In this document: piece after piece, positions 1 to 64,000 of the stretch
Numbering within the stretch: the stretch's first letter is position 1
Layout: each line of letters starts with the position of its first letter
Origin: Pelagibacterales bacterium SAG-MED01
GTDB lineage: Bacteria; Pseudomonadota; Alphaproteobacteria; Pelagibacterales; Pelagibacteraceae
Length of the DNA: 64,000 bases
Direction: 5' to 3'
Assembly: GCA_014654455.1 (NCBI GenBank)
Contig: JACWCY010000004.1
Location: 1 to 64,000 of the forward strand
The notes under the pieces: model-generated
What the model saw: the letters and a program-made list of their open reading frames with translations, nothing else
The model's database searches: none
What the model was told of the DNA's origin: nothing
Made by a program: the position numbers and the translations under genes

Positions 1-10
1 TTATTTCTCA

Positions 11-121
11 TTAGTTATAAGTTGATGATACTCCAATACTAGTTCCTGATAAAATACTAATTATTGCCATCACAACTAATAGTTCAATTAAAGTAAAACC
101 TTTAGGAATTTTTTTCTGCAT
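11..121 (-). CDS. Short type IV pilin/pseudopilin N-terminal fragment (36 aa), stops after the hydrophobic helix; not in ORF track
   Basis: Minus-strand translation MQKKIPKGFTLIELLVVMAIISILSGTSIGVSSTYN then TAA TGA; KGFTLIELLVV is the prepilin peptidase cleavage/N-methylation motif. Overlaps the 3' end of pilT-like gene. Confidence 0.7.
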   Translation of the reverse strand: MQKKIPKGFTLIELLVVMAIISILSGTSIGVSSTYN

Positions 122-1112
122 TTGAAATAACTCCGGTGCCAATTAATTCTTCGATTGATTTTTCCATTGTGGTCATTCCTTCACGCTGACCTGTTTGCAT
201 TACACTTGGAATTTGATGAATTTTTGCTTCACGAATTAAATTTTTAATAGGTGAATTACAAATCATAATTTCAAAAGCCCCAACTCTGCCTGAACCATCT
301 TTCTTTTTGAATAACTTTTGAGTGACAACCATCTTTAAAGACTCTGCAAGTTGTGCTCTTATTTGACCCTGTTGTTCAGGTGGAAAGACATCGATAATTC
401 TATTGACAGTATTGGGTGCGCCACTTGTATGTAATGTTCCAAAAACTAAGTGACCTGTTTCTGCTGCAGTTAATGCCATACCTATAGTTTCAAGATCTCT
501 AAGTTCACCAACAAGAATGACATCTGGATCTTCCCTTAAAGCTGCTTTTAACGCATGAGAAAAACTCTCTGTTTGTTTTCCAACTTCTCTTTGAGAGACT
601 ATACTTTTTTTATCTTTATGAATAAATTCCACGGGATCTTCAATTGTTATTATATTTGCAGGTCTAGACTCGTTTATTTGATTAATAATTGCTGCTAAAG
701 TTGTAGATTTTCCAGACCCTGTTGGACCTGTAACTAAAACCAAGCCTTTATGGGCATCAAGTAAACCGAACAACACTTGAGGAAGGTTTAAATCTTCCAT
801 TAGAGGAATTTTTGTCTCCACTCTTCTTAAGACAGCAGCTAGGCCATTTAAAGTTTTAAAAAAATTTGCTCGAAATCTTAGCTCACCCAACATAACAGCA
901 GTATCTAATTCATTTTTTACTTCAAATTTTTTTATTTCAGCATCTGAGCAGTTATTCTTTAATAATTCTTGTAAATCTTTATCCTCAACTTGGCTGTTAG
1001 GTTCCATGATAATGTCTCCTAAAGCTCTATAGGAAATATCTGAACCAGACCTTAAATGAAAATCAGAAATTTTTTTATTATTTTTTGCAAGCTCTGAAAT
1101 TTTATTCAACAT
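102..1112 (-). CDS. pilT: PilT-like type IV pilus retraction / secretion ATPase
   Basis: Walker A GPTGSGKSTT, Asp box and Walker B (DPDVILVGELRDLETI), GTLHTSGA motifs of PilT/GspE family. Confidence 0.88.
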   Translation of the reverse strand: MLNKISELAKNNKKISDFHLRSGSDISYRALGDIIMEPNSQVEDKDLQELLKNNCSDAEIKKFEVKNELDTAVMLGELRFRANFFKTLNGLAAVLRRVETKIPLMEDLNLPQVLFGLLDAHKGLVLVTGPTGSGKSTTLAAIINQINESRPANIITIEDPVEFIHKDKKSIVSQREVGKQTESFSHALKAALREDPDVILVGELRDLETIGMALTAAETGHLVFGTLHTSGAPNTVNRIIDVFPPEQQGQIRAQLAESLKMVVTQKLFKKKDGSGRVGAFEIMICNSPIKNLIREAKIHQIPSVMQTGQREGMTTMEKSIEELIGTGVISNAEKNS

Positions 1113-1142
1113 AATGTTAATAATACTATCTAATAATAAAAA

Positions 1143-1919
1143 TTAAACCAATATTAGACTATATAATAGGTCACCTTGGGCAAAATAGATTAAACAGGCC
1201 ACTATAATAAAGGGTCCAAAAGGAATTTCTGATCTCATATTCTTTTGTTTGTTTGATAAAGATGGAAGCACAAATATTAGTCCAAGAATTGCTGAAACAA
1301 AAAGAACAAAAGGTATAGATTGCCAACCAAACAATAAGCCTATACCAGCCATTAATTTGGCATCTCCTAACCCCATACCATCAATTTTTTTAAAAGTTTT
1401 ATATAAAAAAATAATTAACCAAATACTTGAATATCCAACCATGCCACCAATAATAGATTGGTTTATTTCATGAATTAAACTTGTATTAAAATTTGGAAGA
1501 AAATTTTTTAGTAAAGCTAAACCCATGATGGTAAAATTTAAACTATCTGGAATAATGAAATTTTCTAAGTCTATAAAAAATATAATTATTAAAATTAAAC
1601 TTAAAATAGATAAAAAGATGATTGTATTTAAATTTTCAAAATTTGAATAAATCAATAAAAAAGAAATTCCAGTTATTAATTCAACAATAAAGTATCTTGA
1701 TGAAATAATTCTTTTACAATTTCTACATTTGCTATTTAAAATGATAAATGAAATTAAAGGTAAATTATCATACCAATTAATTTTTTTTTTACATTTTGGA
1801 CAAAAAGATCGGCCACTTACGATCTGTTTATTTTTGGGTAAACGATAAATACAAACATTTGCAAAACTTCCAAGACAAACACCTAAAAAAAAGATTAAAA
1901 ATGAATAAATAAAAATCAA
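1143..1919 (-). CDS. pilD: Prepilin peptidase (type 4 leader peptidase)
   Basis: GSFANVCIYRLP, CPKCKKKINWYDNLP...CRNC zinc motif, GLGDAKLMAGIG catalytic motif. Confidence 0.9.
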   Translation of the reverse strand: MIFIYSFLIFFLGVCLGSFANVCIYRLPKNKQIVSGRSFCPKCKKKINWYDNLPLISFIILNSKCRNCKRIISSRYFIVELITGISFLLIYSNFENLNTIIFLSILSLILIIIFFIDLENFIIPDSLNFTIMGLALLKNFLPNFNTSLIHEINQSIIGGMVGYSSIWLIIFLYKTFKKIDGMGLGDAKLMAGIGLLFGWQSIPFVLFVSAILGLIFVLPSLSNKQKNMRSEIPFGPFIIVACLIYFAQGDLLYSLILV

Positions 1920-2028
1920 AGATTTAAATAAGTTACTAAATTAATTACACCTTGATAACAATAATCAATAAGTAAAATACTATTTTCGTATATCAAATTT
2001 AGGTTCTGTGCATAAACTTCTATTTTCA

Positions 2029-2244
2029 TTATTCACTTTTTTTAAAAAAATTTTTTACAACTTCTGGTTTCCAAATATAATAAAATATATAAGGTATAGT
2101 TGCAGGAACTAGACCAAACCATATCCATTCATCCCACCTAAAATCTTTAGTACCTCTTGCAAGTATTCCATTCGCCCAAACAAGATATCCCACTAATACT
2201 ATCCAAAATAAAGATATTGTTAAATAAATTTTAAACTTTTTCAT
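2029..2244 (-). CDS. Small hypothetical membrane protein
   Basis: 71-aa ORF with two hydrophobic segments; no recognised family. Confidence 0.5.
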   Translation of the reverse strand: MKKFKIYLTISLFWIVLVGYLVWANGILARGTKDFRWDEWIWFGLVPATIPYIFYYIWKPEVVKNFFKKSE

Positions 2245-2317
2245 TACTCAATGTTACCAAATACTTATCATGAAGTCTAACTGCTTAAATTTATCAATTA
2301 TTTTATTGAATTTTATT

Positions 2318-2770
2318 TTAGTTTAAAAAACCAAATTCTCTAAATTTGCTTTCTAATTCTGACCTACTCCATTTAGATTTCATTGCAGATTTTTTCCAAT
2401 GTGCAGGGTTTACATCATTATCCCAAACAACCACTCTACCTTTTGCAAATATAAAACATTCTATATCTTTTTTATTTTTATAATATTTTTCTGCAGACAT
2501 TGCGCATCTTTTCGTTGCTTCATTTTTGTTTGTTTCTTTACATGATCCCTCAGGGCAATAGTAATAAAATGACCAAATAGATTTACCATCTTCTTGAGCG
2601 ACCATAAATATTGATGGTGATTGGCCAGCTGGAGGACTCATGTATTTCATAAACCACTCCACTTCTAAGTCATCAAGAATTAAATTGCCTTTACCTACGT
2701 ATTGATCCTTAGCTATTGCATTATTACAAATTAATGAAATTACCAATATTAAAAGAATTTTTAATTTCAT
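2318..2770 (-). CDS. Hypothetical exported protein
   Basis: N-terminal signal peptide MKLKILLILVISLICNNAIA; no recognised family. Confidence 0.6.
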   Translation of the reverse strand: MKLKILLILVISLICNNAIAKDQYVGKGNLILDDLEVEWFMKYMSPPAGQSPSIFMVAQEDGKSIWSFYYYCPEGSCKETNKNEATKRCAMSAEKYYKNKKDIECFIFAKGRVVVWDNDVNPAHWKKSAMKSKWSRSELESKFREFGFLN

Positions 2771-2899
2771 TATTTATTATAACAAAATATCTAAAATTAA
2801 ACAGTTTTAAAAAGATAGCTAATTTCAAGTAAAACTCAATTATTCTACTGAAATTGTAACTCCAGTTCTATTAATGTGAAACTATTTTTTTTCATATAC

Positions 2900-4516
2900 C
2901 TAAAACTTTTTTCTAAGTTCAAATTTTTGAATTTTACCCGTAGAAGTTTTTGGTAATTCGCAAAAAACCACTTGTTTTGGAACTTTAAAACCAGCTAAAG
3001 TTTCTTTACAGAAGCTTATTAGCTCTGTCTCTGTGGTAGGTTTGTCTTTAACCATCTCAATAAAAGCACAAGGCACCTCTCCCCATTTTTCATCAGGTTT
3101 AGCAACTACTGCAGCAATTGATACTGATGGGTGTTTAGATAGAGTATTTTCTATTTCAATTGAAGATATATTTTCTCCACCAGAAATAATTATATCTTTT
3201 GATCTATCTTGTATTTTAATATACCCATCTGGATGCATTACTGCTAAGTCTCCAGAGTGAAACCATCCACCGGCCATAGCCTTATCAGTTGCATCCTTAT
3301 CTTTGAAATAACCTTTCATGACTACATTCCCTCTAAGCATAATTTCACCAATTGTTTTTCCATCTTTTGGAACTTCTTTCATAGTTTCAGGATCCATAAT
3401 TATTGCTCCCTGAAGATTAGGATATCGAACTCCTTGTCTTGCTTTAATTTCATTTTGCTTTTCTTCATCAAATTCGTTCCATTCTTCATTCCAAGCACAT
3501 TGTGTGACATGACCATAGGTTTCTGTTAAGCCATAAACATGCATTACTTCAAAACCAAGTTCTTTCATTTTTTTGAAAATTATACTTGGAGGTGGAGCAC
3601 CTGCGGTCAGTACATGAACTTTATTTTTTAATTTTTTTCGATCACTTTCAGGAGCACCAGTTATCATGTTTAGCACAATTGGAGCACCTCCAAAATGAGT
3701 AACATCATACTTATCTATTAACTCAAAAATCTTTTTAACATCTATGTTTCTTAAACAAATAGTTCTTCCATTTAACATTGGAACTGTCCAGGGATAACAC
3801 CAACCATTACAATGAAACATTGGAACGATTGTTAAAAAATTTAATCTGTTGGGCATATTCCAAGCAACAGCACTTCCAGTTGACATTAAATAAGAACCCC
3901 TATGATGATAAACGACACCTTTAGGATTTCCAGTTGTACCTGAAGTATAACTTAAAGATATTGCCTGCCACTCATCTTCAGGCATTTTCCAAACATAATT
4001 ATCATCACCTGTATTAAGAAAATTTTCATACTCCAAATCACCAATTTTTTCTAATTTTGACTGATCAGCGAATTTATCATGAATATCAATTATCATAATT
4101 TTTTTATCTAATTTACTTAAAGCTTTTTTTACCTCTACATGAAGCTGTCTATCAACTACCAATACTTTGGCATCACTATGATTTAAGATGTATGAGATAG
4201 TATTTGCATCTAATCTTATATTAATTGTATTCAACACAGCACCTGTCATTGGAACTGAATAATGAGCTTCAAAAATTTCTGGAGTATTAAAAGCTAAGAA
4301 TGAAACAGTATCTCCTTTTTTAATACCAATTTTTTCTAATGCACTAGCAAATTTTATAGCTCTTTTGTAAACTTCACTCCAAGTATATTTTCTATCTTCA
4401 TATACTATTGCCTCGTAATTTGGATAAACATCTTTTGCTCTCTCTAAAAAAGACAAAGGTGTTAATGGAACATAATTTGCTGCATTTTTATCTAAATTTG
4501 TATCGTAATGACTCAT
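2900..4516 (-). CDS. Acyl-CoA synthetase (AMP-binding, medium/long-chain fatty acid type)
   Basis: LSYTSGTTGNPKGV, GLTETYG, WFHSGDLAVMHPDGYI, KTSTGKIQK motifs of the ANL superfamily. Confidence 0.92.
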   Translation of the reverse strand: MSHYDTNLDKNAANYVPLTPLSFLERAKDVYPNYEAIVYEDRKYTWSEVYKRAIKFASALEKIGIKKGDTVSFLAFNTPEIFEAHYSVPMTGAVLNTINIRLDANTISYILNHSDAKVLVVDRQLHVEVKKALSKLDKKIMIIDIHDKFADQSKLEKIGDLEYENFLNTGDDNYVWKMPEDEWQAISLSYTSGTTGNPKGVVYHHRGSYLMSTGSAVAWNMPNRLNFLTIVPMFHCNGWCYPWTVPMLNGRTICLRNIDVKKIFELIDKYDVTHFGGAPIVLNMITGAPESDRKKLKNKVHVLTAGAPPPSIIFKKMKELGFEVMHVYGLTETYGHVTQCAWNEEWNEFDEEKQNEIKARQGVRYPNLQGAIIMDPETMKEVPKDGKTIGEIMLRGNVVMKGYFKDKDATDKAMAGGWFHSGDLAVMHPDGYIKIQDRSKDIIISGGENISSIEIENTLSKHPSVSIAAVVAKPDEKWGEVPCAFIEMVKDKPTTETELISFCKETLAGFKVPKQVVFCELPKTSTGKIQKFELRKKF

Positions 4517-4517
4517 T

Positions 4518-6281
4518 TTAATTAAATTTAAAATTCATTATGTTTGAGCTTCCAGAAATAGCAGATTTGTAATGTTGCTCAGCTCTAGGTAAAACTTTAT
4601 CAAAATAAAATTTTGCAGTGTTAATCTTATCATCATAAAAGTTTTTATTTTCATTGTAATCTTTAAAACTTACATCTAAAACTTTTATCCAAGCATAGGC
4701 AACTGAGACAAAACCAATAGTTTTTAGATAATCATTAGCTGCAGCGCTTACATCATCTTTATCTATTTTAGTTTTTTCATTTATCCATTCACTAAACTTA
4801 GTTAAAATATTCAAATAATACTTAAATTCTTTGGTAAATGGCTTGATCTTTTCGTTATTTATATCAGTTTCGACTTTAATTAAATCTATGTATTTATAAA
4901 TTATGTCACCATTTTTATTAAATAATTTTCTAAAAACTAAATCAGCTGCTTGTACTGAATTTGTACCTTCGTAAATTGGGGTTATTCTATTATCTCTATA
5001 CAACTGTTCTATTCCTTGATCTTTTGTATAACCATAGCCTCCATGAATTTGCATAGCATCATTAGTGATTTCCATACCTAGATCAGTAAATAATGATTTT
5101 ACCACAGGTGTCATCAATGAGACAAAATCAGATGCCTCCTGACGTACTTTTTCATCATGATGATTTAAACTAACTTCAGTTTGTTGTGATAACCAAAAAC
5201 ATAAAGCTCTTTCACCCTCAATGATTGATTTCATATTTAATAATGATCTTCTTATATCTGCATGTTCAATTATAAAATCAGCACCATTTGTTGATTTAGT
5301 ATTATTCGTCTTACCTTGTTTTCTCTCTTTCGCATAAGTAAGTGAGTTTTGATAAGCGATTTCTGAAATTCCTAAACCTTGAATACCAACAACTATTCTT
5401 TCAAGATTCATCATAGTAAACATTGCATTTAAACCTTTATCTTTTTTACCGATCATATAACCAGTAGCTTCATCAAAGTTTAGTACACATGTTGCAGAAC
5501 CTTTAATACCCATTTTACTTTCAATAGATCCGGTTGATATCCCATTTTTTGGACCAATACTTCCATCATCATTAACTGTAAATTTAGGAACTAGAAATAA
5601 ACTTATACCTTTTGTGCCCGCTGGAGAGTCTGTTGCTCTAGCAATTACTAAATGGATAATATTTTCCGTTAAATCATGATCCCCTGATGTTATAAATATT
5701 TTCTGACCACTAATTTTGTATGTTCCATCACTTTGTTTTTCCGCTTTTGTTTTTAAAAGTCCTAAATCTGTTCCACAAACTGGCTCTGTTAAGCACATAG
5801 TGCCACTCCATTTACCTTCGACTATCTTTGGTAAATATTTATCTTTTAGCTCATCTGATGCATGATGATTAATACAATTATAAGCACCTATACTTAGTTC
5901 ACTATAAAGCTTAAATGATAAGCTGGCTGAAGAAAGCATTTCATCGAAGAATGCACTTACTGTTTTTGGCATACCTTGTCCACCATATTTTGGGTCACAA
6001 GATAACGAAGTCCACCCATCTTCAATATATTTTTTATATGCCTCTTTATATCCTGGAGGAGTTCTTACTACTCCATTTTCTAAAACTGCAGGATTTTCAT
6101 CTCCTGCTTTTGCAAGTGGTAGAATTAAGTTTTGATTTATTTTTGCAGCCTCTTCTAAAATATCTTTAACTAAATCCGAACTTACCTCTTTGTACTTTTC
6201 TAATTCATTGTATTTCTTATTGTCTCTTAATTTTTCAAAAAGAAACATCATATCTTCTAAAGGTGCAGTATAGCTTGGCAT
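4518..6281 (-). CDS. Acyl-CoA dehydrogenase (~590 aa type)
   Basis: MCLTEPVCGTDLG, ISGQKIFITSGDHDL, QIHGGYGYTKD..EQLYRDNRITPIYEGTNSVQ motifs. Confidence 0.92.
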   Translation of the reverse strand: MPSYTAPLEDMMFLFEKLRDNKKYNELEKYKEVSSDLVKDILEEAAKINQNLILPLAKAGDENPAVLENGVVRTPPGYKEAYKKYIEDGWTSLSCDPKYGGQGMPKTVSAFFDEMLSSASLSFKLYSELSIGAYNCINHHASDELKDKYLPKIVEGKWSGTMCLTEPVCGTDLGLLKTKAEKQSDGTYKISGQKIFITSGDHDLTENIIHLVIARATDSPAGTKGISLFLVPKFTVNDDGSIGPKNGISTGSIESKMGIKGSATCVLNFDEATGYMIGKKDKGLNAMFTMMNLERIVVGIQGLGISEIAYQNSLTYAKERKQGKTNNTKSTNGADFIIEHADIRRSLLNMKSIIEGERALCFWLSQQTEVSLNHHDEKVRQEASDFVSLMTPVVKSLFTDLGMEITNDAMQIHGGYGYTKDQGIEQLYRDNRITPIYEGTNSVQAADLVFRKLFNKNGDIIYKYIDLIKVETDINNEKIKPFTKEFKYYLNILTKFSEWINEKTKIDKDDVSAAANDYLKTIGFVSVAYAWIKVLDVSFKDYNENKNFYDDKINTAKFYFDKVLPRAEQHYKSAISGSSNIMNFKFN

Positions 6282-6307
6282 AAAAATAGTTTAGAATAAT
6301 TGACTGA

Positions 6308-7414
6308 TTATTGCAATTTTGAAATTATCGCATCACCCATTTGAGAAGTAGATGCCTCTTTCATTCCATCTGACAAAATATCTTTGGTTCTTAAGCCATC
6401 ATTTAGAACGTCTTGTACCGCTTTTTCTAGAGCTTGAGCCTCTTTATCTAAGTCCAATGAATATCTTAAAGCCATAGCAAAACTCAATATACTAGCAATT
6501 GGATTGGCTATACCTTTGCCAGCAATATCAGGAGCAGATCCATGAATAGGTTCATACATAGCTCTCATTTCACCATCTTTATTTTTAGCCCCTAAAGAAG
6601 CTGAAGGCAAAAGACCTAAAGATCCAGTCAACATGGAAGCTTGATCTGACAACATGTCTCCAAATAGATTATCAGTTACTATTACGTCAAATTGTTTTGG
6701 GTTTCTTAATAACTGCATCGAACAATTGTCAGCAAGCATATGACTTAATTCAACATCTTTATATTCTGTATCATGTAATGTCTGAACTTCTTCTTTCCAA
6801 AGCTGTCCTGCTTCCATAACGTTTGATTTTTCACAAGATGTAACTTTATTTGTTCTCTTTTTAGCTAAGTCAAAAGCGATTCTAGCAACCCTTATTATTT
6901 CACTGCTAGTATAAGTATGAGTATTAATTCCTTTTCTTTCTCCATTTTCAATAGGTTTGATTCCTCTTGGTTCGCCAAAGTATATTCCACCTGTTAGCTC
7001 TCTAACAATCATAATGTCTAAACCAGAAACTATTTCTGGTTTTAATGTTGATGCATCAACTAATTGTTCAAAGCATATTGCAGGTCTTAAGTTAGCAAAT
7101 AATTTTAATTCTTTTCTTAATTTCAATAATGCTCTTTCAGGTTTTTTTGAAAATTCTACATTATCCCATTTTGGACCACCAACAGCACCAAGCATTACTA
7201 CTGCACTTTCTAAAGCTTTATAAAATACTTCGTCAGTGATTGGAGTTCCATGTTTATCATAAGAACAACCCCCAGCAAGATCTTCATCTATTTCAAAATC
7301 AAGAGACTTTTTATCATTGAACCAATTAATAATTTTTCTAACTTCTTCAATGACTTCTGGGCCAATGCCATCTCCTGGTAATAATAAAATTTTTCTTTTT
7401 TTTAATTTAATCAT
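6308..7414 (-). CDS. leuB: 3-isopropylmalate dehydrogenase
   Basis: [73 protein letters not shown]; adjacent to leuD and leuC. Confidence 0.97.
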
Positions 7415-8012
7415 TAAATATCCATGGTTTTTTTACTTTTAAATCTTTTTCAAAATTTTCTATTTTATCTGATTTTTTTAAAGATAGCGCTATATCGTCT
7501 AATCCTTCTAATAAACACTTCTTCTTAAAGGAATCTACTTTAAATCTTGTCTCACTATTTCCGTAGATTATCTTTTCATCATTAAGATCTATAGAAATCT
7601 CCTCTTTTCTTTTTGCATATTCTGATAACTCCTTAATTTTGTCTTCATCTAGAATAATTGGTAAAATTCCATTTTTAAAACAATTGCTATAAAAAATATC
7701 TGCAAAACTCGAACTTATCACACAAGTAATACCAAAGTCTAATAGTGCCCAAGGCGCGTGTTCTCTTGATGAACCACATCCAAAATTTTTACCTGCGATT
7801 AAAATTTTTGAGTTATTGAAAGGATTATTATTTAAAACAAAATCAGTAATTTCTTCACCTTTGTCATCATATCTCATTTCAAAAAATAAATTTTTACCCA
7901 AACCTGTTCTTTTAATTGTTTTTAAAAATTGTTTTGGGATAATCATATCCGTATCAATATTAACTATTGGTAAATAGGCTGGTATACTTTTAAGTGTATT
8001 AAATTTTTGCAT
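7407..8012 (-). CDS. leuD: 3-isopropylmalate dehydratase small subunit
   Basis: [31 protein letters not shown] motifs. Confidence 0.96.
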
Positions 8013-8013
8013 A

Positions 8014-9417
8014 TTAATTTTGATATTTTCTCACATCATCAAGTTTTCCAGATATTGCAGCTGCTGCAGCCATTCCTGGGCTCACTAAATGGGTTCTTCC
8101 ACCCCTACCTTGTCTACCCTCAAAATTTCTGTTTGATGTTGAAGCACATCTCTCCTCTGGTTTTAGTTTATCTGCATTCATTGCTAAACACATAGAACAA
8201 CCTGGCTCTCTCCATTCAAATCCAGAATTAACAAAAATTTTATCTAATCCTTCTTGTTCAGCTTGCTCTTTAACTAGTCCAGATCCTGGAACAACCATTG
8301 CATGTACATGCGAGGCTATTTTTTTATCTTTTAAAATTTTTGCAGCTTCTCTGAGGTCCTCTATTCTACCATTCGTACAGCTTCCAATAAAAACTTTATC
8401 AATCTTAATATCTTTGGCTGCCATATTTGGTTTTAAACCCATATAATTTAAAGCTCTTTCTAAAGAATTTTTTTTATCTTCATCCTTCTCATTTTGCGGA
8501 TTTGGTACTTTTTCATTAATTGTAATCACATCCTGAGGAGATGTACCCCAAGTTATCATGGGCAAAATTTCATCAGCTTTTAAGTTTATTTCTTTATCAA
8601 ATTTAGCACCTTCATCAGTATTTAAATTTTTCCAATGTTCTAAAGCTTTGTCCCAATCTTTTCCTTTTGGTGACATTGGTCTGCCTTTCAGATATTTAAA
8701 TATTTTTTCATCAGGAGCTATCAATCCTGCTCTGGCACCACCTTCAATTGTCATATTACAAATTGTCATTCTTTGCTCTACGCTTAATGATCTTATTAAG
8801 TCACCAGCATATTCTATTACGCAGCCTGTTCCACCTGCTGTACCAATTTTTCCAATAATTTGAAGAATTACATCTTTAGATGTAACACCTAATGAGAGCT
8901 TACCATCAACATTTATTCTAAAATTTTTTGCTTTTTTCTGAACTAATGTTTGAGTTGCCAAGACATGTTCTACTTCTGAAGTTCCAATCCCAAATGCTAA
9001 GGCACCAAATGCACCATGAGTAGCTGTATGGCTATCACCACAAACAATAACTGTGCCTGGTTGTGTAAAACCTTGTTCAGGACCAGTAACATGAACAATG
9101 CCTTGTCTCTTATCATCCATTCCAAAAAGTTGAACACCAAATTCTCTACAATTAGCCTCTAAAGTTTCAACTTGAATCTTTGACTCTTTGTCAGAAATTC
9201 CCTTAGACCTATCTGTTGTAGGAACATTGTGATCTGCAACAGCAAGAGTTAGGTTGGGATGTCTTACTTTACGTTTAGAATTTCTTAATCCCTCAAAGGC
9301 TTGGGGGCTTGTAACTTCATGAACTAAATGCCTATCTACAAACAGTAAAGCAGTACCATCGTTTTGTTGATCTACCAAGTGATCGTTCCAAATTTTATCG
9401 TAAAGAGTGTTGGGCAT
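8014..9417 (-). CDS. leuC: 3-isopropylmalate dehydratase large subunit
   Basis: [56 protein letters not shown]. Confidence 0.97.
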
Positions 9418-9428
9418 TGAAAAAAAAA

Positions 9429-9992
9429 TTATTTTTTTTCTGGTGTATTTTCAAGTTTTTTTTCTGTCTTAGTTTCAGCTTTAGGGGCTTCTTCTTTTGC
9501 AGCCTCTGGTACTGGAACTTTTTCTGTTTTAAGCCCAGTTTCACTTTCTTTAGTTACTGGAGCCAAATTTTCTTCAGTCACAGTTTCGGGCTTAACATCT
9601 ATATCTATACCAATTTTTTTTCTAATTTTTTCTGCAATCCGGGCCGATTTACCAGTTCTATCTCTTAAATAATAAAGTTTTGCTCTTCTTACTTTTCCTG
9701 ATCGAATTACCTTAATCGTATCAATTAATGTCCCATATAATGGAAAAGTTCGCTCAACACCTTCTCCAAAAGATATTTTTCTTACAGTAAAAGATGAATT
9801 TAAATCTCTACTTTTTTTAGCAATACAAACACCTTCAAAATATTGAATTCTCTCTTTTTTACCTTCAGTAATTCTGACACCAACTTTAACTACATCTCCA
9901 GGAAAAAAATCAGGAATCTTTTTTTCTGAAAGAATTTTTTTAACGTTATGCTGGTTTATCTCTTCTATTGTTTTCATTTTAATATTTAACAA
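9429..9992 (-). CDS. rplS: 50S ribosomal protein L19 with low-complexity C-terminal extension
   Basis: L19 core ([31 protein letters not shown]...[37 protein letters not shown]) followed by ~65 aa E/K/P/A-rich tail. Confidence 0.95.
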
Positions 9993-9993
9993 A

Positions 9994-10680
9994 TTAGTCT
10001 TTCTTATATTTTTGCCACAAATCTGGTCTACGGTCGCGTGTTATAGCCTCAGATTGAGATAAACGCCAGTCTTTAATTTTACTATGATCTCCAGATAATA
10101 ATACCTCTGGTACTGATTTTTTCTCCCATATTTGAGGTTTTGTATATTGAGGATACTCTAAAAGGCCGTTTTCAAAGGTTTCATCGAGTGAAGATTTATC
10201 ATTTCCTAAAACCCCTGGCAAAAGTCTTAATATGCTATCAAGTACTACTAACGCAGCAGTCTCGCCTCCAGACAAAATATAATCTCCAATACTTATTTCT
10301 TCTATATTCCGTGTGGTTAAAACTCTTTCATCCACTCCTTCAAAATGCCCACAAATTAAGGATATAGATTTTTCTTTTGATAAGTCTTGAGCAAGTTTTT
10401 GGTCAAATTTTTTACCTTTAGGTGAAAGATAAAAAACTCTCTCTCCCTTTTTGTTATTTTGATCAAGTGCATTTGCCAAAACATCAGCTTTCAGCAACAT
10501 TCCTGTCCCACCACCATAAGGAGTATCATCAACTGTTTTATGTTTGTCAGTCGCTGCATCTCTAATGTTTACTATACTTAAGTTCCACAATTTATTAGAC
10601 AAAGCTTTTCCGAAAAGACCTTTGGATAATGGTCCAGGAAAAACTTCTGGATAAAGAGTAAATACTTGTGCTTGAAACAT
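9994..10680 (-). CDS. trmD: tRNA (guanine-N1)-methyltransferase
   Basis: [64 protein letters not shown]. Confidence 0.97.
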
Positions 10681-10694
10681 AAATAAAATCTAGA

Positions 10695-11171
10695 TTATTT
10701 TTTTTCCTCTTTAGGAGCTTCTTCCTTTTTAGCTGGGGCTGCATCTGCTTTAGGAGCTTCTTCCTTTTTAGCTGGGGCTGCATCTGCTTTAGGAGCTTCT
10801 TCCTTTTTAGCTGGGGCTGCATCTGCTTTAGGAGCTTCTTCCTTTTTAGCTTCTTCAGATCCTTCTTTTTTTCTATCTTTCTTAGGGACTGCTTTTTGAG
10901 GATTATTTCCATTAGCAGGCATAGGCATCAATTCATTTTCACCTAAAATTCTTGCTACTCTTGTTGTTGGTTGTGCACCTTGACCCAACCAATATTTGAT
11001 TCTTTCAGCCTCAAGTCCAATTCTTTCTTTTTTCTCTTTAGGAAGTAATGGATTGAAAAATCCTACTTTTTCAATAAATCTTCCATCTCTTGCAAATCGA
11101 CTGTCTGCTACAACTACCTTGTAAACAGGTCTTTTTTTTGTTCCACCTCTTGATAACCTTAACTTTAACAT
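10695..11171 (-). CDS. rpsP: 30S ribosomal protein S16 with tandem-repeat C-terminal extension
   Basis: [42 protein letters not shown] core, then ([13 protein letters not shown])n tail. Confidence 0.95.
10713..10851. repeat. 39-bp tandem repeat, three full copies plus a 22-nt partial copy, in the rpsP C-terminus
   Basis: Unit aggagcttcttcctttttagctggggctgcatctgcttt begins at 10713, 10752 and 10791; partial copy at 10830. Confidence 0.97.
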
Positions 11172-11186
11172 TTACTCTCCTTTTTT

Positions 11187-12545
11187 TTATTTTAATTGAT
11201 TAAATAATTCTGGTGGTATTCCTTTATCAGACATACCTTGCAGATTTCCTTTAGACATCTTTTTCATCATTTCAGACATCATTTTAAATTGCTTTAGCAA
11301 TTTATTGATAGTGGCTGGGTCAGTACCAGAACCATTAGCAATTCTTTTTTTTCTTGAACCATCTATTATTTTTGGGTTCTCTCTCTCTTTTTTTGTCATA
11401 GACAAAATTATAGCTTCATTTTTTGTAATAACGCTCTCATCTATACCTGCAGCATCCATTTGTGATTTAACTTTAGATACCCCCGGCATAAAAGACATCA
11501 CTCCTTCTATCCCACCCATTTTTTTCATTTGTCTTAATTGGGTTAAATAATCTTGCATTGAGAATTGTCCTTTTTTTAAATTTTCTTCAGCCTTTTTAAT
11601 ATTTTCTTCACCTAAATCTTGTGCTGCTTTTTCTACCAGGGATACAATATCTCCCATTCCTAAAATTCTATTAGCAATTCTATCTGGATGAAAAACTTCA
11701 AGGTTTTCAATTTTTTCACCTACACCTAAAAATTTAATTGGGACTTGAGAAACAAACTTCATACTAACAGCGGCTCCACCTCTAGCATCACCATCTGCTC
11801 TAGTTAAAATTATACCTGAGAGATTTACTGTATTTTTAAATTCTTTTGCAACAGATGCTGCTACTTGTCCAGTAAGTGAGTCTGCAACCAAAAATGTCTC
11901 TGCAGGCTTAATTGTATTTTCAATTTGTTTGATTTCACTCATCATTTGTAAATCTATTTGTGTTCTACCTGCGGTATCAAATAATATAATGTCAGCCCCA
12001 TTTAAATTAGCAGCACTTTTGGCCCTTTGACAAATATCAGCTGGTTGTTGACCTTCGATTATAGGAAGGGTTAAAATATTATTTTGTTCTCCTAAAGATT
12101 TTAATTGTTCTTGAGCGGCTGGCCTATAAATGTCTAAACTAACCATCATAACTTTTTTCTTTTTTGTATTCTCTAAATATTTTGCAAGTTTTGCAGTTGT
12201 AGTTGTTTTACCAGAGCCTTGTAATCCAACCAACATCATTGGCACTGGTGGAACTACATTAAGATTTATATCGCTATTTTTTTCTCCTAGTAAACTAACT
12301 AATTCATCATAAACAATCTTAACCACCATATCTCCAGGTGATGTTGATCTTATTATTTCTTGCCCTAAAGCTTTTGGCCTAACCTTTTCAATAAATTCTT
12401 TGGCAACATTTAACGAGACGTCTGCTTCAAGAAGAGCTTGTCTTATTCCTCTCAAGCCTTCATCAACTTGATTTTCATCAAGTGATGGAGCTTTTTTTAA
12501 AGAAGAAAAAATTTCTTCAAATTTATTTGTTAAATTTTCAAACAT
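11187..12545 (-). CDS. ffh: Signal recognition particle GTPase (Ffh/SRP54)
   Basis: LVGLQGSGKTTTTAKLAKYL, DTAGRTQID, TRADGDARGGAAVS, M-domain MPG..K. Start placed at MFENLTNKFEEIF (12545) rather than ORF-track 12572, because the upstream 9 codons fall in a structured leader. Confidence 0.95.
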   Translation of the reverse strand: MFENLTNKFEEIFSSLKKAPSLDENQVDEGLRGIRQALLEADVSLNVAKEFIEKVRPKALGQEIIRSTSPGDMVVKIVYDELVSLLGEKNSDINLNVVPPVPMMLVGLQGSGKTTTTAKLAKYLENTKKKKVMMVSLDIYRPAAQEQLKSLGEQNNILTLPIIEGQQPADICQRAKSAANLNGADIILFDTAGRTQIDLQMMSEIKQIENTIKPAETFLVADSLTGQVAASVAKEFKNTVNLSGIILTRADGDARGGAAVSMKFVSQVPIKFLGVGEKIENLEVFHPDRIANRILGMGDIVSLVEKAAQDLGEENIKKAEENLKKGQFSMQDYLTQLRQMKKMGGIEGVMSFMPGVSKVKSQMDAAGIDESVITKNEAIILSMTKKERENPKIIDGSRKKRIANGSGTDPATINKLLKQFKMMSEMMKKMSKGNLQGMSDKGIPPELFNQLK

Positions 12546-12556
12546 ATTTATTACAC

Positions 12557-12656
12557 ACAGCAGTAATCGCACTAGTGGGCGAACCCTCGCTGACTAGTGT
12601 CGATCTCTTTGTTTCCAAAGACACCGCAAATTTAACGTTTTTGCGGAAACTGCCAC
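12557..12656 (-). ncRNA. Candidate structured RNA/5' leader of ffh (four-stem junction)
   Basis: Minus-strand pairing by eye: P1 GTGGCAG/CTGCTGT, P2 CCGCAAA..TTTGCGG, P3 CTTTG-GAAA-CAAAG, P4 ATCG(A)CACTAGT..GCGA-GGGT-TCGC..ACTAGTGCGAT; ends 11 nt before the ffh ATG. Confidence 0.65.
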
Positions 12657-12706
12657 AAACTATAATAGAGGTTCAAAAAGTCAATAAATAAGTTAAATAA
12701 CTATAT

Positions 12707-13531
12707 ATGGACATTAAAGCTTTTAAAATGGATGGATTAGGTAATGATTTTGTTATCATTGATAATAGACAAAAAATTACTGACTTATCAGAGGAACAGA
12801 TAATTAAAATTTGTGATAGAAATTTTGTTGGATGTGATCAATTAATATTAATTGAAAAAGATAACACCACCGATGCTCGCTTAAAGTTTTTTAATTCTGA
12901 TGGAGGTGAATCAGGTGCTTGCGGAAATGGTACAAGATGCGTTGCTGATTTAATTTCAAAAGAAAAAGATAACAAAACTATAATTCTAACCACTCTATCT
13001 GGAAATTTAAAATCTAAAATACTAGGAAACAATCTAGTTACAACTGAGATTGGAAATGCAAAAACTAAGTGGAACGAAATTCCTCTATTGTATAAATTAA
13101 ATACACTTAATCTAAATATAAAAATTAATGACATAAATAACAAAGAGCATTCTGGTGGCACTGCTATTAATGTTGGAAACCCTCATGTTATATTTTTTAT
13201 GAATGAAATTGAAAATTTTGATATTACAAAAATTGGTCCAAAAATTGAGAGTCATAAGATGTTTCCAGAAAAATGTAACGTTACAATTGCTAAAGTGATA
13301 AATAAAAACTTAATTAAAGTTAAAGTCTGGGAAAGAGGTGCTGGATTAACGAAAGCATGTGGAACTGCAGCATGTGCAACAGCATATGCTGGCAAGTTAA
13401 ATGACCTTACTAACAATAATACAGATATAGAATTTGAGACTGGAAAATTATCAATTTTTATAGATGAAAAAAATTCTATTCATATGAAAGGTCCTGTTTC
13501 AGATATAGAAGAAATTTTAATAAAATTATAA
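12707..13531 (+). CDS. dapF: Diaminopimelate epimerase
   Basis: KMDGLGNDFVIID, ESGACGNGTRCVA, GNPHVIFF, ERGAGLTKACGTAACATA. Confidence 0.96.
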   Translation: MDIKAFKMDGLGNDFVIIDNRQKITDLSEEQIIKICDRNFVGCDQLILIEKDNTTDARLKFFNSDGGESGACGNGTRCVADLISKEKDNKTIILTTLSGNLKSKILGNNLVTTEIGNAKTKWNEIPLLYKLNTLNLNIKINDINNKEHSGGTAINVGNPHVIFFMNEIENFDITKIGPKIESHKMFPEKCNVTIAKVINKNLIKVKVWERGAGLTKACGTAACATAYAGKLNDLTNNNTDIEFETGKLSIFIDEKNSIHMKGPVSDIEEILIKL

Positions 13532-14448
13532 TGGGAATATTCGATAAATTTAAAAAAGGTTTTCAAAAAAGTGCTTCAGCTTTTTCATCTGGTCTTAAAG
13601 AAATAATTATAAAAAAAGAAATAGATGACGAAAATTTAAATAAAATTGAAGAATTTTTAATCCAATCAGATGTTGGTATTGAGGCTGCATCCGAAATAAA
13701 AGAAATAATTTCAACGAAGAAAGTTGATCCTAATAAAGATTTAACAAAAGAAATAAATCTTATTTTAAAAGAATACATTATTTCGTTAATGAAGCCCTTG
13801 GAAAATAATTCTTTTTTTTTAAAAAAAAAAAAACTTAACGCAACTTTAATTTCTGGAGTGAATGGTGTTGGTAAAACAACAAGCATTGGTAAAATTGGTA
13901 AAATTTTGAAAACCAATGGTAATAAAGTTATGTTTGCAGCTTCAGATACTTTTCGAGCTGCAGCTATTGAACAATTAGAAAATTGGGCTAATAAAATAGA
14001 TGTTCAAATAATAAAATCATCACAAGGGTCAGACCCTGCTTCAGTTGCATATAAAGCTATTGAAGGAGCTATTAATAATAATTTCGATCAAGTTTTAATT
14101 GATACAGCTGGAAGACTTCAAAATAAAAAAAATTTAATGGAGGAGTATAAAAAGATTGCTAATGTAACAAAAAAAATTGACCCTGATGCTCCCCATGATG
14201 TTATTTTGGTTTTAGATGCGACTTCTGGTCAAAATATAATTAATCAAGTAGAAGAATTTAATAAGATCATTCCTATAACAGGTATCATCATGACAAAATT
14301 AGATGGGACTGCAAAAGGTGGTATTTTATTGGCGCTAGCAAAAAAATATAAACTTCCAATTATTGCTTTAGGTTTAGGTGAAAAAGAAGATGACCTACAA
14401 ATATTTGAAGCTGAAAAATTTGCTGAGGCTTTTACCCAAACTAGTTAA
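13531..14448 (+). CDS. ftsY: Signal recognition particle receptor FtsY
   Basis: SGVNGVGKTTSIGKIG, ASDTFRAAAIEQLENWA, DTAGRLQNK, TKLDGTAKGG. Confidence 0.95.
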   Translation: MGIFDKFKKGFQKSASAFSSGLKEIIIKKEIDDENLNKIEEFLIQSDVGIEAASEIKEIISTKKVDPNKDLTKEINLILKEYIISLMKPLENNSFFLKKKKLNATLISGVNGVGKTTSIGKIGKILKTNGNKVMFAASDTFRAAAIEQLENWANKIDVQIIKSSQGSDPASVAYKAIEGAINNNFDQVLIDTAGRLQNKKNLMEEYKKIANVTKKIDPDAPHDVILVLDATSGQNIINQVEEFNKIIPITGIIMTKLDGTAKGGILLALAKKYKLPIIALGLGEKEDDLQIFEAEKFAEAFTQTS

Positions 14449-15004
14449 TTAAATTACTTGATATTAGTGGTTTATAAAAACTACACTTATAATTATTTTT
14501 AAATTCATAATGACCACAATTTTTTGCAAAAGAAGATATAATAAAATCAAATTTACCAGTACTTGGATATAATTCTAATTTTTTCTCCATAATATCAAAT
14601 TTAAAATTAGCATTTAAACTTTTAACAGCACTAATCATTATTAAAGTTTTGTTATCTTTTAAAAGATAATAAGCAAAATCATCTGGAAATACCGGAAAAT
14701 CATATTCCTCAAGGTAATACTTTGCATGAGACGGAAACCAATCGTAAGATATTAAAGAAGATGAAGTTTTAGTTTTATAATCATAAATATAAAGATCTTT
14801 TGGATGGTCATTAATATAATTTTCATTCTCACCTCTGGCTAAAATTGAATTTTCTCTGCCCTTAAAATACAAGGCAAAATCTTTATTATGAGAGTTCATT
14901 TGATCTATATGAAAAAGATTATCAGGTGAAAACTCATTATCTTTCGCAATAGCAATTTGACTCAGAGAAAAAAGGGAAATAATTAATAAAAATAATCTAC
15001 TCAC
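14441..15004 (-). CDS. Hypothetical exported protein
   Basis: Signal peptide MSRLFLLIISLFSLSQIAIA; convergent 8-nt overlap with ftsY. Confidence 0.55.
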   Translation of the reverse strand: MSRLFLLIISLFSLSQIAIAKDNEFSPDNLFHIDQMNSHNKDFALYFKGRENSILARGENENYINDHPKDLYIYDYKTKTSSSLISYDWFPSHAKYYLEEYDFPVFPDDFAYYLLKDNKTLIMISAVKSLNANFKFDIMEKKLELYPSTGKFDFIISSFAKNCGHYEFKNNYKCSFYKPLISSNLIN

Positions 15005-15053
15005 ATTAAAAAATTAATCAATAATATTGAATTTTATTTGGTTGGAATGTGGC

Positions 15054-15872
15054 TTAATTTAAACTTTTGAGGAATGATTTAAGTGCAAAGACTAACTTTT
15101 CGTCATATTCCATCATATGATTGTCATATTTAGTAAAGTATGAATATTTTGGTTCATTTGCTATCTCATAAATTTTTTTTCCCATTGAGAATGGAACGAT
15201 TTGATCTACTTCACCATGCATAACTAAGATAGGTGAATTTATATTTTTAACTTTTTTATAATTTTCAAATTTATCTTTAAGTAACAAATTAACTGGTATA
15301 TATGGGTAGAATGTTTTTGCAGCTTCTATCATTGAAGTAAATGGAGTTTCTAAAATTATACCTGCATAATTCTTATTTTGAGCTAAATGCGTAGCTACAC
15401 CTGTACCCAAAGACTCTCCATATAAAATAAGATTTTTTTGATCCACTCCTTTTTTAATCAACCAATTAATTGCACTATTGCCGTCAATATATAGTCCTTC
15501 TTCTGAAGGTTTCCCATTATTTCCACTAAAACCCCTCCAAGCAATAATCAAAAAATTAATATTCATATCTTTAAAATGATTAAGTTTATGAATTCTATTT
15601 TCTAGAGATCCTGCATTTCCATGAAAGTAAATTAGGGTTTTATAGTTTTTTAAGTCTTTTTCATGGTACCATCCAAGTAGCTCAATATTATCAGGTGTTT
15701 GAATTTTAACTTCTTTTATATTTACAGAAATTTCATCTCCTGAATAATTATTTTCGTTTGGATGATAAAGTAAGTTTCGTTGGTAGAAGTATAAAAATAC
15801 TAAAACGATCAAATATAAAAAAAAGATAACTAAAACTAATTGCAATAAATTCTTCCTAAACTTTTTTAACAT
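15054..15872 (-). CDS. Alpha/beta hydrolase (membrane-anchored serine peptidase/lipase-like)
   Basis: IYFHGNAGS, LYGESLGTG nucleophile elbow, VMHGEVDQIVPF. Confidence 0.85.
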   Translation of the reverse strand: MLKKFRKNLLQLVLVIFFLYLIVLVFLYFYQRNLLYHPNENNYSGDEISVNIKEVKIQTPDNIELLGWYHEKDLKNYKTLIYFHGNAGSLENRIHKLNHFKDMNINFLIIAWRGFSGNNGKPSEEGLYIDGNSAINWLIKKGVDQKNLILYGESLGTGVATHLAQNKNYAGIILETPFTSMIEAAKTFYPYIPVNLLLKDKFENYKKVKNINSPILVMHGEVDQIVPFSMGKKIYEIANEPKYSYFTKYDNHMMEYDEKLVFALKSFLKSLN

Positions 15873-16761
15873 TTTTTTTTTTTGCTAAGTATATGCCAAT
15901 AAATACTAAAACCGTTCCAATCAAATGATAATTTTCTAATTTTTCTTCAAATAAAAAATAACCATAAATTGCGCCATAAATTGTAAAAATATACAATGTA
16001 AATCCAGTCAAAGATGCACCAAGTTTTTTTTGAACCATTGTATAAAGAGTAAATGCTATTATACCTGGAGAAATTGCTGCAAAAATTACCCACATAAAAA
16101 ATTCTCTATTAAATATAGTTTTTTCAAAAAAAATTTCTTCACCAATATAAAAAGGTAATAAGCTAATAGCCCCAAATAATGCAATTAAAGTAAATCTTTG
16201 AAAAATCTTAAGTTTTGTTTTCCAATAAAATAAATAAATTGAGTATAGTGCCCATCCTATTGCTGCGGCTAACATCCAAAGATCACCAATAGTAAAATTA
16301 AGATTTATTAATAAATAAAAATCACCCTTTATAATAATTGCAAATACACCAATTAAACAAGTTACAAGCCCAATAATTTTGGTGAGACTAATTTTTTCAT
16401 TAAAAAATATACCAGAAATCAAAATTATAAATATTGGAGAAGACGTATATATAATTCCCATATTAGTAACTGTAGTAGTTTGACCTGCTAAGAAAGGAAA
16501 AGCACCACAAACACCACAGCCTGTTGCTCCTAAGAAAAAAAGTTTTTGATATTCTTTTTTCATAATTTTATAATTTTTTTTTAACGATACATACGTAAAA
16601 GGTAACAGAATAAGAAAAACTAATGTCCATCTCCAAAATGCTAAAGAAATTGGTGGAACATGTTCAACACCACCTCGAGCTACAACCAGATTCGATGCCA
16701 TAAAAATGGGTTGAATAAATAAAAGTGAAAATGCAAAAAGATTATTAGTTTTTGTGTTCAA
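15856..16761 (-). CDS. EamA-family (DMT) transporter
   Basis: Ten hydrophobic segments in two EamA-like repeats (FAFSLLFIQPIFMASNLVVARGG...; TIGDLWMLAAAIGWALYSIY). Confidence 0.85.
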   Translation of the reverse strand: MNTKTNNLFAFSLLFIQPIFMASNLVVARGGVEHVPPISLAFWRWTLVFLILLPFTYVSLKKNYKIMKKEYQKLFFLGATGCGVCGAFPFLAGQTTTVTNMGIIYTSSPIFIILISGIFFNEKISLTKIIGLVTCLIGVFAIIIKGDFYLLINLNFTIGDLWMLAAAIGWALYSIYLFYWKTKLKIFQRFTLIALFGAISLLPFYIGEEIFFEKTIFNREFFMWVIFAAISPGIIAFTLYTMVQKKLGASLTGFTLYIFTIYGAIYGYFLFEEKLENYHLIGTVLVFIGIYLAKKKNVKKV

Positions 16762-16780
16762 TGATTTTCTTTTGAATTAT

Positions 16781-16957
16781 TTATTTTTTATCAAAGAAGG
16801 CTTCGTAAACCATCATAAAGATTGCAATCCCCATTAAAATATAAACAGGTAATACATCAAAGAAACCAATCATAGATGATCTAGTTAAAGTTGTAGCAAG
16901 ACCAACTAAAAAAGCGATAGCAAGTAAAGAGCCTAAAAATGTTGTGAACTTTTGCAT
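16781..16957 (-). CDS. Small hypothetical membrane protein
   Basis: MQKFTTFLGSLLAIAFLVGLATTLTRSSMIGFFDVLPVYILMGIAIFMMVYEAFFDKK; start moved from 16993 to internal ATG because of overlap with amidase. Confidence 0.5.
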   Translation of the reverse strand: MQKFTTFLGSLLAIAFLVGLATTLTRSSMIGFFDVLPVYILMGIAIFMMVYEAFFDKK

Positions 16958-16958
16958 T

Positions 16959-18284
16959 TTAATTATTACATTCCTTTTCCAACCAATTAGCAACCCCTAA
17001 AAATCTATGATCATCATAACGATTTCCTATAAGCTGAACTCCTAATGGTAAATTATTTTCGCCTTCGAGCAATGGAAGAGAAATACAAGGTGTTCCTAGA
17101 TAAGACCATACTTTATTAAATTCTGCTGTTCCGGTACTCTTCAAACCCTTAGGCGCTACACCAGGACTAGAGGGCGATAGTACACCATGGTAATCTTCGA
17201 AGACTTCTTGGTAAGATTCATAACTTCTTTTTTTAAAATCAATTGCTTCGGCATATTCTTTTGCTGAATACTTGTTACCATTAGCTATGGCAGTTTGCAT
17301 ATATTTTGATAATTTTGCTTTGTACTTTTTGTAATACATTGCAAAATTATTGGCCAAATCCGTTTCGTGAATTATTTGATGATATTTATGAATATCTTTA
17401 AAATATGATGGCGTGTCAAATATCTCAATATTTTTAAATGACTTAATAAAATATTCAAAAGACTCTCTAGATTTTTTGTCAATTATCTTCCAATAGTCTG
17501 ACTTATAAAAAATAAACTTAGGTTCATATGCTGGGCCTTTTTTTGTTTCTTCTAAAATATTTTCAGCTGAATAATAAATAGTTGCTGGATCATGATGATC
17601 TTTTTTAATTAAAACCTTTGCTAATAACGCTACATCTTCAACAGTTCTTCCAAATATACCCATATGATCTAACGTATATGAGGTTCTCAAAACACCATTT
17701 CTTGAAATTAGACCATAAGTTGGTTTATATCCAACAACACCACAATAAGAAGCGGGCCTTATAACTGACCCACCTGTTTGTGATCCAATTGAAAGTGGTG
17801 CCATAAAAGACGCAACTGAGGCTGCTGAACCGCTAGATGAACCTCCTGGTGTTCTTAAATAGTCGTGAGGATTGGTTGTTTTTGATGGTCCTAAATATGC
17901 TAATTCCGATGTAGCCGTTTTACCCATAACAATAGCACCAGCGGAATGTAAAAGTTCAACTATCTCAGCATTTTGAGAATAAGATTTACCTTTTCTAATA
18001 GGTGTTCCACACTCTGTTGGCATATCTACAGTTCCTATTATATCTTTTAAGGCTACTGGAACTCCGTGTAATGAACCTACAGGTTTTCCTGATTTTCTAT
18101 GCTCATCTGAATCAGCAGCTTTCTCTAATAAAACTTTTTTGTCAAAGTGAGCCCACGCTTTAATATCTTTTTCGAATTTATTTATTCTTTCAATATATTT
18201 TTCACAAACTTCAACTGAGCTTAAATGACCTTCTTTAATTTTTGAGGCCATCTCTTCAACACTTAACGAAAATATATCAATCAT
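16959..18284 (-). CDS. Amidase (amidase signature family)
   Basis: GVPVALKDI, TPGGSSSGSAASVA, SIGSQTGGSVIRPASYCGVVGYKPTYG; Ser-cisSer-Lys triad. Start chosen at MIDIFSLSVEEM. Confidence 0.92.
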   Translation of the reverse strand: MIDIFSLSVEEMASKIKEGHLSSVEVCEKYIERINKFEKDIKAWAHFDKKVLLEKAADSDEHRKSGKPVGSLHGVPVALKDIIGTVDMPTECGTPIRKGKSYSQNAEIVELLHSAGAIVMGKTATSELAYLGPSKTTNPHDYLRTPGGSSSGSAASVASFMAPLSIGSQTGGSVIRPASYCGVVGYKPTYGLISRNGVLRTSYTLDHMGIFGRTVEDVALLAKVLIKKDHHDPATIYYSAENILEETKKGPAYEPKFIFYKSDYWKIIDKKSRESFEYFIKSFKNIEIFDTPSYFKDIHKYHQIIHETDLANNFAMYYKKYKAKLSKYMQTAIANGNKYSAKEYAEAIDFKKRSYESYQEVFEDYHGVLSPSSPGVAPKGLKSTGTAEFNKVWSYLGTPCISLPLLEGENNLPLGVQLIGNRYDDHRFLGVANWLEKECNN

Positions 18285-18288
18285 TTTT

Positions 18289-19650
18289 TTAGTCAGCAAA
18301 CAATACTTCTGGAAGCCATAAAGCAATTCCAGGGAACATATACATTAAAAACATCCCAAAAATAACTATACCTAAAAATGGCATAATCCCTCTAAATATT
18401 TCCATTAATTCGACATTGGTTTTTTGAACTCCTTTTAAATAGTAAGCAGACATTGCCATTGGCGGAGTTAAAAAAGAGGTTTGTAAATTCAGAGCAATTA
18501 ACATAGCAAAGAAGTATGGATTAACATCAAATATTTCTAATAAAGGTAAAAATATTGGTACAAATATAATTAAAATTTCAGTCCATTCTAAAGGCCATCC
18601 TAAAAGAAAAATTATTATTTGGGTTATTACTAAAAATTGCCATGTACTTATATTTATTGAAGTAAAGAAATGCTCAAATACTTCATGTCCACCTAGATAA
18701 GAAAAGACTGAAGAAAAGGTCCAAGATCCAATAAATAACCACATGATCATTGCTGTTGTTTTCGCAGTTAGAAAAACTGACTCTTTAAAATTTTGCCATT
18801 TAAGTGTTTTATAAAACCAAGATAGAAGTATTGCTCCGAATGCTCCTGCTGCAGCTGCTTCTGCTGGAGTTGCTATTCCAGCTAAAATTGTTCCTAAAAC
18901 TAACATTATTAAACCAAACAAAGGTACGAAAGAAACCAATACTTCTTTTAAAATCTCTGCTCTCGGTGGGATATCTTCAGCCGGTGGTCTTGGGGCTATT
19001 GATGGATTTAACCACGCTCTAGTTACAGCATATGCGATATACAAACCTGCTAACATTAATCCTGGAAATATAGCAGCTGCAAATAATCTCAATGGTGATA
19101 GTTGAGCAATCACAGAATAAACAATCAACATAATGCTTGGGGGAATTAAAATTCCTAAACACCCACCTGCACAAATTATTCCTGATGCAAATTTTTTATC
19201 ATATCCTGCTTTAACCATTGCAGGCCAAGCTAGTAAACCCATTAAAGTTACAACTGCTCCTATAATTCCTGTTGCTGTAGAAAACAAAGTGCAAGTTATT
19301 AATGCTGCCACTGCCATTGATGCTGGCAATCTATGTGCAGCTAGTCTTATTGCAAAAAATAATTTAGCTACAATCCCTGCTCTTTCAACCAAATATCCCA
19401 TGAATAAAAAAAGTGGTACAGCTGTAAGTACGTTATTATCCATAACCGTGTAGGTATTTTTAACAAATAATGAAAATATTCTATTATCAAAAAGATGATC
19501 CATTAAAACCGGATCGTAATAAGCATAATAACCAAAACCTATTCCCATTGCCATTAAAGTGAATGCAATTGGAAAACCCAATAAGACTGCAAACAAAAAT
19601 ACGCCCATCATTAGAATAGCTACCTCAGGATTTGTAAGACTAAACAGCAT
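18289..19650 (-). CDS. dctM: TRAP transporter large permease (DctM family)
   Basis: GFPIAFTLMAMGIGFGYYAY, GYLVERAGIVAKLF, GGCLGILIPPSIMLIVYSVIAQ, ATPAEAAAAGAFGAI. Confidence 0.95.
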   Translation of the reverse strand: MLFSLTNPEVAILMMGVFLFAVLLGFPIAFTLMAMGIGFGYYAYYDPVLMDHLFDNRIFSLFVKNTYTVMDNNVLTAVPLFLFMGYLVERAGIVAKLFFAIRLAAHRLPASMAVAALITCTLFSTATGIIGAVVTLMGLLAWPAMVKAGYDKKFASGIICAGGCLGILIPPSIMLIVYSVIAQLSPLRLFAAAIFPGLMLAGLYIAYAVTRAWLNPSIAPRPPAEDIPPRAEILKEVLVSFVPLFGLIMLVLGTILAGIATPAEAAAAGAFGAILLSWFYKTLKWQNFKESVFLTAKTTAMIMWLFIGSWTFSSVFSYLGGHEVFEHFFTSINISTWQFLVITQIIIFLLGWPLEWTEILIIFVPIFLPLLEIFDVNPYFFAMLIALNLQTSFLTPPMAMSAYYLKGVQKTNVELMEIFRGIMPFLGIVIFGMFLMYMFPGIALWLPEVLFAD

Positions 19651-20224
19651 TTTCTTTATCTTCCTTTTGTGAAGTTCTCATTAATAATTTCTCTGTCTCT
19701 TCTGCTACAACTATTCTTGCAGGCCATTGACCAGATTTTATACAAAGTATTGATCTAAAAACTTCACTTACTCCCTGAATAATCAGCATGATGCCTGCAG
19801 CAGGGATCATGGATTTTACCATATAAATTTGAATTTGAGCTGGACTACTCCAGCTAGTTTCTTTAATTTTCCAAGCCTGAGCCGCATACTCATAACCATA
19901 AAAAGCTAAAGCTACAACACCTGGAAAAAAGAAAATAAAATATAATACTAAATCTATCCATGCCTGTGTCCTTTGACTAAATAATCTATAAATTACATCA
20001 CCTCTTACATGCGCTTCTGTTGCTAAACAATATGCCCCTGACATCATTAATATAGCTCCATACATTTGCATACTAAAATCAAAATTCCATAACGTAGGTG
20101 CATTAAAAGCATATGCCATAACGACCTCATAAACTGTACCCCCCATTAAAATAACTATGCACCATGAAAAAGCTTTTCCCATTGAAGTGCTCAGTGTATC
20201 TGCAAATCTAATGTAGGATTCCAT
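19640..20224 (-). CDS. dctQ: TRAP transporter small permease (DctQ family)
   Basis: Four hydrophobic helices, MMSGAYCLATEAHVRGDVIYRLFSQRTQAWIDLV; adjacent to dctM. Confidence 0.9.
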   Translation of the reverse strand: MESYIRFADTLSTSMGKAFSWCIVILMGGTVYEVVMAYAFNAPTLWNFDFSMQMYGAILMMSGAYCLATEAHVRGDVIYRLFSQRTQAWIDLVLYFIFFFPGVVALAFYGYEYAAQAWKIKETSWSSPAQIQIYMVKSMIPAAGIMLIIQGVSEVFRSILCIKSGQWPARIVVAEETEKLLMRTSQKEDKENAV

Positions 20225-20253
20225 AATAATTTATAAGTATCGTAAATTTTGTT

Positions 20254-20287
20254 AAAAAAAAAGGGGGTTTTTCAACCCCCTTTTTTT
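20254..20287 (-). terminator. Rho-independent-type hairpin between dctP and dctQM
   Basis: aaaaaaaaagggggtt-tttc-aacccccttttttt: 7-bp GC/AT core stem with flanking A/T runs on both sides (works on either strand). Confidence 0.85.
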
Positions 20288-20305
20288 AAATCAATTTAAA
20301 GTTAA

Positions 20306-21463
20306 TTAAATTTTAACTTTTCCGATTGGACCAAACTCATTTTCATAAGCTAATTTGTAGTTCGGTTGATTCATCAACAGATACTTCATTGTTCTCTTAG
20401 CGTATGCTTTTTGAGAGTCGATAATTTTCTTAAAGAAAGGATCTTTTCCAGAAAATTCAGCAACTATTTTATCCCATCCTTTTAGCTGTTCAGCTAAAAT
20501 GGCATCAGATGTTTGGTACACATTAACCTTATGTTCATTCATCAACTTAGCTAAGTCAGCAGAATATCTAACTAAAGCTTTAAAGTAGTTATCTGAGTTT
20601 GCAGCATAAGCAGCATTTTTCAAGATAGCTTGATGAGCAGGTGAAAGGCTATTGTATCTTTTTTTATTCACCGGTATCTCAAACATTTCTTGAGACTGGT
20701 GGAAACTACCTAAGTGATAGTGTTTAGATACATCTTGCATTCCAAACTGTGAGTCTGATGTTGGGTTGTTAAACTCTGCAGCATCGATCAAACCAGTTTT
20801 CATAGCTGGTTGAATTTCACCACCAGGCAATTGTCTTACAACCATTCCCATAGCAGTTAAAACGTTAGTCGCTAAACCAACTGTTCTATACTTCATACCT
20901 TTAACATCAGATACTTTTGTTACGTTCTTTTTGAACCAACCAAAAGGTTGTGCTGGCATAGGCATATGAAAGAATCCGATATAATCAAATCCAACAGAAG
21001 ATACTGCTTGTTCATATAATTTTCTTCCTCCACCATACTCCATCCATCCCATTACTTCTTGAGATGACATTCCGTACGACGGACCAGTTCCAAAAAGTGA
21101 AGCTGCAGCATTTTTACCATACCAATATGCTGTCACCCAGTGACCCATATCAAGGTTTCCATCACTTACCGCTGCTCCGATTTCTGAAGTTTTTACAACT
21201 GAGCCCACTGGTTGAAGGTCAATAGTAAGCGTACCTCCAGACATTTCTTTTACCATGTTACAGTAGTCACCGGCCATTTCAAAAAAAATGTTTGCGCCTG
21301 AAGGCCAAGCAGCTTGCATCTTTAATGTTGTATGACCATCTGCTCTCGCAATGTTAGGCATTGCAACTGTCGCTGCAGCAACAGCTCCAGCTTTAGCAGC
21401 AGTTTTAAAGAACTTACGTCTTGAAGATGTTTTAATCTTCAATGATTTATTTTCTTTTGTCAT
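20306..21463 (-). CDS. dctP: TRAP transporter substrate-binding protein with Tat-type signal (TakP/DctP-like)
   Basis: SRRKFFKTAAKAGAVAAATVAMPNIARA twin-arginine leader; VKGMKYRTVGLATNVLTAMGMVVRQLPGGEIQPAMKTGLIDAAEFNNP. Confidence 0.93.
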   Translation of the reverse strand: MTKENKSLKIKTSSRRKFFKTAAKAGAVAAATVAMPNIARADGHTTLKMQAAWPSGANIFFEMAGDYCNMVKEMSGGTLTIDLQPVGSVVKTSEIGAAVSDGNLDMGHWVTAYWYGKNAAASLFGTGPSYGMSSQEVMGWMEYGGGRKLYEQAVSSVGFDYIGFFHMPMPAQPFGWFKKNVTKVSDVKGMKYRTVGLATNVLTAMGMVVRQLPGGEIQPAMKTGLIDAAEFNNPTSDSQFGMQDVSKHYHLGSFHQSQEMFEIPVNKKRYNSLSPAHQAILKNAAYAANSDNYFKALVRYSADLAKLMNEHKVNVYQTSDAILAEQLKGWDKIVAEFSGKDPFFKKIIDSQKAYAKRTMKYLLMNQPNYKLAYENEFGPIGKVKI

Positions 21464-21471
21464 TGTTTCTC

Positions 21472-21521
21472 CTCTAATAGTTAATTAACTGAAATAATTT
21501 AAACATAAAATTCGATTAGAG
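21472..21521 (-). promoter_or_regulatory. Leader hairpin overlapping the dctP Shine-Dalgarno
   Basis: CTCTAAT (21521-21515) complementary to ATTAGAG (21478-21472), the latter overlapping the AGAGGAG SD; loop holds perfect palindrome AGTTAATTAACT (21479-21490). Confidence 0.45.
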
Positions 21522-21580
21522 TCTTTCTAAAAAAAAACGTAGATGTCGCAGAAGTTGAATTTATACAATCCTGAGTAGAA

Positions 21581-22534
21581 TTAATTGACTTTATTTTTGC
21601 ATTTTCCTGTTTTAAAAAACTCATCAATATTATCAATTGCCAAGTTTGCCATGGCAATTCTAGTATCTTTTGTTGCACTTCCAAGATGAGGTAAAATGAA
21701 AGCAGATTTTATTTTTAAATAACCTGGATTGAGATTTGGTTCATTTTTATAAACATCTAATCCAACGGCATAAATTTTCCTTCTGTTCAATGCATCAATT
21801 AAAGCTTCATCATCAACTATATCTCCCCTAGCAACATTAGTTATTACTGCTCCTTTTGGAAAATATTCAACTGTTTCTTTATTAATCATATTTTCAGTTT
21901 CTTTTGTGGCAGGACAACATATAGACAATACATCTGAAACAGAAAATAAACTTTTTAAACTATCGTGATAAATGGCTCCATTTTCTTTTTCAGCACTAAG
22001 TTTTGAACGATTATGATAATGAATTATCATTCCTAATGATTTAGCAATCTTTGCAATCTTTTGACCAATTCTCCCCATTCCTAAAACACCTAATCTTGTT
22101 CCAGTTAATTGTTTGCCAATTAAATAATCTGCAGACCATTTCCATCCACCTTCTTTAGCTGATTCTATTCCTTCGGCCGCTCTTCTGCATGCTCCTAATA
22201 TTAATAAAACTCCTATTTCAGCTGTTGCATCTGATAATACTTCAGGTGTATTTGTAACTGCAATACCCTTTTTTTTTGCAGCATCTAAATCTATATTTCC
22301 AAAACCAACTGCAAAGTTTGAAATAATTTTTACACTTTCAGGCAACTTATCTATTGTTTGTTTATCCATTTTATCAGTCAATGATGTTAAAACACCATCA
22401 CAACCCTCACTCATCTCTATTACCTTCGATTGAGAATATAATTCATCATTCGAATTTAGTTTTGCTTCAAAAGTTTTTACAGCTTTATCCTCACTATCTT
22501 TAATTAATTTTCTTGTAATCAAAATTTTTTTCAT
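21581..22534 (-). CDS. D-2-hydroxyacid dehydrogenase (glyoxylate/hydroxypyruvate reductase-like)
   Basis: LGVLGMGRIGQKIAKIAKSLG, NVARGDIVDDEALIDAL, GLDVYKNEP, LPHLGSAT. Confidence 0.92.
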   Translation of the reverse strand: MKKILITRKLIKDSEDKAVKTFEAKLNSNDELYSQSKVIEMSEGCDGVLTSLTDKMDKQTIDKLPESVKIISNFAVGFGNIDLDAAKKKGIAVTNTPEVLSDATAEIGVLLILGACRRAAEGIESAKEGGWKWSADYLIGKQLTGTRLGVLGMGRIGQKIAKIAKSLGMIIHYHNRSKLSAEKENGAIYHDSLKSLFSVSDVLSICCPATKETENMINKETVEYFPKGAVITNVARGDIVDDEALIDALNRRKIYAVGLDVYKNEPNLNPGYLKIKSAFILPHLGSATKDTRIAMANLAIDNIDEFFKTGKCKNKVN

Positions 22535-22554
22535 AAAATATTTTTTTTAGATTA

Positions 22555-23928
22555 TTAATTAAGATCGAATATCTTACCAGGATTCATTATATTATTTTGG
22601 TCAATACTTCTTTTGATTAATTTCATTACAGGGATATTGTCAGGATGTTCTTCTAAAAGATATTCTTTTTTATGAAGGCCTACTCCATGCTCACCTGTAA
22701 TTGTTCCATTTAACTCTAATGCTTTTCTTATTAACAAATCATTATATTCTCTAATTTTATTATACATTTCTTTATCCGCAGGATCGAAGGGTAAAAGCAC
22801 ATGAAAGTTCCCATCTCCTAAATGACCTACCATTGGTGCTCTTAATCCAAATTTTTTTGCTTGCTCTTCTGCAAAATTTACACATTCGGTTATATTTGAA
22901 ATAGGTAAGCATACATCTGTTGAATATACCCTGCCATTGTTTATTAAAGCTTTAACTGAGTAATAAACATCCCATCTCGCTTTCCAAAGCTTGTTTCTGT
23001 CCTCTAAGTCTTTTGCCCACTTAAAAGAACTTCCATTATTATCTTTTGAAATTTCCTCAACAATTTTAATATTCTCATTATTGGATAACTCAGATCCATG
23101 AAACTCAAAAAATAATGTTGGTACTGCCTTGATATCTTTTAGCTGAGAATAATTAATACTAATTCCCATTTGATCCTTATTAAGCATCTCAATTCTTGCA
23201 ATTGGAACACCGTATTGAATAACTTGTTGAGCAGTTTGAACAGCGTTTTCTAACGTTGGAAAATGACATACCGCAGCCATTATACTTTCAGGTATAGGAG
23301 ATAGTCTTAATTGTACTTCAGTAATAATGCCCAATGTACCTTCTGAACCAATAAATAGATTTGTTAAATTATAACCTGCTGAAGTTTTTTTAGTTCTACT
23401 ACCTGTGTTTATAATATCACCATTAGGTAAAACTACTGTGAGACCTGTAATTACAGTTTTCATAGTTCCATATTTTACTGCCATTGTCCCAGAAGCAGAA
23501 GTTGAAGCCATACCCCCAATTGCAGCATTTGCACCTGGATCAATTGGAAAAAAAACTCCGTCTTCTCTTAAATAATCATTTAATTGTTCTTTTGTTACAC
23601 AGGCTTGGACCCTACAATCAAAATCTTCAACATTAACACTTAAAACTTTATTCATTTTTTCCAAACAAATTGTAATTCCTTTATCATTGCCTACAACATT
23701 TCCTTCTAAAGATGTTCCTGTACCAAAAGGAACTACTGGAATTTTATGTTGATTACATAATGTTAATATTTTTGAAACTTCTTCGTTTGTCTCTGGAAAA
23801 ACTACCGCCTTAGATAAAACTGGATCATAAGTATCCTCACCTCTAGCATAGTTTGCTCTTGTTGACTCTGATGTCGAAAATCTGCCATCAAAGATTTTTT
23901 TTAGTTCTGCTTGGACTTGATCATTCAT
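22555..23928 (-). CDS. FAD-linked oxidase (D-lactate/glycolate dehydrogenase GlcD-like)
   Basis: VPFGTGTSLEGNV, DPGANAAIGGMASTSASGTMAVKYG, TGEHGVGLHKKEYL...MNPGKIF. Confidence 0.93.
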   Translation of the reverse strand: MNDQVQAELKKIFDGRFSTSESTRANYARGEDTYDPVLSKAVVFPETNEEVSKILTLCNQHKIPVVPFGTGTSLEGNVVGNDKGITICLEKMNKVLSVNVEDFDCRVQACVTKEQLNDYLREDGVFFPIDPGANAAIGGMASTSASGTMAVKYGTMKTVITGLTVVLPNGDIINTGSRTKKTSAGYNLTNLFIGSEGTLGIITEVQLRLSPIPESIMAAVCHFPTLENAVQTAQQVIQYGVPIARIEMLNKDQMGISINYSQLKDIKAVPTLFFEFHGSELSNNENIKIVEEISKDNNGSSFKWAKDLEDRNKLWKARWDVYYSVKALINNGRVYSTDVCLPISNITECVNFAEEQAKKFGLRAPMVGHLGDGNFHVLLPFDPADKEMYNKIREYNDLLIRKALELNGTITGEHGVGLHKKEYLLEEHPDNIPVMKLIKRSIDQNNIMNPGKIFDLN

Positions 23929-23966
23929 TAAAAGAATATTAGTAAAAATTTAAAGAAAAATACAGC

Positions 23967-25133
23967 TTATTTAGCTAACATTTTCTTTATATTTTCTAAA
24001 GCTTGAGAAATATTATCTCTTGAAGCAGCAAAACTAAATCTCACATAATCACTACAGGATTTACCAAAAGCTGTGCCTGGAACTATTGCTACTCCTGCTT
24101 CATGCATTGCTTTTTTACAAAATTCTGAACCATTCATCCCTGTTCCAATTACTTTTGGAAATGCATAAAAAGCACCACCCGGTAAACTGCATTCAACGCC
24201 AGGAAGATCATTAAGCCCTTTATAAATTAAATTTCGTCTTTCCGTGAATTTTACCATCATTTCATTAATTGAGTCATCCGGACCATCAAGGGCCGCAATA
24301 CCTGCAAATTGAGCTGCAGCATTTACGCAAGATACACTATTAATCAAAAGTTTATTGACATGTGGTACTAATTCTTTAGGCCAAAAACTCCAACCTAGTC
24401 TCCACCCAGTCATCGAATAAGCTTTACTCCATCCCTCTAAAACAATTAATCTTTCTCTTAGTTCAGGATAATTAAAAAATGTGGGCATTTCTTTATCGTC
24501 AAAAATTTGTCTACTATAAATTTCATCACTTAAAATAGTTACATGTGGATGTTTTTTTAATCCTTCAGCCAATACATCTATATCAGATTTTTCAACAAAA
24601 CTTCCTGTGGGATTATTTGGATTAATTAATATTAATAACCTAGTCTTATCTGTGATTAGAGACAAAATTTTTTCAGGATTAAATTTTAGATCTTTATCTT
24701 CTGTTAGATCATAAGGTACGGCTGTAGAACCTGTATAATTAATCATTGACTCATAAATTGGAAAAGCTGGTGTTGGATGAATTATTTCCGCACCTGGTTC
24801 ACCAAAACATTGAATAGCATAACTCATGGTTGGTTTTCCACCTGGCATGATTAAAATTCTTTCAAGATCTATATCTGTATTATACCTTTTTTTTATCCAT
24901 CTTGTTACTGCCTGCCTACATTCGGGAATGCCGTTAGACATTACATATCCATGATGTCCATCATCCAATGCTTTTTTTGCGGCCTCCACAACATGTTTTG
25001 GAGTTTTAAAATCAGGTTGTCCTAAACCTAGGTGTATCATCGGATTACCTTTAGCTTCTAGCGCTTTGGCTTCAGCTAATACAGAAAAAGCTGTTTCTGT
25101 TCCTAAATTTTTTAAATTTTTTGCAAGCTTCAT
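23967..25133 (-). CDS. PLP-dependent class I/II aminotransferase
   Basis: INPNNPTGS, ILSDEIYSRQIF, EGWSKAYSMTGWRLGW, VRFSFAAS. Confidence 0.93.
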   Translation of the reverse strand: MKLAKNLKNLGTETAFSVLAEAKALEAKGNPMIHLGLGQPDFKTPKHVVEAAKKALDDGHHGYVMSNGIPECRQAVTRWIKKRYNTDIDLERILIMPGGKPTMSYAIQCFGEPGAEIIHPTPAFPIYESMINYTGSTAVPYDLTEDKDLKFNPEKILSLITDKTRLLILINPNNPTGSFVEKSDIDVLAEGLKKHPHVTILSDEIYSRQIFDDKEMPTFFNYPELRERLIVLEGWSKAYSMTGWRLGWSFWPKELVPHVNKLLINSVSCVNAAAQFAGIAALDGPDDSINEMMVKFTERRNLIYKGLNDLPGVECSLPGGAFYAFPKVIGTGMNGSEFCKKAMHEAGVAIVPGTAFGKSCSDYVRFSFAASRDNISQALENIKKMLAK

Positions 25134-25148
25134 TCGTCTCTACCTTTC

Positions 25149-26300
25149 TTATCTTCTATAAATTAATTTTGAACTATCCAACTCTTTAAGATTTTTACAC
25201 CCCATTAAAACCATATTTCTATTTATTTCATCATGCATATTTTGTAATAAATGTTCAACACCTTGTTGCCCTCCTGCGGCCAAAGAGAACAAAAACATTT
25301 TTCCGAAGCTACATGCTTTAGCACCTGCAGCTAATGCTTTTAATACATGTGTTCCTCTCTGAACTCCTCCATCTAAAATAATTTCTAATTTGTCACCTAC
25401 TGCATCAGAAATAGCTTTCACTTGATCAAAAGGAGCTCTAGAACCATCTAATTGACGACCACCATGGTTTGAAATCATAATTGCAGTGCATCCAATATCA
25501 ATTGCTTTCTTAGCATCTTCAACAGACATGACACCTTTTAAAGCAAAAGGTCCATTCCACTTTTTTGCACAATACTCAGCATCTTTCCAGCCCATTGCTG
25601 GATCATACTGTTCATTAATATATTCAATAACCGACTTAGCAATATTTGTACCTTTATCAGTTTTTTTTTTAACATTTGATAATTCAAATTTTTTACCAGT
25701 TAAATAGTTATAAACCCATCCAGGACGCATTGCGAAACTCATCAAACTTTGAAGAGTTAATTTTGGTGGAGTAGTAAATCCTGTTCTATGATCTTTTTCT
25801 CTATTTCCTGCAACCAAAGTATCTACTGTTAAACACATGGCATCAAAACCAGATCTTCTAGATCTTTCAATCATATCATCAGAAATTGATCTATCTTTGT
25901 GAACATAAAGTTGAAATAGCTTTGGTCCACTTGAGATATTTGATACTTCTTCAATAGTATTATTTCCCATGGATGACATGCTATAAAAAGTATTAAATTT
26001 TTCTGCAGCTCTTGCAGATGCTCTGTCTCCATCCGGATGATAAAGCCTTTGCATTGCAGCGGGAGAAAGAAAAATTGGCATATCAATTTTTCTTCCAAAT
26101 AAAGTTGTTGATAAATCAGGTTTTCCAACACTTGCTAAAATATTAGGAACTAAATCACAATCACTGAAAGATTCTGTGTTTCTTCTTAATGTTAACTCAT
26201 CATCCGAACCACCATCAATATAATGAAAAATTGGTGATGGTAATTTTTTTTTTGCAAGATTTCTAAAATCATCAAAGTTATGACAATTTTTTAAACTCAT
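25149..26300 (-). CDS. FMN-dependent alpha-hydroxy acid dehydrogenase (L-lactate dehydrogenase LldD-like), copy 2
   Basis: LTVDTLVAGNREKDHRTGF, ALKGVMSVEDAKKAIDIGCTAIMISNHGGRQLDGSRAPFD; start overlaps stop of copy 1 (TAATG). Confidence 0.93.
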   Translation of the reverse strand: MSLKNCHNFDDFRNLAKKKLPSPIFHYIDGGSDDELTLRRNTESFSDCDLVPNILASVGKPDLSTTLFGRKIDMPIFLSPAAMQRLYHPDGDRASARAAEKFNTFYSMSSMGNNTIEEVSNISSGPKLFQLYVHKDRSISDDMIERSRRSGFDAMCLTVDTLVAGNREKDHRTGFTTPPKLTLQSLMSFAMRPGWVYNYLTGKKFELSNVKKKTDKGTNIAKSVIEYINEQYDPAMGWKDAEYCAKKWNGPFALKGVMSVEDAKKAIDIGCTAIMISNHGGRQLDGSRAPFDQVKAISDAVGDKLEIILDGGVQRGTHVLKALAAGAKACSFGKMFLFSLAAGGQQGVEHLLQNMHDEINRNMVLMGCKNLKELDSSKLIYRR

Positions 26301-27451
26301 TATCTTCTGAACCTTAAATTATTTCTATTTAAATCACTTATTTTTTTACATCCCATTAACTTCATGTCTCTTTCGAGTTCAGCTTTATATTTTTCTAATG
26401 CTCTTTCAACACCAGCTTGACCTGCAGCAGCTAATGCATATAAATAAAGCCTTCCACCAGAACATGCTTTTGCACCTAATGACAAAGCTTTTAGCATATG
26501 GGTACCTCTATGTATGCCACCTTCACAAATCACATCTAATTTATCACCGACAGCATCTACAATCTCTGCAAGCTGATCAAAAGGGGATCTAGATCCATCA
26601 AGTTGCCTACCTCCATGGTTTGAAACCATTATACCAGTACATCCAATATCAACAGCTCTTTTGGCATCTTCAACACTCATTACACCTTTTAATGCAAAAT
26701 GACCTCCCCACTGAGAACAAAGCTTTTCTGCATCTTTCCAGTTCATAGATTGATCCAGCATAGTAGAAAAATAATTTCCAATTGAAGAGTTAGTGCTCGT
26801 ACCTTCTTTCACAAAATCTTGAAGATGAGGTAATTCAAACTTACCTTTAGTTAAATAATTAATTCCCCACATCGGCTTAGAAGCAAAACTAAACAAACTT
26901 GATAAAGTTAATTTTGGTGGAGATGTGAAACCAGTTCTTAAGTCTCTTTCACGATTTCCACCTGTAATAGTATCTACTGTTAAGGCCATTACATCAAATT
27001 TTGCAGCTTTAGCCCGCTCTAAACAAGAGTCATTTAAACCTCTGTCTTTGTGGAAATAAAACTGAAACATTTTTGGGGTATCTATTAAAGATGAAATTTC
27101 TTCTACACTTACCGTCGCTAAAGCAGAAACTCCAAACATAGTATTAAATTTTTTTGCTGCTTTTCCCACTGCTCTTTCACCATCATAATGAAAAAGTCTT
27201 TGTAGTGCTGTTGGAGCAAGATAAAAGGGTAAATCTAATTTCTTTCCAAATATTGTAGTTGATAAATCTACATTCTCAACTCCCTTTAAAACATTTGGAA
27301 CTAAATCAACATCATCGAAAGCACTTGTGTTTCTCGCATAAGTTATTTCATCATCTGCAGCACCATCAATATAATGAAAAATTGGTGATGGTAATTTTTT
27401 TTTAGCTAATTTTCTAAAATCACTAAAATTGTGACAGTCTTTTAAATTCAT
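26300..27451 (-). CDS. FMN-dependent alpha-hydroxy acid dehydrogenase (LldD-like), copy 1
   Basis: LTVDTITGGNRERDLRTGF, ALKGVMSVEDAKRAVDIGCTGIMVSNHGGRQLDGSRSPFDQ; same length (383 aa) as the neighbouring paralogue. Confidence 0.93.
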   Translation of the reverse strand: MNLKDCHNFSDFRKLAKKKLPSPIFHYIDGAADDEITYARNTSAFDDVDLVPNVLKGVENVDLSTTIFGKKLDLPFYLAPTALQRLFHYDGERAVGKAAKKFNTMFGVSALATVSVEEISSLIDTPKMFQFYFHKDRGLNDSCLERAKAAKFDVMALTVDTITGGNRERDLRTGFTSPPKLTLSSLFSFASKPMWGINYLTKGKFELPHLQDFVKEGTSTNSSIGNYFSTMLDQSMNWKDAEKLCSQWGGHFALKGVMSVEDAKRAVDIGCTGIMVSNHGGRQLDGSRSPFDQLAEIVDAVGDKLDVICEGGIHRGTHMLKALSLGAKACSGGRLYLYALAAAGQAGVERALEKYKAELERDMKLMGCKKISDLNRNNLRFRR

Positions 27452-27460
27452 TAAAGATTG

Positions 27461-27970
27461 TTAAAACTTTTTGAAAAAATTAAACATATAACTATTTGCC
27501 CCAGGATTTTTGTCTCCTAAACTTGCATTTGACAAATGATTGTAAGATAAGCCTAATTGACTTTCTTTTGGTAATTCTAGAGATAGTTGAACTTCACTTT
27601 TAAATTCTAGCGCATGACCTAGGTCTTTACCATTGCCTTGATTATAGTATCCAGGGGCAAAACTTGGTGTAAAATTCATAGATCCAATTTTATATTGCGC
27701 TTGAATACCTGTGTAAAAATATGATGCATTATCAGCTGTAACCATTGCTCCAGTTATGGGGGATAAACTTCCCAAAAATGTATTTCTATTTAAATCTTCA
27801 TTTTGGTGTTGGACACCTATTAAAGTTGATCTTTTACCATCATCACTAAAATCAAACATTCCAGTATAAACATTAAATTCTGTATTATTTTCTAATTTAA
27901 TCTCCTCAGCCATTAGTGAAAAGCTAAATAAAAATGAAGCTAAGATTAGATAAATTCTATTAATTTTCAT
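27461..27970 (-). CDS. Outer-membrane beta-barrel-like protein (lipid A deacylase PagL-like fold possible)
   Basis: Signal peptide, alternating amphipathic strands, C-terminal Phe; LSLELPKESQLGLSYNHLSNASLGDKNPGANSYMFNFFKKF with H-S-N-A resembling PagL. Confidence 0.55.
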   Translation of the reverse strand: MKINRIYLILASFLFSFSLMAEEIKLENNTEFNVYTGMFDFSDDGKRSTLIGVQHQNEDLNRNTFLGSLSPITGAMVTADNASYFYTGIQAQYKIGSMNFTPSFAPGYYNQGNGKDLGHALEFKSEVQLSLELPKESQLGLSYNHLSNASLGDKNPGANSYMFNFFKKF

Positions 27971-27983
27971 AAATGAAATATAC

Positions 27984-28343
27984 TTAATTTTTCCTTATAT
28001 AAAATAATTTAAATATTATCGCACCTCCTGCAATAAACATCAATATAGGCAATAACCATAGAAAATAAGTATTTTTGTTAAATTCTGGGTCGTATAATAT
28101 CCACTCTCCGTACTTTTCTTTTAAAAAAATATAAATTTGTTTTTCATTTAATCCATCATTTAGCTTTTCTTCCACTACTAATTTTAAGCTATTAGCAAAT
28201 TCAGAGTCTGAGTCATATACAGACTGGCCCTGGCAAATTAAACAACGTAAATTTTTTGTAATTTTGTTATTTAAATTATTTTCTTGAGCATTTAAAAAAC
28301 TAGAATTTAAAATAAATAAAACAATTAATAAAAACCTCAACAT
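27984..28343 (-). CDS. ccmH: Cytochrome c-type biogenesis protein CcmH
   Basis: LRCLICQGQSVYDSDSEFANSLK motif (LRCxxCQ), LKEKYGEWILYDPEF. Confidence 0.94.
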   Translation of the reverse strand: MLRFLLIVLFILNSSFLNAQENNLNNKITKNLRCLICQGQSVYDSDSEFANSLKLVVEEKLNDGLNEKQIYIFLKEKYGEWILYDPEFNKNTYFLWLLPILMFIAGGAIIFKLFYIRKN

Positions 28344-28345
28344 AT

Positions 28346-28864
28346 TTATTCAGCCAACTTTTTAATTTCTAATAATAAATCTTCATTAAGTGGTCCAATA
28401 ATCTTTTTTATAATTTTATTGTTATGAATTAAAAAAGACTCGGGCACACCATATGCTCCCCATTCTATTGCTAATGTTCCATTTTCATCTAATAAAATTT
28501 TATCGTAAGGATTGTTTAATTCTTTCAAAAAAATTTTTGCTTTTTCTTTATTGTCTTTATAATTGAGACCAATAACTTTTATATTTTTTTGAGTACTTAA
28601 TATCATTAAAAGAGGATGTTCATCTCTACATGGAACACACCATGAAGCCCATATATTCATTAAATAAAATTTATCACCTTTAAATATTTGTTCTGAACTA
28701 ATTTTTTCATTTGTTGAAAATATTTTACTTTTAAAAGAAGGAATATTTTTTTCTATATTAACAACAGGTGTATAGATATTAGAATTTTGTAAACCTTTAT
28801 AAAAAATAAAAAAAATAGTTATAAAAAAAACAATAAGTAATATAGGAAAAATTCTAAGCTTCAT
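28346..28864 (-). CDS. ccmG: Thiol:disulfide interchange protein CcmG/DsbE
   Basis: MNIWASWCVPCRDEHPLL thioredoxin-like motif; GVPESFLI; ccm context. Confidence 0.93.
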   Translation of the reverse strand: MKLRIFPILLIVFFITIFFIFYKGLQNSNIYTPVVNIEKNIPSFKSKIFSTNEKISSEQIFKGDKFYLMNIWASWCVPCRDEHPLLMILSTQKNIKVIGLNYKDNKEKAKIFLKELNNPYDKILLDENGTLAIEWGAYGVPESFLIHNNKIIKKIIGPLNEDLLLEIKKLAE

Positions 28865-30731
28865 ATTTTTTTTTAAATAAACTAATTAAACCTCCAAAAC
28901 TAATTAAAGTTACAGAAAACCAAATCCAAAGCATAAACGGTTTTATTTGATATCTAATATTAAAATAATCTTGGTTTTGAACTAAATTCATGGTCATGAA
29001 TTTATCTACTAGTAAATTTGTTTTGATATCTGCTTCACTAGTTACAATATTTGGCTGATTGTATATTCTTAACTCAGGTTTCATAATTTCAATATTACCA
29101 TCAAAATTTTTTATATTAAATTTTCCTATGATTGCTTTAAAATTTTGTTCCTCCTTTTGTTCTATACTTTCAAAATTTATCTTATATTTATCAGTTTCAA
29201 ATGTTTCACCAATTTTTAAATTAGTAATAATTTCTGTTGAAAAGATATTATTAAATAAAATACTCAATATTAATAAACTAAAACCAAAATGAGTAAGATT
29301 TTGAGCCAAGTTTTTAAATCCTTTAATAAAAAAATCTCTTAATGTTATAAAAAATAAGTAAAATGCAGAAGTTACTAAAATTGTATTTATAAGAAAATTA
29401 ATATTAAAACTTTTAATAATAATTGCAGACAATAAAAGTGAAATGATTAAGAATAAAATCAAATAGGACTTATTTTTTAGATCTGATTTTATCCAGCTTA
29501 ATTTTGGACCAATCGCCATAGCAAACAAAAATGGAATTAAAAAAGGAATTATCAATTTATTATAAAAAGGTGGTCCAACTGAAATTTTCTTGGAAGATAT
29601 AACCTCTAAAAATATAGGGTATGTGGTACCAATCAAAACAACCGTAAGAAAATATATCATAAACCAATTGTTAATTAAAATTGATGTTTCTTTACTAAAC
29701 CAAAAAAAACTATTTGAGTCTTTATTTTTAGTTTTATGAAAAAAGAAAAAAATAAAGAGTGATAAAAATATTAAACAAAATAAAAAAATTAAAATAAATA
29801 GTCCTCTTTCTGGATCATTAGCAAATGTATGCACAGAATTTAAAATTCCTGATCTTACTAAAAAAGTACCACACATACTTAAAGTAAATGTTGAAATTGA
29901 TAAAACTACTACCCAAGAAGTTAAAGCTAATCTTTTTTCTAAAACTAAAATACAGTGAAGAAGAGAGGTTAAAGCTAGCCATGGCATTAAAGAGATATTT
30001 TCAACTGGATCCCAAAACCAAAAACCACCCCAACCTAACTCATAATAAGCCCAGATAGAACCTAACAAAATACCTAGGGTCAAAAAAATCCATGATATTA
30101 ATATCCATTGTTTTATATGCTTTGCCCATTCTTTTGAAATATAGTTTAGTGATGTCGCTGCCAATGTTGATGAAAAAATTATCGAAGTTCCAACATAACC
30201 TAAATATAATATTGGTGGATGAATAGCTAAGGCAGGGTCTTGTAAAATTGGATTAAGTCCTAATCCTTCATTTGGAACTGGGAAAATATAATTAAATGGA
30301 TTTGAAGTTTTTATAACAAAAATAAAAAAACCAATAATTATTATTTGCTGAAATAATAAAGTTAAAATTCTATATTGTTTGTTATGTTCTTTAGATTTAA
30401 GTAAAAATATGAAAATAAACAAAGTTAATACCAACAACCAAAGTAATAAACTACCTTCATGATTTCCCCAGGTACCTGATACTTTATAAAAGAGAGGTTT
30501 GGTTGTATGTGAATGATTAAAAACAGTCTGATTGCTGAAATCTGATTTTACAAACGATAAAATTAAACTTAAAAAACTTACTATAACGAGGAAAAATTGT
30601 AAAAAAGTCAAAGAAATTATTTTATTATCAAAAATATTTGAATTTCTAAAATTTTTGATTGAAAACAAAATAATCAAAAAAGAAACGCAAAGTCCAAAAA
30701 TCAATGAATAGAACCCAATTAAACTGGCCAA
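28854..30731 (-). CDS. ccmF: Heme lyase CcmF
   Basis: VSGTWGNHEGSLLLWLLVL, WAYYELGWGGFWFWDPVENISLMPWL. Confidence 0.95.
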   Translation of the reverse strand: MASLIGFYSLIFGLCVSFLIILFSIKNFRNSNIFDNKIISLTFLQFFLVIVSFLSLILSFVKSDFSNQTVFNHSHTTKPLFYKVSGTWGNHEGSLLLWLLVLTLFIFIFLLKSKEHNKQYRILTLLFQQIIIIGFFIFVIKTSNPFNYIFPVPNEGLGLNPILQDPALAIHPPILYLGYVGTSIIFSSTLAATSLNYISKEWAKHIKQWILISWIFLTLGILLGSIWAYYELGWGGFWFWDPVENISLMPWLALTSLLHCILVLEKRLALTSWVVVLSISTFTLSMCGTFLVRSGILNSVHTFANDPERGLFILIFLFCLIFLSLFIFFFFHKTKNKDSNSFFWFSKETSILINNWFMIYFLTVVLIGTTYPIFLEVISSKKISVGPPFYNKLIIPFLIPFLFAMAIGPKLSWIKSDLKNKSYLILFLIISLLLSAIIIKSFNINFLINTILVTSAFYLFFITLRDFFIKGFKNLAQNLTHFGFSLLILSILFNNIFSTEIITNLKIGETFETDKYKINFESIEQKEEQNFKAIIGKFNIKNFDGNIEIMKPELRIYNQPNIVTSEADIKTNLLVDKFMTMNLVQNQDYFNIRYQIKPFMLWIWFSVTLISFGGLISLFKKKYEA

Positions 30732-30734
30732 AAT

Positions 30735-31154
30735 TTATTTCTCCTCTAATGCTGCTTTTACTTCAGGCGGCATATAATTTTCATCATGTTTTGCTAAAAT
30801 TTTAGTAGCTAAAAAAAAGTTTTTGTCTTTCAAATATCCCTCTGCAACCACGCCTTTTCCTTCAGTAAAAAGATTGGGAACCACACCAGAATAAGTTACG
30901 TTAATTTCATTTTTAAAATCAGTAATGATAAATTTAATTTCTTTAGCTGCCATAGATATTGAATTAACTTTTACCATTCCTCCTATTCTAATTTTTTTTT
31001 TATCTATTTCATATAAAGCTTTAATTTCAGTCGGTGATTGAAAGTAAACCACATTTTCTTCTAAAGATTTTAAAATGAGAAAGGTTGATAAAATTAATGT
31101 GAGTAAAATTAATATTATAAAAAAAAATCTTAATTTAACTTTGCGCCCATACAT
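30735..31154 (-). CDS. ccmE: Heme chaperone CcmE
   Basis: [41 protein letters not shown] heme-binding His motif. Confidence 0.95.
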
Positions 31155-31164
31155 GGTTTAAAAG

Positions 31165-31392
31165 TTAAATACTTGAAATGTTAGATAAAATTTCTTTGTT
31201 AATACTTTGAGATTTTGCAAAAGCAGCTCTTTCAGAGTTTAAAGTTCCAAATTTAGCAATAAATTTATTTCTCTCTCTGTTGTACTGAATTTTAATAACA
31301 AAATACAATGTTACAAAATTTAAAAGAGTAAATGCAAAAGCAGACCAAACGTACAGTCCATATCCATTCATTAATAATGTTTCGTTAATCAT
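31165..31392 (-). CDS. ccmD: CcmD-like small membrane protein
   Basis: MNGYGLYVWSAFAFTLLNFVTLYFVI; position between ccmC and ccmE. Confidence 0.8.
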   Translation of the reverse strand: MINETLLMNGYGLYVWSAFAFTLLNFVTLYFVIKIQYNRERNKFIAKFGTLNSERAAFAKSQSINKEILSNISSI

Positions 31393-32096
31393 AATCTATT
31401 AAGACCTTTATTTTTAATCTTTATCAGTTCTGTATTATATTTCATTAAAAAAATTAATAGAGAAAATAGAGCAAATGCCGCAGTCATAATCATTAAAGGA
31501 AATAACATAGAAACATGAATTGATGATTTTGATAAAATATTAATTGAAGCTGGTTGATGAAGTGTATTCCACCAGTCTACTGAATATTTAATTATTGGTA
31601 CATTAATAATTCCTAAAATTGTAATTATTGTTGTTATTTTAAATGCCTTATCTTTATCCTCATAAATTCTCCAAGCAACTAAATACAAGGCATAAAATAA
31701 AGCCAAAATTAACATTGATGTAATTCTTGCATCCCAAGCCCACCAAGTTCCCCAGGTTGGCTTTCCCCAAATTGAACCTGTAACTAGAGCTATAACATTA
31801 AATACAAAACCTGATGGTGCTAAACTTTTTGAAATTAAAAAAAAATTTCTAATTTTAAAAATATATCCAACTATTGATAGGAATGTAATTGTAGAAAAAA
31901 TCCCAAGAGAAATCCAAGCTGCAGGAACATGAACATACATTATTCTTACTGAATGACTTTGTTTATAGTCTTCAGGAGAAAGTATTAATGCCTCAACCAA
32001 ACCAATTGAAAGAACAACTATAAATAAAATCAAAACATATTTGGGAGCCTTAGATGTTACTGAAAAAATTTTATTAGGTTCAAAATATTTAAACAT
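31389..32096 (-). CDS. ccmC: Heme exporter protein CcmC
   Basis: VRIMYVHVPAAWISLGIF, WGTWWAWDARITSMLILALFY, WWNTLHQPASI. Confidence 0.95.
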   Translation of the reverse strand: MFKYFEPNKIFSVTSKAPKYVLILFIVVLSIGLVEALILSPEDYKQSHSVRIMYVHVPAAWISLGIFSTITFLSIVGYIFKIRNFFLISKSLAPSGFVFNVIALVTGSIWGKPTWGTWWAWDARITSMLILALFYALYLVAWRIYEDKDKAFKITTIITILGIINVPIIKYSVDWWNTLHQPASINILSKSSIHVSMLFPLMIMTAAFALFSLLIFLMKYNTELIKIKNKGLNRL

Positions 32097-32140
32097 TTCT
32101 TATTTATATCCTAATTTTGATTTAATGAATTTTAATTATC

Positions 32141-32211
32141 AAAAAATCCTGACCAAGAATGAAGAGGGAGATAATAACGAAGGTTTTGTATATTTAACAT
32201 CCTTGATCAGG
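32141..32211 (-). terminator. Long RNA stem-loop plus U-run (terminator or small RNA 3' end) between hspQ and ccmC
   Basis: Minus strand CCTGATCAAGGATG (32211-32198) pairs over 14 bp with CATTCTTGGTCAGG (32161-32148), including one U-G and one G-U wobble, then ATTTTTT. Confidence 0.65.
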
Positions 32212-32277
32212 TTTGCTAATTATGAATGATTGCTGTGACTAAGTTTTGAACTAAATGTGTTTAAAAAATGATTTTTT

Positions 32278-32598
32278 TTAATTTGATGGCTTAAAATAGC
32301 TTGATCCTATTTTGCCTGAAAAAATTTCTTCAATTAATGGGTGTTTTATAGGTTCATCAGAGTCATCGATTAGCAAATTTTGCTCTGACACATAAGCCTC
32401 ATAGGTTATCTCATCATTTTCTGCTAGAAGGTGATAAAAAGGTTGATCTTTTTTAGGCCTAACATTTTTTGGTATAGATTGGTACCATTCTTCAGAATTA
32501 TTGAATTCAAAATCCACATCATAGATCACACCCCTAAATTCAAAGTGTTTGTGTTTTACTATATCACCGATTGAAAATTTAGCTTTTTGAATTGGCAT
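32278..32598 (-). CDS. hspQ: Heat shock protein HspQ
   Basis: AKFSIGDIVKHKHFEFRGVIYDVDFEFNNSEEWY...DQPFYHLLAENDEITYEAYVSEQNL. Confidence 0.92.
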   Translation of the reverse strand: MPIQKAKFSIGDIVKHKHFEFRGVIYDVDFEFNNSEEWYQSIPKNVRPKKDQPFYHLLAENDEITYEAYVSEQNLLIDDSDEPIKHPLIEEIFSGKIGSSYFKPSN

Positions 32599-32686
32599 TG
32601 GATTTAGTATGGGTATTTAAAAATAAAAATCAATAAGAAAAATTTATAATTTTTGTATAAATATTATTTATGTTAATATCTTTGAA

Positions 32687-33238
32687 GTGAACAAATCTTT
32701 TTTAAAGTTTCTTACGGATTTTGGGCCTTTGGTAATTTTTTTTTACTACTACTACGATAGTGGAAAAGATTTAAAAATAGCGATTCCTCCCTTCATTATT
32801 GCGACAATAATAGCATTAGTATTGATGTGGTTTTTAGAAAAAAAAATACCCAAAGTCCCTCTATTAAGTGGAATTTTAATTACTTTTTTTGGAGGATTAA
32901 CTATTTATTTTAATAATCCAGTTTTTATTTACATTAAGCCTACGATTATAAATATTTTATTTGGTTTGGCTTTGATATTTGGAAAATATTTTACTAAAGA
33001 GCCAGTACTTAAAAAATTAATGGGAAAATCAATTTCGTTAACTAGTGAAGGTTGGGAAATATTGAACAAAAGATGGGTATATTTCTTTTTTGGTCTTGCA
33101 ATATTAAATGAATTAGTGTGGAGAACACAATCAGAAGAATTTTGGGTGAATTTTAAAGTTTGGGGTTTATTACCTATAACTTTTATTTTTACAGGTTTTC
33201 AAATAGGTTTAATTAACAAATATAAATCGAATGAATAA
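32687..33238 (+). CDS. yciB: Septation protein A / YciB family inner membrane protein
   Basis: FLTDFGPLVIFFYYYYDSGKDL, LTSEGWEILNKRWVYFFFGLAILNELVWRTQSEEFWVNFKVWG; GTG start. Confidence 0.92.
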   Translation: MNKSFLKFLTDFGPLVIFFYYYYDSGKDLKIAIPPFIIATIIALVLMWFLEKKIPKVPLLSGILITFFGGLTIYFNNPVFIYIKPTIINILFGLALIFGKYFTKEPVLKKLMGKSISLTSEGWEILNKRWVYFFFGLAILNELVWRTQSEEFWVNFKVWGLLPITFIFTGFQIGLINKYKSNE

Positions 33239-33572
33239 TAATTTAAGATTAGTAGTAAACAATGTAAATGATAAAATATTAGAGGATAAACATTTTTTTG
33301 AGAAACATGAGTTAAAAATTATTTTAGATTTATATGCAAAAATGGTTTCTGAAGGTTCTTGGAAAGATTATGGACTTAGCATATCAAGTAAACAAGTAGG
33401 TTTCAGTGTTTTTAAAAATGCAGCTGAGAACGCACTTTATAAAATATGTAAAAATTTCAAACCGAAAAATAAAAATCTTAAATATTTAATAACAGATACC
33501 AATGGAAAAATATTAAAAAATTCTTTTGATCTAGATATACTTTTAAAAAATACTAACTGGAAAAAACTTTAA
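33231..33572 (+). CDS. DUF2794-like conserved protein
   Basis: FFEKHELKIILDLYAKMVSEGSWKDYGLSISSKQVGFSVFKNAAENALYKICK. Confidence 0.8.
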   Translation: MNNNLRLVVNNVNDKILEDKHFFEKHELKIILDLYAKMVSEGSWKDYGLSISSKQVGFSVFKNAAENALYKICKNFKPKNKNLKYLITDTNGKILKNSFDLDILLKNTNWKKL

Positions 33573-33580
33573 AAATAAAA

Positions 33581-34342
33581 TTATCTTCTTTGACCAAAAA
33601 GTCTTAGAAGCATAATAAATAAATTAATGAAATCCAAATAAAGAGTTAATGCTCCCATTACAGCCTTTTTACCTATGACTTCTCCAGTATCGCTTGCAGC
33701 GTACATATTTTTAATTTTTTGAGTATCATAAGCTGTTAAGCCAACAAATATTAAAACTCCTAGAATTGAAATTACAAAATACATCATTGTAGATTTCATG
33801 AAGATATTAACTAACGAAGCAATAATAATTCCTATTAATCCCATCATCAAAAAAGATCCTAATTTAGTTAAGTCTCTCTTAGTTGTGTAACCGTATATGC
33901 TCATCGTTCCAAAAGTAGCTGATGTTATAAAAAACACTCTTGCTACACTAGCACCTGTATAAACTAACAGTATCCAAGACATCGATAATCCCATCAATCC
34001 TGCAAATATCCAAAATACTGTTTGAGCTTTTGAAGCACTCATTTTGTTAATACCAAAACTCATATAAAAAACTATCCCAAGAGGAGCTAGCATTACTACC
34101 CATTTTAATCCTGAAAAAAACAGCGCATTACCTATGTCTGTAAATCCTGTTATCGCACCTGAAGAATCTGTTACAACAGACATTTTAAAAGATAGTAAAG
34201 CAATTATTCCAGTTAATAATATTCCTGTTGCCATGTAGTTGTATACCTTAAGCATGTAGGCTCTTAAGCCTTCATCCATTACTACAGTTGATTTTTGAGC
34301 TTCTGCAGCTCTTCCTAAAATACCTTTTTTATTAAATTCCAT
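33581..34342 (-). CDS. Bax inhibitor-1/YccA-YbhL family membrane protein
   Basis: Seven TM segments; GLTAYDTQKIKNMY...MGALTLYLDFINLFIMLLRLFGQRR signature. Confidence 0.93.
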   Translation of the reverse strand: MEFNKKGILGRAAEAQKSTVVMDEGLRAYMLKVYNYMATGILLTGIIALLSFKMSVVTDSSGAITGFTDIGNALFFSGLKWVVMLAPLGIVFYMSFGINKMSASKAQTVFWIFAGLMGLSMSWILLVYTGASVARVFFITSATFGTMSIYGYTTKRDLTKLGSFLMMGLIGIIIASLVNIFMKSTMMYFVISILGVLIFVGLTAYDTQKIKNMYAASDTGEVIGKKAVMGALTLYLDFINLFIMLLRLFGQRR

Positions 34343-34423
34343 AATGATCAGAATATATAGTCTTTTACTAATTATTCAAGATGCCTTAAAAGATTAATAA
34401 AAAATTTACAAGATAATAGCTCG

Positions 34424-35461
34424 ATGAATTACAAAAAACTGGGAAATACTGAACTTGATGTAAGTACAATTTGTCTCGGAACAATGACATGGGGTGAACA
34501 AAACACTCAAGATCAAGGTTTTGAACAAATGAATTATGCTTTAGATCAAGGTGTAAACTTTTGGGATACTGCAGAAATCTATTCGATTCCTCCAAGAAAA
34601 GAAACATTTGGAAGCACAGAAAAAATTATTGGTAATTGGTTTGAAAAAACCAAAAAAAGAGACAAAATAATTCTTGCTTCAAAAGTTTGTGGACCAATGA
34701 GGGAATATGTCCGAGGAGGTGGTAATCAATTTGGGAAAAAAAATATTACTGAAGCATTAGAAGGTAGTCTAAGAAGATTGAAGACTGATTACATTGATTT
34801 ATATCAACTACACTGGCCTGAGAGAAATACAAATTTTTTTGGTAAATTAGGTTATGAACATGCTGATGATGGTGAGTGGACTAAATTTGAAGATATCTTA
34901 GAAGATCTAAAAAAATTTATAGAACAAGGGAAAATTAGATATATTGGCTTATCTAATGAAACCCCTTGGGGATTATCTAAATTTTTAGAACTATCTAAAA
35001 ACAAGGATCTTCCAAGAATGCTTTCAGTTCAAAACCCTTACAATTTACTAAATAGAACTTATGAGGTAGGTCTTGCCGAAATGTCTGTAAGAGAACAATC
35101 AGGACTTCTAGCTTATTCTCCTCTAGCTTGCGGATATCTTTCTGGTAAATATAGGAATAATCAATTACCGAAGGGATCAAGAATTGCCCTTCATAAAGAT
35201 TTCTGGACTAGATATAATAAGCCAAACGCAGAGAAAGCAATCGAAGCTTATTATAATATAGCGAAAAAATATAAATTAGATTTAGCTCAAATGTCTTTAA
35301 AATTTTTAGAAATTCAACCTTTTGTAACTTCAGTTATCATTGGCGCAACCACAATGGAGCAGTTGAAAACTGATATAGAAAGTGTAAATATAAATTTAAC
35401 CGAAGAAATTATAAATGAAATCAACGAAGTACAAAAAATTTATTCAAACCCATGTCCTTAA
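34424..35461 (+). CDS. Aldo/keto reductase (Tas-like)
   Basis: YKKLGNTELDVSTICLGTMTWGEQNT, GVNFWDTAEIYSIPP, DYIDLYQLHWPERNT. Confidence 0.92.
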   Translation: MNYKKLGNTELDVSTICLGTMTWGEQNTQDQGFEQMNYALDQGVNFWDTAEIYSIPPRKETFGSTEKIIGNWFEKTKKRDKIILASKVCGPMREYVRGGGNQFGKKNITEALEGSLRRLKTDYIDLYQLHWPERNTNFFGKLGYEHADDGEWTKFEDILEDLKKFIEQGKIRYIGLSNETPWGLSKFLELSKNKDLPRMLSVQNPYNLLNRTYEVGLAEMSVREQSGLLAYSPLACGYLSGKYRNNQLPKGSRIALHKDFWTRYNKPNAEKAIEAYYNIAKKYKLDLAQMSLKFLEIQPFVTSVIIGATTMEQLKTDIESVNINLTEEIINEINEVQKIYSNPCP

Positions 35462-35964
35462 TTAAAAAAATTTTATTTTTATCAACATTTATTTTAATCA
35501 TTTCTGTATCAAAAACCTTTGCAGATGATTTAAAAAAAGTTGGTAAATTCAAAGATTGGGAAGTAATGGTAATGTCTGAAGCATCTGGCAAAGTTTGTTT
35601 TGCTCAGTCATCTCCTGTTTTACAAGCACCAAAAAAAAATAAGAGAGATGCAAGATTATTTATAACCTTTAGACCTGGTGAAAAAATTTCTAATGAAATT
35701 AGTGCAACTGCTGGATACGAATTCAATAAAAATAATACAGTTTTAGCAACCTCTGGAAATAACAAATTTAAATTTGATATTAAACAACAAGGCTTTGCTT
35801 GGATGACTAGTAACAAAAAAGAAAAAATAATGGTTAAAGTAATGAAAAAAGGATCAAGAATTATGCTGACTGGGTATAATGAAAAAGGATCTCAAACCAT
35901 TGATCATTATTCGCTTCTTGGTTTTACAAAAGCTTATAATACTGCAAAAAAAGCTTGCAGTTAA
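35452..35964 (+). CDS. Invasion-associated locus B (IalB)-like exported protein
   Basis: Signal peptide; FKDWEVMVMSEASGKVCFAQSSPV...; IalB-like pattern. Confidence 0.7.
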   Translation: MSLIKKILFLSTFILIISVSKTFADDLKKVGKFKDWEVMVMSEASGKVCFAQSSPVLQAPKKNKRDARLFITFRPGEKISNEISATAGYEFNKNNTVLATSGNNKFKFDIKQQGFAWMTSNKKEKIMVKVMKKGSRIMLTGYNEKGSQTIDHYSLLGFTKAYNTAKKACS

Positions 35965-35967
35965 TTA

Positions 35968-37155
35968 ATGAAATCAAAAAAAAGAATTGTTTTAGCTTAT
36001 TCAGGCGGACTAGATACATCTATAATTCTTAAATGGCTTCAAGAAAATTATAATGCTGAAGTAATTTGTTACACCGCAGATATTGGTCAGGAAATTAATC
36101 GAAAAAAAATAATATCTAACGCTAAAAAATTTGGGGTTAAAAAAATAATTATAAAAGATCTAAAAGATATTTTTATAAAAGATTATGTTTTTCCAATGAT
36201 CCGAGGTCATGCAGTCTATGAGGGTGTTTATTTATTGGGAACATCTATTGCAAGACCCTTGATAGCAAAAGACCAAGTCAGAATTGCAAAAAAATTTAAA
36301 GCTTATGCAGTATCTCATGGTGCTACAGGAAAAGGTAATGATCAAGTTAGATTTGAACTAGGTTATCATTATTTTGAACCAAAAATTACAATTATTGCTC
36401 CCTGGCGAATATGGAAATTAAAATCAAGAACAGATTTAATTAATTATGCAAAAAAAAATAAAGTGCCTATTCCAAAAGATAAAAAAGGTGCTCCACCTTT
36501 TTCGGTTGATGATAATTTATTTCATACTTCAACTGAAGGTAAAGTTTTAGAAAATCCTAAAAACCCAGCACCAGAATTTATTTATCAAAGAACTATTTCT
36601 CCGGAAAAGGCTCCAAACAAACCAACTTTTGTTTCAATTAATTTTAAAAATAGTGATCCTGTAGGTGTTAATGGAAAAAAATTACGTCCTGCAAAATTAC
36701 TTGAAAAACTAAATCAACTTGCTGGTAAAAATGGAATTGGCAGGGTTGATCTTGTAGAAAATAGATTTTTAGGAATAAAATCGAGAGGAGTTTATGAAAC
36801 TCCAGGAGGAACATTGCTGATCAATGCTCATAGAGCAATTGAGTCTGTCACTTTAGATAAAGAAACAATGCATAAAAAAGACAACATAATGACAAGATAT
36901 GCTGAATTAATTTATAATGGCTACTGGTATTCAAAAGAAAGATTCAAATTACAAAAAATTGTAGACTTTAAAAAGAACAAGGTCAATGGAACTATTAAAT
37001 TAAAACTCTATAAAGGAAATATAACAATCGAATCAAGAGTAACTAACAGTAAAGCTTATTCTATGAAAAAAGTTTCTTTTGAAGAAAATAAATCATTTAA
37101 TAAATCAAATGTAGAAAAATTTATAAATTTTCATAAGAAAAAGTTAAGAAATTAG
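35968..37155 (+). CDS. argG: Argininosuccinate synthase
   Basis: VLAYSGGLDTSIILKWL, CYTADIGQ, YEGVYLLGTSIARPLIAK, SHGATGKGNDQVRFE. Confidence 0.97.
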   Translation: MKSKKRIVLAYSGGLDTSIILKWLQENYNAEVICYTADIGQEINRKKIISNAKKFGVKKIIIKDLKDIFIKDYVFPMIRGHAVYEGVYLLGTSIARPLIAKDQVRIAKKFKAYAVSHGATGKGNDQVRFELGYHYFEPKITIIAPWRIWKLKSRTDLINYAKKNKVPIPKDKKGAPPFSVDDNLFHTSTEGKVLENPKNPAPEFIYQRTISPEKAPNKPTFVSINFKNSDPVGVNGKKLRPAKLLEKLNQLAGKNGIGRVDLVENRFLGIKSRGVYETPGGTLLINAHRAIESVTLDKETMHKKDNIMTRYAELIYNGYWYSKERFKLQKIVDFKKNKVNGTIKLKLYKGNITIESRVTNSKAYSMKKVSFEENKSFNKSNVEKFINFHKKKLRN

Positions 37156-37209
37156 GTGCTAATTATTGGACAATTTAACATTTGTTTATTTATAAAAACA
37201 ATTTAAGGT

Positions 37210-37674
37210 TTGTTTATGGATAGCTTAAAAAGATGGATGCAAGATTCAGCAAATATTTTATTTGATGATAGTAAAAATGATCTTAGATCTTTACCAAAAT
37301 CTGTAAGATTGCAGATCTTATTAGTATTAAGCTTTATTTGGACTACTGTTTTTAGTTTATATGTTTTTTCTTATACAACTTTTGCTTTTGGATGGGCTGG
37401 TCTTTACGTTGCCCACATAGGGCTTATTTTTGCAGTCTACATGACATTCAAACATTTCCATAAAGCAGAGGAACAATCAGCCAGTGTATTCAAAACCAAA
37501 AACTTTGATCCATTTAAAATAATGGTCATAGTCTTTGTTGTTGTTTTTATTTTTGTGTTTTCAAAGGGAATAGAAGTTTTAACTAGCCCTAACCCGAGCT
37601 CTTATTCAATCCCTTATGATGGTCCTTCTAAATCAGTGTTTGAAAAATGGCTACCATTTAGTAAAGATAAGTAA
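37210..37674 (+). CDS. Hypothetical membrane protein
   Basis: Three to four hydrophobic segments; likely co-transcribed with downstream PsiE-like gene. Confidence 0.6.
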   Translation: MFMDSLKRWMQDSANILFDDSKNDLRSLPKSVRLQILLVLSFIWTTVFSLYVFSYTTFAFGWAGLYVAHIGLIFAVYMTFKHFHKAEEQSASVFKTKNFDPFKIMVIVFVVVFIFVFSKGIEVLTSPNPSSYSIPYDGPSKSVFEKWLPFSKDK

Positions 37675-38054
37675 TGGAAAAGATTGCTAAAAATTTACAA
37701 CTAATTTTAATGTGTATTATTTTAATAAGCACAGTAATAGCAGTTGGTATAGAAATTAAAAATATGTTCCTCAATCAATCAGTAACTTTAGCTGACTTAT
37801 TATTAATGTTTCTATATCTAGAAGTTTTAGCAATGGTTAGAGTTTTTTGGAATCAACAATCAATCAGTATAACTCTACCACTTTTAATCGCTATCACAGC
37901 CCTAGCACGATTTATTATTCTACAGGGAAAAGAAATGGATCCTACAGCACTAGTTTATGAAGCTGTTGCTATAGTTCTTATTGCAGCCGCAATTGTGATC
38001 TTAAGATTAAGACATAGTGATAAGTTGGGTCTAAAAAAGAAAAAAAATAAATAA
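37674..38054 (+). CDS. PsiE-like (phosphate-starvation-inducible E) family membrane protein
   Basis: Four TM segments; LLLMFLYLEVLAMVRVFW...LARFIILQGKEMDPTALVYEAVAIVLIAAAIVILR. Confidence 0.8.
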   Translation: MEKIAKNLQLILMCIILISTVIAVGIEIKNMFLNQSVTLADLLLMFLYLEVLAMVRVFWNQQSISITLPLLIAITALARFIILQGKEMDPTALVYEAVAIVLIAAAIVILRLRHSDKLGLKKKKNK

Positions 38055-38059
38055 ATTTA

Positions 38060-39202
38060 ATGAACTTTGGAACGTCAAGGGCTTCGGCCATTGAAAAGCT
38101 AAATAAGTTTGTTGACCAAAATTTATTTGAATATTCCAGATTAAGAAACTTTGATTATGGTCCTAACAATAGATCAAATATTTCATGCCTTTCACCATAC
38201 ATTACCCATGGGATAATTTCTGAGTTAGAAGTGATTAAAAAATCGTTAAATAAATTTTCATTTTCAAAGAATGAAAAATTCATTCAAGAAGTTCTATGGA
38301 GAACATATTGGAAAGGCTGGTTAGAATTAAGACCTAATGTTTGGACTGATTATTTAAATGAATTAAAAAAAGTTCGTGAAGAATTTAAAGACAACCAAAA
38401 CTATAAAAATGCAATTGAGAGTAATACAAACATCGAGTGTTTTAATGAATGGGTAAAAGAATTAAAAGAAACTAATTATTTACACAATCATGCAAGAATG
38501 TGGTTTGCAAGTATTTGGATTTTTACTTTGGATTTACCTTGGCAACTTGGTGCAGAGTTTTTTATGAGGCATCTTTATGATGGAGATGCTGCATCCAATA
38601 CCTTAGGGTGGAGATGGGTCGCTGGAATTCAAACACAAGGTAAAAATTATCTAGCTAGTGAATGGAACATTAAAAAATTTACCAACAACAGGTTTAACAA
38701 TATCAAACTTAATGAAAATGCCCCTCCAATAACAAATAATAAAACTTATGCTGCATCGAAATTGGTGTTTAACAATCCACAAAATCTTGAAGAAAAAAAT
38801 CTTCTTGTTTTTGAAAATAATTTGTCTTTTGAAATAAGTGATTTTAAAGATCAAAAATTTAAAAAAGTTTTTTTAATTTCTAACAAAAATGAAAACCGAA
38901 CTATAGAACTCAGTGAAAAGTTAGTAAAATTTAAGTCTCAATTAATTGAAGATCAAAAAAAGAGATTAGAAGAAAAATCAATCAATACTGAAATTATAGA
39001 TTTAAGTGAGATTCAGAATATTAATGAAACTTATTATGGTTTATATCCTACAGTTGGTGAAAACCTAGATTTTATAAATACAAATAATTTAAAAATAGAA
39101 TTTCTGTATAGAAAATTAGACCAATTTTCTTGGCAATATTGTAATAAAGGTTTTTTTAATTTTAAAAACTATATTCCAAAAATAATTACAACTTTTAATT
39201 AA
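38060..39202 (+). CDS. Photolyase/cryptochrome-like protein with N-terminal FAD-binding domain and C-terminal alpha/beta-like region
   Basis: N-terminal half LSPYITHGIISELEVI..FIQEVLWRTYWKGW..HNHARMWFASIWIF..DLPWQLGAEFFMRHLYDGDAASNTLGWRWVAGIQTQGKNYL matches photolyase FAD domain; C-terminal ~135 aa unlike usual order. Confidence 0.85.
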   Translation: MNFGTSRASAIEKLNKFVDQNLFEYSRLRNFDYGPNNRSNISCLSPYITHGIISELEVIKKSLNKFSFSKNEKFIQEVLWRTYWKGWLELRPNVWTDYLNELKKVREEFKDNQNYKNAIESNTNIECFNEWVKELKETNYLHNHARMWFASIWIFTLDLPWQLGAEFFMRHLYDGDAASNTLGWRWVAGIQTQGKNYLASEWNIKKFTNNRFNNIKLNENAPPITNNKTYAASKLVFNNPQNLEEKNLLVFENNLSFEISDFKDQKFKKVFLISNKNENRTIELSEKLVKFKSQLIEDQKKRLEEKSINTEIIDLSEIQNINETYYGLYPTVGENLDFINTNNLKIEFLYRKLDQFSWQYCNKGFFNFKNYIPKIITTFN

Positions 39203-39420
39203 AACCACCTAAACATTCCGATAATTCCAGCCGTCGCATAAAAGAATTGTAAAAATAATATTCCTCTATGACCACCCCTATAAGCCCAAATTCCAATTAA
39301 GATTGCAGATATAAGTAATAAACAAAAACCAAAGAACTCTATACCAATATTCATAGCTACAAATAATGAGTACAGTATTGCCGTAATAACCCCAGTCCAT
39401 TCAAAAAATTTATTGTTCAT
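39199..39420 (-). CDS. Small hypothetical membrane protein
   Basis: 73-aa ORF, 2-3 TM segments, overlaps neighbours by 4 nt on each side. Confidence 0.6.
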   Translation of the reverse strand: MNNKFFEWTGVITAILYSLFVAMNIGIEFFGFCLLLISAILIGIWAYRGGHRGILFLQFFYATAGIIGMFRWF

Positions 39421-40136
39421 ATTATTTTTTTAAAATTTTCATAAAGAATCTTAGAATAATTATTCATTTCAGTCATATTATCTTTTGCAGCATTATCAAA
39501 TTTTTCTAATGCTCCATCTCCTAATTGATCTTCAAGAGCCTTTTTATACTCTGGCACACATCCCCATTCGTTGACTGTTGTATCTTTAATTTCGATGTGA
39601 AATTGAATACCATAAGCATGATTTTGATATTTAAAAATTTGATATTTAGTAACTGGCGATGAAGCTAACAAAGTTACATCTTTATTATTCTCAATTCCTT
39701 CAACCTCATAGGAATGCCATTGTAAACTTTTTATTTTGCTTGGAAATTTAGAAAATAAATTATCATTATCTTTTTCTTTAGAAAAATTAATATCCATAAT
39801 CCCTATTTCTGCTGGTTGGGATTTAACTACTTTGCCGCCAACAACTTCACCTAACAACTGGCATCCTAAACAAAAACCCAAATAAGGTTTTTTTAAATCA
39901 ACAACAAATTCTTTGATCGCTTTTTTTTCTTTAATTAACCAAGGATACTCTTTTTCCATAAACGTATCCATTGGGCCACCCATACAAAACATCCCATCAA
40001 ATTTACTAAGATTGCTTGGAATTTTTTCTCCTTCGTCAAGTTCTATAGTGGTTAAATTCAATCCATCGGCCAACATTAAATCTTTAATGTAACCAGGGTC
40101 TTCAATTTTAATATGCTGTAATACAATTATGTTCAC
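39417..40136 (-). CDS. Class I glutamine amidotransferase (GMP synthase-like domain)
   Basis: FDGMFCMGGPMDTFMEKEYPWL, YLGFCLGCQLLGEVVGGKV nucleophile Cys, YGIQFHIEI. Confidence 0.9.
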   Translation of the reverse strand: MNIIVLQHIKIEDPGYIKDLMLADGLNLTTIELDEGEKIPSNLSKFDGMFCMGGPMDTFMEKEYPWLIKEKKAIKEFVVDLKKPYLGFCLGCQLLGEVVGGKVVKSQPAEIGIMDINFSKEKDNDNLFSKFPSKIKSLQWHSYEVEGIENNKDVTLLASSPVTKYQIFKYQNHAYGIQFHIEIKDTTVNEWGCVPEYKKALEDQLGDGALEKFDNAAKDNMTEMNNYSKILYENFKKII

Positions 40137-40141
40137 TAAAA

Positions 40142-40270
40142 TTAACTTAGCTTAGAACACTTCTTAGAACAATATTTTACTCTATCCCAATTAAGTTTCC
40201 ATTTCTTTCGCCAAAAAAAAGGTCTTTTGCAAACTGGACAGATTTTTGATGGCAGATGTTCTTTTTTCAC
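40142..40270 (-). CDS. DUF2256-like zinc-ribbon microprotein (42 aa), GTG start overlapping photolyase stop; not in ORF track
   Basis: Translation (M)KKEHLPSKICPVCKRPFFWRKKWKLNWDRVKYCSKKCSKLS: CPVCKRPFxWRKKW...VKYCSKKC two-Cys-pair motif; TAGTG overlap with the photolyase gene. Confidence 0.88.
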   Translation of the reverse strand: MKKEHLPSKICPVCKRPFFWRKKWKLNWDRVKYCSKKCSKLS

Positions 40271-41760
40271 TAAAAAGTATTTTGTTTTATAAATTTATCT
40301 GCCTCAGATAAAATCAATTTTTTTCTATCCGTTTTCATTTTATCAAAAATTCTTACCATCATTGATAATCTAGGGTTAGTTAAAAAAAATTTTCTGTTTC
40401 GATCTATAAATCTCCAATAAAGACCATCCATTGTATTGCACCACTCTCCTTTTTTAAAATCCATCATTTTCATAAAATAAGCAGACCCACAGATATAAGG
40501 TTTGGTTGCAAATATTCCGCCATCACTGAATAGTCCCATACCATAAACATTTGGTACCATTACCCAGTCAGAAGAGTCTACAAACATTTCCATAAACCAT
40601 TTGTAAACTATAATTGGTTTAATCTCACAAAGGTTCATGATGTTAGATAAAATCATTAGTCTTTCAATATGGTGAGACCAGCCGTGGTTTAATGCATTCT
40701 TGATTGCATAATCTAATGGTGGCAAACCTGTCGTTCCATCATACCAAGACTTTTTCATTTTTCTATTTTGTTTAAAAAAATTTTTGGTTTCCATTTCCTC
40801 TGAATAACTTTGATAAATACCTCGCATAAACTCTCTCCAACCAATTATCTGACGGATATAACCTTCCAAGGAATTCATTCTTATTTTATTTTTTTTATGA
40901 AAATCTAAAACTTTTTGAATAATAAACTCAGGAGTTATTAAACCTAAATTGATATAGGGGCTTAAAGCACTATGAAATAAAATGTTGTCTTTTTGATTTA
41001 CTGCGTCTTCATAATCACCAAACAAATTTGATTTTTCTTTTATAAAAAAATTTAGTAATTTAACCACGCCATCAAATTCTGTTGCCAACCAAAAATTATC
41101 CGTACTACCTGGATGATCTTTAAATAATTTTTCTACGATAGGCTTTAATTTTTTTGTATGATTAGTTTCATTAATTTTAGGAAATTTTGGTATTGAAATA
41201 TCTTTTGGTAATTTATTTCTATTGTCCTCATCAAAGCTCCACTTTCCTCCGATTGGATTTCCATCAGCACCCATCAATATTCCTGATTTTTTTCGAACCT
41301 CTTTGTAAAACGTTGCCATAAAAGGTTTTTTTGATTTTCCTAAGTAATTTTTGAATTCACTTCTTGAGTTTAAAAACATAGGAGTTTGAACAACATTCCA
41401 ATTAATTTTTTCTTTTTTTAAGAATTGAGAAATTTTTTTTTCAAAAGACTTATCTTCAATTTCAAAACTAGAAATTTCTTTAATTTTTTTTGAATTAATA
41501 ATCTTTTTTAATTTTTTAAGGTAATCATCTTTAAATTCTTTATCTTCAATTTTTGTATACTCTAATTTAAATTTATTCTTTTTGAGTTTGTCTGCATAAG
41601 ATCGCATAGAAGACAAGAATAATAGTATTTTCTGTTTATGATGTTTTTCATAAGTACATAAACCATTGTCTTCTGCCATAAAGAATATATGGTCTTTTTT
41701 GAAGCGGTCGAGGTATTTTGATGGAAATAATTGATTACCAAGTATAAAAAATAACTTCAT
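40270..41760 (-). CDS. Cryptochrome/photolyase, FeS-BCP (prokaryotic 6-4 photolyase, PhrB-like) family, apparently lacking most Fe-S ligands
   Basis: FFILGNQLFP...; EGYIRQIIGWREFMRGIY, HGWSHHIERLMILSNIMNL, DWVMVPNVYGMGLFSDGGIFATKPYICGSAYFMKMM, GLYWRFIDRNR. Confidence 0.92.
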   Translation of the reverse strand: MKLFFILGNQLFPSKYLDRFKKDHIFFMAEDNGLCTYEKHHKQKILLFLSSMRSYADKLKKNKFKLEYTKIEDKEFKDDYLKKLKKIINSKKIKEISSFEIEDKSFEKKISQFLKKEKINWNVVQTPMFLNSRSEFKNYLGKSKKPFMATFYKEVRKKSGILMGADGNPIGGKWSFDEDNRNKLPKDISIPKFPKINETNHTKKLKPIVEKLFKDHPGSTDNFWLATEFDGVVKLLNFFIKEKSNLFGDYEDAVNQKDNILFHSALSPYINLGLITPEFIIQKVLDFHKKNKIRMNSLEGYIRQIIGWREFMRGIYQSYSEEMETKNFFKQNRKMKKSWYDGTTGLPPLDYAIKNALNHGWSHHIERLMILSNIMNLCEIKPIIVYKWFMEMFVDSSDWVMVPNVYGMGLFSDGGIFATKPYICGSAYFMKMMDFKKGEWCNTMDGLYWRFIDRNRKFFLTNPRLSMMVRIFDKMKTDRKKLILSEADKFIKQNTF

Positions 41761-41787
41761 AATTAAATATAACTAATAAAATTTTTT

Positions 41788-42498
41788 ATGTCAGAAAAAT
41801 ATATTGTTTTTGGTGCGACAGGTTCAATCGGATCAAGTTTAGCAGAACAGTTAGTAAGTTCAGGAAATAGCGTTCATTTAGTTGCAAGAAATGAAGTTGA
41901 GCTTAAAAATATTTCTGACAAACTAGGATGTACATCTACTGTGGCTGATGTTTTGGAGGAAGGATTTATTGATAAAGTTAAAAATGATATACCAGAAACA
42001 AAGGGGATTGCTTACTGTGTAGGTTCAATTGATTTAAAACCTTTAAGAATGGTTACAGAACAAGATTTTAACAAGTGTATGAAACTAAATCTTTATTCTG
42101 CAGTTGAGGCTATAAAAGGATACCAAGAAAGTTTAAAAAAAAATAAAGGATCAGTGGTTTTATTTTCTACAGTCGCTGCTCAAAGAGGATTTACTAATCA
42201 TGCTATAATCGCTTCTACAAAAGCTGCAGTTGAAGGGTTGACTGTTTCTTTAGCAGCTGAATTTGCACCATACATCAGAGTTAACTGTATAGCTCCTAGT
42301 CTGACAAATTCTAAAATTGCTGAACCAATGTTAAAAAATAAAGCACTAGCGGATGGAATAGCAAAAGCTCATCCACTTAAAAGATTGGGTGAGGGAAAAG
42401 ACTCTGCTTCACTAGCAAAGTTTCTTATTACTGAAGATAGTTCTTGGGTCACAGGACAAATAATTGCAGTAGATGGTGGAAGATCTAAACTTTCTTAA
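41788..42498 (+). CDS. Short-chain dehydrogenase/reductase
   Basis: VFGATGSIGSSLAEQLVSSG; KGSVVLFSTVAAQRG; STKAAVEGLTVSLAAEFAPYIRVNCIAPS. Confidence 0.93.
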   Translation: MSEKYIVFGATGSIGSSLAEQLVSSGNSVHLVARNEVELKNISDKLGCTSTVADVLEEGFIDKVKNDIPETKGIAYCVGSIDLKPLRMVTEQDFNKCMKLNLYSAVEAIKGYQESLKKNKGSVVLFSTVAAQRGFTNHAIIASTKAAVEGLTVSLAAEFAPYIRVNCIAPSLTNSKIAEPMLKNKALADGIAKAHPLKRLGEGKDSASLAKFLITEDSSWVTGQIIAVDGGRSKLS

Positions 42499-42499
42499 A

Positions 42500-43564
42500 G
42501 TGAAAAAAGTTTTATTTTTAACACTATTAATTTTTTTTTTTACCTCAAAATCTTTTTCTCAAAATTATAGTTTTCAAAAATTAACAAAACTTGATGAACC
42601 ATGGGGCTCGTCATTCTTGAATGAAAATGAATTAATAATTACAGAGAAAAGTGGAAAAATAAAAATTGTAAATATCAAATCCAATAAAATTTCTGAAGTT
42701 GATCATAATTTAAATTTTTTAGATTATGGCCAAGGAGGATTATTAGATATTCTATTTAAAGATAATTTTGTTTATATTTCCTATTCTGAAAATAGAGGTA
42801 ATTGGAAGTCGAGTACTTCAATTGCAAAAGCAAGATTTGATAAATTTAAATTAAACTTTAAAAATATTTTTCAAGCTGAACCTCCGATTGACTCAGGTTA
42901 TCATTTTGGTTCAAGATTAGTAATTAAAGATAATTACCTTTTTGCATCAGCTGGTGAAAGAGGACAAGGCATGATTGCACAAGATCCCACAAATCATCCT
43001 GGAAGTATTATAAGAATTCATTTGGATGGAAGTATTCCTAATGACAATCCTAAGTTTGAAAAAAATTCAGATTGGCTGCCCGAAATTTATCAAATTGGAA
43101 TTCGAAACCCTCAAGGTTTAACATTATCCCCTTTTGATGGAAAAATTTATATGAGTAACCATGGTGCAAAAGGAGGCGACTGGTTTGGAGAGGTAAAAAA
43201 AGCTGAAAACTATGGTTGGAAAATATTAGGCTGGGGTGGAAAAAATTATAGTGGAACTAAAATTGGACCTAAATGGAAACCTGGTTTTACTAAAGCAATT
43301 CAATATTGGGTACCTTCTATCGCTACAAGTGCTATTACTATTTACAAAGGGAATGAATTTAAAGAATGGAACAGTCATGCACTAATTACATCTCTTAAAG
43401 ATAAATCATTAAGAAAATTAATATTTGATGATAAATCAAATGTTAAAGAAGAGATCATTTTTAAAAATAAAATTGGAAGAATTAGAGATATACAGGTTCA
43501 TCCAAATAATGGAAAAATTTATTTTTTAGCAGGAGATAGTTTGTGGTTAATGGAAAAAAGTTAG
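42500..43564 (+). CDS. PQQ-dependent sugar dehydrogenase (Asd/YliI-like), exported
   Basis: LDEPWGSSFLNENELIITEKSGKIKIV, FGSRLVIKDNYLFASAGERG, GIRNPQGLTLSPFDGKIYMSNHGAKGGD. GTG at 42500 preferred (signal peptide VKKVLFLTLLIFFFTSKSFS); ORF track starts at 42473. Confidence 0.88.
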   Translation: MKKVLFLTLLIFFFTSKSFSQNYSFQKLTKLDEPWGSSFLNENELIITEKSGKIKIVNIKSNKISEVDHNLNFLDYGQGGLLDILFKDNFVYISYSENRGNWKSSTSIAKARFDKFKLNFKNIFQAEPPIDSGYHFGSRLVIKDNYLFASAGERGQGMIAQDPTNHPGSIIRIHLDGSIPNDNPKFEKNSDWLPEIYQIGIRNPQGLTLSPFDGKIYMSNHGAKGGDWFGEVKKAENYGWKILGWGGKNYSGTKIGPKWKPGFTKAIQYWVPSIATSAITIYKGNEFKEWNSHALITSLKDKSLRKLIFDDKSNVKEEIIFKNKIGRIRDIQVHPNNGKIYFLAGDSLWLMEKS

Positions 43565-44616
43565 TAAATATTATATTTATTTTAGTTGGAATTTTTTTTT
43601 ATAATTGTTTAAGTATTGCAGTGGAAAAACCTTATCATCATTTACCAGATGGAACTTTTAGAAATCCTGAAGGTTCACCAAAAAGAGACCCTAATGTTAA
43701 ATGGTCTTATAAAATATTTAATCAAGAAAAAAAGAAGCTTGATATGACAGTGCCAAAAGAACATGTTGTAGAAAAGGAAAAAGTTTTATTAGATCTTAAA
43801 AAATTTAAAGAAGATGATTATATCGCCTGGATAGGCCACGCTACTTTTTTATTAAAGTTAGGCGAAACCACAATAATTACTGATCCTGTATTCTCAAAAA
43901 ATGCAGGTCCATTAATTTTTGGACCAGATAGATTCACTGAGCCAGCTTTAGAACTTAATGAAATTCCAGAAATAGATTTATTTTTGCTAACTCATAATCA
44001 TTACGATCATCAAGATATGTCTACCATAAGAAAATTTCCTTATAAAAAAGCAAAAGTTTTACTTCCTTTAAAACTAGGTAAATATTTTAAAAGATATAAA
44101 GATGTTAATGAGATGGACTGGTATGATGAAATAAGTATTAATGATAATTTAAAGATCACATTTCTACCTGCGGTTCACTGGTCGAAAAGAAGTTTAACAG
44201 ATACGAACAAAACTTTGTGGGGTAATTTTTTAATCGACTATAATGGAAAAAAAATTTTATTTACGTGCGATACTGGTGTTGGAGATATTTATAAAGATAT
44301 AGGAGATAAATATGGTCCAATTGATCTCACGTTAATCAATATAGGTGCTTATAATTTTTACCCTATAATGCCATACAAAGATAAATCTGTTTATCATACT
44401 AACCCTGAAGAAGCTTTAGAAGTTGCTCAAAGTTTAAAAAGTAAAAAAGTAATTGGGATGCACTGGGGAACTTTTGTTCTATCTTTAGAGCCTATCATGG
44501 AACCACCAATTAGATTCAAGAATAGTGCAGAAAAATACGGATTTAAAAAAGAAGATGCTATTATTTATAGAATAGGTGAGTTTGGATCTTTAAAAAAATT
44601 ACTCAATTATAATTAA
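43543..44616 (+). CDS. MBL-fold metallohydrolase (NAPE-PLD / UlaG-like), exported
   Basis: WIGHATFLLKLGETTIITDPVFS, LLTHNHYDHQDMST, GMHWGTF. Confidence 0.9.
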   Translation: MVNGKKLVNIIFILVGIFFYNCLSIAVEKPYHHLPDGTFRNPEGSPKRDPNVKWSYKIFNQEKKKLDMTVPKEHVVEKEKVLLDLKKFKEDDYIAWIGHATFLLKLGETTIITDPVFSKNAGPLIFGPDRFTEPALELNEIPEIDLFLLTHNHYDHQDMSTIRKFPYKKAKVLLPLKLGKYFKRYKDVNEMDWYDEISINDNLKITFLPAVHWSKRSLTDTNKTLWGNFLIDYNGKKILFTCDTGVGDIYKDIGDKYGPIDLTLINIGAYNFYPIMPYKDKSVYHTNPEEALEVAQSLKSKKVIGMHWGTFVLSLEPIMEPPIRFKNSAEKYGFKKEDAIIYRIGEFGSLKKLLNYN

Positions 44617-44876
44617 TCATCTAATAATTTTTTTTTTGCTTTTTCAAATTCTTCTTGAGTCAAAACACCATCTTTTAAAAGATTATTTAACTTTTCCAGT
44701 TCTTCACTCAAATTTTTCTTAACATCTAATGTGTTTTCAACTTCATTATTCTCTAAATTTTCATTCTCTTTGTTGGCATTTTTAGCACTCATGCCTTTCA
44801 TAATAGCGTTTCCTCCCAAATAGAGTACAAATGCAAATATTGGTATTACCAAACCAAAAAAAATTATTTTTTCCAT
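44613..44876 (-). CDS. SHOCT-domain small membrane protein
   Basis: N-terminal TM; SEELEKLNNLLKDGVLTQEEFEKAKKKLLDD. Confidence 0.8.
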   Translation of the reverse strand: MEKIIFFGLVIPIFAFVLYLGGNAIMKGMSAKNANKENENLENNEVENTLDVKKNLSEELEKLNNLLKDGVLTQEEFEKAKKKLLDD

Positions 44877-44879
44877 TAA

Positions 44880-45083
44880 CTAATCTTCGTCATCCTCTCT
44901 CCAGTTTTTTTCATACATTAACCAGGCAGCATATATTACTGAAAATGTTCCTACAATCATACCATAATCAAATCCGGTTTGCTGATCATATAAATACCAA
45001 CCTAATTGAGTTGCTCCTATTGGAGGTATGGTAAGAATTGCCATGAGTATTGCAATTCTATAAGGATATTTTGGTCTTTTCAT
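44880..45083 (-). CDS. Small hypothetical membrane protein
   Basis: 67-aa ORF with two TM segments. Confidence 0.55.
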   Translation of the reverse strand: MKRPKYPYRIAILMAILTIPPIGATQLGWYLYDQQTGFDYGMIVGTFSVIYAAWLMYEKNWREDDED

Positions 45084-45120
45084 AACCTAACTTAGCAAAA
45101 AAAATTTGATGATTTAAATA

Positions 45121-45966
45121 TTAAATTTGCGATCTTTTGAAACAGTCTATTGTATTTTTTAATAAACAAGCAATGGTCATAGGGCCTACACCTCCAGGAA
45201 CTGGGGTGAGAGCTTTTGCGTTCTTCGAAACTTCATCAAAATCAACATCACCAACAATACCCTTGTCAGTTTTGTTAATTCCTACATCAATTACAATTGT
45301 GTCTTTTTTAACCCAATCTCCTTTCACGAGCTCAGGAATACCAACAGCCGCAATTATAATGTCTGCTTCTAAGCATTCTGCTTTAAGATCTTTTGTTTTT
45401 GAATGTGTAACTGTGACTGTGCAGTTTTCCTTCAAAAGAAGTTGTGTCATTGGTTTGCCATTTAAATTTGATCTGCCTACTACTACCGCTTTTTTTCCAC
45501 TTAAATTAGGTTCAATTTTTTTAATTAATAAATAACATCCTAATGGAGTGCATGGCACAGAGCTTTCATATCCTGAAGACAAATTACCTACATTCATTGG
45601 ATGAAAGCCATCAACATCTTTTAGAGGATCAATAGTCTCAATAACTTTTTGTTTATTAATATGTTTTGGTAATGGCAATTGAACTAAAATACCAGAAACA
45701 GTTTCATCTTGATTTAATTCTTTAATTTTTTCTAAAACAGTTTTTTCCTCTACAGTGTTGGGATATCGAATTACTTCAGATTTAAGCCCTACTTCATTAG
45801 CAGATTTTTCTTTGTTTCGGACATAGATCTGACTTGGTGTCATATCTCCAATTAAAATTACTGTTAATCCAGGTACTTTATTATGTTTTGTTTTTAAATT
45901 GGCAACTTCTTTTTTTAGCTCTTCTCTTAATTCTGCAGCTGCTTTTTTTCCATCAATTAAAATCAT
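45121..45966 (-). CDS. folD: Bifunctional methylenetetrahydrofolate dehydrogenase/cyclohydrolase
   Basis: VILIGDMTPSQIYVRNKEKSANEVG, LPLPKHINKQKVIETIDPLKDVDGFHPMNVG, VVGRSNLNGKPMTQLL, TPVPGGVGPMTIACLLKNT. Confidence 0.97.
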   Translation of the reverse strand: MILIDGKKAAAELREELKKEVANLKTKHNKVPGLTVILIGDMTPSQIYVRNKEKSANEVGLKSEVIRYPNTVEEKTVLEKIKELNQDETVSGILVQLPLPKHINKQKVIETIDPLKDVDGFHPMNVGNLSSGYESSVPCTPLGCYLLIKKIEPNLSGKKAVVVGRSNLNGKPMTQLLLKENCTVTVTHSKTKDLKAECLEADIIIAAVGIPELVKGDWVKKDTIVIDVGINKTDKGIVGDVDFDEVSKNAKALTPVPGGVGPMTIACLLKNTIDCFKRSQI

Positions 45967-45970
45967 AAAT

Positions 45971-46261
45971 TTAGAATATCATTGGTGCGATGTAGAGCTT
46001 CATACACATTTCTATAAACCAAATCAATAGAAGTAAAATTATTGGAGATATATCTAATGAACCCAAATTTGGTAGAAAACGTCTTATTTTATTCAAAATT
46101 GGATCAGTGAGTCGGTAACTCAATTCTAAAATAGAATAAACGAACCTATTTTGAGTATTTAAAATATTAAAAGCGATCAACCAACTTACAATTACATTGG
46201 CAATAACTACATAGGAGTAAAGCTTGAGTATTTGTAAAACTAGGTAAAAAATGGCTATCAT
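45971..46261 (-). CDS. YggT family membrane protein
   Basis: YVVIANVIVSWLIAFNILNTQNRFVYSILELSYRLTDPILNKIRRFLPNLGSLDISPIILLLLIWF. Confidence 0.92.
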   Translation of the reverse strand: MIAIFYLVLQILKLYSYVVIANVIVSWLIAFNILNTQNRFVYSILELSYRLTDPILNKIRRFLPNLGSLDISPIILLLLIWFIEMCMKLYIAPMIF

Positions 46262-47343
46262 TTTTTTTCGATATAAATAGAAGAACTAGGAAATGCAAAC
46301 GAAGCTTTATTATTTTCTACAATTTGTTTAATCTCTATAGCCAATCTTTCTTTTACGGCTAACCATTCATTCCAACTGTCTGTCTTTGTAAAACAACGAA
46401 CGTACATGTCAATTGAACTATCAGAAAATTTATCAACCCTAACTGCAATCCCTATAGCTGTATTAAAATCATCACTTTTATTAATTTTATCTTCAATTTG
46501 ATTTCTAATTGTTTTTAATTGATCGACAGTTGTGTCGTATTGCAGGGTTATTATCCAACTTATTAACCAGTTTGAAGTTTCACTGACGTTAACAACAGCA
46601 TTTTCTGCAAACTGAAAATTTGGTATTATAGCTAATGATTTATCAAATTTTCTAATTGTTGTTGATCGAAATCCAATTTTTTCAACTATACCTTCGATGA
46701 TTCCATCAACTAAAATCCAATCCCCTATCTTAAATCTTTTTTCAACAAGAACTAAAATTCCTGAGATTAAATTCTTAAATAAATCTTGTGCTCCTAAAGC
46801 TACTGCAACACCAAACAAACCTAATCCAGCTATGATTGGACCAATCTTTATTCCCCATAATTCAAGCACTGCCGCTAGCCCTAAAATAAAAATTAATATC
46901 TTTAAGGATTTAATAATCCATCCAATTAACTCTCTAGTTAAAAGTTTATCAAGACCGCTTAAGATATAAGAAACTGGTTCAATAATTTGATGAATTACCC
47001 AAAAAATTAAAATTGTAATTAAAGTTCTATTGATTGTGTCTACTATTTCACGGCCTTCACTTGAGAATGTCATATAATAACTTGCAATAAAAAAACCTAA
47101 AACAATTGGCAAAAATCTTGCTGGTCCAATTAAAGAAGAAACAAAAGTATCATCAAGTTTATTTGTAGTTCGCTTTGATATAATTTCTAATTTTTTAATT
47201 ATAAGTTTACTAATTAGACCTCTAAAGATTAAAAATATTAAAAAGATACCAATCCCAATTAATATTTGAAATATATCTACACCTAGAATGCCTTTATTCC
47301 AGACTGATAAAAATATTTCAGAAAAATTATTTAATAATTCCAT
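46258..47343 (-). CDS. MscS-family mechanosensitive ion channel
   Basis: GLGLFGVAVALGAQDLFKNLISGILVLVEKRFKIGDWILVDGIIEGIVEKIGFRSTTIRKFDKSLAIIPN. Confidence 0.93.
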   Translation of the reverse strand: MELLNNFSEIFLSVWNKGILGVDIFQILIGIGIFLIFLIFRGLISKLIIKKLEIISKRTTNKLDDTFVSSLIGPARFLPIVLGFFIASYYMTFSSEGREIVDTINRTLITILIFWVIHQIIEPVSYILSGLDKLLTRELIGWIIKSLKILIFILGLAAVLELWGIKIGPIIAGLGLFGVAVALGAQDLFKNLISGILVLVEKRFKIGDWILVDGIIEGIVEKIGFRSTTIRKFDKSLAIIPNFQFAENAVVNVSETSNWLISWIITLQYDTTVDQLKTIRNQIEDKINKSDDFNTAIGIAVRVDKFSDSSIDMYVRCFTKTDSWNEWLAVKERLAIEIKQIVENNKASFAFPSSSIYIEKK

Positions 47344-47345
47344 AA

Positions 47346-48044
47346 TTAAATTTTATATAACAAAAACTCTTCTTCTCCAGGGTTAAAAAGAAATATTTTC
47401 TTCCATTTTATTTCATTCAATATAGCTGATGTTTTTTCACCTATACACATTAAATTAGTATTCATCCAAAGGTTTTCTGACTGATAAAGTTTTATAAATT
47501 TCAAAAAACTTATAGCGCTATTTTGTGAGTAAACATAAACAATATCTGGCATATTTAACTTTAATTCTTTAACAAATTTATCATTAAAGTTTTCATTATG
47601 GATGGTTTTATAATTAACAATTCTTCTAATACTATATCCATCTTTTGATAATTGTTGTTCCAAATCAGTCGAGGTAATTTCTCCACTCAAATAAATTAAT
47701 TTTCCATCCTTTTGATCAAAATTTTGTAAAATTAACTCTTTTAAATTTTCTACATTTCCTTCGGCAGAAATAACATTTTGGAAACCAACACTTCTAGCTT
47801 TTTTTTCTGTAGCATCTCCTACACAAAAGCATAAAAGTTTTTTATCAATTGATGTTACATCTAAAAATTTAACAGCATTAACGCTTGTAAAGATAATCCC
47901 TTTATAATCTGTAAAATTGATCTCATCATAATTCAATTTGTATATCTTTAGTAATGGAAGATGCGAAACTTGATTTCCCAATGATTGAAATTTTAAAATC
48001 ATTTCAGAGCAATCCTCTAATGGCCTAGTTAATAAAATATGCAT
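47346..48044 (-). CDS. hemD: Uroporphyrinogen-III synthase
   Basis: ILLTRPLEDCSEM; GIIFTSVNAVKFL; VYVYSQNSAISFLKFI; adjacent to hemC. Confidence 0.88.
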   Translation of the reverse strand: MHILLTRPLEDCSEMILKFQSLGNQVSHLPLLKIYKLNYDEINFTDYKGIIFTSVNAVKFLDVTSIDKKLLCFCVGDATEKKARSVGFQNVISAEGNVENLKELILQNFDQKDGKLIYLSGEITSTDLEQQLSKDGYSIRRIVNYKTIHNENFNDKFVKELKLNMPDIVYVYSQNSAISFLKFIKLYQSENLWMNTNLMCIGEKTSAILNEIKWKKIFLFNPGEEEFLLYKI

Positions 48045-48045
48045 A

Positions 48046-48963
48046 TTATTTTTTATAAGTATTATTAGATTTTGTCTTTAATATTTCTCCTACCTCTTTA
48101 CCAAGTTCATTTGCATTTTCAATTTCTGAAGACTTTTTTTCATAAAATCTTTGTTTACCATCTAAAGAAAAAAGTTCTGCCTCTAAAAAAATTTTATTAC
48201 CTTTTACTATCGCATGAGCACCAACAGCAGTTTCACAATCTCCATCTAAGACCTTTAAGACGTTTCTTTCGGCACAAGCTCTTTGATAAGTTTCATTATG
48301 ATTTATTTTTTTCAATATAGATATTATTTCACTATCATCTTCTCGACATTGAAGAGAAATAATTCCTTGTCCAACACTTGGGATTATATCTTCTACAGAA
48401 AATATATCTGAAATCTGATCAGATATTTTTAAAGAATTAACCCCAGCATAGGCTAGAATTATTGCATCATATAATCCATCATTTAATTTCCTAATCCTCG
48501 TATCAACATTTCCTCTTATAAGTTTACAATTAATATCATTTCTAATTTTTTTAATTTGAAACTCTCTTCGTAATGATGAGGTCCCAATTATTGCATTAGG
48601 TTTTAATTCTTTTATTTTTTTTTTATCAACTGTTATCAAAATTTCTCGCGGATCATTTCTTTCCAAAAATGTATCTGTTTTTAAACCATCAGTTTCAACT
48701 GCTGGCATATCTTTCAACGCATGCACAGCTATATCAATCTTTTTATCTTTAAGTTCTTTTTCAATATTTTTTGAAAATAAACCTTTGCCACCAATTTCTG
48801 ACAATCTTAGATCTTGTATCTCATCTCCCTTTGTTAATATTTTTGTAATAATAATGTCTTCGTCTTTAAGGTTTGTACTTTGAATAATCTTATCTTTGGC
48901 ATTTTGGGCGTAAATTAATGCTAACTTGCTTCCTCTAGATCCAATGTTTATTTTCTTATTCAT
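48046..48963 (-). CDS. hemC: Porphobilinogen deaminase
   Basis: IGSRGSKLALIYA, GGKGLFSKNIEKEL, DIAVHALKDMPA, GTSSLRRE, DGDCETAVGAHA. Confidence 0.97.
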   Translation of the reverse strand: MNKKINIGSRGSKLALIYAQNAKDKIIQSTNLKDEDIIITKILTKGDEIQDLRLSEIGGKGLFSKNIEKELKDKKIDIAVHALKDMPAVETDGLKTDTFLERNDPREILITVDKKKIKELKPNAIIGTSSLRREFQIKKIRNDINCKLIRGNVDTRIRKLNDGLYDAIILAYAGVNSLKISDQISDIFSVEDIIPSVGQGIISLQCREDDSEIISILKKINHNETYQRACAERNVLKVLDGDCETAVGAHAIVKGNKIFLEAELFSLDGKQRFYEKKSSEIENANELGKEVGEILKTKSNNTYKK

Positions 48964-49019
48964 AAATAAATTTATTTCTTACTTGTATTGAGATTGTACA
49001 ATTAATAAAAACTATTTGA

Positions 49020-50093
49020 ATGAGTAAAAAACCCTTAATTCTCGGAATAGAGTCGAGTTGTGATGAAACTGCTGCATCATTGATAACTGAAAATGAGCAA
49101 GGAAAACCGCTTGTTTTATCTAATATCATTTCAAGCCAAGTTGATGTGCATAAGGAATTTGGTGGAGTAGTTCCTGAATTAGCTGCTCGCTCTCACTTGG
49201 AAAAGATAGATTGGATCGTTCAAAAGGCTATTGATGTTAGTGGAAGAAAAATTGAAGAAATTGATGCAATAGCTTCTACTGCTGGTCCAGGTTTAATAGT
49301 TTGTTTATCAGTAGGTTTAAGTTTTGGTAAAGCACTCGCTAGTGTTTTAGAAAAACCTTTTATTGCAGTCAATCATTTAGAAGGACACGCATTAAGTCCA
49401 AAACTAAATTCAAATTTAAATTATCCATACTTACTTTTATTAATTTCTGGAGGACACTCACAATTTTTAGGTGTTCACAGTCTAGAAAAGTATACAAGAT
49501 TGGGCACAACTATTGATGATGCATTGGGTGAGGCATTTGATAAAACGGCAAAACTTTTGGGAATTGAATTTCCAGGTGGACCACAGATTGAGATTTTAGC
49601 AAAAAAAGGTAATCCAAATAAATATGATTTACCCAGACCAATTTTTAACAAAGGTGGTTGCAACTTATCTTTTGCTGGTCTTAAGACGGCAGTTTTAAAA
49701 ATAACAAAAAATATTAAAACAGAACAAGAAAAATTTGATCTTGCTGCATCATTTCAAAAAACAGTTAAGGAAATATTGGAAAAGAAAACGAAAATTGCAT
49801 TTGAAGAATTTGAAAAACAAAATAATTTAAAAGAAAAAATTTTTGTAGTTGCGGGTGGAGTAGCGGCTAATAAAGAAATAAGACTAATGCTAATTAAATT
49901 ATGTAAAAAAGAAAACTACCAAAGTATATTTCCTCCAATAGAATTATGTGGCGATAATGCTGCAATGATAGCTATGGTAGGCTTAGAAAAATTCAAGCTT
50001 GGTAAATTTAATAAATTGGATTATCCTGCCAAACCCAGATGGCCTTTAGATGAAAATGCTGTGTTTTTAAAGGGTGCTGGAGTAAAATTATAA
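49020..50093 (+). CDS. tsaD: tRNA N6-adenosine threonylcarbamoyltransferase
   Basis: LGIESSCDETAASL, VNHLEGHALSP, LLISGGHSQFL, GGVAANKEIR, CGDNAAMIA. Confidence 0.97.
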   Translation: MSKKPLILGIESSCDETAASLITENEQGKPLVLSNIISSQVDVHKEFGGVVPELAARSHLEKIDWIVQKAIDVSGRKIEEIDAIASTAGPGLIVCLSVGLSFGKALASVLEKPFIAVNHLEGHALSPKLNSNLNYPYLLLLISGGHSQFLGVHSLEKYTRLGTTIDDALGEAFDKTAKLLGIEFPGGPQIEILAKKGNPNKYDLPRPIFNKGGCNLSFAGLKTAVLKITKNIKTEQEKFDLAASFQKTVKEILEKKTKIAFEEFEKQNNLKEKIFVVAGGVAANKEIRLMLIKLCKKENYQSIFPPIELCGDNAAMIAMVGLEKFKLGKFNKLDYPAKPRWPLDENAVFLKGAGVKL

Positions 50094-50099
50094 TTTTAT

Positions 50100-50912
50100 A
50101 TGAAAAATAGTTTAAGTACCAATTGGTTAGTTTTTAAGAGTGGAGTTGGAAAATATTTAATAAAAAATTTTGATATTTTTGTACCATCATCAGCAGGAGA
50201 TTCTAAGACACTAGGTAAATTTACGCAACTTAATATTAATCAAATTTTTCCACTATTATCAATTTTGTTATCAAAGTTAAAAATAAAAATTAATATAGTT
50301 CCAATAAAAAAATTTTCAAAAATTGTTAAATCTAAAGACGGACCTAAAATTTTAAAAAAAAATTTTAATAAATATCAAAGTGATAAATCAAGTGTTCATA
50401 ATTATCACTTAATTTATGGCTCTTTGTTTAAAAACAGGGCCAAAGTTAAAAAAATTTTAGAGATAGGATTGGGTACAAATAATAAAGATATAATTTCAAA
50501 TATGGGAAAAGATGGTAAACCAGGTGCATCCATTAAAGCATTTAAAAGCTCTTTTTTAAATGCAAATATTTATGGTGCAGATATTGATAAAAAAATTTTG
50601 TTTAAAGAAAAAAGAATTAAAACATTTTATGTAGATCAAACAGATATTAGCACTTTAAGTAAACTCTATAAAAAAATTGGAAATAATTTTGATTTAATAA
50701 TAGACGATGGCCTACATGTATCAAATGCAAATATTAATGTAATCTTATCAAGTTTAGAATTTATTAAAAAAAATGGTTATTTAATAATTGAAGATATACC
50801 TTTTAAAACAAAACCTATTTGGGAAGTTGTTAGCTTTATCTTATCCACAAAATATAAACCAATGTTAGTAAAAACAAAGCAATGTTTCGTTTTTATTATT
50901 AAAAAAAATTAA
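50100..50912 (+). CDS. Class I SAM-dependent methyltransferase-like protein
   Basis: KKILEIGLGTNN..., ANIYGADIDKKI, FDLIIDDGLHVSNANINVILSSLEFIKKNGYLIIEDI. Confidence 0.75.
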   Translation: MKNSLSTNWLVFKSGVGKYLIKNFDIFVPSSAGDSKTLGKFTQLNINQIFPLLSILLSKLKIKINIVPIKKFSKIVKSKDGPKILKKNFNKYQSDKSSVHNYHLIYGSLFKNRAKVKKILEIGLGTNNKDIISNMGKDGKPGASIKAFKSSFLNANIYGADIDKKILFKEKRIKTFYVDQTDISTLSKLYKKIGNNFDLIIDDGLHVSNANINVILSSLEFIKKNGYLIIEDIPFKTKPIWEVVSFILSTKYKPMLVKTKQCFVFIIKKN

Positions 50913-51326
50913 ATGCGATACTGGTTAATGAAATCAGAACCAGATGTGTGGTCAATAGATCAACAAAAAAAAGCTGGAAACAAAGGGGCTCCTTGGGATG
51001 GGGTTAGAAATTACCAAGCAGCAAAAAATTTAAAATCAATGAAAAAAGGTGATCAATGTTTTTTTTATCATTCAAACATTGGAAAAGAAATTGTTGGTAT
51101 TGTAGAAGTAATAAAAGAATATTATTTAGATAAAACTGACCAATCTGGTCGGTTTGTTGCTGTTACGGTTAAATTTTTGAAAAAATTAAATAAGCCAATT
51201 ACCCTGGAGAATATTAAAAAAAACAAGCAATTGTGCCATTTATCTTTGATAAAGCAAAGCAGACTATCGGTAATGCCTGTTGACTCTAAAAGCTGGAAAA
51301 TTTTAATTAAGATGAGTAAGATTTAG
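50913..51326 (+). CDS. EVE-domain protein
   Basis: YWLMKSEPDVWSIDQQ..GAPWDGVRNYQAAKNLKSMKKGDQCFFYHSNIGKEIVGIVEV. Confidence 0.93.
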   Translation: MRYWLMKSEPDVWSIDQQKKAGNKGAPWDGVRNYQAAKNLKSMKKGDQCFFYHSNIGKEIVGIVEVIKEYYLDKTDQSGRFVAVTVKFLKKLNKPITLENIKKNKQLCHLSLIKQSRLSVMPVDSKSWKILIKMSKI

Positions 51327-51347
51327 TATAAATTAATTAAACTATTT

Positions 51348-53465
51348 ATGGCAAAAAAGAAAAAAAGAAAAATAATTAAAAGAAAATCTTCTAAAAAAAG
51401 AAAAGTAATTAAAAGAAAATCTTCTAAAAAAAGAAAAGTAATTAAAAGAAAATCTTCTAAAAAAAGAAAAGTAATTAAAAGAAAACCTAAAAATAAAAAA
51501 TCTAAAGAATTTAAAAATGATTCTTCTTCTCAAGAATTAGTTTTTAAAACTCGACCTGAATGGGTCAAAAGTGGTTTAGCAAATAAATCTCAATATCAAA
51601 ATAAATATAATGAATCGATAAAGAATAATAATGCTTTTTGGAAAAAAGAAGGAAAAAGAATAACTTGGATTAAACCATACAAAAAAATTAAAGATGTTAA
51701 ATATAGTAAAGAAGAAGTAAAAATTAAATGGTTTGAAGATGGTACATTAAACGCATCACAAAACTGTATTGATAGACACTTAAAAGATAAAAAAGATAAA
51801 ACTGCAATAATTTGGGTTGGAGATGACCCAAATGATACACAAAAAATTTCCTACAAACAACTACATCAAAAAGTTTCAAAAGCAGCTAATGGATTAAAAA
51901 AGTTAGGAATACAAAAAGGCGATAGGGTAACAATATACTTAACGATGATACCAGAACTAGCAATATTAATGCTAGCATGTGCACGTATAGGTGCAATTCA
52001 TTCTATAATTTTTGGGGGATTCTCTGCAGAGTCTATATCTGGAAGGGTAAACGATTGTAAGTCAGAATATATCATAACTGCTGATGAAGGTGTGCGAGGA
52101 GGAAAAACAATTCCTCTTAAAGCTACTACAGATGAAGCTTTAAACAATTGTCCAAATGTTAAGAAATGTATAGTTGTTAAAAGAACTGGAAATTATGTTT
52201 TTTGGAATAATAATAGAGATGTTTGGTATCATGATTTGATTAAAGATGTTTCAACTTATTGTGAGCCAGAAGAAATGAATGCTGAGGATCCATTATTTAT
52301 TCTTTATACCTCGGGTTCTACAGGAAAACCAAAAGGAGTATTACATACCACTGGTGGATACATGGTCTATGCATCCATGACTCATCAATATATTTTTAAC
52401 TACAAGCCCAAAGATATTTATTGGTGTACTGCAGATATTGGTTGGGTTACAGGACATAGTTACATAATTTATGGACCTCTTGCAAATGGCGCAACGACAA
52501 TAATGTTCGAGGGTGTTCCTAACTACCCTGATAGTTCAAGATGGTGGCAAATTGTAGATAAATTTAAAGTAAATACTTTCTACACTGCACCAACAGCCAT
52601 AAGAGCATTAATGAGAGAAGGTGATAAACCAGTAAATAAAACCTCTAGAAAATCCCTTAAATTACTAGGAACTGTAGGGGAACCAATAAATCCTGAAGCA
52701 TGGATGTGGTATTTTAAAACAATTGGAAACTCTAAATGTCCAATTGTTGATACATGGTGGCAAACAGAAACTGGTGGTATTTTGATTGCTCCACAAACAG
52801 GTGCTATGCCATTAAAACCTGGTTCCGCAACTAAACCTTTTTATGGCATTAAACCCTCAATAATTAATAAAGATGGGAAAGAGATAAAAGGACCAGGCGA
52901 AGGAAGACTTTGTATTTCACAATCTTGGCCAGGCCAAATGAGAACAGTGTATGGAGATCACCAAAGATTTATAGATACGTATTTTTCTCAATTTGATGGA
53001 AAATATTTTACTGGAGATGGATGTAAAAGAGATAAAGATGGTTATTACTGGATAACTGGTAGAGTGGATGATGTAATAATTGTCTCTGGTCACAACCTTG
53101 GAACTGCTGAAATTGAAAGTGCATTTGTTGCTCATCCTAAAGTTGCGGAAGCTGCAGTTGTTGGTTATCCACATGATATTAAAGGTAATGGATTATATTG
53201 TTACGTTACATTAAATGCTGGTGAAATTGAAACAGGAGATCTTGAAAGAGATTTAAAACTTTGGGTTAGGAAACAGATTGGTCCATTAGCTACACCAGAT
53301 TTAATTCATTTTTCACCTGGTCTTCCTAAAACACGTTCAGGAAAAATTATGCGAAGAATTTTAAGAAAAATTGCTGCTAATGAGCATGATCAATTAGGAG
53401 ACACTACTACCTTAGCTGACCCAGGTGTTGTTGATAGCTTAGTTGAAAATAGGAAAAATATTTAA
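51348..53465 (+). CDS. acsA: Acetyl-CoA synthetase with lysine-rich N-terminal repeat extension
   Basis: [97 protein letters not shown]; ~60-aa N-terminal [11 protein letters not shown] repeats. Confidence 0.95.
51378..51476. repeat. 33-bp tandem repeat, three copies, encoding [11 protein letters not shown]
   Basis: aaaagaaaatcttctaaaaaaagaaaagtaatt at 51378, 51411, 51444 with degenerate flanks. Confidence 0.97.
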
Positions 53466-54085
53466 AACTGTATTCGTTCTTTAAATTCTTTTTTAACAAT
53501 ATCCCACTTCAAAATCATCGAATTCAAAACAATCTTTCGATCTAATGTTTTTAATTCATCTGCTATTGGTGCCCACTTGAATAGAGATAGAGCACTAAGA
53601 TTAAATGGAAGATCACCATAGTAATTATCCCAATTAATATTTTGTAATCTTTCATTAAAATTTTTTTTTGCTTCTTCAATTATATCAGGCGGCATATTAT
53701 TTGTAGTTTCATCATCTAAAATTTTAAAAAATATTTCTTTACCTTTATCAATATCTTGATAGTTAAAAATAGCCTTTAAATAAGAGAATGTAAAAAAAGT
53801 AAGATCTTGTAAAGCTACAGCATAAATATTCCATTTAGCTAAATTTACGGATCCCATGAATTTATCATTTTCAAAATGAAGAACATATCTTGTTCCCATT
53901 CTAGTTTTTAAATATCCATAAAGTGTTACTTGTGTTACCCAGGCTGACTTTGATTGTATAAACTTTTCCAGTTCATCAAAATTATTTATTTTTTTCTTTG
54001 GTATAAAAGCTTTAAAAAGTGCAAAAAGATAAGTCTTGAAATCATTCCAAGACAGGTCTTTCCAGGTTAATTTATATTTTGACAT
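53462..54085 (-). CDS. Conserved hypothetical protein
   Basis: 207-aa ORF with good coding character; no recognised family; convergent 4-nt overlap with acsA. Confidence 0.65.
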
Positions 54086-54210
54086 AAAATCTGTATTTTT
54101 TTGATTTATACCTTAAAAAATCCTATTTTTTGTACAATTTTAACACTTTAAATCTGTTTCATAATGGTTATGGTTTTCGCCAGTTATAACTAAAAAGAGA
54201 GAGGTATATA

Positions 54211-54471
54211 ATGTCAAAACAAGCACAACACTGGGAAAAAACCAGAAATTTGCTATTTATTACATTAGCAATTTGGTTTGTATTCTCAATTGGCATCTTC
54301 TTATTCGGAGCTGAAATGAATGAGGTCACTGGACCTTTCGGTTATCCTTGGACATATTGGTTTACATGTCAAGGATCTCTTGGAATCTTCGTAATCCTAA
54401 TTTTCTGGTTTGCGAATAGACAAGAAAAAATCGATGAAGAATTCGGCTTTTCAGAAAGAGGGGACGACTAA
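54211..54471 (+). CDS. DUF4212 family small subunit of sodium:solute symporter
   Basis: HWEKTRNLLFITLAIWFVFSIGIFLFGAEMN...FPWTYWFTCQGSLGIFVILIFWFANRQEKIDEEFG pattern; directly upstream of SSS symporter. Confidence 0.9.
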   Translation: MSKQAQHWEKTRNLLFITLAIWFVFSIGIFLFGAEMNEVTGPFGYPWTYWFTCQGSLGIFVILIFWFANRQEKIDEEFGFSERGDD

Positions 54472-56279
54472 TGAAAGGTAATTTTATAGATAACTTGCCT
54501 AAGGTTTATGGAATCTACACAGGTGGATTTTTAGCTTTCATAATCATTATGGCAATAGGCGAACAGATGGGTATGACGTCTAAAGCAATTGGAATTTGTT
54601 TCGTTGCTTTTACCGTTGCCATCTACGCAATAATTGGTTGGCTATCACGTACAGCACAAGCAGATGCTTATTACGTAGCTGGAAGACAAGTACCTACCGT
54701 ATTCAATGGAATGGCGACTGCAGCAGACTGGATGTCTGGTGCTTCATTCGTTGCAATGGCAGGTGGTATTTACTTTAAAGGCTACGGCTATATGGCGCTA
54801 CTTGTTGGTTGGACTGGTGGTTATGTACTAGTTGCATCTTTATTAGCACCATACCTAAGAAAATTTGGCTGTTACACAGTTCCAGATTTCATAGGTACAA
54901 GATACGGTGGTAATTTAGCCAGGTTACTTGCAGTAATAGTTTTAACTGTTGCTTCATTTACTTATGTGACTGCACAAATTAACGCTACAGGTACTATTGC
55001 ATCTGTTGCTCTTGATATTCCATTCCAATACGCAGTATATGTTGGACTAGTAAGTATTTTACTTTGTTCAATGTTAGGTGGTATGAGAGGGGTAACATGG
55101 ACACAGGTTGCACAATACATTGTACTAATTATAGCTTACTTACTTCCAGTATTCTGGATCAGTAACAAAATGGGTGCGGGTTTCTTCCCTCACTTTATGT
55201 TAGCTGATGAAGTAGCTAGAATTGGTGAATTAGAACAACAGTTTGGTTTTGTAAAAAACTCAGCTGCTGATCTTGCGAATGTACCAAAAGGATTAGCTGG
55301 AATAACTAAGGCTCACTCAGCGGTTAACGCTACGCCTTGGGCATTTATTTCATTAGCTCTTGCGATGATGATGGGAACTGCCTCATTACCGCATGTAATG
55401 ATGAGATATTTCACTACTCCAAGTGTAAAAGCGGCTAGAAAATCAGTAGGTTGGTCATTATTCTTTATCTTCCTACTTTATTCTTCTGCTCCAATGTTAG
55501 CGACGCTGTCTAAATTGTCATTGATTGATCCGTCATTACCAACTGGTATTATCGGTAAATCAATTGCAGAAGTTCAAGCGATAGATTGGTATCAAAACTG
55601 GAACGCAGCAAACTTAATGTTTGTAAGCGACTTTAACGGAAATGGAACTCTTGAATTAAATGAGTTTTTCATGGGTGGTAAAGCCGTTGTGTTAGCAACT
55701 CCAGAAATAGCTGGATTACCTTATGTAATCTCAGGTCTAGTTGCTGCTGGAGGTATGGCTGCTGCCATGTCAACAGCTGATGGTTTGATTCTAGCAATTG
55801 CAAATGCTTTATCTCATGACTTGTACTACAAGATCATTGATCCAAAAGCAGAAACTGCAAAACGACTAGTTGTTGCAAGGGTATTACTTGTGGTAATTGG
55901 TTTTGCTGGAGCAACTATTGCGGCAATGGAAATCCAAGGCATCTTAGGTTCAGTAATTTGGGCTTTTGACTTTGCGATGTCTGGATTATTCTTCCCACTT
56001 GTACTTGGTGTATGGTGGAAGAGAGCTAACAGAGAAGGTGCTATAGCTGGTATGGCTTTAGGTCTTGGTTCTGCTATTTGGTACCTAGTTTGGGTACGAA
56101 CTGGTGGAAGTGGATTCTTAGGTCTTACTCAATTAACATTTGGTATCTTTGGAGCCGCTGTTAGTTTTGTTGCTATGGTTGTTGTAAGTTTAATGACTGG
56201 AGCACCAAACGCTGCTACGCAAAAAATGGTTGATGAGGTTCGTGTACCATCTGGTAGAACGATCCTTGGCAAACAATAA
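54471..56279 (+). CDS. Sodium:solute symporter (SSS) family, acetate/ActP-like large subunit
   Basis: YYVAGRQVPTVFNGMATAADWMSGASFVAMAGGIY; ALAMMMGTASLPHVMMRYFTTPSVKAARKS; GLVAAGGMAAAMSTADGLILAIANALSHDLYY. Confidence 0.93.
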   Translation: MKGNFIDNLPKVYGIYTGGFLAFIIIMAIGEQMGMTSKAIGICFVAFTVAIYAIIGWLSRTAQADAYYVAGRQVPTVFNGMATAADWMSGASFVAMAGGIYFKGYGYMALLVGWTGGYVLVASLLAPYLRKFGCYTVPDFIGTRYGGNLARLLAVIVLTVASFTYVTAQINATGTIASVALDIPFQYAVYVGLVSILLCSMLGGMRGVTWTQVAQYIVLIIAYLLPVFWISNKMGAGFFPHFMLADEVARIGELEQQFGFVKNSAADLANVPKGLAGITKAHSAVNATPWAFISLALAMMMGTASLPHVMMRYFTTPSVKAARKSVGWSLFFIFLLYSSAPMLATLSKLSLIDPSLPTGIIGKSIAEVQAIDWYQNWNAANLMFVSDFNGNGTLELNEFFMGGKAVVLATPEIAGLPYVISGLVAAGGMAAAMSTADGLILAIANALSHDLYYKIIDPKAETAKRLVVARVLLVVIGFAGATIAAMEIQGILGSVIWAFDFAMSGLFFPLVLGVWWKRANREGAIAGMALGLGSAIWYLVWVRTGGSGFLGLTQLTFGIFGAAVSFVAMVVVSLMTGAPNAATQKMVDEVRVPSGRTILGKQ

Positions 56280-56290
56280 AAAATTAATTT

Positions 56291-56317
56291 AAGGGGCGAT
56301 TAATTTCGCCCCTTTTA
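56291..56317 (+). terminator. Rho-independent-type terminator after SSS symporter
   Basis: aaggggcga-ttaatt-tcgccccttttaatt, 9-bp stem. Confidence 0.85.
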
Positions 56318-56348
56318 ATTTCTAAGTTTTTCCAATATAAATTTCATT

Positions 56349-56705
56349 ATGTCAGCTAATTTTCATCCTTTAATTTATATCATTGATTATATTCTTGGGG
56401 TTATCATGTGGACTTTAATTGGAAGAGTTGCGATGAATATTTTTCAAAAAGAAGATTCTCAATTTTTTTTCATGAAAGTTTTTGTTAAGTTTACTAATCC
56501 GTTAATTCTTATTTTTAAACCTTTAACTCCTCCATTTATAATCAAACCATTAGTTCCATTATATGTGGCTTGGTTTTTTTTTATGATTAGGTTTTATCTA
56601 ATGCCTTGGGTTTTGGGTTATTCTGTAATGGGTATGCTATCTTTTCCTCTGGAAAGTGAAATTTCGAGACAAATTTACCAATTTTTTAATTCAATTAAAT
56701 TTTAA
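56349..56705 (+). CDS. YggT-like small membrane protein
   Basis: YIIDYILGVIMWTLIGRVAMNIF...FVKFTNPLILIFKPLTPPFI; YggT-like topology. Confidence 0.6.
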   Translation: MSANFHPLIYIIDYILGVIMWTLIGRVAMNIFQKEDSQFFFMKVFVKFTNPLILIFKPLTPPFIIKPLVPLYVAWFFFMIRFYLMPWVLGYSVMGMLSFPLESEISRQIYQFFNSIKF

Positions 56706-56733
56706 AAATTGATACTAGTAAAACTAGTTATCA

Positions 56734-57393
56734 ATGAAAAAAATACAAATATCACCATCAATATTATCTGCAGATTTTAGTCAATTAGGTAATGAAATAA
56801 AAAGACTTGAAAAAAGTGGTGCAGATATGATTCATGTTGACGTTATGGATGGTCACTTTGTTCCAAATTTAACTATTGGACCTCCAGTAATTAAAGCATT
56901 AAAAAAACATTCATCAATACTTTTTGATGTTCATTTAATGATTTCTCCAGTTCATGAATATATAGAAGCTTATTCAAATGCTGGTGCAGACATCATAACA
57001 ATTCATCCTGAGGCTACTAAAGATCTCAAATCATCAATTTTAAAAATCAAGGAATTAAAAAAAAAGGTTGGAATTTCTCTTAATCCTGAAACTAAGATTG
57101 ATGTAATTTTAAATTTTTTAGACCAAATAGATTTGGTTTTAATTATGAGTGTAAATCCAGGTTTTGGAGGTCAAAAATTTATGCCTGAAGTTTTAATTAA
57201 AATAAAAGAATTAAAAAAAATTCAAAAAGAAAAAAAATTAAATTTTGATATCGAAATTGATGGTGGAATAAATTTTGAAAATTCTAAAACGGCTATAGAG
57301 GCCGGCGCAAACATATTAGTTTCTGGAACTACAGTTTTTAAAAGCAATAATGGAGATATTAAAAAAAATATTGAATTACTAAAATCAAAGTAA
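56734..57393 (+). CDS. rpe: Ribulose-phosphate 3-epimerase
   Basis: ISPSILSADFSQLGNEIKRLEKSGADMIHVDVMDGHFVPNLTIGPPVIKALKKH, VLIMSVNPGFGGQKF. Confidence 0.97.
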   Translation: MKKIQISPSILSADFSQLGNEIKRLEKSGADMIHVDVMDGHFVPNLTIGPPVIKALKKHSSILFDVHLMISPVHEYIEAYSNAGADIITIHPEATKDLKSSILKIKELKKKVGISLNPETKIDVILNFLDQIDLVLIMSVNPGFGGQKFMPEVLIKIKELKKIQKEKKLNFDIEIDGGINFENSKTAIEAGANILVSGTTVFKSNNGDIKKNIELLKSK

Positions 57394-57397
57394 TTTT

Positions 57398-59008
57398 ATG
57401 ATTTATATAAATCAATTTTTATTTAATATTTTCAATCGTCTGGAAAAAATTTACTTAAATTCTGAAATTTATAATAATAAAATCTCTAAAGTGGAAGGTG
57501 GGGATTTAATTTATAAACCTAGTCCTCATTTGCTTTCATCTATAATTAAATATCAAAAAAGAAAAATTAAAATTGAAGATTTTTCACTAGATGAAATCTG
57601 GAACAATAATAATTTAAGCAATAAAGAATACAAAAACTTAAATAATTTTTATTGGTTTTTTAGTTTAGATCTAAAATCATCAAAAAAAACTACACAATCT
57701 GTAATTACAAATTGGATAAATAATAATTACAAATATAATGAGAAAAGTTGGAATTTTGATGTGACAGCAAAAAGAATTATTGCTTGGCTATCGTTGTATA
57801 ATCTTACTTTTGAAGAAAGTGATGAACATTATAGAAATAATTTTAATAGGATCATTCAAAAACAAACAAATCATTTAATTAATGAAGTAAAAAAATCCAA
57901 AATAATTGAGGATAAATTAATTGGTTGTGCATCAATTATTCTTGTTGGACTTTGCTATCAAAATGAAAAAAATTATTTATCATTTGGATCTAGTCTTTTA
58001 AAAAAAATTTCAAAATTAACATTAAATAATTACGGTTTTCCAAAATCACGAAATATTAAACAATTAATCTTATATTTAAAATATTTTATATTAATAAGAG
58101 AATGGTATAAGGAGTCTCAGCTTTTAATCCCTGAGTATATTGATGAAACTATATACTATCTTGGACAGGGGTATGCTTTTATTTGGCAAAATTTTAGCTC
58201 TGATTTTTTATTTAATGGAAATAATATTTCAAACAATGCAGATTTTGATAATTATCTTAAAAGACTGGGCTATAAATTTAAGAATGAAAATCAAGACTTT
58301 GGTGGATACATAATTTTAAAAAATAAAAAGATTTGCCTAATTATGGATGCAGGCTCATCTCCAAATTCAGAATACTCAAAAAACTATCAATCAGGTGCTT
58401 TGTCTTTCGAAATTATATCGAATAAAAAAAAATTAATAAGTAATTGTGGATATCACTCCAAAAATAATATTAAACTTAATCAGTTATCCAAGACTTCTGC
58501 TGCACACAGCACATTAATCATAGATGATAATTCATCATGCAAATTTACCAAAGCCGATAACTCATGGTTATTAAAAAAAGGATTAAGAATATTAAAAAAA
58601 CATACTGTATTTGAAAAAAACTATTGGAAAGTAAATGCTTCCCACGATGGATATATGAAAAAATATAATTCAATTCATGAAAGAGAAATTGAATTTTATC
58701 CTGAAAAAATGCTTTTTATTGGTATAGATAAGATAATAAAAAAAAAGGGAAATTTTAATTATAAGTTTGATATTAGATTTCATTTGGAACCAACTGTTAA
58801 ATTAATGAAAACACAGGATAATAAATCAATTTTAATTGAGTTAGATGATGAGGGATGGAAATTTACTTGTGATAATTATGAAATAAATATTGATAAGGGT
58901 TTATATTTCGGTAATAAAAATTCATATACTGAAAATCAAAATATTTTTATAAGTGGTATCTCTAACAATCAGACTGAAAATATTAAATGGGAAATACTAA
59001 AAATATAA
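57398..59008 (+). CDS. Heparinase II/III family protein
   Basis: NNYKYNEKSWNFDVTAKRIIAWLSLY, ...LIMDAGSSPNSEYSKNYQSGALSFEIISNKKKLISNCGYH, AAHSTLIIDDNSSC. Confidence 0.88.
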   Translation: MIYINQFLFNIFNRLEKIYLNSEIYNNKISKVEGGDLIYKPSPHLLSSIIKYQKRKIKIEDFSLDEIWNNNNLSNKEYKNLNNFYWFFSLDLKSSKKTTQSVITNWINNNYKYNEKSWNFDVTAKRIIAWLSLYNLTFEESDEHYRNNFNRIIQKQTNHLINEVKKSKIIEDKLIGCASIILVGLCYQNEKNYLSFGSSLLKKISKLTLNNYGFPKSRNIKQLILYLKYFILIREWYKESQLLIPEYIDETIYYLGQGYAFIWQNFSSDFLFNGNNISNNADFDNYLKRLGYKFKNENQDFGGYIILKNKKICLIMDAGSSPNSEYSKNYQSGALSFEIISNKKKLISNCGYHSKNNIKLNQLSKTSAAHSTLIIDDNSSCKFTKADNSWLLKKGLRILKKHTVFEKNYWKVNASHDGYMKKYNSIHEREIEFYPEKMLFIGIDKIIKKKGNFNYKFDIRFHLEPTVKLMKTQDNKSILIELDDEGWKFTCDNYEINIDKGLYFGNKNSYTENQNIFISGISNNQTENIKWEILKI

Positions 59009-60543
59009 TGAAAAAAATAAAATCTGCTTTAATATCTGTATCAGACAAATCAAATTTAAAACCACTTTTACAAATATTAAAAAATAATAATATTAAATTA
59101 ATTAGTTCAGGTGGAACATTTAAAGAAATAAAAAAACTTAAATTCAAATGCTCAGAAGTTTCAGATTTTACTGGTTTTAATGAAATACTTGATGGTAGAA
59201 TAAAAACTTTACATCCCAAAATTCATGCGGGGATCTTAAATAAGAGAAATAATAAATCTCACATAAAGGATCTAAAAAAAAATAACTTTGAAAATATCGA
59301 CTTAGTTATTGTAAATTTCTACCCATTTGAAAAAATTTTAGAAAAATCAAAAAATCATGAACGAATTATAGAAAATATTGATATTGGTGGGCCTGCTATG
59401 GTCAGAGCTGCTGCAAAGAATTATAATGATGTCACTGTAATTACTGCAATAGAACAATATTCAGAGTTTATTAATGAATTGAAAGTTAATAAAGGAAATA
59501 CTTCATTAAGTTTTAGAAAAAAAATGTCCCAGCTAGCCTTTACCGAAACAGCATATTATGATTCTGTTATATCAAGCTATTTTAATAAAATTTCTAAAAC
59601 ATATTTTCCTCAGAAAAAAATTATTCATGGAAATTTAATTGAAAAACTAAGATATGGTGAAAATCCACATCAAGAAAGTGCCATATATTCAAGAAATAAA
59701 CATTTAAGTATAAATAAAATTCACGGAAAACAATTAAGTTATAATAACTATAATGATATATTTTCAGCGCTTACAATCTCTAAGACCTTTCCAAAAAATA
59801 TAGGAACAGTTATCATTAAACATGCAAATCCTTGTGGTGTATCTATTTTAAAAAATAATTTAGAAAGTTATAAGTCTGCATTAGCATGTGATCCTATAAG
59901 TGCATTTGGTGGTATTGTGTCGTGTAATTTTAAAGTTACACAAAATTTAGCATCAGAATTAAATAAAATATTTCTTGAAGTGATCATTGCCAATGGCTTT
60001 GATAAAAATGCACTTAAAATATTAAAATCAAGAAAAAATTTACGATTAATTGATGCAACTAAATTTTCTTTAAGTGAAATTTTAAAATTTAATTCTACAA
60101 GTGATTCTATTTTAATTCAATCTGAGGATATAAATCAAATTTCTAAAAAAGAATTTAAGATTGTTTCAAAAAACCAACCAAGTAAATCACAATTTGATAA
60201 TTTAATATTTGCTTTTAATATTTGTCGATATGTAAAATCTAATGCAATTGTACTTGCAAGTAATAAAGCAACAGTGGGAATTGGGTCAGGACAACCAAGT
60301 AGACTTGATAGTTGTCAGATTGCTATAGATAAAATGAAAAAATTCATAAAATCAAAAAATGAAATTGTTGCCGCTTCTGATGCTTTTTTTCCTTTTGTAG
60401 ATGGTATTGAAAAGCTCGTTCAATCTGGAGTTACTGCTGTTATTCAGCCTGCTGGATCAATTAGAGATAAAGAAATTATTAAGTTTGCTAACTCAACTAA
60501 TACTGTGCTAGTTTTTTCCAAAACTAGACATTTTAGACATTAA
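58987..60543 (+). CDS. purH: Bifunctional AICAR formyltransferase/IMP cyclohydrolase
   Basis: ALISVSDKSNLKPLLQIL, SSGGTFKEI, LDGRIKTLHPKIHAGIL, LRYGENPHQESAIY, IIKHANPCGV, VAASDAFFPFVDGIE. Likely start MKKIKSALISVSDK (59008). Confidence 0.97.
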   Translation: MGNTKNIMKKIKSALISVSDKSNLKPLLQILKNNNIKLISSGGTFKEIKKLKFKCSEVSDFTGFNEILDGRIKTLHPKIHAGILNKRNNKSHIKDLKKNNFENIDLVIVNFYPFEKILEKSKNHERIIENIDIGGPAMVRAAAKNYNDVTVITAIEQYSEFINELKVNKGNTSLSFRKKMSQLAFTETAYYDSVISSYFNKISKTYFPQKKIIHGNLIEKLRYGENPHQESAIYSRNKHLSINKIHGKQLSYNNYNDIFSALTISKTFPKNIGTVIIKHANPCGVSILKNNLESYKSALACDPISAFGGIVSCNFKVTQNLASELNKIFLEVIIANGFDKNALKILKSRKNLRLIDATKFSLSEILKFNSTSDSILIQSEDINQISKKEFKIVSKNQPSKSQFDNLIFAFNICRYVKSNAIVLASNKATVGIGSGQPSRLDSCQIAIDKMKKFIKSKNEIVAASDAFFPFVDGIEKLVQSGVTAVIQPAGSIRDKEIIKFANSTNTVLVFSKTRHFRH

Positions 60544-60877
60544 TTATTTTATCAATTTTAGCCGCTAAAATAAAATCATTTTCAGATAAACCCTCTATCG
60601 CATGAGTAGTTACATTTATTTTTGCATAACCCCAGCCAAAAGAAATGTCAGGATGGTGACCTTCTTGTTCAGAGATTTTTCCAACTTCATTAACAAAATT
60701 TTGACTTTCTAAAAAATTTTTAAAAGTAAATTTTTTTTCTAAGAGATAAACATTTTTTTCATTTTTAATAATATTCCAACCATCAACTTTTTTTTGATAT
60801 TTATGAATTTCAGAGATATCGAATGCGACAGCTCCTCCTTCACAAGGTACACATTTTTTATTTAATAAATTAGTCAT
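60533..60877 (-). CDS. phhB: Pterin-4a-carbinolamine dehydratase-like
   Basis: VDGWNIIKNEKNVYLLEKKFTFKNFLESQNFVNEVGKISEQEGHHPDISFGWGYAKINVTTHAIEGLSENDFILAAKID. Start set at MTNLLNKK; the track's upstream part is translated tRNA. Confidence 0.93.
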   Translation of the reverse strand: MTNLLNKKCVPCEGGAVAFDISEIHKYQKKVDGWNIIKNEKNVYLLEKKFTFKNFLESQNFVNEVGKISEQEGHHPDISFGWGYAKINVTTHAIEGLSENDFILAAKIDKIINV

Positions 60878-60882
60878 AAAAT

Positions 60883-60957
60883 TGGAGCGGGCAAAGGGGG
60901 TCGAACCCTCGACCTTCTCGTTGGCAACGAGACGCTCTACCACTGAGCTATGCCCGC
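60883..60957 (-). tRNA. tRNA-Gly (GCC), with encoded CCA
   Basis: GCGGGCATAGCTCAGTGGTAGAGCGTCTCGTTGCCAACGAGAAGGTCGAGGGTTCGACCCCCTTTGCCCGCTCCA; acceptor GCGGGCA/TGCCCGC, anticodon stem TCTCG/CGAGA with loop TTGCCAA. Confidence 0.97.
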
Positions 60958-61023
60958 TTTTAAAATTGATTATAAATAGCGAGTTTTTTAATTGCAAGCA
61001 ATAAGAAAAATATAAAATCTAAA

Positions 61024-62511
61024 TTAATTATTATTTAACCAACCAAATCTATCGTGGTATTCATTAAGTATTTTCTTATAAGGATCATACTTGGTCTTAT
61101 CATATTTTTGTACAGAAGTTCTTATTTGATTAATACTAGCTGTATTTGTAAATAAGTCATCTCTCTTATGAAACTCCAGACATTTTTCATCCCATTTTAA
61201 ATTGCAAAATTTATAAATATCCATCGCAGATTTTTTTGGGTTTTCAGTAAAATTTTCAAGTGAAATTGAAAAAATTTTATCTGAATATTTTTGTTTAAAG
61301 TAATCAATGGTAAATAAATAATTATCTATATATAATAAAATATCTTCTAAAGAATGTGACCAAGAAATATTAGATAAAAATTGTTTATATATTGCAAAAA
61401 TATTATCAATCAGATTTCTATAAGGATTAATAAATTTAGCATTAGGATAAATGTTTAAAAGTAGTTCTATATAATAAAAATTTTCTAACGATTTTTCTGA
61501 AAAAAAGATTTTTTTATTTTCATTCTTAATATTTAAATTACCGATTGAGTCTTTTAATTTTTTAGCTGTTAAATCAAAATTAATTGTTATTTTTTTTCCA
61601 TTTGATGAACTTAAAATATCTTTATTTGTATTCAAAAAAGCCCAATTTACTAAATTTGTTTCACCTAAATTCTCAATCTTTTCTTTACCAGAGGAAATAA
61701 TCGACTCAATAAGCGTTGAACCACATCTGGGTAAACCAATAATAAAAATTGGAAAAATTTCTTTACTGTCTATTAAAATCTTTTTATTTTGCAAATATTC
61801 GATCTTATTGAATTTATTTGAAATTATATTAAACCAGTATTCATTACTTTGATTGTTTATATTTTCATTATTTTTGAAAGAAAAAGTATTTGCTTTAAGC
61901 AATAAATCAATTTCTTGATCAAAATTTTTTTTCTTTTTTTCATCTTCAGCTAATAAAAAATAACATGAAGCTATGTTAAAATTATCTAATTTTTTTTCTT
62001 TAATTAAATTTTTTAAATTTTCAATTTTTTCTTCATTAATACTAAATTTATCTATACTTGATAAATTATATAGAGCTCCAATGTTTTTGGGATTTATAGA
62101 TAAAATTTTTTTATAAAAAGATATGGCTTTTTTTTGTTTACCTAGATTATGGTATAATATTGCCAAATTAACTAGTGCTAACTCATTATTTTCATCTAGC
62201 TTGATAGACTCTAAATAAAATCGTTCTGAATTCTTATAATCCCTTTTTTTTAAATAAATATTTCCTAATAAATTATAGACTTTTGAATTAGAATTATCTT
62301 CATCTACATATTTTAATAAATACATTTCCGCATTCCCAAATTCATTAATTTTATAACAAACATCAGAAACTAAAATATATAAGCTCATTTTAAGGGTTTT
62401 ATTTATTTGGGGATCTTTAAGAGCTTGCAATAGACAAGTCTTTGCTTCAAAAAAATTTTTTTTTATATAAAATTTTTTAGCTTCAATTATTAAATTTTTA
62501 CTATTATTCAT
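61024..62511 (-). CDS. TPR-repeat sulfotransferase family protein
   Basis: N-terminal TPRs (LLGNIYLKKRDYKNSERFYLESIKLDENNELALVNLAILYHNLGK); IFIIGLPRCGSTLIESII PAPS-loop; PNAKFINPYRNLIDNIFAIYK. Confidence 0.9.
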   Translation of the reverse strand: MNNSKNLIIEAKKFYIKKNFFEAKTCLLQALKDPQINKTLKMSLYILVSDVCYKINEFGNAEMYLLKYVDEDNSNSKVYNLLGNIYLKKRDYKNSERFYLESIKLDENNELALVNLAILYHNLGKQKKAISFYKKILSINPKNIGALYNLSSIDKFSINEEKIENLKNLIKEKKLDNFNIASCYFLLAEDEKKKKNFDQEIDLLLKANTFSFKNNENINNQSNEYWFNIISNKFNKIEYLQNKKILIDSKEIFPIFIIGLPRCGSTLIESIISSGKEKIENLGETNLVNWAFLNTNKDILSSSNGKKITINFDLTAKKLKDSIGNLNIKNENKKIFFSEKSLENFYYIELLLNIYPNAKFINPYRNLIDNIFAIYKQFLSNISWSHSLEDILLYIDNYLFTIDYFKQKYSDKIFSISLENFTENPKKSAMDIYKFCNLKWDEKCLEFHKRDDLFTNTASINQIRTSVQKYDKTKYDPYKKILNEYHDRFGWLNNN

Positions 62512-62548
62512 TTCATGTTATAATTAAAAATAAAATACAAGATAAAAT

Positions 62549-63187
62549 ATGAACAACCTACCAAAAAAAATACCTGTTTTTCCATTAAGCAATTTTATCA
62601 TTTTTCCCAAGACCACCGTCCCCTTAAATATATTTGAACCAAGATACATTGAAATGATCAATGATAGTATGAAATCAAATAAACTAATAGGAATGATACA
62701 GCCAAAAAGTTCTAAAAATAATGATTTTGATTTAGACCTGCATGGTATTGGTTGTATGGGTAAAATAACCTCATTTCGAGATACTGATAATGGTCAATTT
62801 TTAATTGAACTAAAAGGAGTCATAAGATTCGAAATAATAAAAGAAATTAGTACCCAAAAAAAATATCGTGAATTTGAAATAAGTTTTGAAAATTTTTTTC
62901 AAGATCTAGATAAAAAAGAAGAGAATCTTAATTTTTCTGACTTAGAATTAATTTTTAAAGATCTAAAATCTCTTTTTGAAAAAAGAGGTTTTATAATTAA
63001 TTGGAAAGGACTAGAAAAACAAAGTCTAGATGAAACTATTAACGCCTTGGCTATGGCATCGCCTTTCACTCTTGAAGAAAAACAGATTTTATTAGAGGCA
63101 AAAAATTTAGAAATCAGAAAATCAAAAATTGCTGAAATTCTAACTACTTACACATTTGATCAATATAATAATACAACCATCCAATAA
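62549..63187 (+). CDS. Stand-alone LON substrate-binding domain protein
   Basis: IPVFPLSNFIIFPKTTVPLNIFEPRYIEMINDSMKSNKLIGMIQPK...; no ATPase/protease domains. Confidence 0.92.
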   Translation: MNNLPKKIPVFPLSNFIIFPKTTVPLNIFEPRYIEMINDSMKSNKLIGMIQPKSSKNNDFDLDLHGIGCMGKITSFRDTDNGQFLIELKGVIRFEIIKEISTQKKYREFEISFENFFQDLDKKEENLNFSDLELIFKDLKSLFEKRGFIINWKGLEKQSLDETINALAMASPFTLEEKQILLEAKNLEIRKSKIAEILTTYTFDQYNNTTIQ

Positions 63188-63189
63188 TT

Positions 63190-64000
63190 TTAAATTTCTA
63201 TTCCCCTGTCAGCTATTTTTGTAAAAAATTTATTTACATACTTATTGTTTCCTAAAAATTTAACTGAATTACTTAAAATTGAATTATTTATTCTGCTTTC
63301 TAAATTAAAAAATTCATAGACAAAATCAATACCATTAGAAAATAGATAATTTTTATGTTTAATCTTTTTTTCAAAATCTACACAAATCGAATTATCTAAT
63401 TCCAATCCATGGTCTAATTTGATTTTAATTAAGTCCATCAATAATTTGACATCCCTGATTGACATATTGAAACCTTGACCAGCTAAAGGATGTAATTTGT
63501 GTAATAAATCTCCAAAAGCTAAAATGTTTTTAAAATAATAATTTCTTAAATTTGCTGATTTTAATTTAAAACTCGACATTTGATTAATCTTAATAATAGA
63601 ATATTTAAAATTATATTTTTTAAGTAATTCTGCTAAATCTATATTTTTGGATCCTCTAGCAGAATAAACAATTGAAGTTTTTGTGTCAGAAATGGGTAAA
63701 AATGCAAAGGGCCCTTTTTTTGTGAAAATTTGTATTGCTGTGTTATTATTTAATAATTTTTCATGTTCTAAAATTGTTGTGTGTGCATAACTATTATAAT
63801 TTTTATTCAATTTCTTTGAAAAAAATTTCTTAGAAAAAAAACTATCAACATCACAATTTATAATTAATACATAATTCTTAGTTAATATTGTCTTGTAATT
63901 TTTTTTTTGTTTAAAAAAAATGGTTTTTTTTAATTCTGAGATTAAATAGTCATATAACTCATAATTTTTAATCACTGAAAATAGCTTTTCATTGTTAGTT
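63190..64000 (-). CDS. UbiH/UbiF/VisC-family FAD monooxygenase, C-terminal part (5' end outside the window)
   Basis: FLPISDTKTSIVYSA, NILAFGDLLHKLHPLAGQGFNMSIRDVKLLMDLI FAD motif; reading frame stays open past 63975 to the window edge. Confidence 0.88.
   Translation of the reverse strand, partial: TNNEKLFSVIKNYELYDYLISELKKTIFFKQKKNYKTILTKNYVLIINCDVDSFFSKKFFSKKLNKNYNSYAHTTILEHEKLLNNNTAIQIFTKKGPFAFLPISDTKTSIVYSARGSKNIDLAELLKKYNFKYSIIKINQMSSFKLKSANLRNYYFKNILAFGDLLHKLHPLAGQGFNMSIRDVKLLMDLIKIKLDHGLELDNSICVDFEKKIKHKNYLFSNGIDFVYEFFNLESRINNSILSNSVKFLGNNKYVNKFFTKIADRGIEI

Follow-up and report, generated by a model that had tools for sequence, protein, structure and literature searches.

The gene at 38060..39202 on the + strand of the window (64,000 nucleotides, positions 1 to 64,000 of contig JACWCY010000004.1 from the SAR11 bacterium Pelagibacterales bacterium SAG-MED01) very probably encodes a CPD photolyase of the NewPHL/SPL class, with the FAD domain first and a C-terminal domain that is a relocated relative of the photolyase antenna domain. 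The original prediction had offered a circular permutation or a novel C-terminal domain; a permutation at the level of domains is the better of these options, and the architecture itself is not new, proteins of this kind having been described from 2020 onwards under the names NewPHL and short photolyase (Emmerich et al. 2020 and Xu et al. 2021, cited after PMC9426592, PMC13274461 and PMC9649867). PMC13274461 calls these proteins NewPHLs or SPLs and describes their domain topology as inverted, and PMC9426592 credits Emmerich et al. 2020 with the demonstration that the D. shibae and M. mesophilicum homologues repair CPD in ssDNA, the repair reported for the family being light-dependent. The novelty that was suggested for the architecture is thus lost, since according to PMC9426592 and PMC13274461 it has already been characterised biochemically.

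The ORF, identified by its reading frame, a Pfam match and its relatives, has an ATG start 6 bases past the stop of the preceding gene and encodes 380 aa plus stop. A phmmer comparison with PDB chains pairs residues 8-189 with residues 210-395 in class I CPD photolyases such as 1owl, and the protein therefore begins at the start of the canonical FAD domain, which lies within its first 10 residues. From the phmmer alignment to 1owl and the invariant columns, the FAD or catalytic domain takes up residues 1 to about 215 (38060..38704, +), and it is closed by a family signature, GKNYLASEWNIKKFTNNRF, at residues 194-212 (38639..38695, +). The only family recognised by Pfam is FAD_binding_7 (residues 74-198; 38279..38653, +; E 4.6e-17), which covers no more than profile positions 1 to 127 of 203 and leaves about 180 residues past residue 198 with no match, and neither Pfam nor phmmer found an antenna (DNA_photolyase) domain upstream of the FAD domain. 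About 165 residues follow the FAD part, and residues 246-380 (38795..39199, +) form an alpha/beta domain of Z-like, antenna-like character with five predicted strands, as delimited by AlphaFold2, Foldseek and profile alignments. An FAD domain followed by a domain of about 135 residues had been predicted from the letters, and its order, size and signature all proved correct by ORF, Pfam and phmmer; the reversed domain order is confirmed as real, far beyond chance.

As the antenna domain comes first in canonical photolyases, it could be argued that a class I photolyase gene, truncated or wrongly assembled, has been joined to an unrelated ORF, the probability of which is practically nil given that architecture, length and neighbourhood are equal in independent single-cell genomes and that the same architecture recurs in unrelated alphaproteobacteria; misassembly is refuted by this conservation in independent genomes. 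The full 380 aa are conserved at 75-95% identity in 80 Pelagibacterales loci, the nearest relatives all being Pelagibacterales and mostly single-cell genomes, and a homologue at 59% identity is found in another genus of the same family. The phylogenetic spread of the FAD-first architecture extends to many other alphaproteobacteria, where homologues match end to end at about 32-42% identity, including full-length homologues at 33-36% in Asticcacaulis, Novosphingobium, Niveispirillum, Ruegeria and Peteryoungia. Amongst loci with at least 4 kb of sequence on both sides, the gene has an aldo-keto reductase gene and argG upstream and a DPRP photolyase gene downstream in 68 of 68 SAR11 cases, and from this fixed neighbourhood and the conservation across loci the 380-aa protein is the product of an established gene and no accident of assembly.

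When viral contigs were scanned with the family alignment, 54 pattern matches were obtained but no relative, and the phage records gave canonical FAD-domain matches only. Plasmid-borne alphaproteobacterial NewPHL genes (L081, L082, L084, L085 and L086) recur near DUF3429 genes or genes for AarF/ABC1/UbiB kinases.

Residue equivalences were taken from the phmmer alignment in the numbering of the A. nidulans photolyase, and invariance was counted in 28 sequences. Y25, S42, L44, S45, R81, N143, D174, D176 and N180, all invariant, align to Y228, S241, L243, S244, R287, N349, D380, D382 and N386, the flavin contacts. Equally invariant are E77, W80, M147 and W186, aligned to E283, W286, M353 and W392, the CPD contacts, and W184 and W161, aligned to W390 and W367, which are the proximal and middle tryptophans of the electron-transfer chain; where the distal Trp of the classical triad would align, the 28 sequences show no conserved Trp (F109 in the SAR11 protein). 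Many of these residues fall in three short stretches of the + strand, the first of which holds E77, W80 and R81 (38288..38302). The second, N143 to M147 (38486..38500), contains an invariant Asn/Met pair of the CPD type, in place of the His of eukaryotic (6-4) photolyases, and the third, DGDAASNTLGWRW (residues 174-186; 38579..38617), is the flavin-binding loop with N180, which faces flavin N5, and W184.

It would seem likely from these residues that the N-terminal domain binds FAD, that fully reduced FADH- would be regenerated in the light through the conserved Trp chain, and that a CPD would be flipped into a pocket made up of E77, W80, N143, M147 and W186, where FADH- may give it an electron and so split the dimer. 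Both the CPD-repair activity of the SAR11 protein and its substrate are thus predictions that we infer from its sequence. C-terminal extensions are frequent in cryptochromes, and the protein might on that account be a light sensor with the FAD domain as detector and the C-terminal domain as output, a reading we regard as very improbable. Every CPD-lesion residue is invariant, the likeness of the C-terminal domain is to the photolyase N-domain and not to a signalling output, the neighbouring gene encodes another photolyase, and family members are reported, in the literature cited above, as repair enzymes. Cryptochrome-type sensing was rejected on residue conservation. Against the DASH cryptochrome profile the protein reaches 56.8 bits, the cut-off being 317. 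Function had been considered not evident from the sequence; the invariance of the CPD-lesion residues makes a repair enzyme much more likely than a sensor.

Modelled alone with AlphaFold2, the C-terminal domain gives five strands alternating with helices (pLDDT 79.8, pTM 0.75), whereas the full-length model, made from a shallow SAR11-only alignment, is poor outside this domain (pLDDT 55) and its Foldseek list is mostly noise. The structural check that had been proposed thus returned a folded alpha/beta domain, not a disordered tail, and photolyases are its best Foldseek matches. Searched against 350,542 PDB chains, the modelled domain has as its top match a Caulobacter (6-4) photolyase (prob 0.99, TM 0.50 by query), and the top 50 also include 9hnk, 8a1h, 7ykn, 8ijy, 5lfa and the mouse cryptochrome 4ct0; the match would fall in the photolyase N-domain, that being the alpha/beta domain of those proteins. 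No Pfam family matches the C-terminal domain, and no plausible match was found amongst PDB sequences, where the lone profile hit was a Lon protease at E 0.031. Within the family R351, D354, W358 and GFF at 364-366 are conserved, and they belong to a nearly invariant C-terminal motif, R-x2-D-x3-W-x5-GFF-x-FK-x2-IP, at residues 351-373 (39110..39178, +).

A profile of 28 C-terminal domains scores 28.8 in hhalign against 30 canonical antenna domains, compared with a maximum of 24.3 in 200 column shuffles and about 14.5 for reversed profiles, whilst the control profiles score 19.9 (Usp), 19.3 (DPRP-N) and 15.6 (SDR). It is possible, but unlikely, that the domain is an unrelated Rossmann-like domain that was acquired independently and is not the relocated antenna domain. 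Identity to canonical antenna domains is about 9% and the hhalign probability only about 30%, and the Foldseek E-values are modest (best 0.015, none at or below 0.001) with universal-stress and eIF2B folds close behind and nearly equal; however, photolyases are both the top and the most repeated Foldseek matches, and the antenna profiles outscore Usp, DPRP-N and SDR. By model and profiles together, the C-terminal domain is closer to the photolyase antenna domain than to anything else tried.

The relationship to the antenna domain can be followed through a sister group of FAD-first proteins with Fe-S-type cysteines, which come from Deinococcus plasmids and one alphaproteobacterium. In the phylogenetic tree the NewPHL-like clade (99/99) stands apart from canonical and DPRP photolyases, and the Fe-S inverted group adjoins it at 91/53. 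Fe-S cysteines are present after the FAD domain in L088, L114, L228, L229 and L230. The FAD-first and antenna-like parts are separate ORFs in L228:1848-3139 (Deinococcus sp. QL22) and L114:980-1560 (minus strand; the alphaproteobacterium), with a stop/start overlap of 4 bases that suggests coupled translation of two chains, and they are joined in one ORF in L088, L229 and L230, three other Deinococcus plasmids. In the fused Deinococcus forms the C-terminal domain begins VVWVHGDRLSPTNEAL, and that of L088 gives a hit to Pfam DNA_photolyase with E 7e-4, which falls short of the curated cut-off.

C-terminal domains of the Deinococcus/Phr5-like type align with canonical antenna domains at an hhalign score of 56.8 (P 7e-9), and the NewPHL domains align with the Deinococcus/Phr5-like ones at 30.8 (shuffle maximum 21.7) along 101 columns that begin with the first strand. 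In this alignment LLVFENNLSFE, the first strand and loop of the SAR11 domain (residues 248-258; 38801..38833, +), lines up with WVHGDRLSP in the Deinococcus relatives, a stretch that itself aligns with canonical WFRxDLRL, and the loose resemblance of the tail to WFRxDLRLxDN noted in the original prediction is therefore borne out. Because the Deinococcus domains bridge NewPHL and canonical antenna domains, the arrangement is best read as a permutation of whole domains, in which the FAD domain is followed by a relocated antenna domain that is much decayed in NewPHL. The C-terminal domain of the SAR11 protein would then be a degenerate relative of the antenna domain, and we infer that it helps to close the FAD site and does not carry an antenna pigment.

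A canonical photolyase of about 475 aa is also found in most SAR11 genomes of the genus. A PF00875 (antenna-domain) photolyase is, however, absent from six SAR11 genomes, the home genome and five relatives (G000, G432, G471, G537, G551 and G585), which are 94-99% complete and all carry the inverted photolyase; the home genome, about 95% complete, is 1,167,589 bases long, and one of the five relatives is a single contig. Three control genomes of the same genus, searched alongside, do have a PF00875 photolyase. The only FAD_binding_7 proteins found in the home genome are the inverted photolyase and the adjoining DPRP/PhrB-type photolyase, and the five relatives have two such proteins each. The DPRP photolyase (40270-41760, -, 496 aa), about 1 kb downstream of the NewPHL gene, has cysteines only at C35, C378, C424 and C441, and as this spacing is unlike the CxxC type seen where bacterial (6-4) photolyases hold an Fe-S cluster, it appears to belong to the PromaPL type, which is Fe-S-free.

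In SAR11 genomes without a class I enzyme, the home genome and at least five relatives, the inverted photolyase, as the sole CPD candidate, might repair dsDNA or be the main defence of ssDNA, which we think rather doubtful; if true, this would set the SAR11 protein apart from the NewPHLs known to date, whose repair is restricted to ssDNA. Should NewPHLs act strictly on ssDNA, these SAR11 would be left with no obvious dsDNA CPD photolyase. With the antenna-domain photolyase missing, it becomes ecologically relevant whether NewPHLs act on ssDNA only or on dsDNA as well, and this absence is the one modestly interesting point of a finding that is itself ordinary.

With the SAR11 data, a known class of inverted photolyases is placed in a bacterial group that ranks among the most abundant in sunlit ocean waters, and the profile alignments add sequence support for the Z-domain being the relocated antenna domain. 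Membership of the NewPHL/SPL class is assigned to the SAR11 protein on its architecture, its residues and its position in an alphaproteobacterial clade, which was built with Ruegeria, Novosphingobium and Niveispirillum relatives in place of the Dinoroseobacter shibae and Methylobacterium mesophilicum proteins; the reference NewPHLs A8LJA9, M7YZC8, Q2N8F4 and B6IPR5 were set beside it by description only. The likeness to the class includes an FAD domain first and a short C-terminal domain second with no N-terminal antenna, CPD-type residues, an alphaproteobacterial distribution and a lack of Fe-S cysteines, the only cysteines of the SAR11 protein being C43, C127 and C361. The SAR11 members differ in forming a branch of their own, with about 32-42% identity to members from other alphaproteobacteria, and in that some of their genomes have no accompanying antenna-domain photolyase.

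Class I CPD photolyases (1owl, 1dnp) share the FAD domain, the lesion residues and the proximal and middle Trp, but have an N-terminal antenna domain and a longer C-terminus to the FAD domain. Reversed-order proteins are also known from marine Synechococcus and Cyanobium as Phr4/5 and Phr6 (PMC9426592), and the split and fused forms in Deinococcus and an alphaproteobacterium extend this picocyanobacterial Phr4/Phr5 versus Phr6 situation to other phyla. Phr4/Phr5, Phr6 and the Deinococcus relatives resemble the SAR11 protein in having the FAD domain ahead of an antenna-type domain; they have Fe-S cysteines and an antenna domain that is better conserved and in some cases has its own ORF, whereas the SAR11 protein has neither feature. 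The Prochlorococcus protein Phr7, reported to lack the four Fe-S cysteines, has an N-terminal FAD domain and a C-terminal Z-domain, termed an atypical short photolyase domain (PMC9426592), and by this description it is like the SAR11 protein in domain order and likewise comes from a bacterium of the sunlit ocean with a streamlined genome.
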